This document shows positions 1 through 50,438 of a stretch of 50,438 nt of DNA, one piece after another. Numbering within the stretch: the first letter of the stretch is position 1; every line of letters starts with the position of its first letter. The DNA lies in contig JAEUWI010000053.1 of the NCBI GenBank assembly GCA_016791475.1, positions 1 to 50,438 of the forward strand, written 5' to 3'. The stretch comes from Candidatus Hydrogenedentota bacterium. Its GTDB lineage: Bacteria; Hydrogenedentota; Hydrogenedentia; Hydrogenedentales; JAEUWI01. The notes beneath the pieces are model-generated. The model was not told the origin of the DNA. It was given only the letters and a program-made list of their open reading frames with translations, and made no database searches. A program made the position numbers and the translations under genes.

Positions 1-120
1 TTGGCAATCGAGGTGTTCAGGTCAGGCTGGAAGCCCAACCCACGTTGATACACCTGCCACTTTCGAATGAATGCCGTTAAGGCGGTCGCCCTGGGTGACA
101 CTCGTGGTCTGATTTATTGC

Positions 121-1425
121 CTACTCTTTCCCCGCGGTCAGTCGCGCGGCAAACTCCGAGGCGCCCCTCACGAAAACCTCGCCCAGCGTGTCGCCGTAGA
201 ACGAGGCGGTAACTTCATAGCCACTCAGGGCGTACTCCTCCTTCGTGAGGATATAGCCGATGTGGGCATTCGTCGTGCTCGCGATCACCGGATGGCCCGC
301 GCCGCCGTCGCGCAGGGCCTGCTTGATGGCGAAGCCGATGGCCGTGATGGGTTCGCCGGGCACGGTAATCATGTGAAAGTCGTTGACCCGGAGTCCGTAG
401 ATGGGCGCTTCACTCGGGAAGAGCACTTCCAGCGCCATGCCGAGCTGGGCCTCATCCACGCCGTATTCCTGCCCGGCTATCTTCATGAAATCGGGCGAAG
501 CCTGCTTCGGCGGCAGGGCGACGCGCTGGGACAGCATGGCGAAGTCCTCTACGGGACCGGTTTGAATGGCTTCGGTCAGCTTGCCGGCGGCGATTCCCAC
601 TCGGCGGCCGTATTGCTCCGCCATCTCGTAGCGACTGCCGCCCGTGTAGCCGGTGGGGGCCACATCGCCCTCGGAACCATTCGTGTAGACGCAGGTCACA
701 TCGCCGCCGATGAGATCCTCCAGCGTGCGCTGCATGGCCCCCGCCCAGTCGCCGGAGATCTCCATTTCCTTTTCCGTCATGATCGTCCCATGTGCCGTAT
801 AGTTTACTACCACGGCGAGAGGTGTACCGTTCGCGCGGTCCAGGCGCAGGAGGGTCATGTCTTCATCGGTGGGCGCGCCCTCGTGTCGGCGGTTCCGATT
901 CATACCGCGCAGCGGGGCCACGCCCGTGCCCGCGGTGACCGGCTCCAGACGCGACGCGGCTTCTTTCAACGCGGCGGCCACGCGGTCCGAGACAAAGTCG
1001 AGCATGGCCTCGCTGAAGATGCCAATGTGGGGATTGCCCAGCACATTGTTTCGATCCATCGCCATGCCCTCCAGCCCGCCGTGATCATGACTTGCGCTCA
1101 GGAGCACGTTGTCGGTGGTGAGCCCGGGGACGCCCGCCTTGTTGACGGTATCCTCCAGGAGCGACCAGGGTGTGGTGCAGATATCCAGGCCCACGAGCGC
1201 GGCGAGGGTGTCGCCCGATTTCATCACGAGTACCTTGGCGTAGATCGTGTCGTGAATTCCCGTGGCGGGCTGGCCGTTGCGTTCGCCGTAACCACCCAGT
1301 TGCGTGGGGATGCCCACTTCCAGCGGGGTGATACTGGCGCGGGCCGTGCCCGCCAGAAATTCGGCATGGGCCCAGGAGCTCAGCAACAGCGCGCAGAAAA
1401 GTGCCAAAACATCGCGACCATTCAT
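121..1425 (-). CDS. Exported neutral/alkaline ceramidase-like protein
   Basis: This 434-residue protein begins with a signal peptide (MNGRDVLALFCALLLSSWAHA). It then reads as the N-terminal domain of the neutral/alkaline non-lysosomal ceramidase family, which hydrolyses the amide bond of ceramides outside the cytoplasm. Family-like stretches include the opening GTARASITPLE, the SHDHGG metal-site motif, MNRNRR and VVVNYTAHGTIM. The immunoglobulin-like C-terminal domain of full-length ceramidases is absent, as in many planctomycete paralogues, so the substrate is uncertain. The start at 1425 is preferred because AGGGAG lies about 10 bases upstream; the ATG at 1455 has no ribosome binding site. 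It sits alone, 0.9 kb downstream of the DUF502 genes on the same strand. Confidence 0.8.
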   Translation of the reverse strand: MNGRDVLALFCALLLSSWAHAEFLAGTARASITPLEVGIPTQLGGYGERNGQPATGIHDTIYAKVLVMKSGDTLAALVGLDICTTPWSLLEDTVNKAGVPGLTTDNVLLSASHDHGGLEGMAMDRNNVLGNPHIGIFSEAMLDFVSDRVAAALKEAASRLEPVTAGTGVAPLRGMNRNRRHEGAPTDEDMTLLRLDRANGTPLAVVVNYTAHGTIMTEKEMEISGDWAGAMQRTLEDLIGGDVTCVYTNGSEGDVAPTGYTGGSRYEMAEQYGRRVGIAAGKLTEAIQTGPVEDFAMLSQRVALPPKQASPDFMKIAGQEYGVDEAQLGMALEVLFPSEAPIYGLRVNDFHMITVPGEPITAIGFAIKQALRDGGAGHPVIASTTNAHIGYILTKEEYALSGYEVTASFYGDTLGEVFVRGASEFAARLTAGKE

Positions 1426-2142
1426 CGTAGTTTTCTCCCTGTTGGACATATTCATGTGTTGGACGGGATATTAGAACATGCTGTCCCCAGGAAAGCGAAA
1501 ATTCTCGAAGGAGAAGTGACACAGAATTTGTTTCGCCGGGTATATACAGGGTGGAACGAGACGGTGGCTGTTATGCGCCGCGGCAAGTTCAAGACCTTTG
1601 CGGCGTTGGAACTTCAGGGAAGTTGTCAACCCTCCACCAGCCTCAATCGTTACTTAAATAGCAGCGGTCGCCGCTCCCTGGCGGCGACTCCTCCCACAGT
1701 TGAATGAATGCTTCAGGATGACACAACACTGTTTCCTATTGAAGCGGTTTCTGGTGCGAAGGCGAAACACGAAAAACCTCAAGCCAGTCCCGGCAACCTC
1801 AATTGAGACATGGTGATCGCGTGAAACCTTTCGAATACCCCAGGGTATTAAGGGAATAACAGCAGATAAACGCGGCGTTTCCTTGAAAGCAAAGGACTTA
1901 GCAAAAGCCCGTCCATATTGGCACAGTGATTGCATATAGATTGGCAGAAGCGAAAAAAATTTAATGAATACAGGGACGAAAACATCGTCCAGTATGCATG
2001 TAACAATTGAATAGACAGAACGCACTTTAAAGAGGTTCCCAATGCGTCGAATGTCTCCCCAATGTGCCGGCTCCCCGATTGCCCCACACCAACCGGCACA
2101 ACAGCGGTTCTCTCCCATAATAAATCCGCTACATTCGGCGTT

Positions 2143-2188
2143 GGTCTCCCCCGGGTCACTCCTCCCTCCCCATTACCCGGGGGAGACC
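2143..2188. repeat. Perfect 14-bp inverted repeat
   Basis: The arms GGTCTCCCCCGGGT (2143-2156) and ACCCGGGGGAGACC (2175-2188) are exact complements separated by 18 bases. On the plus strand the hairpin is followed by a pyrimidine-rich run (CTCTCCTCTTTTCTG); on the minus strand no T run follows. It could be a bidirectional transcription stop or a protein-binding palindrome. Confidence 0.6.
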
Positions 2189-2240
2189 CTCTCCTCTTTT
2201 CTGTAAACGGACAGACCTTCCTTCCCTGTCCAATATACCC

Positions 2241-2273
2241 AGCCCCGGCGCACCGTTCCCATGCGCCGGGGCT
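2241..2273 (-). terminator. Strong hairpin downstream of the DUF502 operon
   Basis: A perfect 12-bp stem (AGCCCCGGCGCA with TGCGCCGGGGCT) encloses a 9-base loop, about 80 bases past the stop of the minus-strand DUF502 gene. It is the likely end of that operon's transcript. It lacks a T run on the minus strand; a weak TCTCCTTT follows on the plus strand, so orientation and mechanism are uncertain. Confidence 0.5.
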
Positions 2274-2353
2274 TCTCCTTTGCCGGGGTCGATGGACAAA
2301 GGCCGACAGGCTGCGATATGCCGAAAGGGGAGCACTTACGGCCGGGGGAATCT

Positions 2354-3088
2354 CTACTTGAGTTCGGGGCTGGCGCCTTCGGTTTTACCGGGGGGTATAT
2401 AGGCGCCGCCGGAAACGATAAGCTTCATGGCGTCTTCCACGCTCATATCGACCTCGATAACTTCGTCTGGTCGTAAATAGAGCAGGAAACCCGAAGTGGG
2501 GTTGGGGGTGGTGGGTACGAAGATCGCCAGGTACGCCTGGCCGGCGGCGTCCTGGATGGCGCCCTGTTCCGCGGAGGTGACGAAGCCCACACCCAGGACA
2601 CCCTTTCTCGGGTATTCGAGCAATACGACTTTTTGAAACACCGCGCCCTGACGATTCACGAAGACGTCCCGAATCTGTTGTACGGCGAGGTAGACCCGGC
2701 TGATGAGGGGTATCTTGCCGACGAGCAATTCGGCCAGGGCGATAATTTTGCGGCCGATGAGGTAGCGGGTGAGAAAGCCGGTGCAAAGGAACAGCAGCAC
2801 GGCGAGGAGGAAACCGGTGCCCAGGGACGCGATGGGCGAGTCGAGGCGAAAATGCTCCAGGAACCCCAGGCGGGGTACCCGTGCGCCGAGCTGGTTCACG
2901 TAGGTTTCCACGTGGTCCATGGAAAACTTGATGGTCTGGGCTATTTTCGACACGAAGAGCCAGGAGACCCACATGGTGATGAAGAGGGGTACCCAGACCA
3001 TGATGCCCGTTGTGACATAACGCTGCATCTGGCGAAAGTAAGCACGCATGAAACTGGTGAAGCTGCTGTGTTCGGATAAACGTCGCAT
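2354..3088 (-). CDS. DUF502 family membrane protein (copy 2)
   Basis: This is a 244-residue DUF502 protein with two transmembrane segments, one near residue 25 (TTGIMVWVPLFITMWVSWLF) and one near residue 80 (LGTGFLLAVLLFLCTGFLTR). A conserved loop (GKIPLISRVYLAVQQIRDVF) and a soluble beta-rich C-terminal domain follow. The function of DUF502 is not established. The start at 3088 is set by alignment with the upstream paralogue, which begins at the equivalent point; an open frame 43 codons longer has no homology and no ribosome binding site. The protein is highly similar along its whole length to the neighbouring gene at 3242-3985, so the pair is a tandem duplication. Confidence 0.85.
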   Translation of the reverse strand: MRRLSEHSSFTSFMRAYFRQMQRYVTTGIMVWVPLFITMWVSWLFVSKIAQTIKFSMDHVETYVNQLGARVPRLGFLEHFRLDSPIASLGTGFLLAVLLFLCTGFLTRYLIGRKIIALAELLVGKIPLISRVYLAVQQIRDVFVNRQGAVFQKVVLLEYPRKGVLGVGFVTSAEQGAIQDAAGQAYLAIFVPTTPNPTSGFLLYLRPDEVIEVDMSVEDAMKLIVSGGAYIPPGKTEGASPELK

Positions 3089-3241
3089 GGCGAAGGGGAC
3101 CTTCCCGGTGGGCCTGAACCGCGACCGCGCGGGCGCTTTGACATTCAGCCCGCGGCCTCCGATGTGGATTGCGGCGTGGGCAGGGGGAGTATACAGGGCC
3201 GGAGGCGAAACCGCCAAAGACGGCGGTGCGCACGCCGGAGG

Positions 3242-3985
3242 TCAGGTGTTTGGAGCGGCAATCACGTCCACGGCGCTGGGCATGCCCGGCATGTAGGCCC
3301 CGCAGGAGACCACGAGTTTCATGGCGTCTTCCGAGCTCATGTCGATGGGCATGAGCTTTTCAGGCGCAAGATAGACGAGAAAGCCGTTGGTGGGGCTGGG
3401 GACGGTGGGGACGAAGACGGCGCAGAGTTTCTTGCCGCCGGAGGCGATCTGAACGGGGCCCTGATCGTTGGAGGTGACAAAGCCCACGTGGTAGTGGTCG
3501 GGGCGGGGATACTCGATGAGGACCACCTGCTGAAACACGGTGCCCTCGCGATTCACCAGCACGTCGCGGATCTGCTGGACGGCCAGGTAAACCCGGCTGA
3601 TCAGCGGGATTTTCCCGACGATGGTTTCGCCGATGGCAATAATCTTGCGCCCGATGAGGTAGCGTGTGAGGAAGCCTGTGCAGAGGAACAGCAGAACGGC
3701 CAGGAGGATCCCCACCCCCATGGAGGCAATGGGCGAGTCCAGGCGAAAGTGCTCCAGAAAGCTCAGGGACGGCACACGGGAGCCGATCCGGTTCACATAG
3801 CCTTCGACATGGCCCATGGAGAATTCGATAGCCTGGGTGATCTTGGAGATGAAGATCCAGGAGACCCAGATGGTGATGAAGAGGGGTACCCACACCATGA
3901 CACCCGTGGTCACATAGCGCTGCATCTGGCGGACATAGGCCCGCGCAAAACTGGAAAGACTGCTGAACTCCGGCTCTTTCTTCAT
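3242..3985 (-). CDS. DUF502 family membrane protein (copy 1)
   Basis: This 247-residue DUF502 protein is the upstream partner of the tandem pair. It shares with copy 2 the RQMQRYVTTG entry, two transmembrane helices, the motif LTRYLIGRKIIA, the GKIPLISRVYLAVQQIRDV loop, and a C-terminal domain ending in a SxEDAMKLVVS-like segment. It lies about 110 bases downstream of the CNNM transporter gene on the same strand, so it is probably co-transcribed with it. The family is widespread in Gram-negative bacteria but has no assigned biochemical role. Confidence 0.85.
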   Translation of the reverse strand: MKKEPEFSSLSSFARAYVRQMQRYVTTGVMVWVPLFITIWVSWIFISKITQAIEFSMGHVEGYVNRIGSRVPSLSFLEHFRLDSPIASMGVGILLAVLLFLCTGFLTRYLIGRKIIAIGETIVGKIPLISRVYLAVQQIRDVLVNREGTVFQQVVLIEYPRPDHYHVGFVTSNDQGPVQIASGGKKLCAVFVPTVPSPTNGFLVYLAPEKLMPIDMSSEDAMKLVVSCGAYMPGMPSAVDVIAAPNT

Positions 3986-4096
3986 GACGAGAGATGATTC
4001 CTGCTGTGTTTGCGGTGCTGCCCGCGCCGCGATATTCTGGCGCCGTCGGGCGGGTTCATCCCGACCGGTGCGCGGTTTCCAGGTGGGGACCCGTCA

Positions 4097-5332
4097 CTAT
4101 GCGTCGCCGCCACTATCCTGCTTGATATCGACGCGCACGCGGGTAATCCGGTTGGCCTTGCCTTCCAGAATGGTAATCCGGAATGGCGGATGGTTGATGA
4201 CCTCGCCGATCAGGGGGATGCGTCCGACGGTGTGGGTGACCCAGCCGCCCACGGTTTCCACTTCGGTGTCGTTGATTTCGGCGCCCATCTTTTCCGCGGC
4301 GACGGCCAGTTCCAACTGGGCGTCGATCACGAATGCGCCGGGGCTGATTTCGCGAATGCGCGTCTCCGCCTTGTCGTACTCGTCGTGAAATTCGCCAAAG
4401 ATCTCTTCCAGCACGTCTTCCTGCGTAATCAGTCCGTCCGTGCCGCCATACTCATCGGTCACCACGGCGATGGGCTGGCCCGTCTCGCGCATCTTCTCCA
4501 GCAGGTCATCCAGTTTCATGGAATCGGGCACGTGGAGCACTTCGCGCACAAAGCCCGCGATGCCGTCGTCGTGATGTTTGGCCCGGAGCACGTCGAAGGC
4601 ATTGATAACCCCGATCACATTATCGATGGAGTCCCGGTAGATGGGCAGGCGCGTGTAGCCGCTTTCCACCAGCTTCGCGATGAGTTCGGCCCGACCGGCG
4701 GTTTCGGGGAGGGCGACGATGTTGATTCGGGGCACCATAATTTCCCGAACCTGGCGCGACTGGAGGTCCATGACCGAGTGGATCATTTCCTTTTCTTCTT
4801 CCATGATCGCGCCGCGATCCGCGCCCTCGTCCACGAGCACCCGCATGTCCTCCGCGGTGCTCATGATCACGGCCTCGCCTTCGCGGAGGCCATCGGCCAG
4901 CCGGGACAGGCGCCCGGAGAACCAGGTGAAGGGCAGGACCACCGGCGCCAGCACGACATCAAAGAAACGCATGACCGGAAGCAGTTGCAGGGCAAGCCGG
5001 GTGGGGTGGATTCGGAAAATACTCTTGGGGGCCACTTCGCCAAACATGAGGAAAAGGGGCGTGGCGATGGCCATGCTCCAGAGCGGGCCCGCCTCAATGG
5101 TGAGGGCCATGGTGCCCGCCACGAGGGCCAGGTTGGTGCCCACGAGCACCAGGGCCATCATCCGCGCGGGGCGTTTCAGGTAGGCGTTGAGGCGCTGGGC
5201 GCGGCGGTTTTTCTCTTCGTCGGCCATATGGCGGATGCGGATGCGGTTTACCCCGGCGAATCCGGTTTGATAGCCGGCAAAAAAAGCGCTCAGGGCGATT
5301 CCCAGCAGGAAAACGATGATCGTCGTGCTCAT
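4097..5332 (-). CDS. CNNM/CorC-HlyC family transporter (second of tandem pair)
   Basis: The 411-residue protein has an N-terminal DUF21 (CNNM) membrane domain of about 190 residues (GIALSAFFAGYQTGF, MFGEVAPKSIFRI). A cytoplasmic CBS pair follows (VREIMVPRINIVALPE, GVINAFDVL, VVTDEYGGTDGLITQEDVLEEIFGE), then a C-terminal CorC/HlyC domain (GAFVIDAQLELAVAAEKMG). Relatives such as CorB/MpfA export Mg2+ or regulate divalent cations; here the role is inferred from the family only. The start codon overlaps the stop of the upstream paralogue in an ATGA, indicating translational coupling and possibly a hetero-oligomer. Confidence 0.88.
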   Translation of the reverse strand: MSTTIIVFLLGIALSAFFAGYQTGFAGVNRIRIRHMADEEKNRRAQRLNAYLKRPARMMALVLVGTNLALVAGTMALTIEAGPLWSMAIATPLFLMFGEVAPKSIFRIHPTRLALQLLPVMRFFDVVLAPVVLPFTWFSGRLSRLADGLREGEAVIMSTAEDMRVLVDEGADRGAIMEEEKEMIHSVMDLQSRQVREIMVPRINIVALPETAGRAELIAKLVESGYTRLPIYRDSIDNVIGVINAFDVLRAKHHDDGIAGFVREVLHVPDSMKLDDLLEKMRETGQPIAVVTDEYGGTDGLITQEDVLEEIFGEFHDEYDKAETRIREISPGAFVIDAQLELAVAAEKMGAEINDTEVETVGGWVTHTVGRIPLIGEVINHPPFRITILEGKANRITRVRVDIKQDSGGDA

Positions 5333-6864
5333 CCCCGGGCCTCTTCCTGGGTTGCGGGGCTCTGCAGGATCTGAATCTTCAGCCGGGCGACCCGTTTGCC
5401 GTCCACTTCCTCCACGGTATAGCGCACGCCTTCGTGTTCGATGCGATCGCCCACTTCCAGCACCTTGTCGCTCTGTTCCATGAGGAATCCGGCCACGGTC
5501 GTGTGCTCGTCATCGTTCACGGGTACGCCCGTGAGGGCCTCCAGTTCATCCAGCGGCAGACTGCCGTCCACCTGGTAGACGTTCTGCCGCACCTGGGTGT
5601 AGAGGGGCGGTTCGTCGCGCCAGTCGTCTTCCAGCTCGCCCACGACCTCGCGGAGGGCGTCCTGAAGGGTCACCAGGCCCTCGGTGCCGCCGTATTCGTC
5701 CACGACGATGGCGAGGTGGGAACGGAGGTGCTGAACCGATTTCATGAATTCCAGCACGGTCATGGTTTCAGGCACATAGTTGGCCTTGCGCAGCAGGGGT
5801 TTGATGGGCGCGCCGAGTTCGCCCCGATCCACGAGGGAAAGGAGGTCCTTGGCATAGAGGATGCCCACGATGTTGTCCAGATTCTCACGGTAGGCCGGCA
5901 TGCGGGAAAACTCGTGGGTGCAGATCAGTTCCAGGGCTTCGGCCACCGTGGCCTCGTCGTTCAGGGCCACGATATCGGGCCGGGGCACGAGGATCTCCCA
6001 GAGCATGACATCGTTCACATTGAGGATGCCCTGGATCATTTCGGCCTCCTCCTTTTCGATGGCGCCGGTGGCCTCGCCCTCGGAGAGGATGGAGGCAAAA
6101 TCGGCGTCGGTCATGAAGGGGGCCGGTTGCACGCGGCTGAAGCCTGTGACGCGGAAGAGGAGCCCCACGAGCCAGACGACGGCCACGCGCAGGGGCACGA
6201 GCAGGACGCAGGCCAGGTGGAGCGGGAGCGCCGCGCCGCGGGCGAAGCCTTCGCTGTTGCGGACCACGGCCAGCTTGGGCACCACATCGCCGAAGAAGGC
6301 CAGAAACAGGGTGCAAACGGCGGCGGCGGCCACGTAGTGAAAGGGCTGGACCAGAAACTGGCCCGTGGCCAGCAGCACGGGCTGGACCAGTACGATGCTG
6401 AGGAGGACCTTGGCGATGGAATTGCCCATGAGCACGGAGGTGAGGAGCTCGTGGGGCCGGAGCATGAGCCGACCCACCAACTGATTGAGCACGCTCTCGT
6501 CTTCGCGCAGCGCGCGGATGCGCGCGGGGCTGAGCGAAAAATAGGCGATTTCACAGGCGGAAAAGAAAGCGGACAGACACAGGAGCCCCAGGGCGAGGGC
6601 CCCCATGGCCGGGAGCCCGGAGGCGTCCATCCAGCCGACGAGCCCGCCCGAAAGGGGAATCGGCGGGCGATCCGCGATCTCCGGTCCCTGTCCCACGCCG
6701 CTCAATACGAGGGCGAGACCGACCCAGGCCGCCGCAACCAGCAGGCTTTTCCGCCACGTTCCAGAACCACTACTGCCATCTTCCAATGCGCTACCGCGCT
6801 CCACCTCAAGGGGACGTACAACCCGGCGATAGAATCGCTTACGGGTCCATCCGCCATGCGGCAT
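5329..6864 (-). CDS. CNNM/CorC-HlyC family transporter (first of tandem pair)
   Basis: This 511-residue protein is the longer paralogue. A hydrophobic segment near residues 40-60 precedes the DUF21 domain (LLCLSAFFSACEIAYFSLSPARI, GDVVPKLAVVRNSEG). The CBS pair includes EILVPRPDIVALND and IVVDEYGGTEGLVTLQDALREVVGE. The CorC/HlyC domain begins at QNVYQVDGSLPLDELEAL. The assigned start overlaps the end of ybeY by 26 bases and has no strong ribosome binding site, so the first 35 or so residues, which do not match the family, may be mis-assigned. The order phoH-HD-ybeY-CNNM is a widely conserved cluster. Confidence 0.85.
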   Translation of the reverse strand: MPHGGWTRKRFYRRVVRPLEVERGSALEDGSSGSGTWRKSLLVAAAWVGLALVLSGVGQGPEIADRPPIPLSGGLVGWMDASGLPAMGALALGLLCLSAFFSACEIAYFSLSPARIRALREDESVLNQLVGRLMLRPHELLTSVLMGNSIAKVLLSIVLVQPVLLATGQFLVQPFHYVAAAAVCTLFLAFFGDVVPKLAVVRNSEGFARGAALPLHLACVLLVPLRVAVVWLVGLLFRVTGFSRVQPAPFMTDADFASILSEGEATGAIEKEEAEMIQGILNVNDVMLWEILVPRPDIVALNDEATVAEALELICTHEFSRMPAYRENLDNIVGILYAKDLLSLVDRGELGAPIKPLLRKANYVPETMTVLEFMKSVQHLRSHLAIVVDEYGGTEGLVTLQDALREVVGELEDDWRDEPPLYTQVRQNVYQVDGSLPLDELEALTGVPVNDDEHTTVAGFLMEQSDKVLEVGDRIEHEGVRYTVEEVDGKRVARLKIQILQSPATQEEARG

Positions 6865-7303
6865 CGTAATTTACGCCCAGATAGAGGGCCTGTTTCTCCG
6901 TCATGCACCGGCGCTCGGCGGCGGTGGCATGGTCATATCCCAGCAAATGCAGCATCCCGTGGCAGAACAGCAGCCGTACATCGGCCCGCATGGCCTCAAT
7001 GCCGCCTTCACCCCGGTCTTCCACCGTTTCGAGGGATATCACAATATCGCCCAGCACCCGCACACCAGGTACCGGGCCGCTTTCCTGCTCGAAAGAGAGG
7101 ACGTCGGTCGCCTTGTTCTTTCCGCGGTAGGCCTTGTTGAGGGCCTTGATTTCCGCGTCGTCGCAGAAGAGCACACTGACTTCCACTTCGGCGGCGTCCA
7201 CGCCTTCACCCATGCAAATCTTCTCGGCCAGGCGCTCCAGCGCATCCCTGCGATACAGGCGCTTGCGCGTGGAGTTCCGCTGGACGGCGAGGTTCACCTT
7301 CAT
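6839..7303 (-). CDS. ybeY: Endoribonuclease YbeY (rRNA maturation factor)
   Basis: The 154-residue protein is a single-domain zinc endoribonuclease that matures the 3' end of 16S rRNA and takes part in ribosome quality control. The diagnostic motif HGMLHLLGYDH is intact, with zinc ligands His115, His119 and His125. The preceding NKATDVLSF and GDIVIS segments also match the family. The start at 7303 overlaps the stop of the upstream HD gene as ATGA; a longer frame to 7450 has no homology. Position between the PgpH-like gene and the CNNM gene is typical for ybeY. Confidence 0.95.
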   Translation of the reverse strand: MKVNLAVQRNSTRKRLYRRDALERLAEKICMGEGVDAAEVEVSVLFCDDAEIKALNKAYRGKNKATDVLSFEQESGPVPGVRVLGDIVISLETVEDRGEGGIEAMRADVRLLFCHGMLHLLGYDHATAAERRCMTEKQALYLGVNYDAAWRMDP

Positions 7304-9813
7304 TCCATCTTCCCGGCCATGGGGATGACGTTGTCCACTTTCTTTTCCTCCCGCATCGAGGGGTAGGCCACCCGCGTGTGCAGGTTCGAGACGATGCGCT
7401 GCGCGACCACCTCGGCGATGGTGTCCAATTGTTTCAGGGTCAGGTTGCAATCATCAAATTGGCGATCGGCCGAACGGGCGGCCACGATCTTGTCCACGAA
7501 ATCCCGCACACGCTCCTCGTTGGGATTCTTGATGGAGCGCACGCCCGATTCCACGGCGTCGCAGATCATCAGAATGGCCGTTTCGGGGCGCTGGGGCTTG
7601 GGTCCGGGATAGCGAAAATCGTCTTCCAGCACGTCGCCGTGCTTCTGCTGTTTCAGGGCCTGCTGGTAGAAATAGCCGATGAGGCAGGTGCCGTGGTGCT
7701 CAAAAATGCCGTCGATAATGGGCTTGGGCAGGTGATACTCCCGGGCGAGCTCCGCACCCTGAATCACGTGGGCCGCGATGGCCCGGGCGCTCATGCGGGG
7801 CGACAGTTCGTCGTGGATGTTGTAGCCGTTCTGGTTCTCCGAGAAGTATTCCGAGCGGCGCATCTTGCCAATGTCGTGATAGAGGGCACAGACCCGGGCC
7901 AGGAGACCGTTGGCGCCAATGGCGTCGGCCGCGGCTTCCGCCAGATCGCCCAGCATGCGGCTGTGGGCGCTGGTGCCCGGCGCTTCCACGGCGAGCTGGG
8001 CCAGCAGCTCATTGTTGAAGTCGGAGTATTCCAGCAACTGGATATCCGTGGTAATGCCGAAAAGCCGTTCCAGCGGGGAGAGCACGGCCGGCACGGCAAG
8101 CAGGCATATGCTGCCATTCAATCCGATGAGCACGAGGCGGCGGAAGGTGTTTTCGTCGGCGACCTTGTCCATGGCGAGGATAACGGCGATCATGGCGAAA
8201 ACGCCCACGAGCGTCGCCGCGATGGAGGCCGAGGCCATGTCGCTTCGGCGGCGTACCCGGACAATGCTGAAGGCCCCGGCGAGGGACATGGCCGCGCCGA
8301 CGATCATGAGGCGCCAGTCGTAGCTGTACTGGGCGGAAACAAGTGCGGCGGTAACGAAGCTGACCATGACCGCGAGGCCCACATTGGCCAGGATGGCATA
8401 GAGAATGCCGCAGGCGGCCACGGGCACCATGAAGCCCGTGGGCTCGAAGTAGTAGGCGATGCGGCTCAGAATCAGGAGGCCGCAGATGAGCAGCAGGGCG
8501 AGTTGAAACAGGGTGGTTTCGCTGGAGGTGCTCTCGCCGCGGAAGAGCACAATGGCGCGGTGGAGACAGGCCAGGGCCAGGGCCACCAGAATTACGTTGG
8601 AAAGGACGCTGGTGACGAACTGGGCCAGGGGGTGGGCGTCGCCCCGGAGCAGGTCCAGATAGACCTTGGCATCGGAGCGGGACTGGGCGGTCCATCGGCT
8701 GCCGCCGTCCTGGATTTTTTCGGAGGCGAGAATCTTCTTTTTTACCGGTTCAACCGTGGCCCGCACCCGCTCCCGGGCGCTTTCGGTGTAGGCGCCGTCG
8801 AATTGCAGGGTATCGGTGATGAACGCGGCGGCGAGGGGCAAGGTGGCGTCGGAAAGGGCGCCCCATTCGCTGCCGCCGGCCACATTCTTGGAAAGTTCGG
8901 ACAGGCAGGTTTCCAGGTACTCCCGTGCGCCCGCCGGATCGATGATGTCTTCGAAACGCGTTTCGGCGGTGGCCCGGCCGTCTTCCGTGGCGGTTTCCCG
9001 CAATACGGCTATCGCCTTTTCCCCCTCGCCTCGCTGGAGGTTTTCGGGGCGCACACCGCTCCGCAGCGCGGCGCTCAGGCCTTCTTCAGCGAGCTTGCCC
9101 AGGATATCGCTCTGGTGGAAGGTGAGCATAAGGGGTGCGGCGACTTCGGGGGCGTCGGCCTCCCGCTTCTGATCTTCCGGCTGGTCGGCGGCGCCGTCCC
9201 CTGGCGCGGTGTCGTCCGCCGCGGGCTTCGGGGCGATGGGGCGGGGCAGGGAATCCTTGTCGGGCATAAGCCACTGGGCCAGGGCGTGCTCGTCCATCAA
9301 CAGTTTGTAATCGGGGTCGCTCTGGAGCGTGCGGGCGAACTGGTGGACCGCCTTGGTGACGGCGTCTTCCGGGTTTTGTGCGGCCTCGGGCGCGCTGAGC
9401 GCTTCGGTGACAAGGGCCTCCACCAGGGGGCGCTGCTTTTTCAGGGCGTCGATCTGCTCCCGCAGGGCCCGGAGCTGCGCGTCGACCCGGGATTCGTCCA
9501 CGCGATAGTAATCGGGGACCTTGGCCATGGCCTCTTCCTGGGCGCGCTGGGTGGGCTCCAGGTCCACGGTTTCAAAGTCGAAGGCGGCGCGAATTTCGCG
9601 GCTGGAGAGCTGGGTGTCGATCTCGTTTTCCAGCACGTCGATCATGGGATCGCGGTGGGAGAAGCGGGTGACGGCGGCCACGATGCAGACGAAGGCGGCG
9701 GCGGTCACCGCGCCGTTGATCCAGCGGGTGCGGGCGGCGGCCCGTCGCTTGCCTTTCTGGGAAAAGGGAAACAGCCGCGAGCGGCGTTTCTTCTGCGGTG
9801 TGCGGACGGCCAT
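7300..9813 (-). CDS. 7TM-HD domain phosphodiesterase, PgpH-like
   Basis: The 837-residue protein has the PgpH architecture: a short cytoplasmic N-terminus, one transmembrane helix (about residues 30-48), a large extracytoplasmic 7TMR-HDED domain (about 60-390), seven transmembrane helices (about 400-580), and a cytoplasmic HD domain with LYHDIGK near residue 640. The AAHVIQGAELAREY and IFEHHGTCLIGYFY segments carry further metal ligands. Characterised members such as Listeria PgpH degrade cyclic di-AMP; no diadenylate cyclase gene lies in this window, so the substrate is inferred. The start overlaps the phoH stop (TGATG) and the stop overlaps the ybeY start, so the three genes are translationally coupled. 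Confidence 0.92.
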   Translation of the reverse strand: MAVRTPQKKRRSRLFPFSQKGKRRAAARTRWINGAVTAAAFVCIVAAVTRFSHRDPMIDVLENEIDTQLSSREIRAAFDFETVDLEPTQRAQEEAMAKVPDYYRVDESRVDAQLRALREQIDALKKQRPLVEALVTEALSAPEAAQNPEDAVTKAVHQFARTLQSDPDYKLLMDEHALAQWLMPDKDSLPRPIAPKPAADDTAPGDGAADQPEDQKREADAPEVAAPLMLTFHQSDILGKLAEEGLSAALRSGVRPENLQRGEGEKAIAVLRETATEDGRATAETRFEDIIDPAGAREYLETCLSELSKNVAGGSEWGALSDATLPLAAAFITDTLQFDGAYTESARERVRATVEPVKKKILASEKIQDGGSRWTAQSRSDAKVYLDLLRGDAHPLAQFVTSVLSNVILVALALACLHRAIVLFRGESTSSETTLFQLALLLICGLLILSRIAYYFEPTGFMVPVAACGILYAILANVGLAVMVSFVTAALVSAQYSYDWRLMIVGAAMSLAGAFSIVRVRRRSDMASASIAATLVGVFAMIAVILAMDKVADENTFRRLVLIGLNGSICLLAVPAVLSPLERLFGITTDIQLLEYSDFNNELLAQLAVEAPGTSAHSRMLGDLAEAAADAIGANGLLARVCALYHDIGKMRRSEYFSENQNGYNIHDELSPRMSARAIAAHVIQGAELAREYHLPKPIIDGIFEHHGTCLIGYFYQQALKQQKHGDVLEDDFRYPGPKPQRPETAILMICDAVESGVRSIKNPNEERVRDFVDKIVAARSADRQFDDCNLTLKQLDTIAEVVAQRIVSNLHTRVAYPSMREEKKVDNVIPMAGKME

Positions 9814-10688
9814 CAGGTGGCGCGGACCTCGTTGCGCTCGTCGCGCTCGGTTTCATAGGCGCTGATGATGCGTTCCACCAGCGGATGGCGCACCACGTCG
9901 CGGCGCGACAGGTGAACCATGCCAATTTCGGGTACCGATTTGAGAATGCGCGCCGCTTCGGCCAGGCCGGACTTCGTGCCTCGGGGCAGGTCGCACTGGG
10001 TGACGTCGCCGGTGATAATGGCCCGGGAGCCCTGACCCAGGCGGGTGAGAAACATCTTCATCTGCTCGGAGGTGGTGTTCTGGGCCTCGTCGAGCAGGAT
10101 AAAGGAGTGATCCAGGGTTCGACCGCGCATGAAGGCCAGGGGGGCCACTTCGATACGCTGTTCTTCGATCATGCGCTGCACTTTGGTGAGGTCCACCATG
10201 GCGTAGAGGGCGTCATAGAGGGGGCGCAGATAGGGGCTGATTTTTTCCTCGAGATCGCCGGGGAGAAAGCCCAGATTCTCTCCCGCTTCCACGGCGGGCC
10301 GGGTGAGGATGAGGCGTTTTACTTTTTTGTTCATCAGGTGAGACACGGCGACGGCCATGGCCAGGTAGGTCTTGCCCGTGCCCGCGGGCCCGATGGCGAA
10401 GGTCATCTCGTGGCGCGCGATGGCTTCCAGGTACTCCTGCTGGCCCTGGGTGCGCGGACGGACACGGAGATCCGGCCGGATGAGTCCGGGGGTATCGACC
10501 CCGTGGCGGACACGGGGACGCCCGCCCTCTTCGCCGGCATCGGCGAGTACGGTGCGGATGTCTTGCAGCGTGGGGGTATGGCCCTGACGGACCAGTTCCA
10601 GCAGTTCGCCGAGGAGCTCCGCGATGAACCGGGCGTTTTCGTCGTCGCCGATGATGGCGACATGGGCGCCCCGATCAACGATGCGCAC
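9813..10688 (-). CDS. phoH: PhoH family ATPase
   Basis: This PhoH/YbeZ-type P-loop ATPase has a Walker A motif GPAGTGKT and a Walker B segment FILLDEAQNTT. The family signatures ILTRPAVEAGENLGFLPG, AFMRGRTLDHSFI and ITGDVTQCDLP are present. It is thought to act with YbeY in RNA metabolism, and the two are close neighbours here. The start given is a GTG at 10688 with AGGA about 10 bases upstream. The frame stays open for 36 more codons, and that extension (for example ENQEEALKLLGQNGELRKHL) resembles the normal PhoH N-terminus. Translation may therefore begin at a non-standard codon near 10784. Confidence 0.92.
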   Translation of the reverse strand: MRIVDRGAHVAIIGDDENARFIAELLGELLELVRQGHTPTLQDIRTVLADAGEEGGRPRVRHGVDTPGLIRPDLRVRPRTQGQQEYLEAIARHEMTFAIGPAGTGKTYLAMAVAVSHLMNKKVKRLILTRPAVEAGENLGFLPGDLEEKISPYLRPLYDALYAMVDLTKVQRMIEEQRIEVAPLAFMRGRTLDHSFILLDEAQNTTSEQMKMFLTRLGQGSRAIITGDVTQCDLPRGTKSGLAEAARILKSVPEIGMVHLSRRDVVRHPLVERIISAYETERDERNEVRAT

Positions 10689-10849
10689 CTGTTTGGCATC
10701 CTGCAGGTGCTTTCGGAGTTCACCATTTTGACCCAGAAGCTTGAGGGCTTCTTCCTGATTCTCTAACTGTATTTCGTGGCTCAGGTGTGGCGTGTCCTAT
10801 GTTCGCCCCGCTGGGCGGATGCCGGGAAACCGCTACCCCGCCGCGCCGG

Positions 10850-11152
10850 TTACTTTCCGGGCTGCGGCTCGATGCGGTAGATGATTTCCCCTTCACGCAC
10901 CAGGCGCTTGATGCGCCGGATGGTGGCTTCCTGTTCCAGGGGGTCGGAATCCATGCCTTTCAGTCGATGCTGGGCGTCGTTTACGGCGGCCTTGAGGGCC
11001 TCGACTTCCGCGCGTTGCACCTCAACCGTTTCCATGGTCTTCTGGTACGCTTCGTACCGGCCTTTGAGATCGCGCTTCTCAATATAGGCCAGCGCCAGCG
11101 CACAAATGAGCGCCAGCGCCAGCCAATACCACGTGTAGTCTGTTTTCTTCAT
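10850..11152 (-). CDS. FtsB/DivIC-like septum formation initiator protein
   Basis: This 100-residue single-pass membrane protein has a short cytoplasmic N-terminus, one transmembrane helix (YTWYWLALALICALALAYI) and a coiled-coil region rich in Glu, Arg and Ala (about residues 30-65). It ends in a short domain (RLVREGEIIYRIEPQ) typical of FtsB/DivIC, whose members help assemble the divisome. The location just downstream of eno matches the eno-ftsB arrangement seen in many proteobacteria. A GTG four codons upstream (11164) is an alternative start; neither has an ideally spaced ribosome binding site. Confidence 0.75.
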   Translation of the reverse strand: MKKTDYTWYWLALALICALALAYIEKRDLKGRYEAYQKTMETVEVQRAEVEALKAAVNDAQHRLKGMDSDPLEQEATIRRIKRLVREGEIIYRIEPQPGK

Positions 11153-11190
11153 AAGCTCCAGCACGCCCCGAGGCGGCCCGGTAGCCGCGC

Positions 11191-12546
<1,356 letters not shown>

Positions 12547-13290
12547 TCATCCCTTCCAGGGAAACAAAATGTCTTTGAACCCGCGGTTCAAAAAGATGTC
12601 TTTTTCATCCGGCGTCGGCCCGGTTTCATCCGGAGCCGCGCCTTCGCCCGGGGCATGGTGGCGCGCCAGCAACTCATAGGCGCAACAGACCAGCGTCACC
12701 AGGGGCATGGTGGACAGGAGCAGCATACCCGGCGGCGTCGCCAGGAGGAGACCCTGCGCCAGCATCAACACCAACAGGCCCGGTGTCAGCACGGGGTGCC
12801 GGCCCGCCAGCACGAAGCTGGTGCGCAGCGCCCGGAGCGCCGTGCCCCGCTGATTGACGAGGGCCGGCAACACATAGACACAGGACATGAGCAGGGCCAC
12901 GGCTCCCGACAGGCAGAGGCCACTGAGCAACAGACCCACCATGGGCCGGGCGGGCGGAAGCCGGTTCGCATAGAACCAGGCCGCCAGGAGCGCGGCCACG
13001 AGGGCCATCGCGAAGAGCGCGGCCAGGCCGACAACCCGGGGCCCGTGGGCCACCACACCGGTAATCACACGGCGGAAGGAGAACTCCGCTCCATCCAGCA
13101 GCGCGGTAATCAAGGTGGCCTGACCCGCCACCGCCAGCGCGCCCAGGAGGGCCGCCAGCAGCGCCGCGACCGGGGCGCCGCCGCCGGTGAGCTTGAAGAG
13201 CAGCCAGGGGGGTCCAAAGACCGCCGCGAGACTGAGCACATTCAATACGATCAGGTAACCTGCATAATCATACAGCACCCAGAAGGCCAT
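12547..13290 (-). CDS. Polytopic membrane protein, YesL/DUF624-like
   Basis: This 247-residue integral membrane protein has about six hydrophobic segments, beginning with YAGYLIVLNVLSLAAVFGPPWLLF. The layout of the first helix, and the later RALRTSFVLAGRHPVLTPGL segment, recall YesL/DUF624 proteins, whose function is unknown. That assignment is weak. The start at 13290 is the first methionine ahead of the hydrophobic region; a 51-codon upstream extension is Arg/Gly-rich without homology. The C-terminus is short, charged and cytoplasmic (DETGPTPDEKDIFLNRG). It lies between the SurA-like gene and eno on the same strand. Confidence 0.6.
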   Translation of the reverse strand: MAFWVLYDYAGYLIVLNVLSLAAVFGPPWLLFKLTGGGAPVAALLAALLGALAVAGQATLITALLDGAEFSFRRVITGVVAHGPRVVGLAALFAMALVAALLAAWFYANRLPPARPMVGLLLSGLCLSGAVALLMSCVYVLPALVNQRGTALRALRTSFVLAGRHPVLTPGLLVLMLAQGLLLATPPGMLLLSTMPLVTLVCCAYELLARHHAPGEGAAPDETGPTPDEKDIFLNRGFKDILFPWKG

Positions 13291-13372
13291 TTTCTGCACG
13301 CGCCATAAAATGAGACGGTGCCGACGATCGTGGCGCTCAAGGCCGCCGACGCGACCGCCTTCTCCGGGAAGT

Positions 13373-14323
13373 CTATTCGAACTTCCGCACACGGCTCCGC
13401 TTCCGCAGCTCCGCCATCCACTTCTGGTATTTTTCGTCGGCATAGCGCTGGCGCAGGGTCGGCTCGATCTCGTTGCGGACCTCCTCGAAGGGCGCCTGTC
13501 CGGCTTCGACCTTTTCCTCGGCCTTCAGGAGCATCATGCCGAACTCCGTTTCGATGACGGGGCTGATACTGCCGGGGGCGAGGGAGAAGGCCACGTTTTC
13601 CAGATCGGGCACGAGTTCGCCGCGCTCCACCCAGCCCACAAAGCCACCTTCGGCGGCACCGGGGCCTTCGGAATGCTGGATCGCCAGCTTGCTGAAATCG
13701 GCGCCGAGGGTCAGCTCTTCACGGAGGGCCTCGATCCGGGCCAGGGCTTTGGCTCGGGCGGCGGGATCCCTTTCCGCGGCGATGAAGATGCGGTAGAGCT
13801 TGACGCGCTCCGGTTTCTGGAACTCGTCCACATTATCCTGGTAGTACTGGGCGATTTCCGCTTCGGAGATGGTGATCTCTTTTTCGAGCTGGTAACGCTT
13901 GCTCATGCCCATGGAAAGCGCCACGGTCTGCTTGCGGATGCGCTCGCGAAAGTCGCTGAGGGTCTCGCCGGCGTCGGAGAGGGCTCTGAGAAAGGCCTCC
14001 TCGGAGTCAAACTGGTCGCGATACTTCTTGATGCGCTCTTCCAGTTGTTCGTCGGTGATCTTGATATCGTTCAGCACGCCTTCGCGGTACAGGATTTTCT
14101 GTTCGATGGCCTGGTCCAGCGCCGTATCGAAGAGGGCCTGTGCTTCGGCCTCGCCACCGGTCAGCCCTTCCAGGGCCGGGCGGATCTCGGTGACGATCTC
14201 GCTCTGGAGGATGACTTCTTTGTCCACCGAAGCCACTACGGCGTCGATGAGTTCGGCGGGGGCAACTGCCGCGACGGAAACGCCGAGCGCGAGGAGCGCA
14301 AGCACTTTTTTACCTACGGCCAT
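13373..14323 (-). CDS. SurA-like parvulin peptidyl-prolyl isomerase
   Basis: This 316-residue exported protein has a signal peptide (MAVGKKVLALLALGVSVAAVAPA) and a SurA N-terminal chaperone domain (DAVVASVDKEVILQSEIVTE). One parvulin PpiC domain starts near residue 165. Its core motifs are KLAIQHSEGPGAAEGGFVGW, VAFSLAPGSISPVIETEFG and a lysine-rich end. Such proteins fold outer-membrane proteins in the periplasm, which supports a diderm envelope. SurA of E. coli has two parvulin domains; only one is present here. The start at 14323 is preferred over a longer frame because the signal peptide begins there. Confidence 0.88.
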   Translation of the reverse strand: MAVGKKVLALLALGVSVAAVAPAELIDAVVASVDKEVILQSEIVTEIRPALEGLTGGEAEAQALFDTALDQAIEQKILYREGVLNDIKITDEQLEERIKKYRDQFDSEEAFLRALSDAGETLSDFRERIRKQTVALSMGMSKRYQLEKEITISEAEIAQYYQDNVDEFQKPERVKLYRIFIAAERDPAARAKALARIEALREELTLGADFSKLAIQHSEGPGAAEGGFVGWVERGELVPDLENVAFSLAPGSISPVIETEFGMMLLKAEEKVEAGQAPFEEVRNEIEPTLRQRYADEKYQKWMAELRKRSRVRKFE

Positions 14324-14436
14324 AGCATAGATACCTGTGTTTCTGTTGGTTCCGATGTCGGGGAAGAGCATAGCACACCCGCGCGGGGCCCACAAAACGC
14401 CGGCCCGGCGCGGGTTTGCTACCCTGGTATATTCTT

Positions 14437-14467
14437 CAGGGGCGGCCCGTGTACCGGGCCGCCCCTG
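14437..14467 (-). terminator. Hairpin downstream of rpoC
   Basis: A perfect 13-bp GC-rich stem (14437-14449 with 14455-14467) and a 5-base loop lie 38 bases past the rpoC stop. They fall between rpoC and the SurA-like gene. No T run follows on the minus strand, so it may act as a partial terminator or RNA 3'-end stabiliser separating rpoBC from downstream genes. Confidence 0.5.
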
Positions 14468-14504
14468 CATGTCTAATGTTACACCGCGCGCGGGATTTGC
14501 GCGC

Positions 14505-18644
<4,140 letters not shown>

Positions 18645-18648
18645 CGTC

Positions 18649-21600
18649 TTAGTCCTCCAGAGTTTCTTCTTCTTCTTCTTCGACTTCGGTAGCGCCGTCA
18701 ACCTTGACCAGCTTGATGACGTCGAGACACAGGCTCTGTATTTCGCGAACGAGCACGTTGAAGGATTCGGGCGTACCCGGATCCACTTCGCGCTCGCCCT
18801 TGACGATCGCCTCGTAGGCCTTGGTGCGGCCCTGAATGTCGTCGGACTTGAAGGTCAGCAGTTCCTGGAGCGTGTACGCCGCGCCATAGGCCTGAAGCGC
18901 CCACACTTCCATTTCGCCGAAACGCTGGCCGCCGAACTGGGCTTTACCGCCCAGGGGCTGCTGCGTCACCAGCGAGTACGGCCCGATGGCACGGGCGTGA
19001 ATCTTATCATCCACCAGGTGGTTCAGCTTGAGCATGTAAATCTGGCCCACGCAGGTATCCTGGTGCATTTCCAGGCCGCTGCGGCCGTCGCGAAGGCGGA
19101 TTTTGCCGCTTTCCGGCAGGCCGGCTTTGGCCAGGAATTCGCGAATGACTTCTTCGGTCGCGCCGTTGAACACGGGCGTGGCCAGCTTCATGCCGAGGGC
19201 CTTCGCGGCCCAGCCCAGGTGGGTCTCCAGCAACTGACCCACGTTCATGCGCGAAGGCACGCCCAGAGGATTGAGCAGGATCTGCACCGGGGTGCCGTCC
19301 GGAAGGAAGGGCATGTCTTCAACCGGCACGATACGCGCCACCACACCCTTGTTGCCGTGACGACCGGCCATCTTGTCGCCGACGGACATGCGGCGCTTCT
19401 TGGCCACGAAGACCTTCACGAGCTTGATCACGCCGGGAGGCAGTTCGTCGCCCTTGCGCATGCGCTCGATCTGGCTGTCGCGGAAGGCGATAAGCTTCGC
19501 CTCTTCCATCGCGGCCATGTTCACCAGGCGCGTGAGCGTCTGCTGGGTCTTTTTGTCTTCAATGCGCAGGCGGGCCAGGACGCTGTAGTCGCCCTTTTCC
19601 AGGTGCGCCATACGGATGCGCTTGCCCTTTTCGAGCACCAACTCTTCCGTCTTGTGATCGTATACGTCTTCGAGGATCTTCAGGCCGACCAGGTCGTCGC
19701 GGACGAGGTCCACGAAGGTCTGGCGGATCTCGTCGATCCGGTCGTCGTACTGGCGCTTGATCTTGGCCACGTCGGCCAGGAGCGTCTTCTTGCCCTGGGC
19801 GTCGGCGGACTTGTCCTTGCGCGAGCAGACCTTCACGTCCACCACCACACCGGAGGATCCGGGAGGCATGGTCAGTGAAGCATCGCGGACGTCTTCGGCC
19901 TTTTCACCGAAGATGGCGCGGAGCAGTTTTTCTTCCGGCGCGAGCTCGGTCTCGCCCTTGGGCGTTACCTTGCCGACGAGGATGTCGCCCGGGCCGACCT
20001 TGGAGCCGATGCAGACAATGCCGCTTTCGTCCAGGTTTTTCAGGGCTTCTTCGCTCACGTTCGGGATGTCGCGGGTGATTTCTTCCGGTCCCAGCTTCGT
20101 GTCGCGGGCTTCGAGTTCATACACCTGGATGTGAATCGAGGTGAAGACGTCTTCCTTCACGAGCTCTTCGCTCAGGATGATGGCGTCCTCGAAGTTGTAA
20201 CCTTCCCAGGGAAGGAAGGCGACGAGCACGTTGCGGCCGAGGGCCAACTCGCCGTTGTCCGTGGCGGGACCGTCCGCAATGATGTCGCCCGCTTCCACCT
20301 TGTCGCCCTTGGCGACGATGGGCCGCTGGGTGATGCAGGTGTTCTGGTTGGAGCGCACGTATTTCTTAAGCTCGTAGATGTCCTCTTCGGAGCGGAAGGG
20401 ATTTTCGTTCTTCTTCTTCTTGCTGCGGATGCGGATAACTTCGCTGTCCGCATATTCCACCACGCCCTCGCGCTCGGCGCGGATAACCGTGCCGGAGTTG
20501 CGGGCGGTCACGTGCTCGAGGCCAGTGCCCACATAGGGCGAGTCGGTCTTAAGAAGCGGCACGGCCTGGCGCTGCATGTTGGAACCCATCAGCGCGCGAT
20601 TGGCGTCGTCGTGCTCCAGGAAGGGGATCAGGGCGGCGGCCACGGACACCAACTGCTTGGTGGAGATGTCCATGTAGTCCACGCCTTCGGGGCTCGCCTG
20701 GGGGAAGTCGCCCCGGTGGCGGCACAGCACCTGACGGCGCTCGAAGCGGCCCTTCGGATCCAGCGGCGCGTTGGCCTGGGCGATGACGTAGTTGTCTTCG
20801 TCGTAGGCGGAAAGCATCTCCACCTCGTCCAGCACGCGACCGGCCTCCACCTTGCGGTAGGGGGTCTCGAGGAAGCCGTACTCGTTGATGCGCGAATAGG
20901 TCGAAAGCGACGCCATCAGACCGATGTTCGGACCTTCGGGGGTCTCGATCGGGCAGATGCGGCCATAGTGGGTCGGGTGCACGTCGCGCACTTCGAAACC
21001 GGCGCGCTCGCGGCTCAGACCGCCCGGTCCGAGGGCGCTCAGACGGCGCTTGTGGGTCAACTCCGCCAGGGGGTTGATCTGGTCCATGAAGTGGGAAAGC
21101 TGGCTGCGGCCGAAGAAGTCTTTAATGACGGCGCTGACCGGCTTCGGGTTTACCAGGGTCTGGGGCGAAAGCTGATCTTCTTCCTGGAAGTTCATCCGCT
21201 CGCGGACCGTGCGCTCCATGCGGACCAGGCCGATACGGACCTGGTTGGAGAGGAGTTCGCCGACGGCGCGCACCCGGCGGTTGCCGAGGTGGTCGATATC
21301 GTCCAGCACGCCTTCACCGCCGCGCAGCTTCACCAGATACTGGAGCGTGGCGACCACGTCTTCCTTGGTCAGGATCTTGACTTCCTGGCTGGTCTGGAGG
21401 CCGAGTTTACGGTTGATCTTGTAGCGGCCCACGGGGGCAAAATCATAGCGGCTGGGGTCGAAGAACAGGCGCTGGAAGAAGGTGCGGCAGGTCGCGTCCG
21501 TCGCCGGATCGCCGGGGCGGATGCGGGCGTAGATTTCGCGCAGCGCGTCTTCCTGGGTCTGGGTCTTGTCCTGGGCCAGGGTGCTCACGATGGTGGCGTC

Positions 21601-22509
21601 TTTGGCCACATCTTCCTTGTGCAGAACCTTGATTTCCTGGACCGTGGAAGCCATGACCTTCTCCACGATGGAAAGGGTCAGCTCGGTCGCGGCGTCGGCC
21701 ATGATTTCGCCCGTTTCCGGGTCGATCACGTCGGAAGCGACCCACATGCCGACTACCGCCTCGGGATCCAGGGATTCGCCGGCCAGCTTCACCTTGGTGC
21801 GGCCGAAAGTCATGGAGTCGAAGCGGTAGAACAGGGCGAGGATCTCTTCGGATTCAATATAGCCGAAGGCCCGCAGGAAGGTCGTCGCCGGCAGCTTGGA
21901 GCGGCGGTCGATGGTCAACCAGAGGTAGTCGTTGATGTCATATTCAAACTCAAGCCACGCGCCGCGATAGGGGATAATACGGGCGGAAAGGAGGGGCTTG
22001 CCGTTCTGGTGCACCTTGCGCTCGAAGGAAACGCCGGGCGACTTGTGGAGCTGGCTCACGATGACGCGCTCGGCGCCATTGATGATAAAGGTGCCGGTGG
22101 CCGTCATGATGGGCAGCTCGCCCAGGAAGACTTCCTGCTCGAGCATCAGTTTTTCGCGCAATTCGCGGTTCGCGCCGGAGCCCACTTCCTCGTAGCGCAC
22201 CAGGCGCAGCAGCGCCTTGAGCGAAGCCGAGTAGGTCATGCCACGTTCCTGGCACTCCTGCACGGTATACTTGGGGGGCGCGAAAGAATAGTGCACGAAC
22301 TCCAGGCGCGTGAGCTTGTTGGGCGCCTCGATTGGGAACACGTCCAGGAAAACTTCCTGCAGGCCCTGAGCGATGCGTTCGTCCGGTGGCACATCCCACT
22401 GAAGAAAGTCGCCATAGGACCTGGTTTGAATCTCAATGAGATCGGGAAGCTCGTAGGTATCTGGAATCGTACCCAGAGAGGGTCGCTCGTTGCGGGGAGC
22501 TACGGCCAT
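18649..22509 (-). CDS. rpoB: DNA-directed RNA polymerase subunit beta
   Basis: The beta subunit is 1,286 residues long. The lobe motif [17 protein letters not shown], the rifampicin-pocket region ([27 protein letters not shown]), [20 protein letters not shown], and the C-terminal [24 protein letters not shown] are all present. The tail is an acidic run ending LED. AAGGAG lies 7 bases before the ATG. In the rifampicin pocket, His473 occupies the place of E. coli Gln513 and Ile478 that of Asn518. There is a dedicated promoter upstream (22632-22661), and no ribosomal-protein genes precede it. Confidence 0.98.
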
Positions 22510-22631
22510 GCAGAGACTCCTTTGTCTATGTTTAGTACTGACAAGGCATTACAGACAACGAGCGGCGGGGCCCGCGCTACGCTGCACTGTTGCCAAAGAC
22601 AGATCTATCCCCTGAGGGAATGCAGCACACC

Positions 22632-22661
22632 AGAGTAGCAAAAAACGACAGGGGGTGTCAA
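22632..22661 (-). promoter_or_regulatory. Putative rpoB promoter
   Basis: On the minus strand a perfect -35 TTGACA (22661-22656) is followed after 18 bases by TACTCT (22637-22632), with TG two positions ahead as in an extended -10. Transcription would start near 22625 and give a leader of about 115 bases before the rpoB ATG. Confidence 0.6.
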
Positions 22662-22687
22662 ATTTGATTCCCAACCTGTGAAAGGGA

Positions 22688-23161
22688 TTAAGTTCCGGTC
22701 AGTCCGGCTTTCGCATACTCGTCGAGATCATGGGCGTTTAGTGCCATGGCTCGCCCGCTGTCACATCGGTTTAGGTCGGTAATCGGTATCTTGGCTGCCA
22801 CGGCCCGGAGAGACTTTTTGTCACTTGAACGGTAACCAAAGATCTCCTGGTGGCAAGGGTCAGGGGGAATAACACCACTCTCAGTAGGCTCCACGTGGCC
22901 TTCAGGAAAGTAGTCGGCGACGTCAAATTCCCAGAAACACGGCGGCTCGCCGATGATGGTTGGGTAATAGCGCTCTAGATGGCTACAAACTGACCCGCTT
23001 GTCCTGCGGGCGCAGGACGCGTCAAATACGGAGAGCCCGTTGTTATCGCTCGATGGCGTGACAGCCGCACTGCTGAGCCGCTTCTTGTGCGCACTGTAGT
23101 GGTACTTAAGGTTGATGACCCTGACAACCAACTTTCCCGGCACTTCAGCTTTTTCAGCCAC
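22688..23161 (-). CDS. Unrecognised protein, third gene of a three-gene cassette
   Basis: This 157-residue soluble protein belongs to no family I can name. It has an aromatic, Cys- and His-containing core (HLERYYPTIIGEPPCFWEF, PPDPCHQEIFGYRS) followed by AAKIPITDLNRC. It starts at a GTG at 23161 with GGAGG 10 bases upstream. That start lies inside the preceding gene, with which it overlaps by 187 bases in the -1 frame. GC content looks lower than in the neighbouring housekeeping genes, suggesting acquisition. It ends 27 bases before the rpoB promoter. Confidence 0.6.
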   Translation of the reverse strand: MAEKAEVPGKLVVRVINLKYHYSAHKKRLSSAAVTPSSDNNGLSVFDASCARRTSGSVCSHLERYYPTIIGEPPCFWEFDVADYFPEGHVEPTESGVIPPDPCHQEIFGYRSSDKKSLRAVAAKIPITDLNRCDSGRAMALNAHDLDEYAKAGLTGT

Positions 23162-23520
23162 CCTTCGGCATCCTCCGGCGAGAGCCCAGTTTCGTCCTCG
23201 CAGTATTCCCCGTGCCTTTCGACAAGCAAGTCAACCCGCCCCTTGTCAGTAACGGTCAGCTCAATCTCCAAGTCTTCCGATGGATAAAGACTAATAAGCA
23301 GTTCGCCGTTTACGCCAGGAAAAACTTCTTGAACTGAATATCCCAATTGGTCAGAAAAGGTGGAAAGGCGCCGGGCGAGAGCAACGGTTACCATCGAAAA
23401 CGACAATCCCTCGCCGTAGTGCCACCCATGCCTCAGTTTGCTGAATTCTTCAAGACGCAATTCGACACTAGCCGGACGCTGTGATGCGGTCAAGAGTCTA
23501 CACTCCAATCCGTTTGTCAT
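22975..23520 (-). CDS. Unrecognised protein, second gene of a three-gene cassette
   Basis: The open frame codes for 181 residues, but only about the first 130 look like a natural protein. These run from MTNGLECRLLTASQ through RHGWHYGEGLSFSM and an alternating beta segment (GELLISLYPSEDLEIELTVTDKGRVDLLVERHGEY) to GWLKKLK. The remainder is Ser/Thr/Arg-rich and reads as a shadow of the overlapping downstream gene. Either the stop has been lost, the overlap is real, or ribosomes shift -1 at the GAAAAAG run near residue 127 to make a fusion. The start overlaps the preceding stop as ATGA. No function is known to me. Confidence 0.55.
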   Translation of the reverse strand: MTNGLECRLLTASQRPASVELRLEEFSKLRHGWHYGEGLSFSMVTVALARRLSTFSDQLGYSVQEVFPGVNGELLISLYPSEDLEIELTVTDKGRVDLLVERHGEYCEDETGLSPEDAEGWLKKLKCRESWLSGSSTLSTTTVRTRSGSAVRLSRHRAITTGSPYLTRPAPAGQAGQFVAI

Positions 23521-23798
23521 TCGGTATCACCTTCCAAGCTGGCTTTGACAACGTCGGCAGTTAGCATCTCTCGCCCCGTTTTCTTTTCCAGCAAGGACAC
23601 TACTTCGGAAAGCTTTTCAGCGAGTGATTTTGCGATAGTGTATGACAGATTTATTACAACCACGGGTTCTTCATTACACTTTCCTACGACAACAATATCT
23701 CCAGTGCTTAGTGAATTCACGAAGCCGTTGATATAAAGCTTCGGGACTGCTGGGTCATGAATTGCACTCTGCAATTGTGAATCATAGTCGTCGGTCAT
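23517..23798 (-). CDS. Small conserved protein, first gene of a three-gene cassette (DUF3467-like?)
   Basis: This 93-residue soluble protein is built around LYINGFVNSLSTGDIVVVG, VVVINLSYTIAKSLAEKLSEVV and LLEKKTGREM. The pattern of an NG segment, a D strand and an AK-L helix recalls DUF3467-type proteins, but the match is by eye and weak. An ideal ribosome binding site (AAGGAG, 8 bases before ATG) and a recognisable promoter upstream suggest it leads the cassette. Its stop overlaps the next start. Base composition is less GC-rich than the neighbours. Confidence 0.65.
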   Translation of the reverse strand: MTDDYDSQLQSAIHDPAVPKLYINGFVNSLSTGDIVVVGKCNEEPVVVINLSYTIAKSLAEKLSEVVSLLEKKTGREMLTADVVKASLEGDTE

Positions 23799-23821
23799 AA
23801 TGGTGTCTCCTTAACTTCACT

Positions 23822-23852
23822 ATGATAGTCGAATTCGTTCAAAGACTGTCAA
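23822..23852 (-). promoter_or_regulatory. Putative promoter of the three-gene cassette
   Basis: On the minus strand TTGACA (23852-23847) and TATCAT (23827-23822) are separated by 19 bases, slightly long. They lie 24 bases upstream of the first cassette gene, whose leader contains AAGGAG. Confidence 0.45.
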
Positions 23853-23871
23853 CTTTATTGCCTTGGTGTAC

Positions 23872-24603
23872 TTAGCGTCCCATCAGCCTTCGCTGCCTGG
23901 CCATGAACTGTTCCACGAACTCCGTAGCGGGGGCCTCCAGGATTTCCCGGGGTGCTCCAATCTGGTGGCAGGCGCCGTCTTTCAAGATAGCGATTCGGTC
24001 GGCCAACTCCAGCGCTTCCTCCTGATCGTGGGTCACGTAGATCGCCGTAATCCCAAGTTTTTTCTGGATTTCACCCAGTTGCTCCCGGGTGCTGTGGCGC
24101 AGTTCCGCGTCGAGGTTGCTCAGGGGTTCGTCGAGCAGCAGGATTTCCGGGTGGACCGCCAAGGCCCTCGCCACCGCCACACGCTGCTGCTGGCCACCGC
24201 TCAGATCCGTCACCCAGCGCTTGTCCAGGCCTTCGAGCTGTACCAGGGCGAGGGAATCGCGCACGCGCGCCGGGATCAGAGCCTTATCCACCTTCTGCGC
24301 ACGGAGGCCAAAGGCCACATTCTCGTACACATTCATATGGGGAAAAAGGGCGTAACTCTGAAAAACCATGGCCGCCTTGCGGGTTTCGGGCGGTTCCCGG
24401 GTCACGTCGCGCTCGCCAAAGAAAATCTGTCCGGAATCGAGCATTTCCAGCCCCGCGATGCTGCGGAGGGTCGTGGTCTTGCCGCAGCCGGAGGGTCCGA
24501 GGAGTGCGAAGCACTCGCCCTGGGCGATATCACAGGAAAAACCGCGGACGCCGCCGCCTTCGGGGTAGACCCGGGTCACATTGTCGAGGCGTACGCTGCT
24601 CAT
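23872..24603 (-). CDS. ABC transporter ATP-binding protein (iron/spermidine type)
   Basis: The 243-residue ATPase contains Walker A GPSGCGKT, the Q-loop VFQSYALFPHMNVYENVAFGL, the ABC signature LSGGQQQRVAVARAL, Walker B ILLLDEPLSNLDAELR and the switch His in VTHDQEEALELADR. This matches FbpC/PotA-type importers, but the protein ends just after the nucleotide-binding domain, with no C-terminal TOBE regulatory domain. Its start overlaps the stop of the binding-protein gene (ATGA). No permease gene is adjacent, so it must pair with a membrane component encoded elsewhere. Confidence 0.88.
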   Translation of the reverse strand: MSSVRLDNVTRVYPEGGGVRGFSCDIAQGECFALLGPSGCGKTTTLRSIAGLEMLDSGQIFFGERDVTREPPETRKAAMVFQSYALFPHMNVYENVAFGLRAQKVDKALIPARVRDSLALVQLEGLDKRWVTDLSGGQQQRVAVARALAVHPEILLLDEPLSNLDAELRHSTREQLGEIQKKLGITAIYVTHDQEEALELADRIAILKDGACHQIGAPREILEAPATEFVEQFMARQRRLMGR

Positions 24604-25589
24604 GGGGCGTCGAAGACCTCCGCCTTCCAGCGGTCACACCACTCCTTCTCCTTCGCGGCGAACTCCGCCCAATCGATGGCCATCGCCTGGACCGGCTGGG
24701 CCACAAGTTTGGGGGGGAGCTTGGAGGGATCGATATCGCCGCGCGCGGGTAACTTGGCGTATGCCGAGGCCTGCTGGAGCAGGGCCTCCTCGGTGGTCAC
24801 AAAGTCATAGAATTTTTTCGCCCATTCCTCGTGGGGCGCGCCCTTCACGATCGCGATGCAGTCGGTCAGCACGGGCGTATCCGGTGGAATGTGGTACCCG
24901 AAGGGGAAGCCATTGCGCACGGCCTGCATCACGATGTCGGGCATGAGCCACACGCTGATATGATCGGGGTTCTTCTTGATGTGATCAAAGAGCATGGCCG
25001 GGTTGCCCAGGTACTCACCGGTGTTCTGGTGGAAGCGGCGGAGCCATTCGATGCCCGCGTCGTCGGTTTCGGCGCGATCCACCATGGCGCTGATGAAGGT
25101 GCGCATCGTGCCCGATTCGAGGGGCGAGCGCAGGCTGATCTTGCCCTTCCATTTCGGATCCAGAAGCGCATCCCAGGTCTGAGGCACGTCTTCGGCCTTA
25201 TAGTGGCGGTCATTGAAGAGAATCGCGATGGGCGAGCGGTAGGTCGCATGCCAGCGCCCTTCGGGGTCCTTGAACTCCGGCGCGAGCTTGTCCGCCCAGG
25301 CGGGTGTGTAGGGCGAAAGCAGCCCCTCGTCCGCCGCCTGCATGAACAGGGTCGACGGCGCGCCCCACCACACGTCGCACTGGGGACGGCCGCTCTCCGC
25401 GCGCACGCGGGTGTAGGCATCCTTCGCGCCCATGTCGAGCATCTGGACATCCACCTCGGGGTGGGCGGCCTCGAAGAGGGTTTCGTAGTCGCCCAGCATT
25501 TCGGCCCCGTGGGGACTGTAGACCACGACTACATGGGGAGAGGAACAACCGGCCATGAGGAGACCGATGAGCCAGATGGAATGTTTCAT
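24600..25589 (-). CDS. ABC transporter substrate-binding lipoprotein (iron-type)
   Basis: This 329-residue protein begins with a lipoprotein signal (lipobox LMAGC, Cys15) and reads as a family 1/FbpA-like periplasmic binding protein. Typical segments include VVVYSPHG, CDVWWGAPSTLFMQAADEGLL, FNDRHYKAEDVPQTWDALLDPKWKGKISL, and PPDTPVLTDCIAIVKGAPH. The closest recognised relatives bind ferric iron or related ligands, but the tyrosine cluster of true ferric-binding proteins is not obvious here, so the ligand is unknown. It is translationally coupled to the ATPase gene. No permease gene lies in the window. Confidence 0.85.
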   Translation of the reverse strand: MKHSIWLIGLLMAGCSSPHVVVVYSPHGAEMLGDYETLFEAAHPEVDVQMLDMGAKDAYTRVRAESGRPQCDVWWGAPSTLFMQAADEGLLSPYTPAWADKLAPEFKDPEGRWHATYRSPIAILFNDRHYKAEDVPQTWDALLDPKWKGKISLRSPLESGTMRTFISAMVDRAETDDAGIEWLRRFHQNTGEYLGNPAMLFDHIKKNPDHISVWLMPDIVMQAVRNGFPFGYHIPPDTPVLTDCIAIVKGAPHEEWAKKFYDFVTTEEALLQQASAYAKLPARGDIDPSKLPPKLVAQPVQAMAIDWAEFAAKEKEWCDRWKAEVFDAP

Positions 25590-25716
25590 GATGGAGACTT
25601 TCTAGAGTAGGTCATATCCGAAATCCTAACTTCTACGCACCAGAGAGTTGTCTGCATTGTTCGGAAATGCCCACGATCAGTTCGCCGGCGAATTCCGGGT
25701 TGTGGTGACCGACACG

Positions 25717-26508
25717 TCAGGCTACCGCCAGCAGCCCATCCAACGCCTCTTCCGACTCGTAAACGGGCACGAAGATGTCGCAAACCTCCTCGCCTATCCG
25801 CATGGAGTCATTGTCCCAATGCTGCGAATCAGGGTCGAAGACCATTGCTTTAATCAGATCGGGATGGGCGTTCTTCAGGTCGGTCCACCGCCAGCCCCAT
25901 TGCTCCATATAGTTGCGCAGGTGCCGGGGCCGACCCACGGGCTGCAACGCCAGAGGCCGTACCCCTTCCAGGTAGAAGTCCACCTCGATTGCAGTTTCCA
26001 CTACCCCGGCCAGCTTGTGGTGGCGCTTCGGGGCCCACTGCTTGTCATAAAAATATCGGCTGATCCGATCCTCGATTCGCTGCGACGCACGGGCAACCAC
26101 CACATCCTTCCGTTTCGGGCACAAATGGCTAAGCGCCACCAGCCCCTCCGCGAATATCTGAATTTCCGCCGGATCAAAGGGAAAGCGCACCGTCCGCTGG
26201 AGAACCAAGCCGTCGCGTTCAAATCCATAGATCCGCCCCTGGGAGGCAACCGCTTCCCGCAGCCCCTTGCCGTCCGGGCCTTTCCCGGCGTCGTCGAGCA
26301 TCCCGAGGGTAGCGCCCTGGTCGCTGAGGATCCACTGTCCCGGCGTGAACGGTATAAGATGCACCACCACCTGCCAGCCGGAGGAATCCATCAGCGGCAT
26401 GGCCACAGCCAGGCCATCGCCCTCAGGCTCAATCTGCAATTGTCCGTCCCAGAACGATGTCAGGGCCACCCGAAGCCCGTCGTGTGTGTCTATTAGTGTG
26501 TCTCTCAT
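25717..26508 (-). CDS. DUF1828/DUF1829 domain protein
   Basis: The 263-residue soluble protein has an N-terminal DUF1828-like part (about residues 5-95, including GWQVVVHLIPFTPGQWILSDQG). A DUF1829-like C-terminal part follows (ISRYFYDKQW, KLAGVVETAIEVDFYL, VFDPDSQHWDND). These domains occur in phage-associated and accessory genes without a known activity. The start at 26508 has GGAG 8 bases upstream and overlaps the stop of the preceding gene by 4 bases, so the two are a coupled pair. The longer frame to 26547 is less likely. Confidence 0.65.
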   Translation of the reverse strand: MRDTLIDTHDGLRVALTSFWDGQLQIEPEGDGLAVAMPLMDSSGWQVVVHLIPFTPGQWILSDQGATLGMLDDAGKGPDGKGLREAVASQGRIYGFERDGLVLQRTVRFPFDPAEIQIFAEGLVALSHLCPKRKDVVVARASQRIEDRISRYFYDKQWAPKRHHKLAGVVETAIEVDFYLEGVRPLALQPVGRPRHLRNYMEQWGWRWTDLKNAHPDLIKAMVFDPDSQHWDNDSMRIGEEVCDIFVPVYESEEALDGLLAVA

Positions 26509-26966
26509 AGCATCGTCTCCAATTCGGGGGGCAGCACAATATTCCAATGGGCGCAGACGAGCCGGCGGAAGTCGACGAAGTCCATTGGGGCAAAGTCCGG
26601 CATGGCCTTCCGTTCATGCTGTCCTTTTTCACCCGTCTCTCGGTTTGCATCAATTATATCCTCATGCCACCCCTTCGGGATCGTTTCTTTGTAGAAGCGA
26701 CTCCGCGCAACCGCGTGGTAATCAATGCCACGAATCCGTGTGTTCTCCAGCAGAAGCGCAGCAGCAAAGGAATGGGGGTCGTCAATGCGCCCGGCCCGCA
26801 CTATCAGCCGGATTCGATCTTCCTTCGCGTCACTGCGCTCCAGCAGCGAGTCAAGGCGACGCGAGCGTTCCCGGCTTTCTTTGATTTCCAAGTCACCGGC
26901 GAATCTCGGGTGCTTCACAGCGTTTACAACTGCCGCGATCTGGACGTTGCTGTAGGAAAAACCCAC
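26505..26966 (-). CDS. Unrecognised protein paired with the DUF1828/1829 gene
   Basis: I do not recognise this 153-residue soluble protein. It has an N-terminal charged helical region (KESRERSRRLDSLLERSDAKED), a hydrophobic strand (RIRLIVRAGRI), and a His/Trp/Asp-containing core (RIRGIDYHAVARSRFY, GWHEDIIDANRETGEKGQHE) that could form a metal or nuclease site. The GTG at 26966 with GGAG 11 bases upstream is preferred; a TTG at 26993 is the alternative. Its stop overlaps the DUF1828/1829 start as ATGA, a layout reminiscent of toxin-antitoxin or defence pairs, although nothing in the sequence proves that. Confidence 0.55.
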   Translation of the reverse strand: MGFSYSNVQIAAVVNAVKHPRFAGDLEIKESRERSRRLDSLLERSDAKEDRIRLIVRAGRIDDPHSFAAALLLENTRIRGIDYHAVARSRFYKETIPKGWHEDIIDANRETGEKGQHERKAMPDFAPMDFVDFRRLVCAHWNIVLPPELETML

Positions 26967-27038
26967 GCGTTTTGAATCTCCGCCAAAGATCAAGAAAACT
27001 ACGAGCGCACAAGCAACGTGCCGTTGGGTCGCCCGAAA

Positions 27039-28325
27039 TCACGGTACACTACGCGCCGTCCTTGTTGCGCATTTCGACTCTTCCAGCACCCGCCGCAGAC
27101 TCGCCAGCGTCGCCGGGATTTTCGGCACCGGCGCCGCCGAATCCGCCAGTCGGCCCAGATCCTTCAAGCCGCTGCCCGACACTATACAACATACGGTTGT
27201 GCCACTGTCCATCAGCGGAAGGTGCTTCAACGCCGCGATGGCGCTGGCCGTGGCGATTTCGCAGAGCAGGCCCTCGGTCCGCGCGAGCAGTGCCTGGGCG
27301 GCAATCATTTCTTCATCCGTCACGGCGATGGCCGTGCCCCAGGTCTGGCGCAGCGCGGGCAATACCGTATGCCCATCGAAGAGAATATCGTCCGCAATGG
27401 CGCCGGCGATGGTCTTCGGTTCGCGCCAGGGATGGGCCAGGTGCTCTTCGAAGTTCCAGTCGTTGTCCATGGCCTCCTGGAGAGGCGCGCAGCCGGTCGC
27501 CTGTACTCCAACGAGCCGTGGCAGCGCGGACAGGAGCCCGAGAGCCTTCAAATCCAGCAGGCCGCGCCAGATACCACCAAGTAATCCACCACCGCCCACG
27601 GGGGCCACGATCCAGTCGGGGAGGGCGCCGTTGTACTGCTGGTAGAGCTCATAGGCGATAGTCTTGGCCCCTTCCACATTCCAGGGTTCATACATGCCCG
27701 CCGTGGAAAGGTGGTACCAGCCAAAAGTCTTGCAGGCTTCGATGCACAATTGAAAAACACTGTTGGGAGAAGGGTCGTCCACGGAAACTACCACCGCGCC
27801 ATAGGCCTGAGCCTGGGCGATCTTCGCGGGGGAAGCCTGGCCGTGCATAAACAATACGGCCTTCATGCCGGCCCGCGCGCAATAGGCCGCCGCAGCCGAG
27901 GCCACATTGCCCGAACTGACCACGGCCACCGTGTCGTAGCCCTGACTTCGGGCCCAGGTAAGCCCCACCGAAACCTGACGGTCCTTGAAGGAGCCCGTGG
28001 GGTTGGCCATCTCGTTCTTCAGGCCCAATCCGCCCAGATGATGGAGGTTGGCCAGGGCCGGCGCCAATACCAGCGGCGTGGCGCCTTCACCGAGGGTAAT
28101 CGCCTCAGCCTTCCTGGGAATGGGAAGAAAGGCCCGGAAATCCCAGAGCGAGCGGGCGGGTCGGGAGAGGAAGGCGGGGTCGGGGGCGCCGGTGAATCTC
28201 AGGCTCAGGGGGGCGCGGCACCCCTCACATAGAAAGGTGTCCCCGGGAGCTCCATCGGCCCCGCACGGATAACAGTGAAACGAGAAATCGGGCAGGGGGT
28301 GTAACACGGGGCCGGTGAACTCCAT
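27039..28325 (-). CDS. thrC: Threonine synthase
   Basis: The 428-residue PLP enzyme converts O-phosphohomoserine to threonine. It starts with a zinc-ribbon-like segment with two CxxC pairs (CYPC and CEGC), as in many short threonine synthases. The PLP-lysine motif NPTGSFKDR, the SSGNVASAAAAYCARAG phosphate-binding region and APVGGGGLLGGIWRG follow. The start at 28325 is the first methionine before the zinc ribbon, although the ribosome binding site is weak. The 28331-28368 hairpin lies immediately upstream. Threonine deaminase (47 kb) is encoded in the same window but not adjacent. Confidence 0.85.
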   Translation of the reverse strand: MEFTGPVLHPLPDFSFHCYPCGADGAPGDTFLCEGCRAPLSLRFTGAPDPAFLSRPARSLWDFRAFLPIPRKAEAITLGEGATPLVLAPALANLHHLGGLGLKNEMANPTGSFKDRQVSVGLTWARSQGYDTVAVVSSGNVASAAAAYCARAGMKAVLFMHGQASPAKIAQAQAYGAVVVSVDDPSPNSVFQLCIEACKTFGWYHLSTAGMYEPWNVEGAKTIAYELYQQYNGALPDWIVAPVGGGGLLGGIWRGLLDLKALGLLSALPRLVGVQATGCAPLQEAMDNDWNFEEHLAHPWREPKTIAGAIADDILFDGHTVLPALRQTWGTAIAVTDEEMIAAQALLARTEGLLCEIATASAIAALKHLPLMDSGTTVCCIVSGSGLKDLGRLADSAAPVPKIPATLASLRRVLEESKCATRTARSVP

Positions 28326-28333
28326 AATAAAGA

Positions 28334-28368
28334 GGCAGGCGCCCCGGCCGGTAGCCAAGGCGCCTGTC
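28334..28368 (-). terminator. Hairpin between the small peptide gene and threonine synthase
   Basis: The arms GGCAGGCGCC (28334-28343) and GGCGCCTGTC (28359-28368) pair over 8 contiguous bases. On the minus strand the hairpin is followed by TCTTTATT. It falls 28 bases after the small peptide stop and just before the thrC start, so it may end the peptide transcript or attenuate thrC expression. Confidence 0.5.
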
Positions 28369-28395
28369 AACGAAATTCGTTGGGTGATTCCCGGA

Positions 28396-28485
28396 CTAGA
28401 AGATCCAGCCGAACAGGAAATCGAAGATGGATCCGAAGAAGTCAACGACCCAACCAAACACGTCACCAATAAAATCGATAATCAT
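28396..28485 (-). CDS. 29-residue acidic amphipathic peptide
   Basis: This very short gene begins with ATG preceded by AAAGGAG at ideal spacing and ends with TAG. The peptide is almost all hydrophobic and aromatic (eight Phe, three Trp-or-equivalent aromatic positions, Ile and Val) with four Asp (4, 8, 15, 22) and Gly spaced through it, and it has no basic residue. An 11-residue pattern repeats: DFIGDVFGW at residue 4 and DFFGSIFDF at residue 15. It could form an amphipathic helix lying on or crossing a membrane. No family is recognised; small toxins, regulatory peptides or envelope-associated peptides are possibilities. A promoter-like element and a downstream hairpin frame it. Confidence 0.6.
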   Translation of the reverse strand: MIIDFIGDVFGWVVDFFGSIFDFLFGWIF

Positions 28486-28582
28486 GGTATTCTCCTTTGG
28501 GACCTAAGTCTACCGTGGTTGACATTTGTGCGGACCATGCGGCAACACGGCCCGCTGACGATTCTACTTCGTTACTACGATT

Positions 28583-28611
28583 ATGTTACATGTTTGGGGA
28601 GGGCCATGCAA
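28583..28611 (-). promoter_or_regulatory. Weak putative promoter of the small peptide gene
   Basis: On the minus strand TTGCAT (28611-28606) and TAACAT (28588-28583) are 17 bases apart, giving a leader of about 92 bases. The match to consensus is modest. Confidence 0.3.
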
Positions 28612-28684
28612 GGTGGGTTCTCGCGAGCCTCCTCCTTCCCGGTTTCCGCCATACCGGCTCCGCCCCCCCATGGGCACGATCCAC

Positions 28685-28713
28685 TTGCCGAACTCGCGAC
28701 GATAGGCTACACT
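28685..28713 (+). promoter_or_regulatory. Putative promoter of the giant exported protein
   Basis: TTGCCG (28685-28690) and TACACT (28708-28713) are separated by exactly 17 bases. Transcription would begin about 108 bases before the GTG start at 28828. Confidence 0.45.
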
Positions 28714-28827
28714 GCGCTACCACCACCAGCGGGGTGGAGTAAGACGTGAATCCCGCCCGAATCACACACCCGACGGGCGGTCGTGTCTGGATCCTTTTGG
28801 CGGGCAAAAACGTGGGAGAGCACGAAC

Positions 28828-31800
28828 GTGAGTTGTTTCATGAAGGTAACAGGTCGAAAAATTGGGGGGCTCACTTGGATGGGGGGATTGTCGGCCCTGG
28901 TGCTGGGGGGCTCGGGGGCTTTCGCCCAGGTGACCGTAGACAGCGCCAACCTCCGCTTCGAATCCTTTGCCAACGTGTCGGCTTCATCCCGTAACGCGAG
29001 CCTGGTGGCCGACAACGATAGCTTCAATGAAACGGTGACTATCGATCCCGGCTTCGAGGGCACCATCAACCGCCCCATCAACCTCAGCGCGAGCGTAACC
29101 GGCGAGGTGGGAAATTCCGGCAGCGCCTCGGTGATTGACGCGTCCACCTTTGCCTACGCCAACACCCCCACGGGTATCTCCGTCACGGGGGTGCTGGATT
29201 ACGACATCGTCGGGGCGGCGAACGACGGCACGGAGGATATCTCCGGCGGCGACGCGTCCACCCGCTTAATCCATCAGGCGACCTGGAACATCACCGTGAC
29301 GGGCAACGACGGGGTCTTGACCTTTTCCTACGAGGGGGTCCACCTCGCCTCCGGCGGCGGCGGCGGTGCCTCCTTCCCTTCGGTATCCTTCGTCGTGGAG
29401 CCCCAGGGCGTGCCGAACATGCAGAATATCGTGCGGTCCGTCACTTGCACGGCGACTAACTGCCCACCGCTCTCGGAATGCGAGCCGACGAATACCTGCG
29501 GGCCCAACTTCATCGCCATACCCACCACGCCCCTGCCCCCGGGCCAGTACCGAATCACCTTTCTGGCGCAGACCGAGACCCAGGACAATATGACGATGGA
29601 GGTCCAGGGTGATCTGGAACTCCGGGTGGAAAACGCCGACTTCTGCAACCCGCGCTGGACCATTGGGGAGTCCGGTAATTTCGCCGACGAAGCCAACTGG
29701 GACCCGCCCGTGGCGCCGGTGGACAATGGCGAGGGCTGCGCCAATCTCACCTTTGCAGAGTCGGGCGAATACACGGTCACGCTGCCCGGCGGCGCTTCGG
29801 CCAATCGGGTCAGAGTTTCCGGCGGCAGCCCCACCTTCAGCGGCGGAACCCTCGCGCTGGGCGGCGCGGGCGATGAACCGGCATTGGGCGTCTTCGCGGA
29901 TGGGCGCCTGGTGCTGGAGGGCACGACGCTGACGGCCGCCGAGGTGGCCATTGGCCCGACCGCCGCTGCGGGCGAGGCCTTTTCCTTTCTCCAGATTGCG
30001 CCGGGCGCATCGCTCACCGGTACCGGCGGCGTCTCGCTGGGTCGGGACATCGGTGCGCGGGGCGAACTTTCTCTGGGCGGCGGCGGCGCGGATGCGTCTC
30101 TCGACGCGGGCCTGGGGCTCTTCGTGGGCGGCGCGGGCGAAGGCCGGATCCTGGGCATAGCGCCGTTGTCGATTGAGGTGCCCGCGGGTGACTTTTCCCT
30201 CGCGCTGGAATCGGGCAGTGAGGCCTCGGTGGACCTGACGGGCAATGGGGAAACGGATGATGCCGCCACGGTGGACCTTTCCGGCACGCTTCTGATCGGT
30301 GCGGGCGGCACGGGCATCTTTGCCCTGAACAACCATGGCACGATCAACGCCGACAAGATGAATCTGGGCGCGCTGGAAGGCGGCTCGGGCACCTTTGCCG
30401 CCAGTGGCTCCGAGACGAGGGCCACCATCATCGACAGCGTTGTGGCGGGCGATGAAGGCACGGGCCGAATCCTGCTGAGCGAAGGCGCCCGCATCACGGC
30501 GGCCACCCTCACCCTGGCCGAAGGCGAAGGAAGTACGGGCGATATCGAGCTGGCCGGTCCAGGCACGCACCTCGATATCGTCGATGTGGTCCAGACCGGC
30601 AATCAGGGTGTCGGTGAAATCGAAGTGACCAATGGCGCGCGCCTCACGGCGGGTGATCTGAATCTGGGAATCCTGACCGGCGGTATTGGTTCGCTGACGT
30701 TGCGCGATGGCGAAGCGGGCCTCGCCAATCTCACGGTCAATGGGAGCCTTATCGCGGGCCTGGGTGGTCTCGGCACGATCACGGCCGAAGGCGGCGCGGA
30801 AGTCTCCATAACCGACAGCTTTCTGCTGGGCGCCCTGGGCGGGGTCGTGGGCACCGCGACGATCACCGGCGAGATCGCTTCGGAGGCCAATCCGAATCCG
30901 CCTCAATCACACTGGACCATTGGCGATGAAATCCAGATTGGCGTTGATGGCGCGGGCGAACTCACGATTAGCGACAACGCGCGCGTGGAAGCCCGGGCCA
31001 TGCGGCTTGCTGTGGGCGCGGACAGCACGGGCGAGTACCGCGCCAGCGGTCTATTCGCCACTACGAAGATCGTCGATGAATTGGTCATCGCCGGCGCGGG
31101 TGACGGCACGGTAACCCTGGAGAGTGCCGCGCCACTCCGGGCCAGCGCCGCAATCCTGGGATCGGCCACCGGCGGCCTGGGTATCCTCCGCCTTTTCGAA
31201 AACGCGCTGGTGGACCTCGCCGAGCCCGCGCCCTCTGAAGGGGCCACGCTGGCCCCCGGCTTTCTTGAAGTGGGCAAGAACGGCAACGGCCTGGTCGAAC
31301 TTTTCGACCAGGGCACCACGCTGCACTGCCTTGAAGCCATCCTGGGCGGTGCGAGCGCCGACGCGGGCGGCACGGTCAATGTGGACACCGACGCCACCTT
31401 CACCTGCGACGGCAGTGTTTCCGTGGGCAATTCCGCCGGTGCGGGTTTGCTCCGTGTGGCCAACGGCGGCAATGTGGGAATTGGCTCCCAGCTCCTCATT
31501 GGTACTCGGGGCCTGGTGGTGGCCGGCGCGGGCGCGAATGTACAGAGCAGCTTTGTTTCCAACGGTCGGATCCAGATCCTGCTGGAGGTGACCATACCGC
31601 GACCTGAAGAGAAGTCCAGCACGGCCGCGGATAAAGGCGTACCAACGGGTCCCGTCGTGATCGAAGGCGATCTTGTGCTGGAGGAAGACGGAATCCTGGA
31701 GATCGAGGCCGGGGCCGAGTCCATGCTCCAGGTCGGCGGCAACGTCACCCTGGCGGGGGCGCTGCGCATCGTGCTGGTGCCCGGACGGGTCTATGGCGAC

Positions 31801-32340
31801 GACGTCTTGAGCCAGTTGGCCAGCTTCGGCGGGACGGTGGACGGTGCGTTTGCCGCTGTCGAGTTCGTCAACGCGCCCGAAGGCTTCGACGCGGCTGTGA
31901 CCATCGAGAACGGCGAATTGATCCTTGACATCGAAAGCGACGGGGTCGGCGGTGAAGGCGAGGGCGAGGGTGAGGGTGAAGGTGAAGGCGAGGGCGAGGG
32001 CGAGGGTGAAGGTGAGGGCGAGGGCGAGGGCGAGGGCGAGGGCGAGGGTGAGGGCGAAGGTGAGGGCGAGGGCGAGGGCGAGGGCGAGGGTGAAGGCGAA
32101 GGTGAGGGCGAGGGCGAAGGCGAAGGCGAAGGCGAAGGCGAAGGTGAAGGCGAGGGCGAGGGTGAGGGTGAAGGCGAGGGCGAAGGTGAGGGCGAAGGTG
32201 AGGGCGAAGGAGGTGGTTGTCCAATGTCGGGTGCGAAATCGCTGAGCGATTTTCTGGGTGACCTTTTCCTCCTTGGTTTGGCCGTTTCTGTGTTATTGGG
32301 TTTTGGGCGATTGCGGCAGCGATCAGGCGAATCCGCCTGA
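28828..32340 (+). CDS. Giant exported beta-repeat protein with (Glu-Gly)43 stalk and C-terminal sorting-like tail
   Basis: The 1,170-residue protein starts with a signal peptide ending SGAFAQ. A Thr/Ser/Gly/Asp-rich domain and a Cys-containing segment (CTATNCPPLSECEPTNTCG) follow. About residues 320-900 carry irregular Gly-rich repeats with patterns such as LALGGAGDEPALGVF and LNLGILTGGIGSLTLRDG, suggestive of a beta-helix surface protein. A jelly-roll-like end (LQVGGNVTLAGALRIVLVPG) precedes 43 Glu-Gly units (residues 1043-1128). The last 42 residues hold GGCPMSG, a hydrophobic helix (LGDLFLLGLAVSVLLGFG) and RLRQR, a layout like MYXO-CTERM or PEP-CTERM sorting tails. GTG at 28828 with GGGAG 9 bases upstream is chosen over ATG at 28840. 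Its role is probably cell-surface or extracellular. Confidence 0.8.
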   Translation: MSCFMKVTGRKIGGLTWMGGLSALVLGGSGAFAQVTVDSANLRFESFANVSASSRNASLVADNDSFNETVTIDPGFEGTINRPINLSASVTGEVGNSGSASVIDASTFAYANTPTGISVTGVLDYDIVGAANDGTEDISGGDASTRLIHQATWNITVTGNDGVLTFSYEGVHLASGGGGGASFPSVSFVVEPQGVPNMQNIVRSVTCTATNCPPLSECEPTNTCGPNFIAIPTTPLPPGQYRITFLAQTETQDNMTMEVQGDLELRVENADFCNPRWTIGESGNFADEANWDPPVAPVDNGEGCANLTFAESGEYTVTLPGGASANRVRVSGGSPTFSGGTLALGGAGDEPALGVFADGRLVLEGTTLTAAEVAIGPTAAAGEAFSFLQIAPGASLTGTGGVSLGRDIGARGELSLGGGGADASLDAGLGLFVGGAGEGRILGIAPLSIEVPAGDFSLALESGSEASVDLTGNGETDDAATVDLSGTLLIGAGGTGIFALNNHGTINADKMNLGALEGGSGTFAASGSETRATIIDSVVAGDEGTGRILLSEGARITAATLTLAEGEGSTGDIELAGPGTHLDIVDVVQTGNQGVGEIEVTNGARLTAGDLNLGILTGGIGSLTLRDGEAGLANLTVNGSLIAGLGGLGTITAEGGAEVSITDSFLLGALGGVVGTATITGEIASEANPNPPQSHWTIGDEIQIGVDGAGELTISDNARVEARAMRLAVGADSTGEYRASGLFATTKIVDELVIAGAGDGTVTLESAAPLRASAAILGSATGGLGILRLFENALVDLAEPAPSEGATLAPGFLEVGKNGNGLVELFDQGTTLHCLEAILGGASADAGGTVNVDTDATFTCDGSVSVGNSAGAGLLRVANGGNVGIGSQLLIGTRGLVVAGAGANVQSSFVSNGRIQILLEVTIPRPEEKSSTAADKGVPTGPVVIEGDLVLEEDGILEIEAGAESMLQVGGNVTLAGALRIVLVPGRVYGDDVLSQLASFGGTVDGAFAAVEFVNAPEGFDAAVTIENGELILDIESDGVGGEGEGEGEGEGEGEGEGEGEGEGEGEGEGEGEGEGEGEGEGEGEGEGEGEGEGEGEGEGEGEGEGEGEGEGEGEGEGEGEGEGEGEGGGCPMSGAKSLSDFLGDLFLLGLAVSVLLGFGRLRQRSGESA
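31954..32211 (+). repeat. Hexanucleotide tract coding for 43 Glu-Gly units
   Basis: There are 43 in-frame copies of GAR-GGN, almost all of them GAG/GAA followed by GGC/GGT. Variation is confined to third codon positions, so the amino-acid sequence appears conserved while the DNA has drifted. On the minus strand the tract reads as Pro-Ser repeats, an artefact of composition. Confidence 0.97.
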
Positions 32341-32355
32341 AGGTATTGCCTGAGA

Positions 32356-32395
32356 AAGGGGCCGGTTCCCGTCGGGATCCGGCCCTTGGTTCTTT
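32356..32395 (+). terminator. Rho-independent terminator of the giant exported protein
   Basis: An imperfect stem (AAGGGGCCGG-TTCCC against GGGATCCGGCCCTT, one bulged G) starts 16 bases past the stop and is followed by GGTTCTTTT on the plus strand. Confidence 0.7.
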
Positions 32396-32450
32396 TGCAT
32401 CGTGTGGCATTGACTCGGCTGGTTGGCAAGCGCGGGTGCGCCCCGGAGCC

Positions 32451-33809
32451 TCAGCGGTTTTCGCGCCGATTGACGCCCCAGAAGAGCAGTCCGCCCGCCG
32501 CCACCGTTGCCAGTGCGAGGGAGGACTCCACCGGTCTCCCGCGGAAGGCCCACACCATTGTCCACAGGGAAACGGCGATGAAGAGCAGGGGGGTGTAGGG
32601 GTAAGCCCATACCCGAAATGGCCTCGGAAGATGGGGGGCCTTAATCCGCAGGGTGATCACGCATGAGACCGCGATGGCGGAGAAGAGCGTGAGGGTAAAG
32701 CCGGCGTAAAGCAGGATCTGGTCGACCCGACCGGACAGTACGATGATGGAGACGACGGTGCCCTGAAGCAGGAGCGATGGCCACGGCGATCCGTTTGGCG
32801 ACGACCGGGCGAGCCAGTACAGGGCGCGCATGTCTTGACCGAAGGCGAAAAGGACGCGGGATCCCGCGATGGTCATGGCGGAGACCGAAGCGAGGATCGA
32901 AACGCAGAGTAACAGGGTAACCGCGGTCACGCCGGCGGGGCCGAAGAGCTTTTCCGCCGCCAGCGTTCCCACGTTCAATTGTCCCTGAAGTCCATCCACC
33001 CCGGCGCCGTAGAAATAGACCACGTTGAGCGCGAGGTAGAGACCCGTCACGATGGCGGTGCCGGTGAGGAGTGATTTCGGCAAATTCGATTGGGGGTCCT
33101 CCATCTCGCCGGCCACATAGGCCGAGCCGTTCCAGCCCAGGTAGCAGAACGTGACGAAGATAAGCGAGGTCGCCATTGCGACTGTGAGATCCGCGGGCGA
33201 CTTATCCCCATAGTCCGCCGCCTTCTCGACAATGTTCGCGACCCGTCCATCGCCCCAGAACAGGGCCGCCGTGATAATCGCGACAATACCCAGGACCTTG
33301 AAGGCGGTCACGGCATCGCTGAAGCGCATGCCGGTCTGAGCGCCGAGGCAGTGGATCGCCACAAGGGACCACACCACCCCGATCGCGCAGAGGTCGACCA
33401 GCGCCACGCCGAGGACGGGCGGGTTTTCGCGGAGGGGATCTATCAGATAGCCGAGATAGACGGTGAAGCTCTTTGCTGCCGCGGCGATGGGCGCGGAGAA
33501 GCCGGCGCTCAACGCGACGAAAGCGCTCACGAAGGCCAGGGCCTGCCCATAGGACTCGCGGATATAGACATACTCCGCGCCGGCGCGGGGCAACATCGCC
33601 CCGAGCTCGGCAAAGCAGAGGGCGCCGCAGAACGCGAGTACACCGCCGAGAGCCCAGAGCGCGTAGATCAGACCGGGGTGGCCCAGATCGGCGGCCTGAA
33701 AGCCGGTCGTCGTGAAGATTCCCGCGCCTATCATGTTTGCGACGACCAGCCCCGTTGCCGAGCGCAAACCGATGAATCGGGTCAGTCCCGCGTCTTCCGG
33801 TGCGGGCAT
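32451..33809 (-). CDS. APC-family amino acid permease
   Basis: The 452-residue protein has about 12 transmembrane helices and the amino acid-polyamine-organocation (APC) fold. The opening GLRSATGLVVANMIGAGIFTTTGF matches helix 1, whose GAGIF loop binds the substrate backbone. CYLGWNGSAYVAGEMEDPQSNLPKSL matches the helix 6 region and following loop. The substrate cannot be inferred. It starts 3 bases after the stop of the exported methyltransferase gene and is therefore in one operon with it, though a functional link is not obvious. Confidence 0.88.
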   Translation of the reverse strand: MPAPEDAGLTRFIGLRSATGLVVANMIGAGIFTTTGFQAADLGHPGLIYALWALGGVLAFCGALCFAELGAMLPRAGAEYVYIRESYGQALAFVSAFVALSAGFSAPIAAAAKSFTVYLGYLIDPLRENPPVLGVALVDLCAIGVVWSLVAIHCLGAQTGMRFSDAVTAFKVLGIVAIITAALFWGDGRVANIVEKAADYGDKSPADLTVAMATSLIFVTFCYLGWNGSAYVAGEMEDPQSNLPKSLLTGTAIVTGLYLALNVVYFYGAGVDGLQGQLNVGTLAAEKLFGPAGVTAVTLLLCVSILASVSAMTIAGSRVLFAFGQDMRALYWLARSSPNGSPWPSLLLQGTVVSIIVLSGRVDQILLYAGFTLTLFSAIAVSCVITLRIKAPHLPRPFRVWAYPYTPLLFIAVSLWTMVWAFRGRPVESSLALATVAAGGLLFWGVNRRENR

Positions 33810-33812
33810 GGT

Positions 33813-34514
33813 TTATTCTTTCGCGGGCTGTACCTCAGCCGCGCGCTTGACGAATGTGATCATGTACTGCTCCTTCATGCCGGTTTCCTGCTTCTCGAGG
33901 AAATCAAAGCCGGCTTGTTGCAGCTCGTCGATGACGCCCCCCATGCCGCGGCGCACGTGTTTGAGAGTCCAGTCGCTGCTGCGGCCCTCGATCCGGACGA
34001 AGTCCACGATTACAAGCTTGCCGCCCGGCCGCAGGGCGTCATGGATCGACTTCAGGGTGTCGAAGGGAAATTCGAAATGGTGGTAGGTGTCGCAGATAAA
34101 GGCCAGGTCGATGGAATTCACGGGCAGGCGCGCCGAGCGTTCATCACAGACCACGCCTTCGACATTTTTTCGTCCGCTTTCCGCGCTGATCTTGTTGATA
34201 TGCTCGACGAAGTTCTTGGCGATATCCACGGCGTACACGCGCCCCTCCGTCCCTACCACGTCGGAAATCATCATAGAGAAGAAACCCGTGCCGGCCCCGA
34301 TATCGCCGACGCACATGCCGGGCTTCAGATCCAGGGCATCCAGGATGGCCTGGCGGTGGGTGTAGATCTCGCGACTTTCCCCCTCGAATCGCGCGACGTA
34401 CTCATCGACATTCGGATTCTTGAAATTGTCATTGATGCCCGGGGCGACGCTTGTCTCCTGGGCAAAGGTCGTGGCGCAACCCAGAAGGGCGAGGGCAATC
34501 AGGTATCGCATCAT
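33813..34514 (-). CDS. Exported class I SAM-dependent methyltransferase
   Basis: The 233-residue protein has a signal sequence (MMRYLIALALLGCATTFAQE) that also contains a lipobox-like LLGC at Cys13. A Rossmann methyltransferase domain follows, with motif I VGDIGAGTGFFS (Asp71), an acidic motif II segment (VYAVDIAKNFVEHI), FICDTYHHFEF and LRPGGKLVIVDFVR. The domain resembles UbiE/Methyltransf_11 enzymes. Export is puzzling because S-adenosylmethionine is cytoplasmic; such signal-bearing methyltransferases recur in planctomycete-like genomes. GAGGAG lies 9 bases before the start. Confidence 0.8.
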   Translation of the reverse strand: MMRYLIALALLGCATTFAQETSVAPGINDNFKNPNVDEYVARFEGESREIYTHRQAILDALDLKPGMCVGDIGAGTGFFSMMISDVVGTEGRVYAVDIAKNFVEHINKISAESGRKNVEGVVCDERSARLPVNSIDLAFICDTYHHFEFPFDTLKSIHDALRPGGKLVIVDFVRIEGRSSDWTLKHVRRGMGGVIDELQQAGFDFLEKQETGMKEQYMITFVKRAAEVQPAKE

Positions 34515-34780
34515 GAATTTCTACTCCTCAGGACGGCGGCGTTGCAGGCCGCGTGTTGAGCCCCCGCAGGGCGGTGTAAAAGGGTCGAATACCCGTTCCA
34601 CGGGGGTGCGTTCACAGGACGGCACGTTGCTATTGGCACCCCGACACCGTCCCCCAGGTACCGTGGCGCTTCCCAGGCGTCGCCTCTTCCAGGCAGGCGA
34701 CCCGCGCGCCGACGGGCAAAACCGGCGCAGCGGAATTGGCGGTGTCAGTTTAGAAGGCGGGACATCCGCTGTCAACAGGT

Positions 34781-34810
34781 TTCAGGCGCCCGGCCATTTT
34801 GTGCTATAAT
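34781..34810 (+). promoter_or_regulatory. proS promoter
   Basis: A perfect -10 TATAAT (34805-34810) is preceded by TG in the extended -10 position (TGCTATAAT). A weak -35 TTCAGG lies 18 bases upstream. The start point would be near 34817, giving a leader of about 75 bases. The rest of the gap 34515-34780 shows no gene. Confidence 0.65.
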
Positions 34811-34892
34811 TCGGTCTTCATCCATGGGGACCCGGTCCCGGGTTGTCCCCCAATCCTTCATCGGCATTCGCAAACGCTACAGGAACGCATCC

Positions 34893-36320
34893 ATGGCCAA
34901 GGGCATCACCAAGCGCTCGGAAGACTATTCTCAGTGGTATATCGACGTGGTTCGAAAGGCCGAGATGGCCGACCACTCCCCCGTGAAGGGCTGCATGGTC
35001 ATCAAACCGACCGGCTATGGCATCTGGGAGAAGATCCAGCAGCGGCTGGACCGCATGTTCAAGGAATCCGGCCACGTCAACGCCTATTTCCCCATGCTGA
35101 TCCCCGAGAGCTTCCTGAAGAAGGAAGCGGAGCACGTGGAAGGCTTCGCCCCCGAGTGCGCCGTGGTCACCCATGGCGGCGGCAAGAAGCTGGAAGAGCC
35201 CCTGGTCATCCGGCCGACTTCCGAAACCATCATCTGGGACTCCTACCGCACCTGGATCAATTCCTATCGCGATCTGCCCATCCTCATCAATCAGTGGGCG
35301 AATGTCTGCCGCTGGGAAATGCGTACCCGCCTGTTCCTGCGCACCACGGAATTCCTCTGGCAGGAAGGCCACACGGCCCACGCCACCTTTGAAGAGGCCG
35401 AAGAAGAAGCCTACAAGATGGTCCGCATCTACCAGCAGTTCGCCGAGGAGTACCTGGCCATGCCCGTGGCCGTGGGCAAGAAGACGGACAGCGAAAAATT
35501 CGCCGGCGCGCTTCACACCTACTGCATCGAAGGCCTCATGCAGGATGGCAAGGCGCTCCAGGCGGGGACATCCCATCACCTGGGCCAGAATTTCGCCAAG
35601 GCCTTCGACGTGAAGTTCCAGGACAAGGATAAGGAGCTCAAGTATGTCCACGCCACGAGCTGGGGCGTCAGCACGCGCCTCATCGGCGGCATGATCATGA
35701 CCCACAGCGACGACAACGGTCTCGTAATACCGCCGAAGCTCGCCCCGTTGCCCGTGGTTATCGTGCCCATCTACCGCAACGACGACGAGATGGCGCTGGT
35801 GCTCGGGAAGGCCAAAGCCATGACCGAAGGCTGGGATCCCCTCTTCTTCAAGATCGATGATCGCGACCACTACAAGCCCGGCTTCAAATTTGCCGAATGG
35901 GAACTCAAAGGCATCCCCCTTCGTGTGGAGCTTGGACCGCGCGACGTGGAAAGCGGTCAGGTCATCGCCGCGCGCCGCGATACGGGCGAGAAAATCACCC
36001 TGCCGATGGACGGCCTGCGCGAGAAACTGGAGGCGCTGCTGGAAGACATCCAGACGAACCTGTTCCGCCTGGCGAAGGAACGGACCGCCGCCAATACCCA
36101 TACCGTGGACAGCTACGAAGAGTATCAGGCCCGCATCGGCAACGGCGGTTTCTTCCGCGTATTCCTCGATCACAAGAACCCCGAAGTGGAGAACCGGCTC
36201 CAGGCGGACACCAAGTCCACCATCCGGTGTATTCCCTTCGACAAGGAAGAAGAAGAAGGCGAATGCATGATTACCGGCGCCCCGTGCCATTACCGCGTCA
36301 TCGCCGCCCAGTCCTATTGA
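34893..36320 (+). CDS. proS: Prolyl-tRNA synthetase, eukaryotic/archaeal type
   Basis: This 475-residue class II aminoacyl-tRNA synthetase charges tRNA-Pro. Motif 2 ([25 protein letters not shown]) and the RPTSETIIW segment are present. The C-terminal part ends with a Cys-containing zinc-binding-like region and a terminal Tyr ([18 protein letters not shown]), characteristic of the short archaeal/eukaryal form. This form lacks the editing insertion of the E. coli type. The start at 34893 (AGGA 8 bases upstream, [16 protein letters not shown]) matches family N-termini; the longer frame to 34824 does not. Confidence 0.96.
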
Positions 36321-36346
36321 CAGGCTAACTTCTTTATTGGTACACT
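36317..36346 (+). promoter_or_regulatory. rpsU promoter
   Basis: A perfect TTGACA (36317-36322) overlaps the last bases of proS and is followed after 18 bases by TACACT (36341-36346). The leader before the rpsU GTG would be about 88 bases. Confidence 0.6.
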
Positions 36347-36440
36347 GATGGGCCCTGCGAAAGCGGGACTAACCGCATGACTAACCATCGCCCGCCGAAA
36401 GGCCGGGGCGAAATCCACTCCGAGGGGAGGTTGAGTATTC

Positions 36441-36626
36441 GTGACAAAAGTTCGCGTAAAGTCCGACGAGCCGTTTGAAAAGGCGCTCCGTCGTTTCAAA
36501 AAGAAGTGCAACAAAGAGGGTCTGATGCAGCGCATCAAAGAGATCAAGCACTTCGAAAAACCCAGTGAACGCCGCCGCCGCCGCCTTGCCAAGGCCATGG
36601 CCCGCGCCGTACTGGAACAGAAGTAA
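36441..36626 (+). CDS. rpsU: 30S ribosomal protein bS21
   Basis: The 61-residue basic protein is ribosomal protein S21. The order VRVKSDEPFEKALRRFKKKCNKEGLM, a central KHFEKPSERRRR segment and a basic tail are canonical. S21 takes part in start-site recognition on the 30S subunit. The start is a GTG with GGGGAGG 10 bases upstream, a very strong ribosome binding site. It has its own promoter and terminator, so it is probably a monocistronic unit. Confidence 0.96.
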   Translation: MTKVRVKSDEPFEKALRRFKKKCNKEGLMQRIKEIKHFEKPSERRRRRLAKAMARAVLEQK

Positions 36627-36650
36627 ATTCCCCCACCATCCTGAATACCC

Positions 36651-36684
36651 CGCGGGGCTGGATTCGTCCAGCCCCGCGTTTTTT
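36651..36684 (+). terminator. rpsU terminator with UUCG tetraloop
   Basis: A perfect 12-bp stem (CGCGGGGCTGGA with TCCAGCCCCGCG) closed by a TTCG loop is followed directly by TTTTTT. It is a textbook Rho-independent terminator 25 bases past the rpsU stop. Confidence 0.97.
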
Positions 36685-36757
36685 GTATGGGGACGGACCC
36701 GCGGCAATACGCGGCGGCTAGTTTCGGCTTGAGTGGCTGCGCCCCGCGGGCGCAATT

Positions 36758-36827
36758 GCCGACAAGATGTCGGCGCTCCCAACTCGCAAATCTATTTGTT
36801 TCGTGACGAGATCGCCCTGAATTGGAG
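36758..36827 (+). repeat. REP-like repeat, copy 1
   Basis: A small hairpin (GCCGACA-AGA-TGTCGGC) is followed by GCTCCCAACTCGCAAATCTAT and a diverged tail (GAGATCGCCCTGAATTGGAG). A second copy in the same orientation lies at 37199-37271; the best 27 bases match at 25 positions. The element resembles dispersed intergenic repeats. Confidence 0.7.
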
Positions 36828-36846
36828 ACCTCTCTCCACCGCGACG

Positions 36847-37161
36847 TTACAACAGGGCGATGATGTTTGCTTCCCCGAGCACCTCACACCCTTCCGCAAA
36901 GTAGACTACGGACCCCGCCCCGAAATCCGCGCCCAGGATTTCTTCGGTTACAAAGGCGATCATCACTAGTTTCTCCTCCCCCGGGTGAATCGTTTCCGCA
37001 TCCATAATGTCGATTTTGCCGCTGGTTCTACCGGGGCCTCCCGTTCCGTTCACCCCACTTTCGGATCGCGCCCAGAAGGTGGGCCGGTATCCAGAACAAA
37101 AGGGCATGTTGCGCTTACCTTTTCCCGAATAGAGGTGTAACCGTGCTTTAACCGTTCGCAT
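36847..37161 (-). CDS. Stand-alone EF-Tu domain III-like protein
   Basis: The 104-residue protein matches the C-terminal beta-barrel domain (domain III) of elongation factor Tu, without the GTPase or domain II. Compare VKARLHLYSGKGKRNMPF, CSGYRPTFW, the PGE turn after AETIHPGEEK, and the end FAEGCEVLGEANIIALL with EF-Tu's GGRHTPFFKGYRPQFY, PGD and REGGRTVGAGVV. Short proteins of this kind are known as EF-Tu-like hypothetical proteins, with no established role. The ATG at 37161 has GAGG 7 bases upstream. It is flanked on both sides by copies of a REP-like repeat. Confidence 0.75.
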   Translation of the reverse strand: MRTVKARLHLYSGKGKRNMPFCSGYRPTFWARSESGVNGTGGPGRTSGKIDIMDAETIHPGEEKLVMIAFVTEEILGADFGAGSVVYFAEGCEVLGEANIIALL

Positions 37162-37198
37162 CAATTTTCCTCGCGAAATGCAGATTCAAGTTCACTTT

Positions 37199-37271
37199 GC
37201 CGGCGGGCCGTCGGCGCTCCCAGCTTGCAAATCTATATCGATAGATTGGCAAGATCGCGCTAAATCGAAGT
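37199..37271 (+). repeat. REP-like repeat, copy 2
   Basis: This copy has the imperfect hairpin GCCGGCG-GGC-CGTCGGC and the block GCTCCCAGCTTGCAAATCTAT. It contains an additional palindrome AATCTAT-ATCG-ATAGATT absent from copy 1, and a tail AGATCGCGCTAAATCGAAG. It sits between the EF-Tu-III-like gene and the stop of the thrombospondin-repeat gene. Confidence 0.7.
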
Positions 37272-37277
37272 CCACCT

Positions 37278-39962
37278 TCACCCGACCGGCCTCCCATCCG
37301 CACCGTCATCCACGCCATCCCCATCCGTGTCCCGCAGCCTTGGATCCGTCTCGCCCTTGTCCACGCCCCCGTTGCGGTTCGTGTCTTCCAAGCCATCGGG
37401 AAGACCGTCGCCGTCGCTGTCGGGATCGAGCCAGTTGGTTTCGTCGCCGTCCACGGCGCCATTGTCATTCTGGTCTTCCGTGGCGTCCAGCAGGCCGTCA
37501 CCATCGCGATCATCGACGGAATATCCGGCGCGGCTGAGCCAGTAGAGCAGATCCAGGGCGAAGGCCTGGTTCTCCGGACCTTGCAGGGATTTGGTGTTGA
37601 GGGGCGTGGGCGCGGCGAGGAGCGCGATGCGCCCGTAGCCGTGGGCGCGCGCCAGGAAGGCGAGGTTGTCTGGCGCACCGGGCGATGCCAGCGCTCTGGC
37701 GTCGACGGGGATCATCACGCCGTCGCCGGTGCTGGCGCTCAGGGCGCAGCCCCGATCGATGGTGAAGCCCTGCCAGTGGCGCAGCAGGTCCTGCGAGGTG
37801 TCCGCCGCCACGGGACCGTTGACCGGCGTGTTCATGCTGATCTTCACGCCGAGGGGCGCGAGCCACGATCCGAGATCCCGGTAGTGTTCGCCCTCCAGAT
37901 GTTCACCGAGGAAGAGCACGGCGCCGCCGTCGCTGAGGTAGTCAAAAAGGGCCTTCTGGGTGAGCACGCCTTCCGCCGCCGCGCGTGCGCCGATGACCAC
38001 GACGGAGTAGCCGTCGAGGGTGCCGGACATGGGCCCGAAATGCTCGACATGGGAGAAGTGAAAGGGAAAGCCCGCCGCCAGATCGCCGAGGGCGCGGAGG
38101 CCCTGGGGGTCCGATGGGTCGCGAAAACCCGGTGTGCCCTGTGTCGCGGGCCAGAGCCAGAGGATAGTGCGGAGTGGATCGCGGGGCGGCTCCACCCGAA
38201 TGTGGACCGTGGCGGGGCTGTAGGCCGCGGCATAGCCGGGCCGGTTGCCCTTCGGCTTGCCGGCCAGCGAAACTTGGATGGTGCCTGAAGTCACCCCGGC
38301 GGGGTCGAAGCGCTCGGGGTCCACGCCCATATAAGCCTGGCCCGAACCGCGGAAGTTGCGGGGGTGGACGCGGAGCCAGGGCAGGGTCTCCGGGTCAAAG
38401 TCGATCTGCCACTGGGCATCGGGCGCGCCGAGGCTTTCAATCGGCAGCGCGCGCAACTGGCGGCCCACGGCGGTATAGGGAAAGACCACCTCCGCGCCCA
38501 CCTTCAACTGGGGGGAAGGCGCGCTCGGGAAGGGGTCGCTGCCGTCGGGGATACCGTCGCCATCGGAATCAGCCTGATCCGGGCGGGTCTGCTGGCGCCG
38601 CTCCGTGTCATCATCGATGCCGTCGGCGTCCCCATCGGGTCGGGGAAGGGAGGCGGCCGGAATCTCCTGAAAATCGGTAACCCATCCGCTTTGGAAGTCC
38701 AGCGTTGCCCGCGGTGTACACGCAGGGAGTGTGATCTGATGAAGTCGATTGCCCTCGGCGATTACGGGTCCGGATTCCGTCCAGCGGACCAGGGTGATGG
38801 GGGCGTCATAGGTCGTGAATGCGGTCAGTTTACTATCCCGGTCAATGCGCGCGACCCGCGAATCCACGGCCACGATCACCTCATCGGCGGCAGCGGCGAT
38901 GGACAGGGATTGCTCCACGCCCACCAGAGGAAGGGAGAGGGACTCGGCGATTCCGGCGTTTGCCCGCGTGGCCCTGGTCACCCGACCAAAGTCCGTGCCG
39001 GGCGTACGCGTGGCCACCCAGCACTGCCCGCCGGGTCCGGCGGACAGGGCCTGAAATCCGACGGCGGCGATACCCGGAATCGCCAGAGGCGCGCCCGGTG
39101 GCAAGGCGTTTCTCAGATCAACCGCGTAGAGCCATGATTCCGGCGCGGCGCCGGCCTCGCCCATTTCGAGTGCGGAAAAAAGCACCCAGAGTATATCTTC
39201 CTCGGGCGCGAGCGCGGCCGCCGCCAGGTGGCGCTGATCGGCGGGGTGAGTGCCGTCGGCGATGGGGCGTGGCCCCTCCGAAACCTGGAGGGCCGGATCG
39301 GCGCGCTCCGCCAGCACCAGACCGCCGCTTCCCGCCACACCGACGGTGAGAAAACTCCGGTTGCGCAGGGGAAAGACGAATCGGGGCGCGAGACCCAGCG
39401 GCGTTTCGCCACCCGCCGATTGCACGCGGCCCGGCGTGCCTTCGGGGGGCCAGGGGTGCGCCACCAGTTTTCCCCGCCAAGCGCCGGATTCGTCCTGGCG
39501 AATGGCCGCCGTTACCCGGAGGAAGCTGAGGGTCTGCTGGTCCTCCACCACACCCACGGCCCAGTCGCGCCAGCCGGGTTCCGTGGCGGTATCGGCCCCG
39601 GTCCAGGGGTTGAAGGGTGCGGTGTGAAAGGCGCGCAGGGCGCTTTCGAGGTGGGTGGTTTCCAGGCTTCCGCCACGCCAGGGGCGTCCGCTGCTCGCCA
39701 GCACGCCGCCATGGGGCGGATCGAGCACCAGCGGGGTGATCAGCGCGGTGCCGGGCAAGGGGTGACCGCCGGGCAGGCTCCCCCCGATCCCGAAATCGGC
39801 GCTGTGAAGTGTAAGACGCGCCGCTTCACCCAGGGCGCTGCGCGCTTCCGTCACCACGACCATGCGCTGGCCCGGAGCAGTCAGGCAAAGCCCGGCGAAC
39901 GCAAGAATCGCCACAAGTGCAAGGTTGGTATGCCGCGGGAAAGAGAACATGCCCAGTACCAT
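37278..39962 (-). CDS. Large exported protein with thrombospondin type-3 calcium repeats
   Basis: The roughly 894-residue protein begins with a signal peptide (LALVAILAFAGLCLT). The first 430 residues form an unassigned, probably beta-propeller-like region (VEQSLSIAAAADEVIVAVDSR). Acidic DxDxDG calcium repeats of the thrombospondin-3 type lie at about 450-490 (DADGIDDDTE, DSDGDGIPDGSDP) and at the C-terminus from about residue 820. Between them is a Rossmann-like GATase/DUF4350-like segment (YSVVVIGARAAAEGVL, LSDGGAVLFLGEHLEGE). None of the possible starts (39968 TTG, 39962 ATG, 39950 ATG) has a good ribosome binding site. It is probably a cell-surface or secreted protein stabilised by Ca2+. 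Confidence 0.75.
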   Translation of the reverse strand: MVLGMFSFPRHTNLALVAILAFAGLCLTAPGQRMVVVTEARSALGEAARLTLHSADFGIGGSLPGGHPLPGTALITPLVLDPPHGGVLASSGRPWRGGSLETTHLESALRAFHTAPFNPWTGADTATEPGWRDWAVGVVEDQQTLSFLRVTAAIRQDESGAWRGKLVAHPWPPEGTPGRVQSAGGETPLGLAPRFVFPLRNRSFLTVGVAGSGGLVLAERADPALQVSEGPRPIADGTHPADQRHLAAAALAPEEDILWVLFSALEMGEAGAAPESWLYAVDLRNALPPGAPLAIPGIAAVGFQALSAGPGGQCWVATRTPGTDFGRVTRATRANAGIAESLSLPLVGVEQSLSIAAAADEVIVAVDSRVARIDRDSKLTAFTTYDAPITLVRWTESGPVIAEGNRLHQITLPACTPRATLDFQSGWVTDFQEIPAASLPRPDGDADGIDDDTERRQQTRPDQADSDGDGIPDGSDPFPSAPSPQLKVGAEVVFPYTAVGRQLRALPIESLGAPDAQWQIDFDPETLPWLRVHPRNFRGSGQAYMGVDPERFDPAGVTSGTIQVSLAGKPKGNRPGYAAAYSPATVHIRVEPPRDPLRTILWLWPATQGTPGFRDPSDPQGLRALGDLAAGFPFHFSHVEHFGPMSGTLDGYSVVVIGARAAAEGVLTQKALFDYLSDGGAVLFLGEHLEGEHYRDLGSWLAPLGVKISMNTPVNGPVAADTSQDLLRHWQGFTIDRGCALSASTGDGVMIPVDARALASPGAPDNLAFLARAHGYGRIALLAAPTPLNTKSLQGPENQAFALDLLYWLSRAGYSVDDRDGDGLLDATEDQNDNGAVDGDETNWLDPDSDGDGLPDGLEDTNRNGGVDKGETDPRLRDTDGDGVDDGADGRPVG

Positions 39963-40089
39963 ACGCAAGGGGGTGAAAGGGTTGCAACGAAATCCGGTGT
40001 CGGGCTTGCGGTGGGCTTGCGGGCGGCGTATATTCGTGCGGGGATGGTGTGTCGCCCGGGGCGATCGACCCGCATGGAGTTCGTAATTC

Positions 40090-40785
40090 GTGGTGGTTGG
40101 GATTCATCAGCTTCACTACTTGCCGTGGCTGCGCTATTTTCACAAGATAGCGTGTTCAGAGGTTTTCGTGGTGCTGGACAATATTCAGTACAACAAGAAC
40201 GGCTACCAGAACCGGAATCGCATCAAGACGCCCCAGGGTCCGCTTATGCTCTCAGTTCCGGTCTATGATCGCTTTGCCCAATCGCTGGATGCGGTACGGA
40301 TCGACAACAAGCGCAACTGGGCTGCGAAGCACTGGCGGAGCATCGAGCAGAATTATCGGCGCGCGCCGCACTTTGATTCCCTTGCTCCGGCGCTCAGGGA
40401 ATTCTATCTTCAACCCTGGGAAACCCTGAACGCCCTGAACCGGGCCATGCTGCCTTTCTTTCTGGATGCCCTCGGAATTACAACGCCGATCCGGTATTCC
40501 TCGGAGATGGATGCGCCGGGCGAAGCAACCACGCGCCTCGTGAACTTGATCCACGCAGCCGGTGGCTCGGCCTACCTGACGGGAGCCTATGCCCTCGACG
40601 CCTACCTCGATGCGGAGGAACTGGCCGCCGCCGGCATCGCGCTGGAGATCCAGGCGTGGAAATCGGTGGAATATCCTCAGGCCCACGGCCCCTTCGTTCC
40701 CGATCTTTCCATCCTGGACTTGCTGATGCATTGCGGACCTCAATCACGGAGCGTGCTTCTTGGACAGCCCCTCGATACCCCATAG
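40090..40785 (+). CDS. WbqC family protein
   Basis: The 231-residue protein belongs to the WbqC family. The N-terminal GIHQLHYLPWLRYFHKI, FVVLDNIQYNKNGYQNRN and LTGAYALDAYLD segments are characteristic. Members sit in O-antigen and other surface-sugar clusters and are linked to formation or transfer of modified sugars, though the exact reaction is not settled. The start is GTG with GGAG 10 bases upstream. Its end overlaps the aminotransferase start by 26 bases, marking a single operon. Confidence 0.88.
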   Translation: MVVGIHQLHYLPWLRYFHKIACSEVFVVLDNIQYNKNGYQNRNRIKTPQGPLMLSVPVYDRFAQSLDAVRIDNKRNWAAKHWRSIEQNYRRAPHFDSLAPALREFYLQPWETLNALNRAMLPFFLDALGITTPIRYSSEMDAPGEATTRLVNLIHAAGGSAYLTGAYALDAYLDAEELAAAGIALEIQAWKSVEYPQAHGPFVPDLSILDLLMHCGPQSRSVLLGQPLDTP

Positions 40786-41770
40786 CCGACCCACCATCGG
40801 ACCCGAAGAGCGGGCCGCCGTGGATCGCGTGCTGCGGAGCGGCAATCTGGCCCAGGGCCGGGAAGTGGCCGCGTTTGAAGACGAATGTGCGGCGGTGGTT
40901 GGCCGAAAACACGGTGTGGCCGTGAACAGCGGCACGGCGGCGCTCCATCTGGCGCTCATCGGGATGGGGGTGTCGTCGGGTGATACCGTGGCCATGCCCT
41001 CCTATGCCTGCGCGGCCCTGGCCCAGGCGGTGGCCTGGCAGGGCGCCACGCCGGTGCTTTGCGACATCGGCGCGGACAACAATATTGATCCGGAGCGGGT
41101 ACCCGATTCGGTCATGGGGGTGATTGTGCCCCACCTCTTTGGTGCGAAGGCTCGGCTGCCAAAGAATCCTTCCGTGATTGAGGATTTGGCCCATTCCATC
41201 GGCGGCCCCACGGGCAACGCATCCATCTTGGCGATTGCGTCGTTTTACGCCACCAAAATGATGACCACGGGCGAGGGCGGCATGCTCCTGACGGACGATG
41301 AAGGGCTGGCGGAGCTGGCCCGGGATCTGCGCGACTACGACCACCGGGATGATTTTCAGGTACGCCGCGCCTATAAGATGACCGACTTTCAGGCGGCCAT
41401 GGGTCGAGTTCAGTTGCGGCGGCTGCCGGCCTTTGTCGCGCGGCGCGCCGAGATTGCCGCGCAGTACCATGCGGGCCTGGCGGGCCTGCCCCTCGAACGT
41501 CCCCGCCTGGAGGACAGCGTGCATTTTCGCTATGTCATCGCCACCCCCGAGCGCGATGCGCTGGAAGCGTGGCTGGCCGGGCGCGGGGTGGGCGCCTGTC
41601 GCCCCGTGTATCGTCCGGCGCACCACACGCTGGGGGGGGACTATCCCCGTTCGGAGCGTGCGCATGGGGAGAATCTTTCGTTGCCTATCTATCCGGGGCT
41701 GACTACCGCCGAAGCGTCATTTGTGATAAAATCCCTTGTAGCGTTCCATGGAGCGCAGGGCGGGCGTTGA
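40760..41770 (+). CDS. DegT/DnrJ/EryC1/StrS-type sugar aminotransferase
   Basis: The 336-residue PLP enzyme transfers an amino group to a keto-sugar nucleotide. The family motif VNSGTAALHLAL, the acidic pair near EDLAHSIGG, and SFYATKMMTTGEGGM with the PLP lysine at position 166 are present. Its C-terminal substrate loop reads GVGACRPVYRPAHHTL. It is slightly short for the family (about 370-390). The start is a TTG with GGAG 8 bases upstream, lying inside the end of the WbqC gene. With WbqC and the downstream phosphoglycosyl transferase it probably makes an amino-sugar of a surface polymer. Confidence 0.9.
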   Translation: MDSPSIPHSRPTIGPEERAAVDRVLRSGNLAQGREVAAFEDECAAVVGRKHGVAVNSGTAALHLALIGMGVSSGDTVAMPSYACAALAQAVAWQGATPVLCDIGADNNIDPERVPDSVMGVIVPHLFGAKARLPKNPSVIEDLAHSIGGPTGNASILAIASFYATKMMTTGEGGMLLTDDEGLAELARDLRDYDHRDDFQVRRAYKMTDFQAAMGRVQLRRLPAFVARRAEIAAQYHAGLAGLPLERPRLEDSVHFRYVIATPERDALEAWLAGRGVGACRPVYRPAHHTLGGDYPRSERAHGENLSLPIYPGLTTAEASFVIKSLVAFHGAQGGR

Positions 41771-41834
41771 AGCGCCCCGAATTCATGATCCAGGTGGACG
41801 CCCTGACGGGCCCCCCGAGGCGCACAAAACACGG

Positions 41835-43004
41835 ATGTTGCTGACCGAACTCGAGTACTGGCCGCGTACCTATCTTCTGGTGGGTACGACGGCTTTTCTG
41901 ATCGCCGCGCTGGCGATGCCGCTGGGCATCCTGGTGTTCCGCAAGCTCGGAATGATGGATCCCCCTTCTCCCAACAAGATACACAAGACACCCGTGCCCC
42001 GGGGCGGCGGCATCTTTATTTTCTGCGCCTTTGCGGCGGCCGTGCTGCTGCCGGGTTACCGGAGCGACGGGATGAACGGCATCCTGCTGGGGGCCTTCAT
42101 CTGTCTCGTCGTGGGGGCGCTGGACGACTATATCGGTGGAATTCCGGGCTTTTACAAGCTCATAACTTTGGTGGCGGCCACGTTGATTCTCTCTCAGTTC
42201 GACGTCCGCATTAATCTGTTCCAGAACGCTTTTCTGGACGTGGCCGCCACCATTCTCTGGATTGTGGGCGTGACGAGCGCCTTCAACGGTACCGACAACA
42301 TGGACGGGCTGGCCTCGGGCCTCGCGTTCATCGTCGCGGGCATGTTCTTCGCCATTGCGGTGCAGACCTACATCGAGGCGGGCCGGGAGACGAGCCTCTC
42401 CTGGTTCGGCATGCTGGCGGTGGGCCTCATGGGGGCAAACCTGGGCTTTCTGATATTCAACAGCAACCCCGCGCGAATTTTCATGGGCGATTCGGGCAGT
42501 TTCTTTCTCGGTTTTACCCTGGCGGCTCTTGGCGTCATGGGCGAGTGGACGGAGAACCGGATCATCGCTTCCACCATTCCCGTGCTGATCCTCGGTGTGC
42601 CACTCTTTGATTTCGCCTACATCATCATCGCCCGGATCATCAAGGGGGAGACGCGGACCTTTCGCTCGGTGATCGATCATTGCGCGCCCGACCACCTCTC
42701 CCACCGGCTGGTGTGGTTCGGCTTCACCCAGCGCCAGGCGGTCTTCTTCATTTACCTCATCGCCATTACCCTGGGGATCAGCGGTATCCTGCTGCGCAAC
42801 ACCACGAGTATTCTGGATAGCCAACTGGCCCTGTTTCAGGGCTTTGCAATCGTGTCCATCATCCTGATTCTCATGGCCCTCGCGGCACGGCGCCATGCGG
42901 CCACGCTGGAGGCCCATGAGGCGGCCTACGAAGGCCTGGCGCGCCGACTGGAGGCGACCACGGGTGCGAAGGACGGCGAGGATATCCCGAAGGGCGGGGG
43001 CTGA
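41835..43004 (+). CDS. MraY/WecA-type undecaprenyl-phosphate phosphoglycosyl transferase
   Basis: This integral membrane protein of 389 residues has about 11 helices and belongs to glycosyl transferase family 4. These enzymes transfer a sugar-1-phosphate from a UDP-sugar to undecaprenyl phosphate. The motifs NKIHKTPVPRGGGIFIF, VVGALDDYIGG, AFNGTDNMDGLASG, NPARIFMGDSGSFFLGF and HCAPDHLSHRLV are intact. It is more like WecA/RgpG than MraY. It would begin a lipid-linked glycan that uses the amino-sugar from the upstream genes. The start at 41835 is chosen by the family; the ribosome binding site is poorly spaced. Confidence 0.88.
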   Translation: MLLTELEYWPRTYLLVGTTAFLIAALAMPLGILVFRKLGMMDPPSPNKIHKTPVPRGGGIFIFCAFAAAVLLPGYRSDGMNGILLGAFICLVVGALDDYIGGIPGFYKLITLVAATLILSQFDVRINLFQNAFLDVAATILWIVGVTSAFNGTDNMDGLASGLAFIVAGMFFAIAVQTYIEAGRETSLSWFGMLAVGLMGANLGFLIFNSNPARIFMGDSGSFFLGFTLAALGVMGEWTENRIIASTIPVLILGVPLFDFAYIIIARIIKGETRTFRSVIDHCAPDHLSHRLVWFGFTQRQAVFFIYLIAITLGISGILLRNTTSILDSQLALFQGFAIVSIILILMALAARRHAATLEAHEAAYEGLARRLEATTGAKDGEDIPKGGG

Positions 43005-43028
43005 GCCTCCTTCCGCGTGCGTCGGCTG

Positions 43029-44186
43029 CTATTTCTTTGTGGTCAGGGCTTCGCGCGTCAGGCGGTAAATCTCCCAGGCGATGGCCGAATTGATCACGCC
43101 CGAGGCGGGGCAGGCGGGCACGTCGTAGTTGGGGATCTGCACCACCCCATCGGCCCAGGGCCACATGGGGTCTATCCATAGCACGTCCTGGTCGTTGTTG
43201 GGGTAGTCCCGGTGCTGAAGTATATCCACGTAGGCCACTTTGGCTCCGGCATGCTTCGCCCGGGGTAAGAGCTCATAGGGCGGGTGCTGGTAGCCGATGT
43301 GGAGGAGCACATCGCCGGGGCCGTAGGGATCGTTCGGGGGCGGCATCTGGGAGAAGCCGGAGTACCACACTTCCGACTTGAAGAGGGTGCCGATTTCCGT
43401 TTCGGCCACTTCGTGGGGAAACATGTGGCCCATGTTGTACATGATGGTCTGTTTGCCGGCGGCGTGGGCCTCGGCGCTCCACGCTGCGGCCAGGGCGATG
43501 CGCGGGCCCATCTCGCGATTCACACGTTCGAGCATGGCGCTCAGGGTTGTGGTGTAGGCGAGACCGAGCGTGCCGGGGGGGATGGTGGGTACGGTGTGGG
43601 GTTCGTGCCAGTAAATGCCCTGCTGCTCGAACTTCGCGATGCGCTGGAAGCCGCTGTAGAGTCCGATGGTCTCGTAGATCACCGGCATTTTGCCTTCGCG
43701 CGTCAGGGCGGCAATGGTCTCCGCCAGGTACACCCAGCCGGTGATGGCGCCGGCCAGCGTGGGAGACAAGCCCGATTCGGTGGCGACGCTCAGGGCATGG
43801 GCCCCTTCCGGCGCGCCGCCGCCGATCCAAACGAGCGTGGCCCCTTTCGCGGCGATGGCGGTTGCTTCTTCGGCGTTGACGATTCCGCCGGGCGTGTAGA
43901 GAATGGTGTCGCCGTGGCCGGCTTGGTCGAGCTGGAGCCCCTTGAGATACATGAAGCCGCTGGCGCGACCGGAAAATTCGCTGACGAGGGCGGGGTGACC
44001 CGCCGCCCAGAATTTTCCGCCGCCCGCCAGGGACTTGGCGGTGGCTTCCGCCGCCGCGATGACGGCGGGCATGTCACGGGCGACGGCATCGAGCGCGTCA
44101 CGGGTGCGGGTGAGATACGAAGTCTCCGCACCGGTCCAGCCCGCGAACATCAGCGTGATAAGAATGCAACCCATTCGACCCGGCAT
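43029..44186 (-). CDS. Exported protein of uncertain fold, SIS-like
   Basis: The 385-residue protein has a signal peptide (MGCILITLMFAGWTGAE), with the start at 44186 supported by GGAG 8 bases upstream. Its mature part alternates helices and short strands (KFWAAGHPALVSEFSGRASG, GDTILYTPGGIVNAEEA, TLVWIGGGAPEGAH). This is loosely reminiscent of sugar-isomerase (SIS) domains, but no catalytic motif is decisive. A HHP/W-rich C-terminal half (YQHPPYELLPRAKHAG, IDPMWPWADG) is distinctive. No function is assigned. It is convergent with the phosphoglycosyl transferase, 24 bases apart. Confidence 0.6.
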   Translation of the reverse strand: MPGRMGCILITLMFAGWTGAETSYLTRTRDALDAVARDMPAVIAAAEATAKSLAGGGKFWAAGHPALVSEFSGRASGFMYLKGLQLDQAGHGDTILYTPGGIVNAEEATAIAAKGATLVWIGGGAPEGAHALSVATESGLSPTLAGAITGWVYLAETIAALTREGKMPVIYETIGLYSGFQRIAKFEQQGIYWHEPHTVPTIPPGTLGLAYTTTLSAMLERVNREMGPRIALAAAWSAEAHAAGKQTIMYNMGHMFPHEVAETEIGTLFKSEVWYSGFSQMPPPNDPYGPGDVLLHIGYQHPPYELLPRAKHAGAKVAYVDILQHRDYPNNDQDVLWIDPMWPWADGVVQIPNYDVPACPASGVINSAIAWEIYRLTREALTTKK

Positions 44187-44260
44187 GTATGGTTCTCCAC
44201 GATTTCTGCCGGTTCCATACCGGCCATACGACAACGTTGTTCCCCACAGTTTCCGACCCC

Positions 44261-44289
44261 ATTGTGACGTTTGTGCCGATCGGGGTCAA
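44261..44289 (-). promoter_or_regulatory. Putative promoter of the exported SIS-like gene
   Basis: On the minus strand TTGACC (44289-44284) and CACAAT (44266-44261) are 17 bases apart, about 75 bases upstream of the ATG at 44186. Confidence 0.5.
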
Positions 44290-44467
44290 CTTGAAGGCGC
44301 GCGGGACGCACCACGCGCGGCAATTTACCTTTCGGGACGAAAATTGTCACTTGGGGCCGCACAACGGAGCCAAATTCCCGAACGCGCAGTCGGAATTTTC
44401 GGATGGACTCGAGATGAATTTTGTATAAGTTGTTTATTTTGAGCGGCTTGCGGGTTGGCGCCATCTT

Positions 44468-44484
44468 TTGGCATGGCGATTGCC
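44468..44484 (+). promoter_or_regulatory. Sigma-54 promoter of the first prepilin gene
   Basis: TTGGCAT-GGCGA-TTGCC matches the -24/-12 consensus TTGGCAC-N5-TTGCW, with GG (44470-44471) and GC (44482-44483) exactly 10 bases apart. The start point would be near 44495, giving an 89-base leader. Sigma-54 control of the major pilin gene through PilR is established in proteobacteria; here it is inferred. Confidence 0.65.
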
Positions 44485-44583
44485 TTATGGAGTTCAACAG
44501 TTGAACAAGCGTAGTCGGGTCCCGCTGGTGGGAACCGGTTGAACGAGTTTGCGAAACGTAACAATCCAACAGGAGGAATTGCC

Positions 44584-45015
44584 ATGAAAAAGTCTAACAA
44601 GGGTTTCACGCTGATTGAATTGATGATCGTGGTTGCCATTATCGCCATCATCGCCGCTATCGCCATCCCCAACCTGCTCCGCTCGCGCATGCAGTCCAAC
44701 GAATCCAGCGCCATCGGCAACCTGCGCACCATCGTGGGTTCCGAAGTGGCCTACCATGCCGCGAACTATGAGTACACGGCGGACTTCGCGGACCTCACCG
44801 GCGCGACCCCCTCGTTCCTCGACGGTAACTGGGCCGGCACGAAGAGCGGCTACAACTACGTTCTCGGCGGCGACACGAACAACTTCACCGCCAACGCCAA
44901 CGCGGCCGTATACGGCACGACGGGCGGTAAGGGCTTCTTCACCGACTCCAGCGGTGTTATCCGCTACGCCGACGGCGCCGACGCCGACGCCTCCAGCGAC
45001 CCGATTGGTGAATAA
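44584..45015 (+). CDS. Type IV prepilin / major pilin-like protein
   Basis: The 143-residue protein has a short basic leader, the prepilin peptidase site KGFTLIE and the Glu at +5, then a long hydrophobic helix (LMIVVAIIAIIAAIAIPNLL). The globular part is rich in Asn, Gly, Ala and Asp (DLTGATPSFLDGNWAGT, YVLGGDTNN) and ends GADADASSDPIGE, with no cysteine pair. AGGAGG lies 7 bases before ATG, implying high expression. It is followed by a strong hairpin. A paralogue lies 200 bases downstream. Confidence 0.9.
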   Translation: MKKSNKGFTLIELMIVVAIIAIIAAIAIPNLLRSRMQSNESSAIGNLRTIVGSEVAYHAANYEYTADFADLTGATPSFLDGNWAGTKSGYNYVLGGDTNNFTANANAAVYGTTGGKGFFTDSSGVIRYADGADADASSDPIGE

Positions 45016-45054
45016 TACCCCGCTAACGCGAGGCGCAAGACGGGTTTAACCCCC

Positions 45055-45094
45055 GGACGGCGAGGCCAGCCAGCCTCGCCGTCCGCTTTACTTT
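45055..45094 (+). terminator. Terminator after the first prepilin gene
   Basis: A perfect 12-bp stem (GGACGGCGAGGC with GCCTCGCCGTCC) and 6-base loop are followed by GCTTTACTTT. It lies 40 bases past the stop and would separate the two prepilin genes. Confidence 0.8.
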
Positions 45095-45214
45095 CCGGGG
45101 TTCCGGGGGTACACTTCAGGCTCAGTTGACCCGCGGGACTGCACTGAACCGGAGCAGTAAACCTGGAGTGGGAACACGACAACGTGACCGCGCAATCCGG
45201 TCCGGGAGACACGC

Positions 45215-45670
45215 ATGTTGCAGAGGAAGGACGGCTTTACCCTCATCGAATGGATGATGGTTGTGGCCATCATTGCCATCATCGCGGCTATCGCCATTCC
45301 CAATTTGCTCCGCTCCCGCATTCAGGCCAACGAGGCCGCCGCCGTAAGCGATTTGCGAACGATTTGCGCGGGGCAGATTGCCTGTGCCACCGCCCGCAGG
45401 ACCTTTGGCGACTTCGCCATGCTGGTGGCGGAGACCGACGGCGAGGGGACGGCCTTTCTGGATGACTCGTGGTTTGAGGGCCGGGTCAAGGCGGGCTACA
45501 GCTTCAATATGGCGGTGGTGTCGCCGGATGACTTCACCTGCTTCGCGGACCCGGTCAGCGTCGGGGTTACCGGGCGGCGCTTCTTTCGCGTGGACGGATC
45601 GGGCATTGTTCGTTACAACTCGGTGGGACGTCCCGCCGCCGATGCGCCGGGACTGAACAGCGGGGAATAG
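45215..45670 (+). CDS. Second type IV prepilin-like protein
   Basis: The 151-residue protein has a prepilin leader and cleavage site DGFTLIEW with Glu at +5. The N-terminal helix VVAIIAIIAAIAIPNLLRSR is nearly identical to the first pilin, followed by a diverged globular domain (TICAGQIACATARRTFGDF, AGYSFNMAVVSPDDFTC) containing three cysteines. GGGAG precedes the ATG by 6 bases. It is probably a minor pilin or pseudopilin arising by tandem duplication. The hairpin between the genes implies separate regulation. Confidence 0.88.
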   Translation: MLQRKDGFTLIEWMMVVAIIAIIAAIAIPNLLRSRIQANEAAAVSDLRTICAGQIACATARRTFGDFAMLVAETDGEGTAFLDDSWFEGRVKAGYSFNMAVVSPDDFTCFADPVSVGVTGRRFFRVDGSGIVRYNSVGRPAADAPGLNSGE

Positions 45671-45685
45671 GGGGGGGCACCGTGC

Positions 45686-46066
45686 ATGAGCGACGAAATT
45701 ACCACTTGTTTTCGCCCGGTCGGCCAAGCCGAATTGGACCGCGTGCGGGCATCTGGATTTAAGCGCTGGCCGCCGCGCTTACCCGAGCAGCCCATTTTCT
45801 ATCCCGTCACCAACGAGCGCTACGCCATCGAATTGACACAGTGGAACGTCACGGATTTGGGAGCGGGCTCTGTCGCGCGTTTTTCGGTTGAGAAAACCTT
45901 CATGGATCAATACGCGATCCACTGCGTGGGGGCGGCGCATCAGACGGAGTGGTGGGTGCCGGCGGAAGACCTGGAACGGTTGAATGATCGGATTGTGGGA
46001 ACCATTGAAGTTCTGGGAACCTATGGGGGGAGAGCGACTAAGCGCGTCACATCACGCCGGGATTAA
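45686..46066 (+). CDS. Small conserved protein (often labelled ADP-ribosylation/crystallin J1-like)
   Basis: The 126-residue soluble protein has recognisable conserved blocks: FRPVGQAELDRVRASGFKRWPPRLPEQPIFYPV, NERYAIE, and EWWVPAEDLERLNDRIVGTIEV. Similar proteins in cyanobacteria and planctomycetes carry the uninformative name ADP-ribosylation/crystallin J1; that label does not establish an activity. It begins 16 bases after the second prepilin gene and overlaps the 3' end of vapC by 20 bases on the opposite strand. Confidence 0.65.
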   Translation: MSDEITTCFRPVGQAELDRVRASGFKRWPPRLPEQPIFYPVTNERYAIELTQWNVTDLGAGSVARFSVEKTFMDQYAIHCVGAAHQTEWWVPAEDLERLNDRIVGTIEVLGTYGGRATKRVTSRRD

Positions 46067-46457
46067 ACAGGCGGATGGGTAGGAGCTTTGCGTAGTGCTG
46101 GAAGTCTTTGTCCGTCGTGAGAATCGAAACTTCGTGACGGACGGAAGCGGCGCACAATAGAAAATCCGTTCCAGATCCCTGAACACCCTTTGCTCGGCAG
46201 GTATTAGAGAATTGCGCAGCTTTGATGTAGTCGGAACCCTCCAAGGACAGATCGGAAAACCCGTGCAGGACAAGGACCAGTCTTTCAAAATGGACCCGAT
46301 CCGTCATACCCGATAGGAGTTCCTGACGGATGGGTCCCATGATGAGGGCCCGATTTTCCAATATCAGTTGCCTCAAGGCCTTCGCCGCTGGATCCTTTGA
46401 ACCGGCAGGTCGTCGCAGCACGAGCGACCAGACACACGTGTCCACCAGCACTTTCAC
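46047..46457 (-). CDS. vapC: VapC-type PIN domain ribonuclease toxin
   Basis: The 136-residue PIN domain protein is the toxin of a type II pair; PIN toxins cut tRNA or rRNA using Mg2+. The acidic active-site residues are present: Asp6 (LVDTCVWS), Glu46 (IRQELLSG), Asp98 (GSGTDFLLCA) and Asp116/Asp118 (TTDKDF). It starts within the last bases of vapB (ATGA), so synthesis is coupled to the antitoxin. Its 3' end overlaps a convergent gene by 20 bases. Confidence 0.92.
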   Translation of the reverse strand: MKVLVDTCVWSLVLRRPAGSKDPAAKALRQLILENRALIMGPIRQELLSGMTDRVHFERLVLVLHGFSDLSLEGSDYIKAAQFSNTCRAKGVQGSGTDFLLCAASVRHEVSILTTDKDFQHYAKLLPIRLFNPGVM

Positions 46458-46654
46458 CGCCTGCTGCGCTCTTTCTTGTAATCATAGTTGGGGTCAAAGT
46501 CGAAGGTGCCAAAGTGATTGATAATCTCGATACGCTCGAGGTAACCCACATAGTCTTCCAGCGCCTTAGTGACTGCTTCCCTCTTGGTCTTGTGCGCGCC
46601 AAGCTTCACCGCTTTATCGATTAATTCGTCGTCGAGTTGTAGGTTTGTTGCCAT
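46454..46654 (-). CDS. vapB: VapB-type antitoxin
   Basis: The 66-residue protein has an N-terminal ribbon-helix-helix-like DNA-binding part (MATNLQLDDELIDKAVKLG, HKTKREAVTKALEDYV) and a C-terminal tail rich in charged and aromatic residues (GTFDFDPNYDYKKERSRR) that would wrap the toxin. This is a VapB of the TIGR/DUF2191 type. AGAGGT precedes the ATG. A palindrome within its promoter is a likely autoregulatory operator. Confidence 0.9.
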   Translation of the reverse strand: MATNLQLDDELIDKAVKLGAHKTKREAVTKALEDYVGYLERIEIINHFGTFDFDPNYDYKKERSRR

Positions 46655-46672
46655 AGTTCACCTCTTTATTTA

Positions 46673-46701
46673 ATTCTACACAATGAATTGTGTCGCGTCA
46701 A
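46673..46701 (-). promoter_or_regulatory. vapBC promoter with palindromic operator
   Basis: On the minus strand TTGACG (46701-46696) and TAGAAT (46678-46673) are exactly 17 bases apart. The spacer holds a perfect palindrome ACACAAT-GA-ATTGTGT (46678-46693), which touches the first base of the -10. VapB bound here would block RNA polymerase. Confidence 0.7.
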
Positions 46702-46814
46702 CTGGAGACCTTATTGCCGACCCACGATGCGCATCAACCTCCCTCTTTAGAGGCGTTCACCGTCCGTCGTCCGGTATGATCGGTGTGGTGGGAACACAAT
46801 TCAAGGGAAATCTC

Positions 46815-48311
46815 ATGCGCGAGCGATTGTTTCAGGAAATCTTGATGGCCCGGCAGCGGGTCTATGCCGTGGCGCCGCCCACGCCGCTGGAGCGGTTGAA
46901 TTTGCCGCTGGACGCCGAGGTGTATATCAAGCGGGAAGATCTCTCGCCGATTCACGCCTACAAGTGGCGCGGGGCCTACAACCGCATGGCGCTGCTTTCG
47001 GACGAGGAGCGCGCGGCGGGCGTTGTGTGCGCCTCGGCGGGCAACCACGCCCAGGGCGTGGCGCTGGCGTCGAGCAAGCTGGGGGTCCACGCGCGGATCT
47101 ATATGCCCGTTTCCACGCCGCGCATGAAGCAGCATGAGGTGCGGCGTCATGGCGGCGATCACATTGAGATTGTGCTGATCGGCGATTCCTACAGCGAGGC
47201 GGCGGGCGCGGCGCTGGACTATGCCGAAGCACAGGGCCTTACTTTTGTTCACGCCTACGACGACTACGCCACCATGGGTGGCCAGGGCACCATCGCGGAT
47301 GAAGTGGTGATGAGCGGCCATGGCGCGTTCGACGTGGCTTATCTCCAGATTGGCGGCGGCGGCATGGCGGCCGCGGTCGCGTGCTGGCTGCGCGCGTATT
47401 ATCCGGACATCCGCATCATAGGCGTGGAAGGCGTGGATCAGGCGAGCATGGCGGCGGCCGTGCGCGCGGGCAAGCCGGTGGCGCTGGACTATGTGGATGT
47501 GTTCTGCGACGGCACGGCGGTGAAGAAGGCGGGCGCGCTGACCTATCCGCTTTGCGCGGAGTTGATCGATGAGTTCATCACAGTGACAAACGAGGAAGTG
47601 GCGGCGGCGATTGAAGCGCTGTGGAATACCTGCCGATGCATCTCGGAGCCCGCGGGCGCGATGGGTGTGGCGGGTCTGTTGAAGCAGGCGGAGCAGGTGC
47701 GCGGGAAGAAAGTGCTTACGGTACTTTGCGGCGCGAATGTGGATTTCGAGCAGCTCGCGTGGATCTCGCAACACGCCGGCATCGGCGCCGAGCGCCGGAA
47801 ATATTACCGCTTCCGAATGCCGGAGACCCCCGGCGGACTCCTCCACTTGCTCGACAGTATCCTGGACGGCATCAACATCATCGAAGTGCAGTACGGTAAA
47901 GTTTCGAACGAAGAAGCGTGGCCGGTGATCGGCTTTGAAGCCTCGCCGCCCGCCCTGCAATTGCTGGACGCGCGGCTGACGGAACAACGCATCCCCCACG
48001 AGGACGTGACCTCGCGGGCGGATGTGGAGTTCCGCATCATCCACTATGAGCCCCAGCTTTTCATGCATGCGTACTTGATCACCTTTGAATTTCCGGAGCG
48101 CGCCGGTGCGCTTCGGGAGTTCCTCCACACGCTGGAGGGCGGGAGCATCTGCTACTTCAACTACACCTATTCCGGCGAGCAGGTGGGCCGGGCATTAATC
48201 GGCTTTGAGTTCGCCTCGCGCGATGATCATGATCGCTTTCGCCTGCGGCTGGCGGGCTCGAAGCACGCCTATCGCGAAGTGGAGGAATCGGTGCTGGCGC
48301 GGATGCTGTAG
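46815..48311 (+). CDS. ilvA: Threonine ammonia-lyase, biosynthetic
   Basis: The 498-residue PLP enzyme deaminates threonine to 2-oxobutanoate, the first step of isoleucine synthesis. The PLP-lysine segment HAYKWRGAYN, SAGNHAQGVALA, and QIGGGGMAAAVACWL are canonical. The C-terminal 150 residues form two ACT-like regulatory domains (GGLLHLLDSILDG, FEFPERAGALREFLHTLEGG), so isoleucine feedback is likely. The start at 46815 follows AAGGGA; longer frames upstream lack homology. A TATGAT at 46775-46780 may be its -10 box. The gene is divergent from vapBC. Confidence 0.95.
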   Translation: MRERLFQEILMARQRVYAVAPPTPLERLNLPLDAEVYIKREDLSPIHAYKWRGAYNRMALLSDEERAAGVVCASAGNHAQGVALASSKLGVHARIYMPVSTPRMKQHEVRRHGGDHIEIVLIGDSYSEAAGAALDYAEAQGLTFVHAYDDYATMGGQGTIADEVVMSGHGAFDVAYLQIGGGGMAAAVACWLRAYYPDIRIIGVEGVDQASMAAAVRAGKPVALDYVDVFCDGTAVKKAGALTYPLCAELIDEFITVTNEEVAAAIEALWNTCRCISEPAGAMGVAGLLKQAEQVRGKKVLTVLCGANVDFEQLAWISQHAGIGAERRKYYRFRMPETPGGLLHLLDSILDGINIIEVQYGKVSNEEAWPVIGFEASPPALQLLDARLTEQRIPHEDVTSRADVEFRIIHYEPQLFMHAYLITFEFPERAGALREFLHTLEGGSICYFNYTYSGEQVGRALIGFEFASRDDHDRFRLRLAGSKHAYREVEESVLARML

Positions 48312-48313
48312 TA

Positions 48314-48372
48314 GATAGGGCGGATTCGACCGATAGGACCGATTTATCGGTCCTATCCGTCTTATCCGTCAT
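48314..48372 (+). terminator. Hairpin and degenerate repeat after ilvA
   Basis: A 10-bp stem (ATAGGACCGA with TCGGTCCTAT) with a TTTA loop lies at 48333-48356, downstream of ilvA. It is flanked by related units GATAGGGCGGAT and TATCCGTCTTATCCGTC, then ATTTTCTT. It probably terminates ilvA and also resembles an expanding GATAGGNCGGAT repeat. Confidence 0.6.
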
Positions 48373-48450
48373 TTTCTTCCAGCCGCGTTGCATCGCCCGC
48401 GTGGCCCGCGTTAGAGTGGCGCGTCAGCTCAGGAAGGAACCCGCGCAGCC

Positions 48451-50346
48451 ATGCCCCACACGCCAGACCACGCCCGCGCGCAGGCCCGCGCCTTCTGGCT
48501 GGGGCTTGCTTTCTGGATCGGGGTGTGCCTTCTGGCGGTGCTGGTGCGCGGGGTGCGCTGGGAGGAGGGCTACGAGCGCGCTCAGGTGCTGCTGGGCATC
48601 ACGCCCTACCCCGAAGGACATCCGCACCACCGTTGGGTCTTCAACGGCTTCTCGATTCACTACTACGCCACCGGGGCGCTGCTCTGGCTGACGGATAGCG
48701 CCGCGCTGATCTGCGGCGGGCGCCAGTTCCTTGCGACCCTGGCGATTCACCTGCCGATCTTCGGCGTGACGTGGCTGTTGACGCGGCGCATGGGACCGGT
48801 ACACCTGGCCATGGTGCTGAGCTTCGCGGGGGCCGATGTGTTCTTCCAGAGCTACATGCCCATCTCGCCCTGGGCCACGAAAGCCACCAGCGGCATCATG
48901 GGCATGGGCTGGGCCTTCGCCGCGCTCCTCGCGCTGGCGGCGGGACGCTGGCGCATGGCGGGCGTCCTCTTTGGCCTCATGCCCCTGATCCACCTCGGCC
49001 AATGGCCCATGATCCTCCTGACCGCCATCGCGACCTGCGCGTGGCTTTGGTGGCGTGGCGAGGGCACGGCACTGAAGCAGTTTGCCGCGTGCGCCGCCGT
49101 CGGCATAGTCATCACGGTGCTCTTCGCGGTCGCCCAGCGACCTTTCCTCGTGCCGGATCCGGTTGATGGAGCCTATTACGCGGAAACGGACGGGCACGCG
49201 ATCTGGGCGGCGTACACCACGAACGAGGACATGCACCGAAAGCGCACGGAATGGCCGCGCTTCGGCCTCTTCGGCCACAGCATCATCGGCCTCGCGGGTT
49301 TTCTTCTGTTGGCCCTGCCCCTGGCCTGGCGGGCATGGAAAAGCCCGGCACGACGAGGGCCGGTGCTGATTCTGTACACCTATGCGGCGCTTTCCACGGC
49401 CGCGATTGCCTTTGCCTGGATCGTGCACGCGCGCATGGATATTAATGTGCCTTACGTCGTCGTAAGCTGGATGCCCTATCGTCTCGTGATCCATGTAGCC
49501 ATGCTGCTCATGGCCGCCGTGTGCGCGTGGAACGTGGGACGGGGTGGCGCATGGGTCGCGTTTATCGCTCTCGGCTGGCTCGCGGCGATACCGCTGTGGC
49601 CCCATTTAATGGACCCTGATTTGGCCGCGCGCTACTTCGCCACACCGGAAACGGCCCTCTTCCTCCTCGCGGGCGCCTCGATACTGGGGTTGTGGCGAAA
49701 CATGGACGATAGGTCGCGCTTTCGGCATACATGGCTGGCGTTGCTCGTGGTCGGGCTGCTCACCCTGGCCTGGTATCACAAGGTCGCGGCGGCATCCGTG
49801 CTGTGCGGGTTCGTCATCGCCTTCGCGGGTGATCGGATCGCCTGGAATGCGTGGATGCCCCGTGCGGGAGCGATTGCGGCCTATGCGCTCGGTGTCCTCA
49901 CGCTGATCCACCTCTTCGCGGGTCAATGGCGCACACGCGAGCATCTTCCGATTTCGCCTTTTGAGTCGGAGCTGGCCGCATATTTCGCGGAACACAGCGC
50001 GCCCTCCGACATGGTGCTGACGACCTTGGAGGAGCACTGGCAGATGGTGCTGAATCGGCCCGTGGTGGCGACCTTCGAGACGCGCCAGTTCATGTCGTAC
50101 ATGAAATCCATCGCGGCCACGACGGACAAGCTCTTCGCCGATCTCTACGGCGTGAAAGATGGCCGCTGGTATGACTGGGACCTGTGGCAGCGAAGAACCG
50201 AGGCGGAGTGGCGCGCGCTCGGCGATGCCTACGGATTCCGCTATGTGATCAGCAAGGAGTTTCATCCCCTGCACTTGCCGGAGCGACTTCGAAGCGAGGG
50301 ACTGGTGTTGTATGAAGTGCCCGGCGCGAACTTGTCTCTTCCGTGA
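48451..50346 (+). CDS. Polytopic membrane protein, glycosyltransferase-like (GT-C type?)
   Basis: The 631-residue protein has about 12 hydrophobic helices followed by a soluble C-terminal part of roughly 130 residues (HLPISPFESELAAYFAEHS, VLTTLEEHWQMVLNRPVVATFETRQFMSY, GFRYVISKEFHPL). A basic N-terminal leader and a loop with HHRWVFNGFSIHYYATG precede a lumenal-type arrangement. This recalls GT-C glycosyltransferases, but no DxD/ExD motif in the first loop is definitive. The C-terminal domain resembles sections of uncharacterised planctomycete membrane proteins. The substrate is unknown. AGGAAGGA lies 12 bases before the ATG. Confidence 0.6.
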   Translation: MPHTPDHARAQARAFWLGLAFWIGVCLLAVLVRGVRWEEGYERAQVLLGITPYPEGHPHHRWVFNGFSIHYYATGALLWLTDSAALICGGRQFLATLAIHLPIFGVTWLLTRRMGPVHLAMVLSFAGADVFFQSYMPISPWATKATSGIMGMGWAFAALLALAAGRWRMAGVLFGLMPLIHLGQWPMILLTAIATCAWLWWRGEGTALKQFAACAAVGIVITVLFAVAQRPFLVPDPVDGAYYAETDGHAIWAAYTTNEDMHRKRTEWPRFGLFGHSIIGLAGFLLLALPLAWRAWKSPARRGPVLILYTYAALSTAAIAFAWIVHARMDINVPYVVVSWMPYRLVIHVAMLLMAAVCAWNVGRGGAWVAFIALGWLAAIPLWPHLMDPDLAARYFATPETALFLLAGASILGLWRNMDDRSRFRHTWLALLVVGLLTLAWYHKVAAASVLCGFVIAFAGDRIAWNAWMPRAGAIAAYALGVLTLIHLFAGQWRTREHLPISPFESELAAYFAEHSAPSDMVLTTLEEHWQMVLNRPVVATFETRQFMSYMKSIAATTDKLFADLYGVKDGRWYDWDLWQRRTEAEWRALGDAYGFRYVISKEFHPLHLPERLRSEGLVLYEVPGANLSLP

Positions 50347-50438
50347 AATTCCGTGCCCTTCCGGTGCGTCAGGCTAAGTCTGACCTGTCTATCAACTTGA
50401 AAGGTAGTTGACATGGTACTTGCTCGTTCACCATGTAG

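Follow-up and report, generated by a model that had tools for sequence, protein, structure and literature searches.

We found that the window, by which we mean the whole stretch of 50,438 nucleotides that was analysed, carries a cassette of three small genes (A, B and C) in which C starts inside B and is read from the same strand in another frame. The long overlap is retained in ten distant copies of the cassette, and this main point was missed by the initial annotation. Over the ten loci, the C proteins are 140–149 aa long, the B proteins are 168–243 aa long, and the overlap covers 157–304 nt.

The three-gene cassette and its position beside rpoB

The three overlapping small ORFs described earlier on the minus strand were borne out at 23517–23798, 22975–23520 and 22688–23161. 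The features of this part of the window are as follows:

23517..23798, minus strand: gene A, ORF of 93 aa, DUF3467-like small protein
22975..23520, minus strand: gene B, ORF of 181 aa
22688..23161, minus strand: gene C, ORF of 157 aa as first read; likelier 22688..23143 or from 23131
22975..23131, minus strand: DNA read in two frames (157 nt), encoding the tail of B and the N-terminal third of C
22645..22663, no strand: limit of similarity to same-genus genomes (blastn against G001, G002 and G003)

The stop codon of A and the start codon of B overlap by 4 nt (ATGA), and the stretch shared by B and C measures 157, 169 or 187 nt for a C start at 23131, 23143 or 23161, respectively. The GC content of the cassette is 0.518 compared to 0.622 for the window, and only 0.7% of the 1111-nt windows sampled were as low, which agrees with the earlier statement that the GC content falls below that of the surroundings. 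Good ribosome binding sites had also been described, and the one of A was confirmed, with GGAG ahead of the ATG. The proteins remained unrecognised, as stated before: no Pfam or NCBIfam model matched A, B or C above its curated cut-off, the best matches being those of A to DUF5839 in Pfam (E 0.042, 14.4 bits vs. a cut-off of 23.7) and of A in NCBIfam (E 0.0052, 16.5 bits vs. a cut-off of 175). Sequence searches of the PDB with A, B and C gave matches at chance level only, and in a PHROGs scan of ten proteins, among them A, B and C of the window, A alone of these three was matched (E 0.082). A, B and C are real genes and make up a unit of low GC content immediately upstream of rpoB.

The initial annotation gave the cassette its own promoter. 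The results of the consensus scan upstream of A did not bear this out, since one site was found vs. 0.7 expected by chance; by eye, TTGACA and TATCAT are present there 19 nt apart, a spacing that exceeds the range of the scan. Around the cassette in the window, no terminator was found beyond chance, and no direct repeats flank the insertion.

It had also been claimed that the cassette replaces the rplJL genes in front of rpoB. In the window's genome (a 7.7-Mb assembly in 529 contigs), rplJ lies on contig C66, where it adjoins an L7/L12-like ORF recognised by eye. We applied tblastn with these two proteins to search for rplJ and rplL in the stretches upstream of rpoB of four relatives, G001, G002, G003 and G005, and obtained no match better than E 0.8; a weak rplJ match (E 0.006) was found in G007, which is more distant, near a contig start upstream of rpoB. 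The position of rplJ on C66 and the lack of an rplJ or rplL match before rpoB in the four relatives rule out the replacement. Comparison by blastn showed that nucleotide conservation of the rpoB leader stops at 22645 (G001) or at 22663 (G002 and G003), the cassette sits just beyond this end, and none of the three same-genus genomes has a match to A, B or C. The cassette thus occupies a variable spot beside the rpoB leader, and rplJL was not displaced.

Two other observations were made in the window. The segment 34872–36632 is 83% identical to the G001 stretch directly upstream of rpoB (L046, 15348–17113), indicating that a rearrangement parted this block from rpoB either in the window's genome or in G001. 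An ORF of 1185 aa at 28783–32340 contains, by eye, repeat-like stretches and a long low-complexity Gly-Glu run (GEGE) before a C-terminal hydrophobic segment.

Distribution of the trio and its looser relatives

Searches with a C profile detected ten places in nine genomes, the window included. At all ten, B is followed by C behind a small gene, in the same order, and the neighbouring genes, compared by eye, differ among the ten loci. The same trio in differing neighbourhoods marks a sporadic, travelling cassette; it had been asked earlier whether the three genes travel together, and they do so at all ten places. The trio matches no characterised housekeeping family.

In genome sets that overlap, and of which the first two contain the window's own genome, the C profile matched 4 places in the window's phylum (3 of 68 genomes), 5 places in 4 of 386 relatives, 1 place in 1 of 23 genomes of the class of G271, 3 places in 2 of 385 relatives of G271, and 5 places in 5 of 385 genomes of the class of G451. 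The carriers belong to Hydrogenedentota, to Alphaproteobacteria (L026, in G451, with four class-mates) and to one further group (G271); G271 is related to the window at the level of the domain only, and G014 belongs to the window's order. Pairwise identities are 24–58% (median 33) for the ten C copies, 12–44% (median 23) for the ten B copies and 22–54% (median 30) for the nine rows of A. A search for B in 147 relatives gave two further matches, and the A, B, C order was found at each of them. The small first gene is a homologue of A at nine of the ten places, and at L045 (2305–2559) an unrelated small gene of 84 aa stands in its place, suggesting that the first gene of the cassette is exchangeable. 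Plasmid and phage records had no tblastn match to B or C proteins, and E. coli genomes had no match to the cassette's DNA. IMG/VR gave 50 candidate stretches with the B alignment and 4 with one B protein, none of which was confirmed.

Three further loci contain looser relatives of the B type:

L022, 1438–2810: DUF3467-like gene, gene of a 220-aa NWDGEGA protein and gene of a 136-aa protein; overlap of 1 nt
L036, 498–2287: TIGR04255 gene, gene like the C-terminus of PDC-M32A and a possibly C-like gene; no overlap
L038 (G014:C230), 972–1860: B-like gene of 134 aa followed by a gene of 165 aa; overlap of 14 nt

L022 is possibly a cousin of the trio in the same order of bacteria. Comparison by hhalign of its third gene with C and of its second gene with B gave no support, and L022 was therefore not counted as a trio. 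At L036, the first gene matches TIGR04255 (E 1.7e-13), a family for which our literature search returned no paper, and the B relative matches the C-terminus of PDC-M32A (E 5.6e-17). The B proteins of the window and of L036 are homologous (probability 92%, E 6e-7), and hhalign aligned the third gene of L036 with C over 30 columns at 37% identity with a probability of 9.5%. Among the ten proteins scanned against PHROGs, the L036 B relative gave the best match (E 0.0017), to a family of unknown function. L036 looks like a split PDC-M32A and may explain the build of that candidate. L038 matches the B profile (E 2.2e-4) and is the second B-type locus in G014; its B-like gene contains GWDSYGAEPP, its 165-aa gene contains a GMSVNR motif, no A was seen, and it was not counted as a trio.

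The overlap of B and C and the open frame of B's tail

At all ten loci, C starts inside B with an offset of 2 modulo 3. The overlap measures 157 nt in the window, 190 nt in L004, 181 nt in L005, 157 nt in L024, 244 nt in L026, 304 nt in L030, 220 nt in L042, 289 nt in L043, 292 nt in L044 and 298 nt in L045, and the tail of B accordingly ranges from 52 to 101 codons. The lengths of both genes and the overlap are thus maintained among the orthologues at all ten loci. The looser B-type relatives have no long overlap (1 nt, none and 14 nt in L022, L036 and L038), and we conclude that the long overlap is specific to the trio subfamily.

The C starts were chosen from the alignment, in which they comprise five ATG, four GTG and one TTG (the window, as modelled) and fall within four columns at all ten loci. 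In the window, C can start at GTG 23161 (157 aa), GTG 23143 (151 aa) or TTG 23131 (147 aa), and GTG 23143 aligns with the GTG of four copies from the class of G451. The true length of C is probably 147–151 aa, and the 157 aa given at first would be 6–10 residues too long. Anti-Shine-Dalgarno pairing before the C start exceeded that at control positions when the loci were combined (P 1.5e-6); singly, P was below 0.05 at three of the ten loci, and it was 0.23 in the window. The part of C encoded in the overlap is strongly conserved and includes an invariant Cys, Cys and His. A start of C after the stop codon of B is ruled out by these strongly conserved residues inside the overlap.

To determine whether the frame of B is kept open by selection, we held the C protein fixed and permuted synonymous codons within its first 40 codons (5000 draws), a limit that was set after the shortest overlap was seen to be 52 codons. 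The results showed that the B frame contains no stop codon over the ten loci compared to 7.5 ± 1.6 expected (0 of 5000 draws were as low), where the ten loci are related and not fully independent. In the same region, the third frame contains 21 stops compared to 22.4 expected (P 0.39 by permutation), and from the stop of B to the end of C the B frame contains 30 stops compared to 28.7 expected. Under three codon-sampling nulls, the zero stops of the B frame compare with 12.6, 18.2 and 17.4 expected (0 of 2000 draws each); the third frame was mildly depleted of stops under two of these nulls (P 0.03–0.04) and not under permutation. Evidence from single loci is weak, the lowest P for the absence of stops being 0.035 (L044). 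For open length, the lowest single P was 0.013 (L044), and P combined over the ten loci was 5e-4.

Two tests did not show a constraint on the amino acids of the tail. In the B frame, the sum-of-pairs z was 8.4 compared to 6.3 in the third frame, with a mean pair z of 1.46 that is little above the 1.42 of the third frame, and codon identity at matching residues was 0.373 inside the overlap compared to 0.341 outside (P 0.20). The tail is poorer in Cys (0.003) than the permuted null (0.011 ± 0.002), to which we give no weight. The zero stops in the B frame, with controls that fit the null, suggest that selection holds the long tail of B open, and the two tests find no amino-acid constraint there.

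Predicted functions of B and C and possible explanations

The folded core of B is predicted at about residues 15–134, contains the motifs GWHYGEG and FPGVNGE, and is followed by a disordered tail. In the AF2 model (mean pLDDT 70.1, pTM 0.58), blocks of 70–96 extend over residues 21–130, and most of residues 134–181 are below 50. The overlap with C begins at B residue 130, close to the onset of disorder. Foldseek found nothing in the PDB at E ≤ 0.001 for B, its best match being the inhibitory subunit of methane monooxygenase (E 0.095). VIA-align related B to Mediator Med17 (Z 10.6) and T4 MotA (Z 8.8), and we draw no function from this shared fold.

C was modelled in the form that starts at TTG 23131 (AF2 mean pLDDT 86.1, pTM 0.82). 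Its first strand falls inside the overlap, and the model is confident from that strand on. The ten-member alignment contains an invariant Cys, Cys, His, Tyr, Trp, Gly, Asp, Cys-His and Cys, and the invariant Cys and His of the modelled protein are C40, C49, H51, C93, H94 and C123, which, judging from the alignment, could bind a metal or serve a different chemistry. Foldseek searches with C in the PDB and in viral models found nothing at E ≤ 0.001, and none of the ten C proteins matched a Pfam family. With VIA-align, only 2o0q and 7wvh_A among 150 chains reached Z 2; the values were Z 4.5 (rmsd 3.9, 100 aligned residues) for 2o0q and Z 2.7 for 7wvh_A, in a range (Z below 8) that may reflect merely a common arrangement. 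On the model, C thus appears confidently folded and has no clear match among solved structures.

We take 2o0q to be a DUF952 protein, in agreement with a search. The NAD glycohydrolase complex contributes the chain 7wvh_A, which we take, judging by its length, to be the glycohydrolase. The accessible text of one paper lists DUF952 and NADase_NGA among the ADP-ribosyltransferase families and describes clades with the triads H-H-h, H-Y-[EDQ] and R-S-E (PMC7955679). In our residue-level reading, strand 1 of C carries a near-invariant Arg, which is His in L026, and strand 2 carries a near-invariant Ser; what may be the third position of the triad has a conserved Cys-His near strand 5 and not Glu. 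The modelled C is weakly similar to the ADP-ribosyltransferase-like folds of 2o0q and 7wvh over most of its domain, but differs by its invariant Cys and His residues, has no evident catalytic Glu, and shows no match of sequence profiles (hhalign of the C profile with a segment of 2o0q, probability 0.2). A divergent ADP-ribosyltransferase-like enzyme is thus a weak lead for C from the models.

The shape of the operon had been compared with defence or toxin–antitoxin modules. A toxin–antitoxin-like layout was found, in that the operon is small and co-directional, B and C overlap in all ten copies, and the distribution within the phylum is sporadic (3 of 68 genomes). The comparison stands as far as B resembles PDC-M32A (see below), and it fails in that searches of Pfam, NCBIfam and PADLOC with A, B and C of the window, and of Pfam with the ten C proteins, gave no known toxin or antitoxin family.

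For the neighbourhoods, 66 ORFs of ≥180 aa within about 4.5 kb were picked by a crude composition score; some are surely in the wrong frame, one was swapped by hand for an ABC ATPase on the opposite strand, and at some loci a contig end shortens the flank, which on one side of L030 is 290 nt long. Among the PADLOC matches listed, which make up 25 of 55 family rows, clear defence genes stand beside at least one of the ten loci, L055, where we assigned by eye a type I methyltransferase and a specificity subunit. The clustering with defence genes that had been asked about earlier is thus weak. Two proteins each were listed for mad3 and mad8, and RtcR-type regulators and QueC were listed as well; we take all of these to be generic families. 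At L055, imperfect direct repeats (3998–4341 and 5758–6371) enclose the trio of G485 near type I restriction-modification genes. The repeats comprise 272 nt at 90% identity and 74 nt at 88% identity, and among the nine loci examined and the window they occur at the G485 copy alone.

In the PADLOC scans, B matched the C-terminal third of PDC-M32A (profile positions 257–358 of 376, best E 8.4e-6). Five of the ten B proteins matched each of two PDC-M32A models, which are 375–384 aa long, at E ≤ 0.1. The C-terminal third alone was matched and never the full length, and B appears, from sequence, to be distantly related to part of PDC-M32A. Among the eight trio C proteins scanned, the one weak PADLOC match was that of L042 to DrmD (E 0.021). 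The link of A to DUF3467 (PF11950) runs through the looser relative L022, whose A reaches 24.6 bits against the cut-off of 25 (E 2.7e-5); of the trio A proteins scanned, that of the window had no match and that of L024 scored 12.9 bits, both below the cut-off.

In the text available to us, PDC-M32 is listed as a candidate system in prophages (PMC12429752). The trio may be a variant of it, which we consider possible and yet unlikely: B would correspond to the C-terminal domain of PDC-M32A, a DUF3467-like small protein would replace the N-terminal part, C would be the second component, and the unit would act against phages. The match of B to PDC-M32A agrees with this, as does L036, which has a TIGR04255 gene, a B relative and a C-like gene in the same order, but the TIGR04255 protein of L036 has no match to PDC-M32A, and PDC-M32B was matched by none of the eight trio C proteins scanned (all except those of L026 and L044). 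The trio also differs from PDC-M32 in having a DUF3467-like small gene, no TIGR04255 gene and a long B/C overlap, while defence genes stand at only the locus or loci counted above, at least one of ten among the matches listed, and the PDC systems are themselves candidates.

The reading that we consider best, and hold tentatively, is that of a two-frame cassette in which B and C form a complex and C is the effector. A small three-gene cassette would be acquired sporadically, C would be translated from a separate start codon within B, and the same DNA would encode the floppy C-terminal tail of B and the N-terminal part of C in two frames. The computed results support the kept order, overlap and frame, the open frame of B, and the folded core of B and folded C. 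Beyond this, the disordered tail of B may bind or mask C within one complex, and the overlap may keep B and C co-produced and hard to separate. More weakly, C might be an effector, B its holder or regulator, and A a small exchangeable accessory, and the cassette might be a conflict module that works like a toxin–antitoxin or abortive defence unit. A more specific form of this reading is doubtful: B would be antitoxin-like, C would be a divergent ADP-ribosyltransferase-like effector, and the same 50–100 codons, conserved between distant bacterial groups, would encode in two frames both the disordered tail by which B binds its partner and the N-terminal domain of C. B and C would then be a locked pair, in which the loss or exchange of either gene would break the other.

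Three other explanations concern the overlap itself. The tail of B could be tolerated junk that arose when an ancestral B lost its stop codon near the C start, with C as the sole functional reading of the overlap; the little or no overlap of the looser relatives (1, 0 and 14 nt), the variable length (52–101 codons) and disorder of the tail, and the failure to find amino-acid-level constraint would all fit, but neutral tails should gather stops, whereas none was found against 7.5 ± 1.6 with controls that fit the null, and the overlap is retained in all ten copies. We consider this improbable. That C always lies in the −1 frame of B, at ten of ten loci, would also suit programmed −1 frameshifting to a B–C fusion, with C alone never made; against this stand a start codon within four alignment columns at all ten loci, ribosome-binding-site pairing above the control overall, the lack of a shared slippery sequence by eye, and the first strand of C, which is encoded inside the overlap and which a late shift would leave out, and we rate frameshifting as very unlikely. 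Finally, the 529 contigs of the window's genome make an assembly or sequencing frameshift conceivable as the origin of the window's overlap, but the same overlap and frame recur in nine other places in eight other genomes, and we reject this explanation.

The two-frame cassette can be set beside known overlapping genes. In phage lambda Rz/Rz1 and in Bacillus comS within srfA, the second gene starts inside the first in another frame and is fully nested, whereas the C of the trio lies only partly inside B; our literature search found no work joining overlapping genes and Rz1. According to the available text of a 2008 survey of 338 genomes, 715 overlaps between same-strand genes exceeded 60 bp, of which none was judged real, and the longest real one was put at 56 bp (PMC2478687). 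As described in that text, the same-strand overlap of holD and rimI is also conserved among orthologues, but it measures at most 56 bp and is conserved within Enterobacteria, compared to the 157–304 nt of the trio across distant bacteria (PMC2478687).

The conserved overlap of B and C exceeds the longest one accepted in the available text of the 2008 survey (PMC2478687) by a factor of three to five, with later literature searched non-exhaustively. It offers a clear example from nature in which to study whether cells maintain long two-frame coding, and for what reason, in a small, scattered and uncharacterised unit that is related in part to a defence candidate and has a confidently modelled C.
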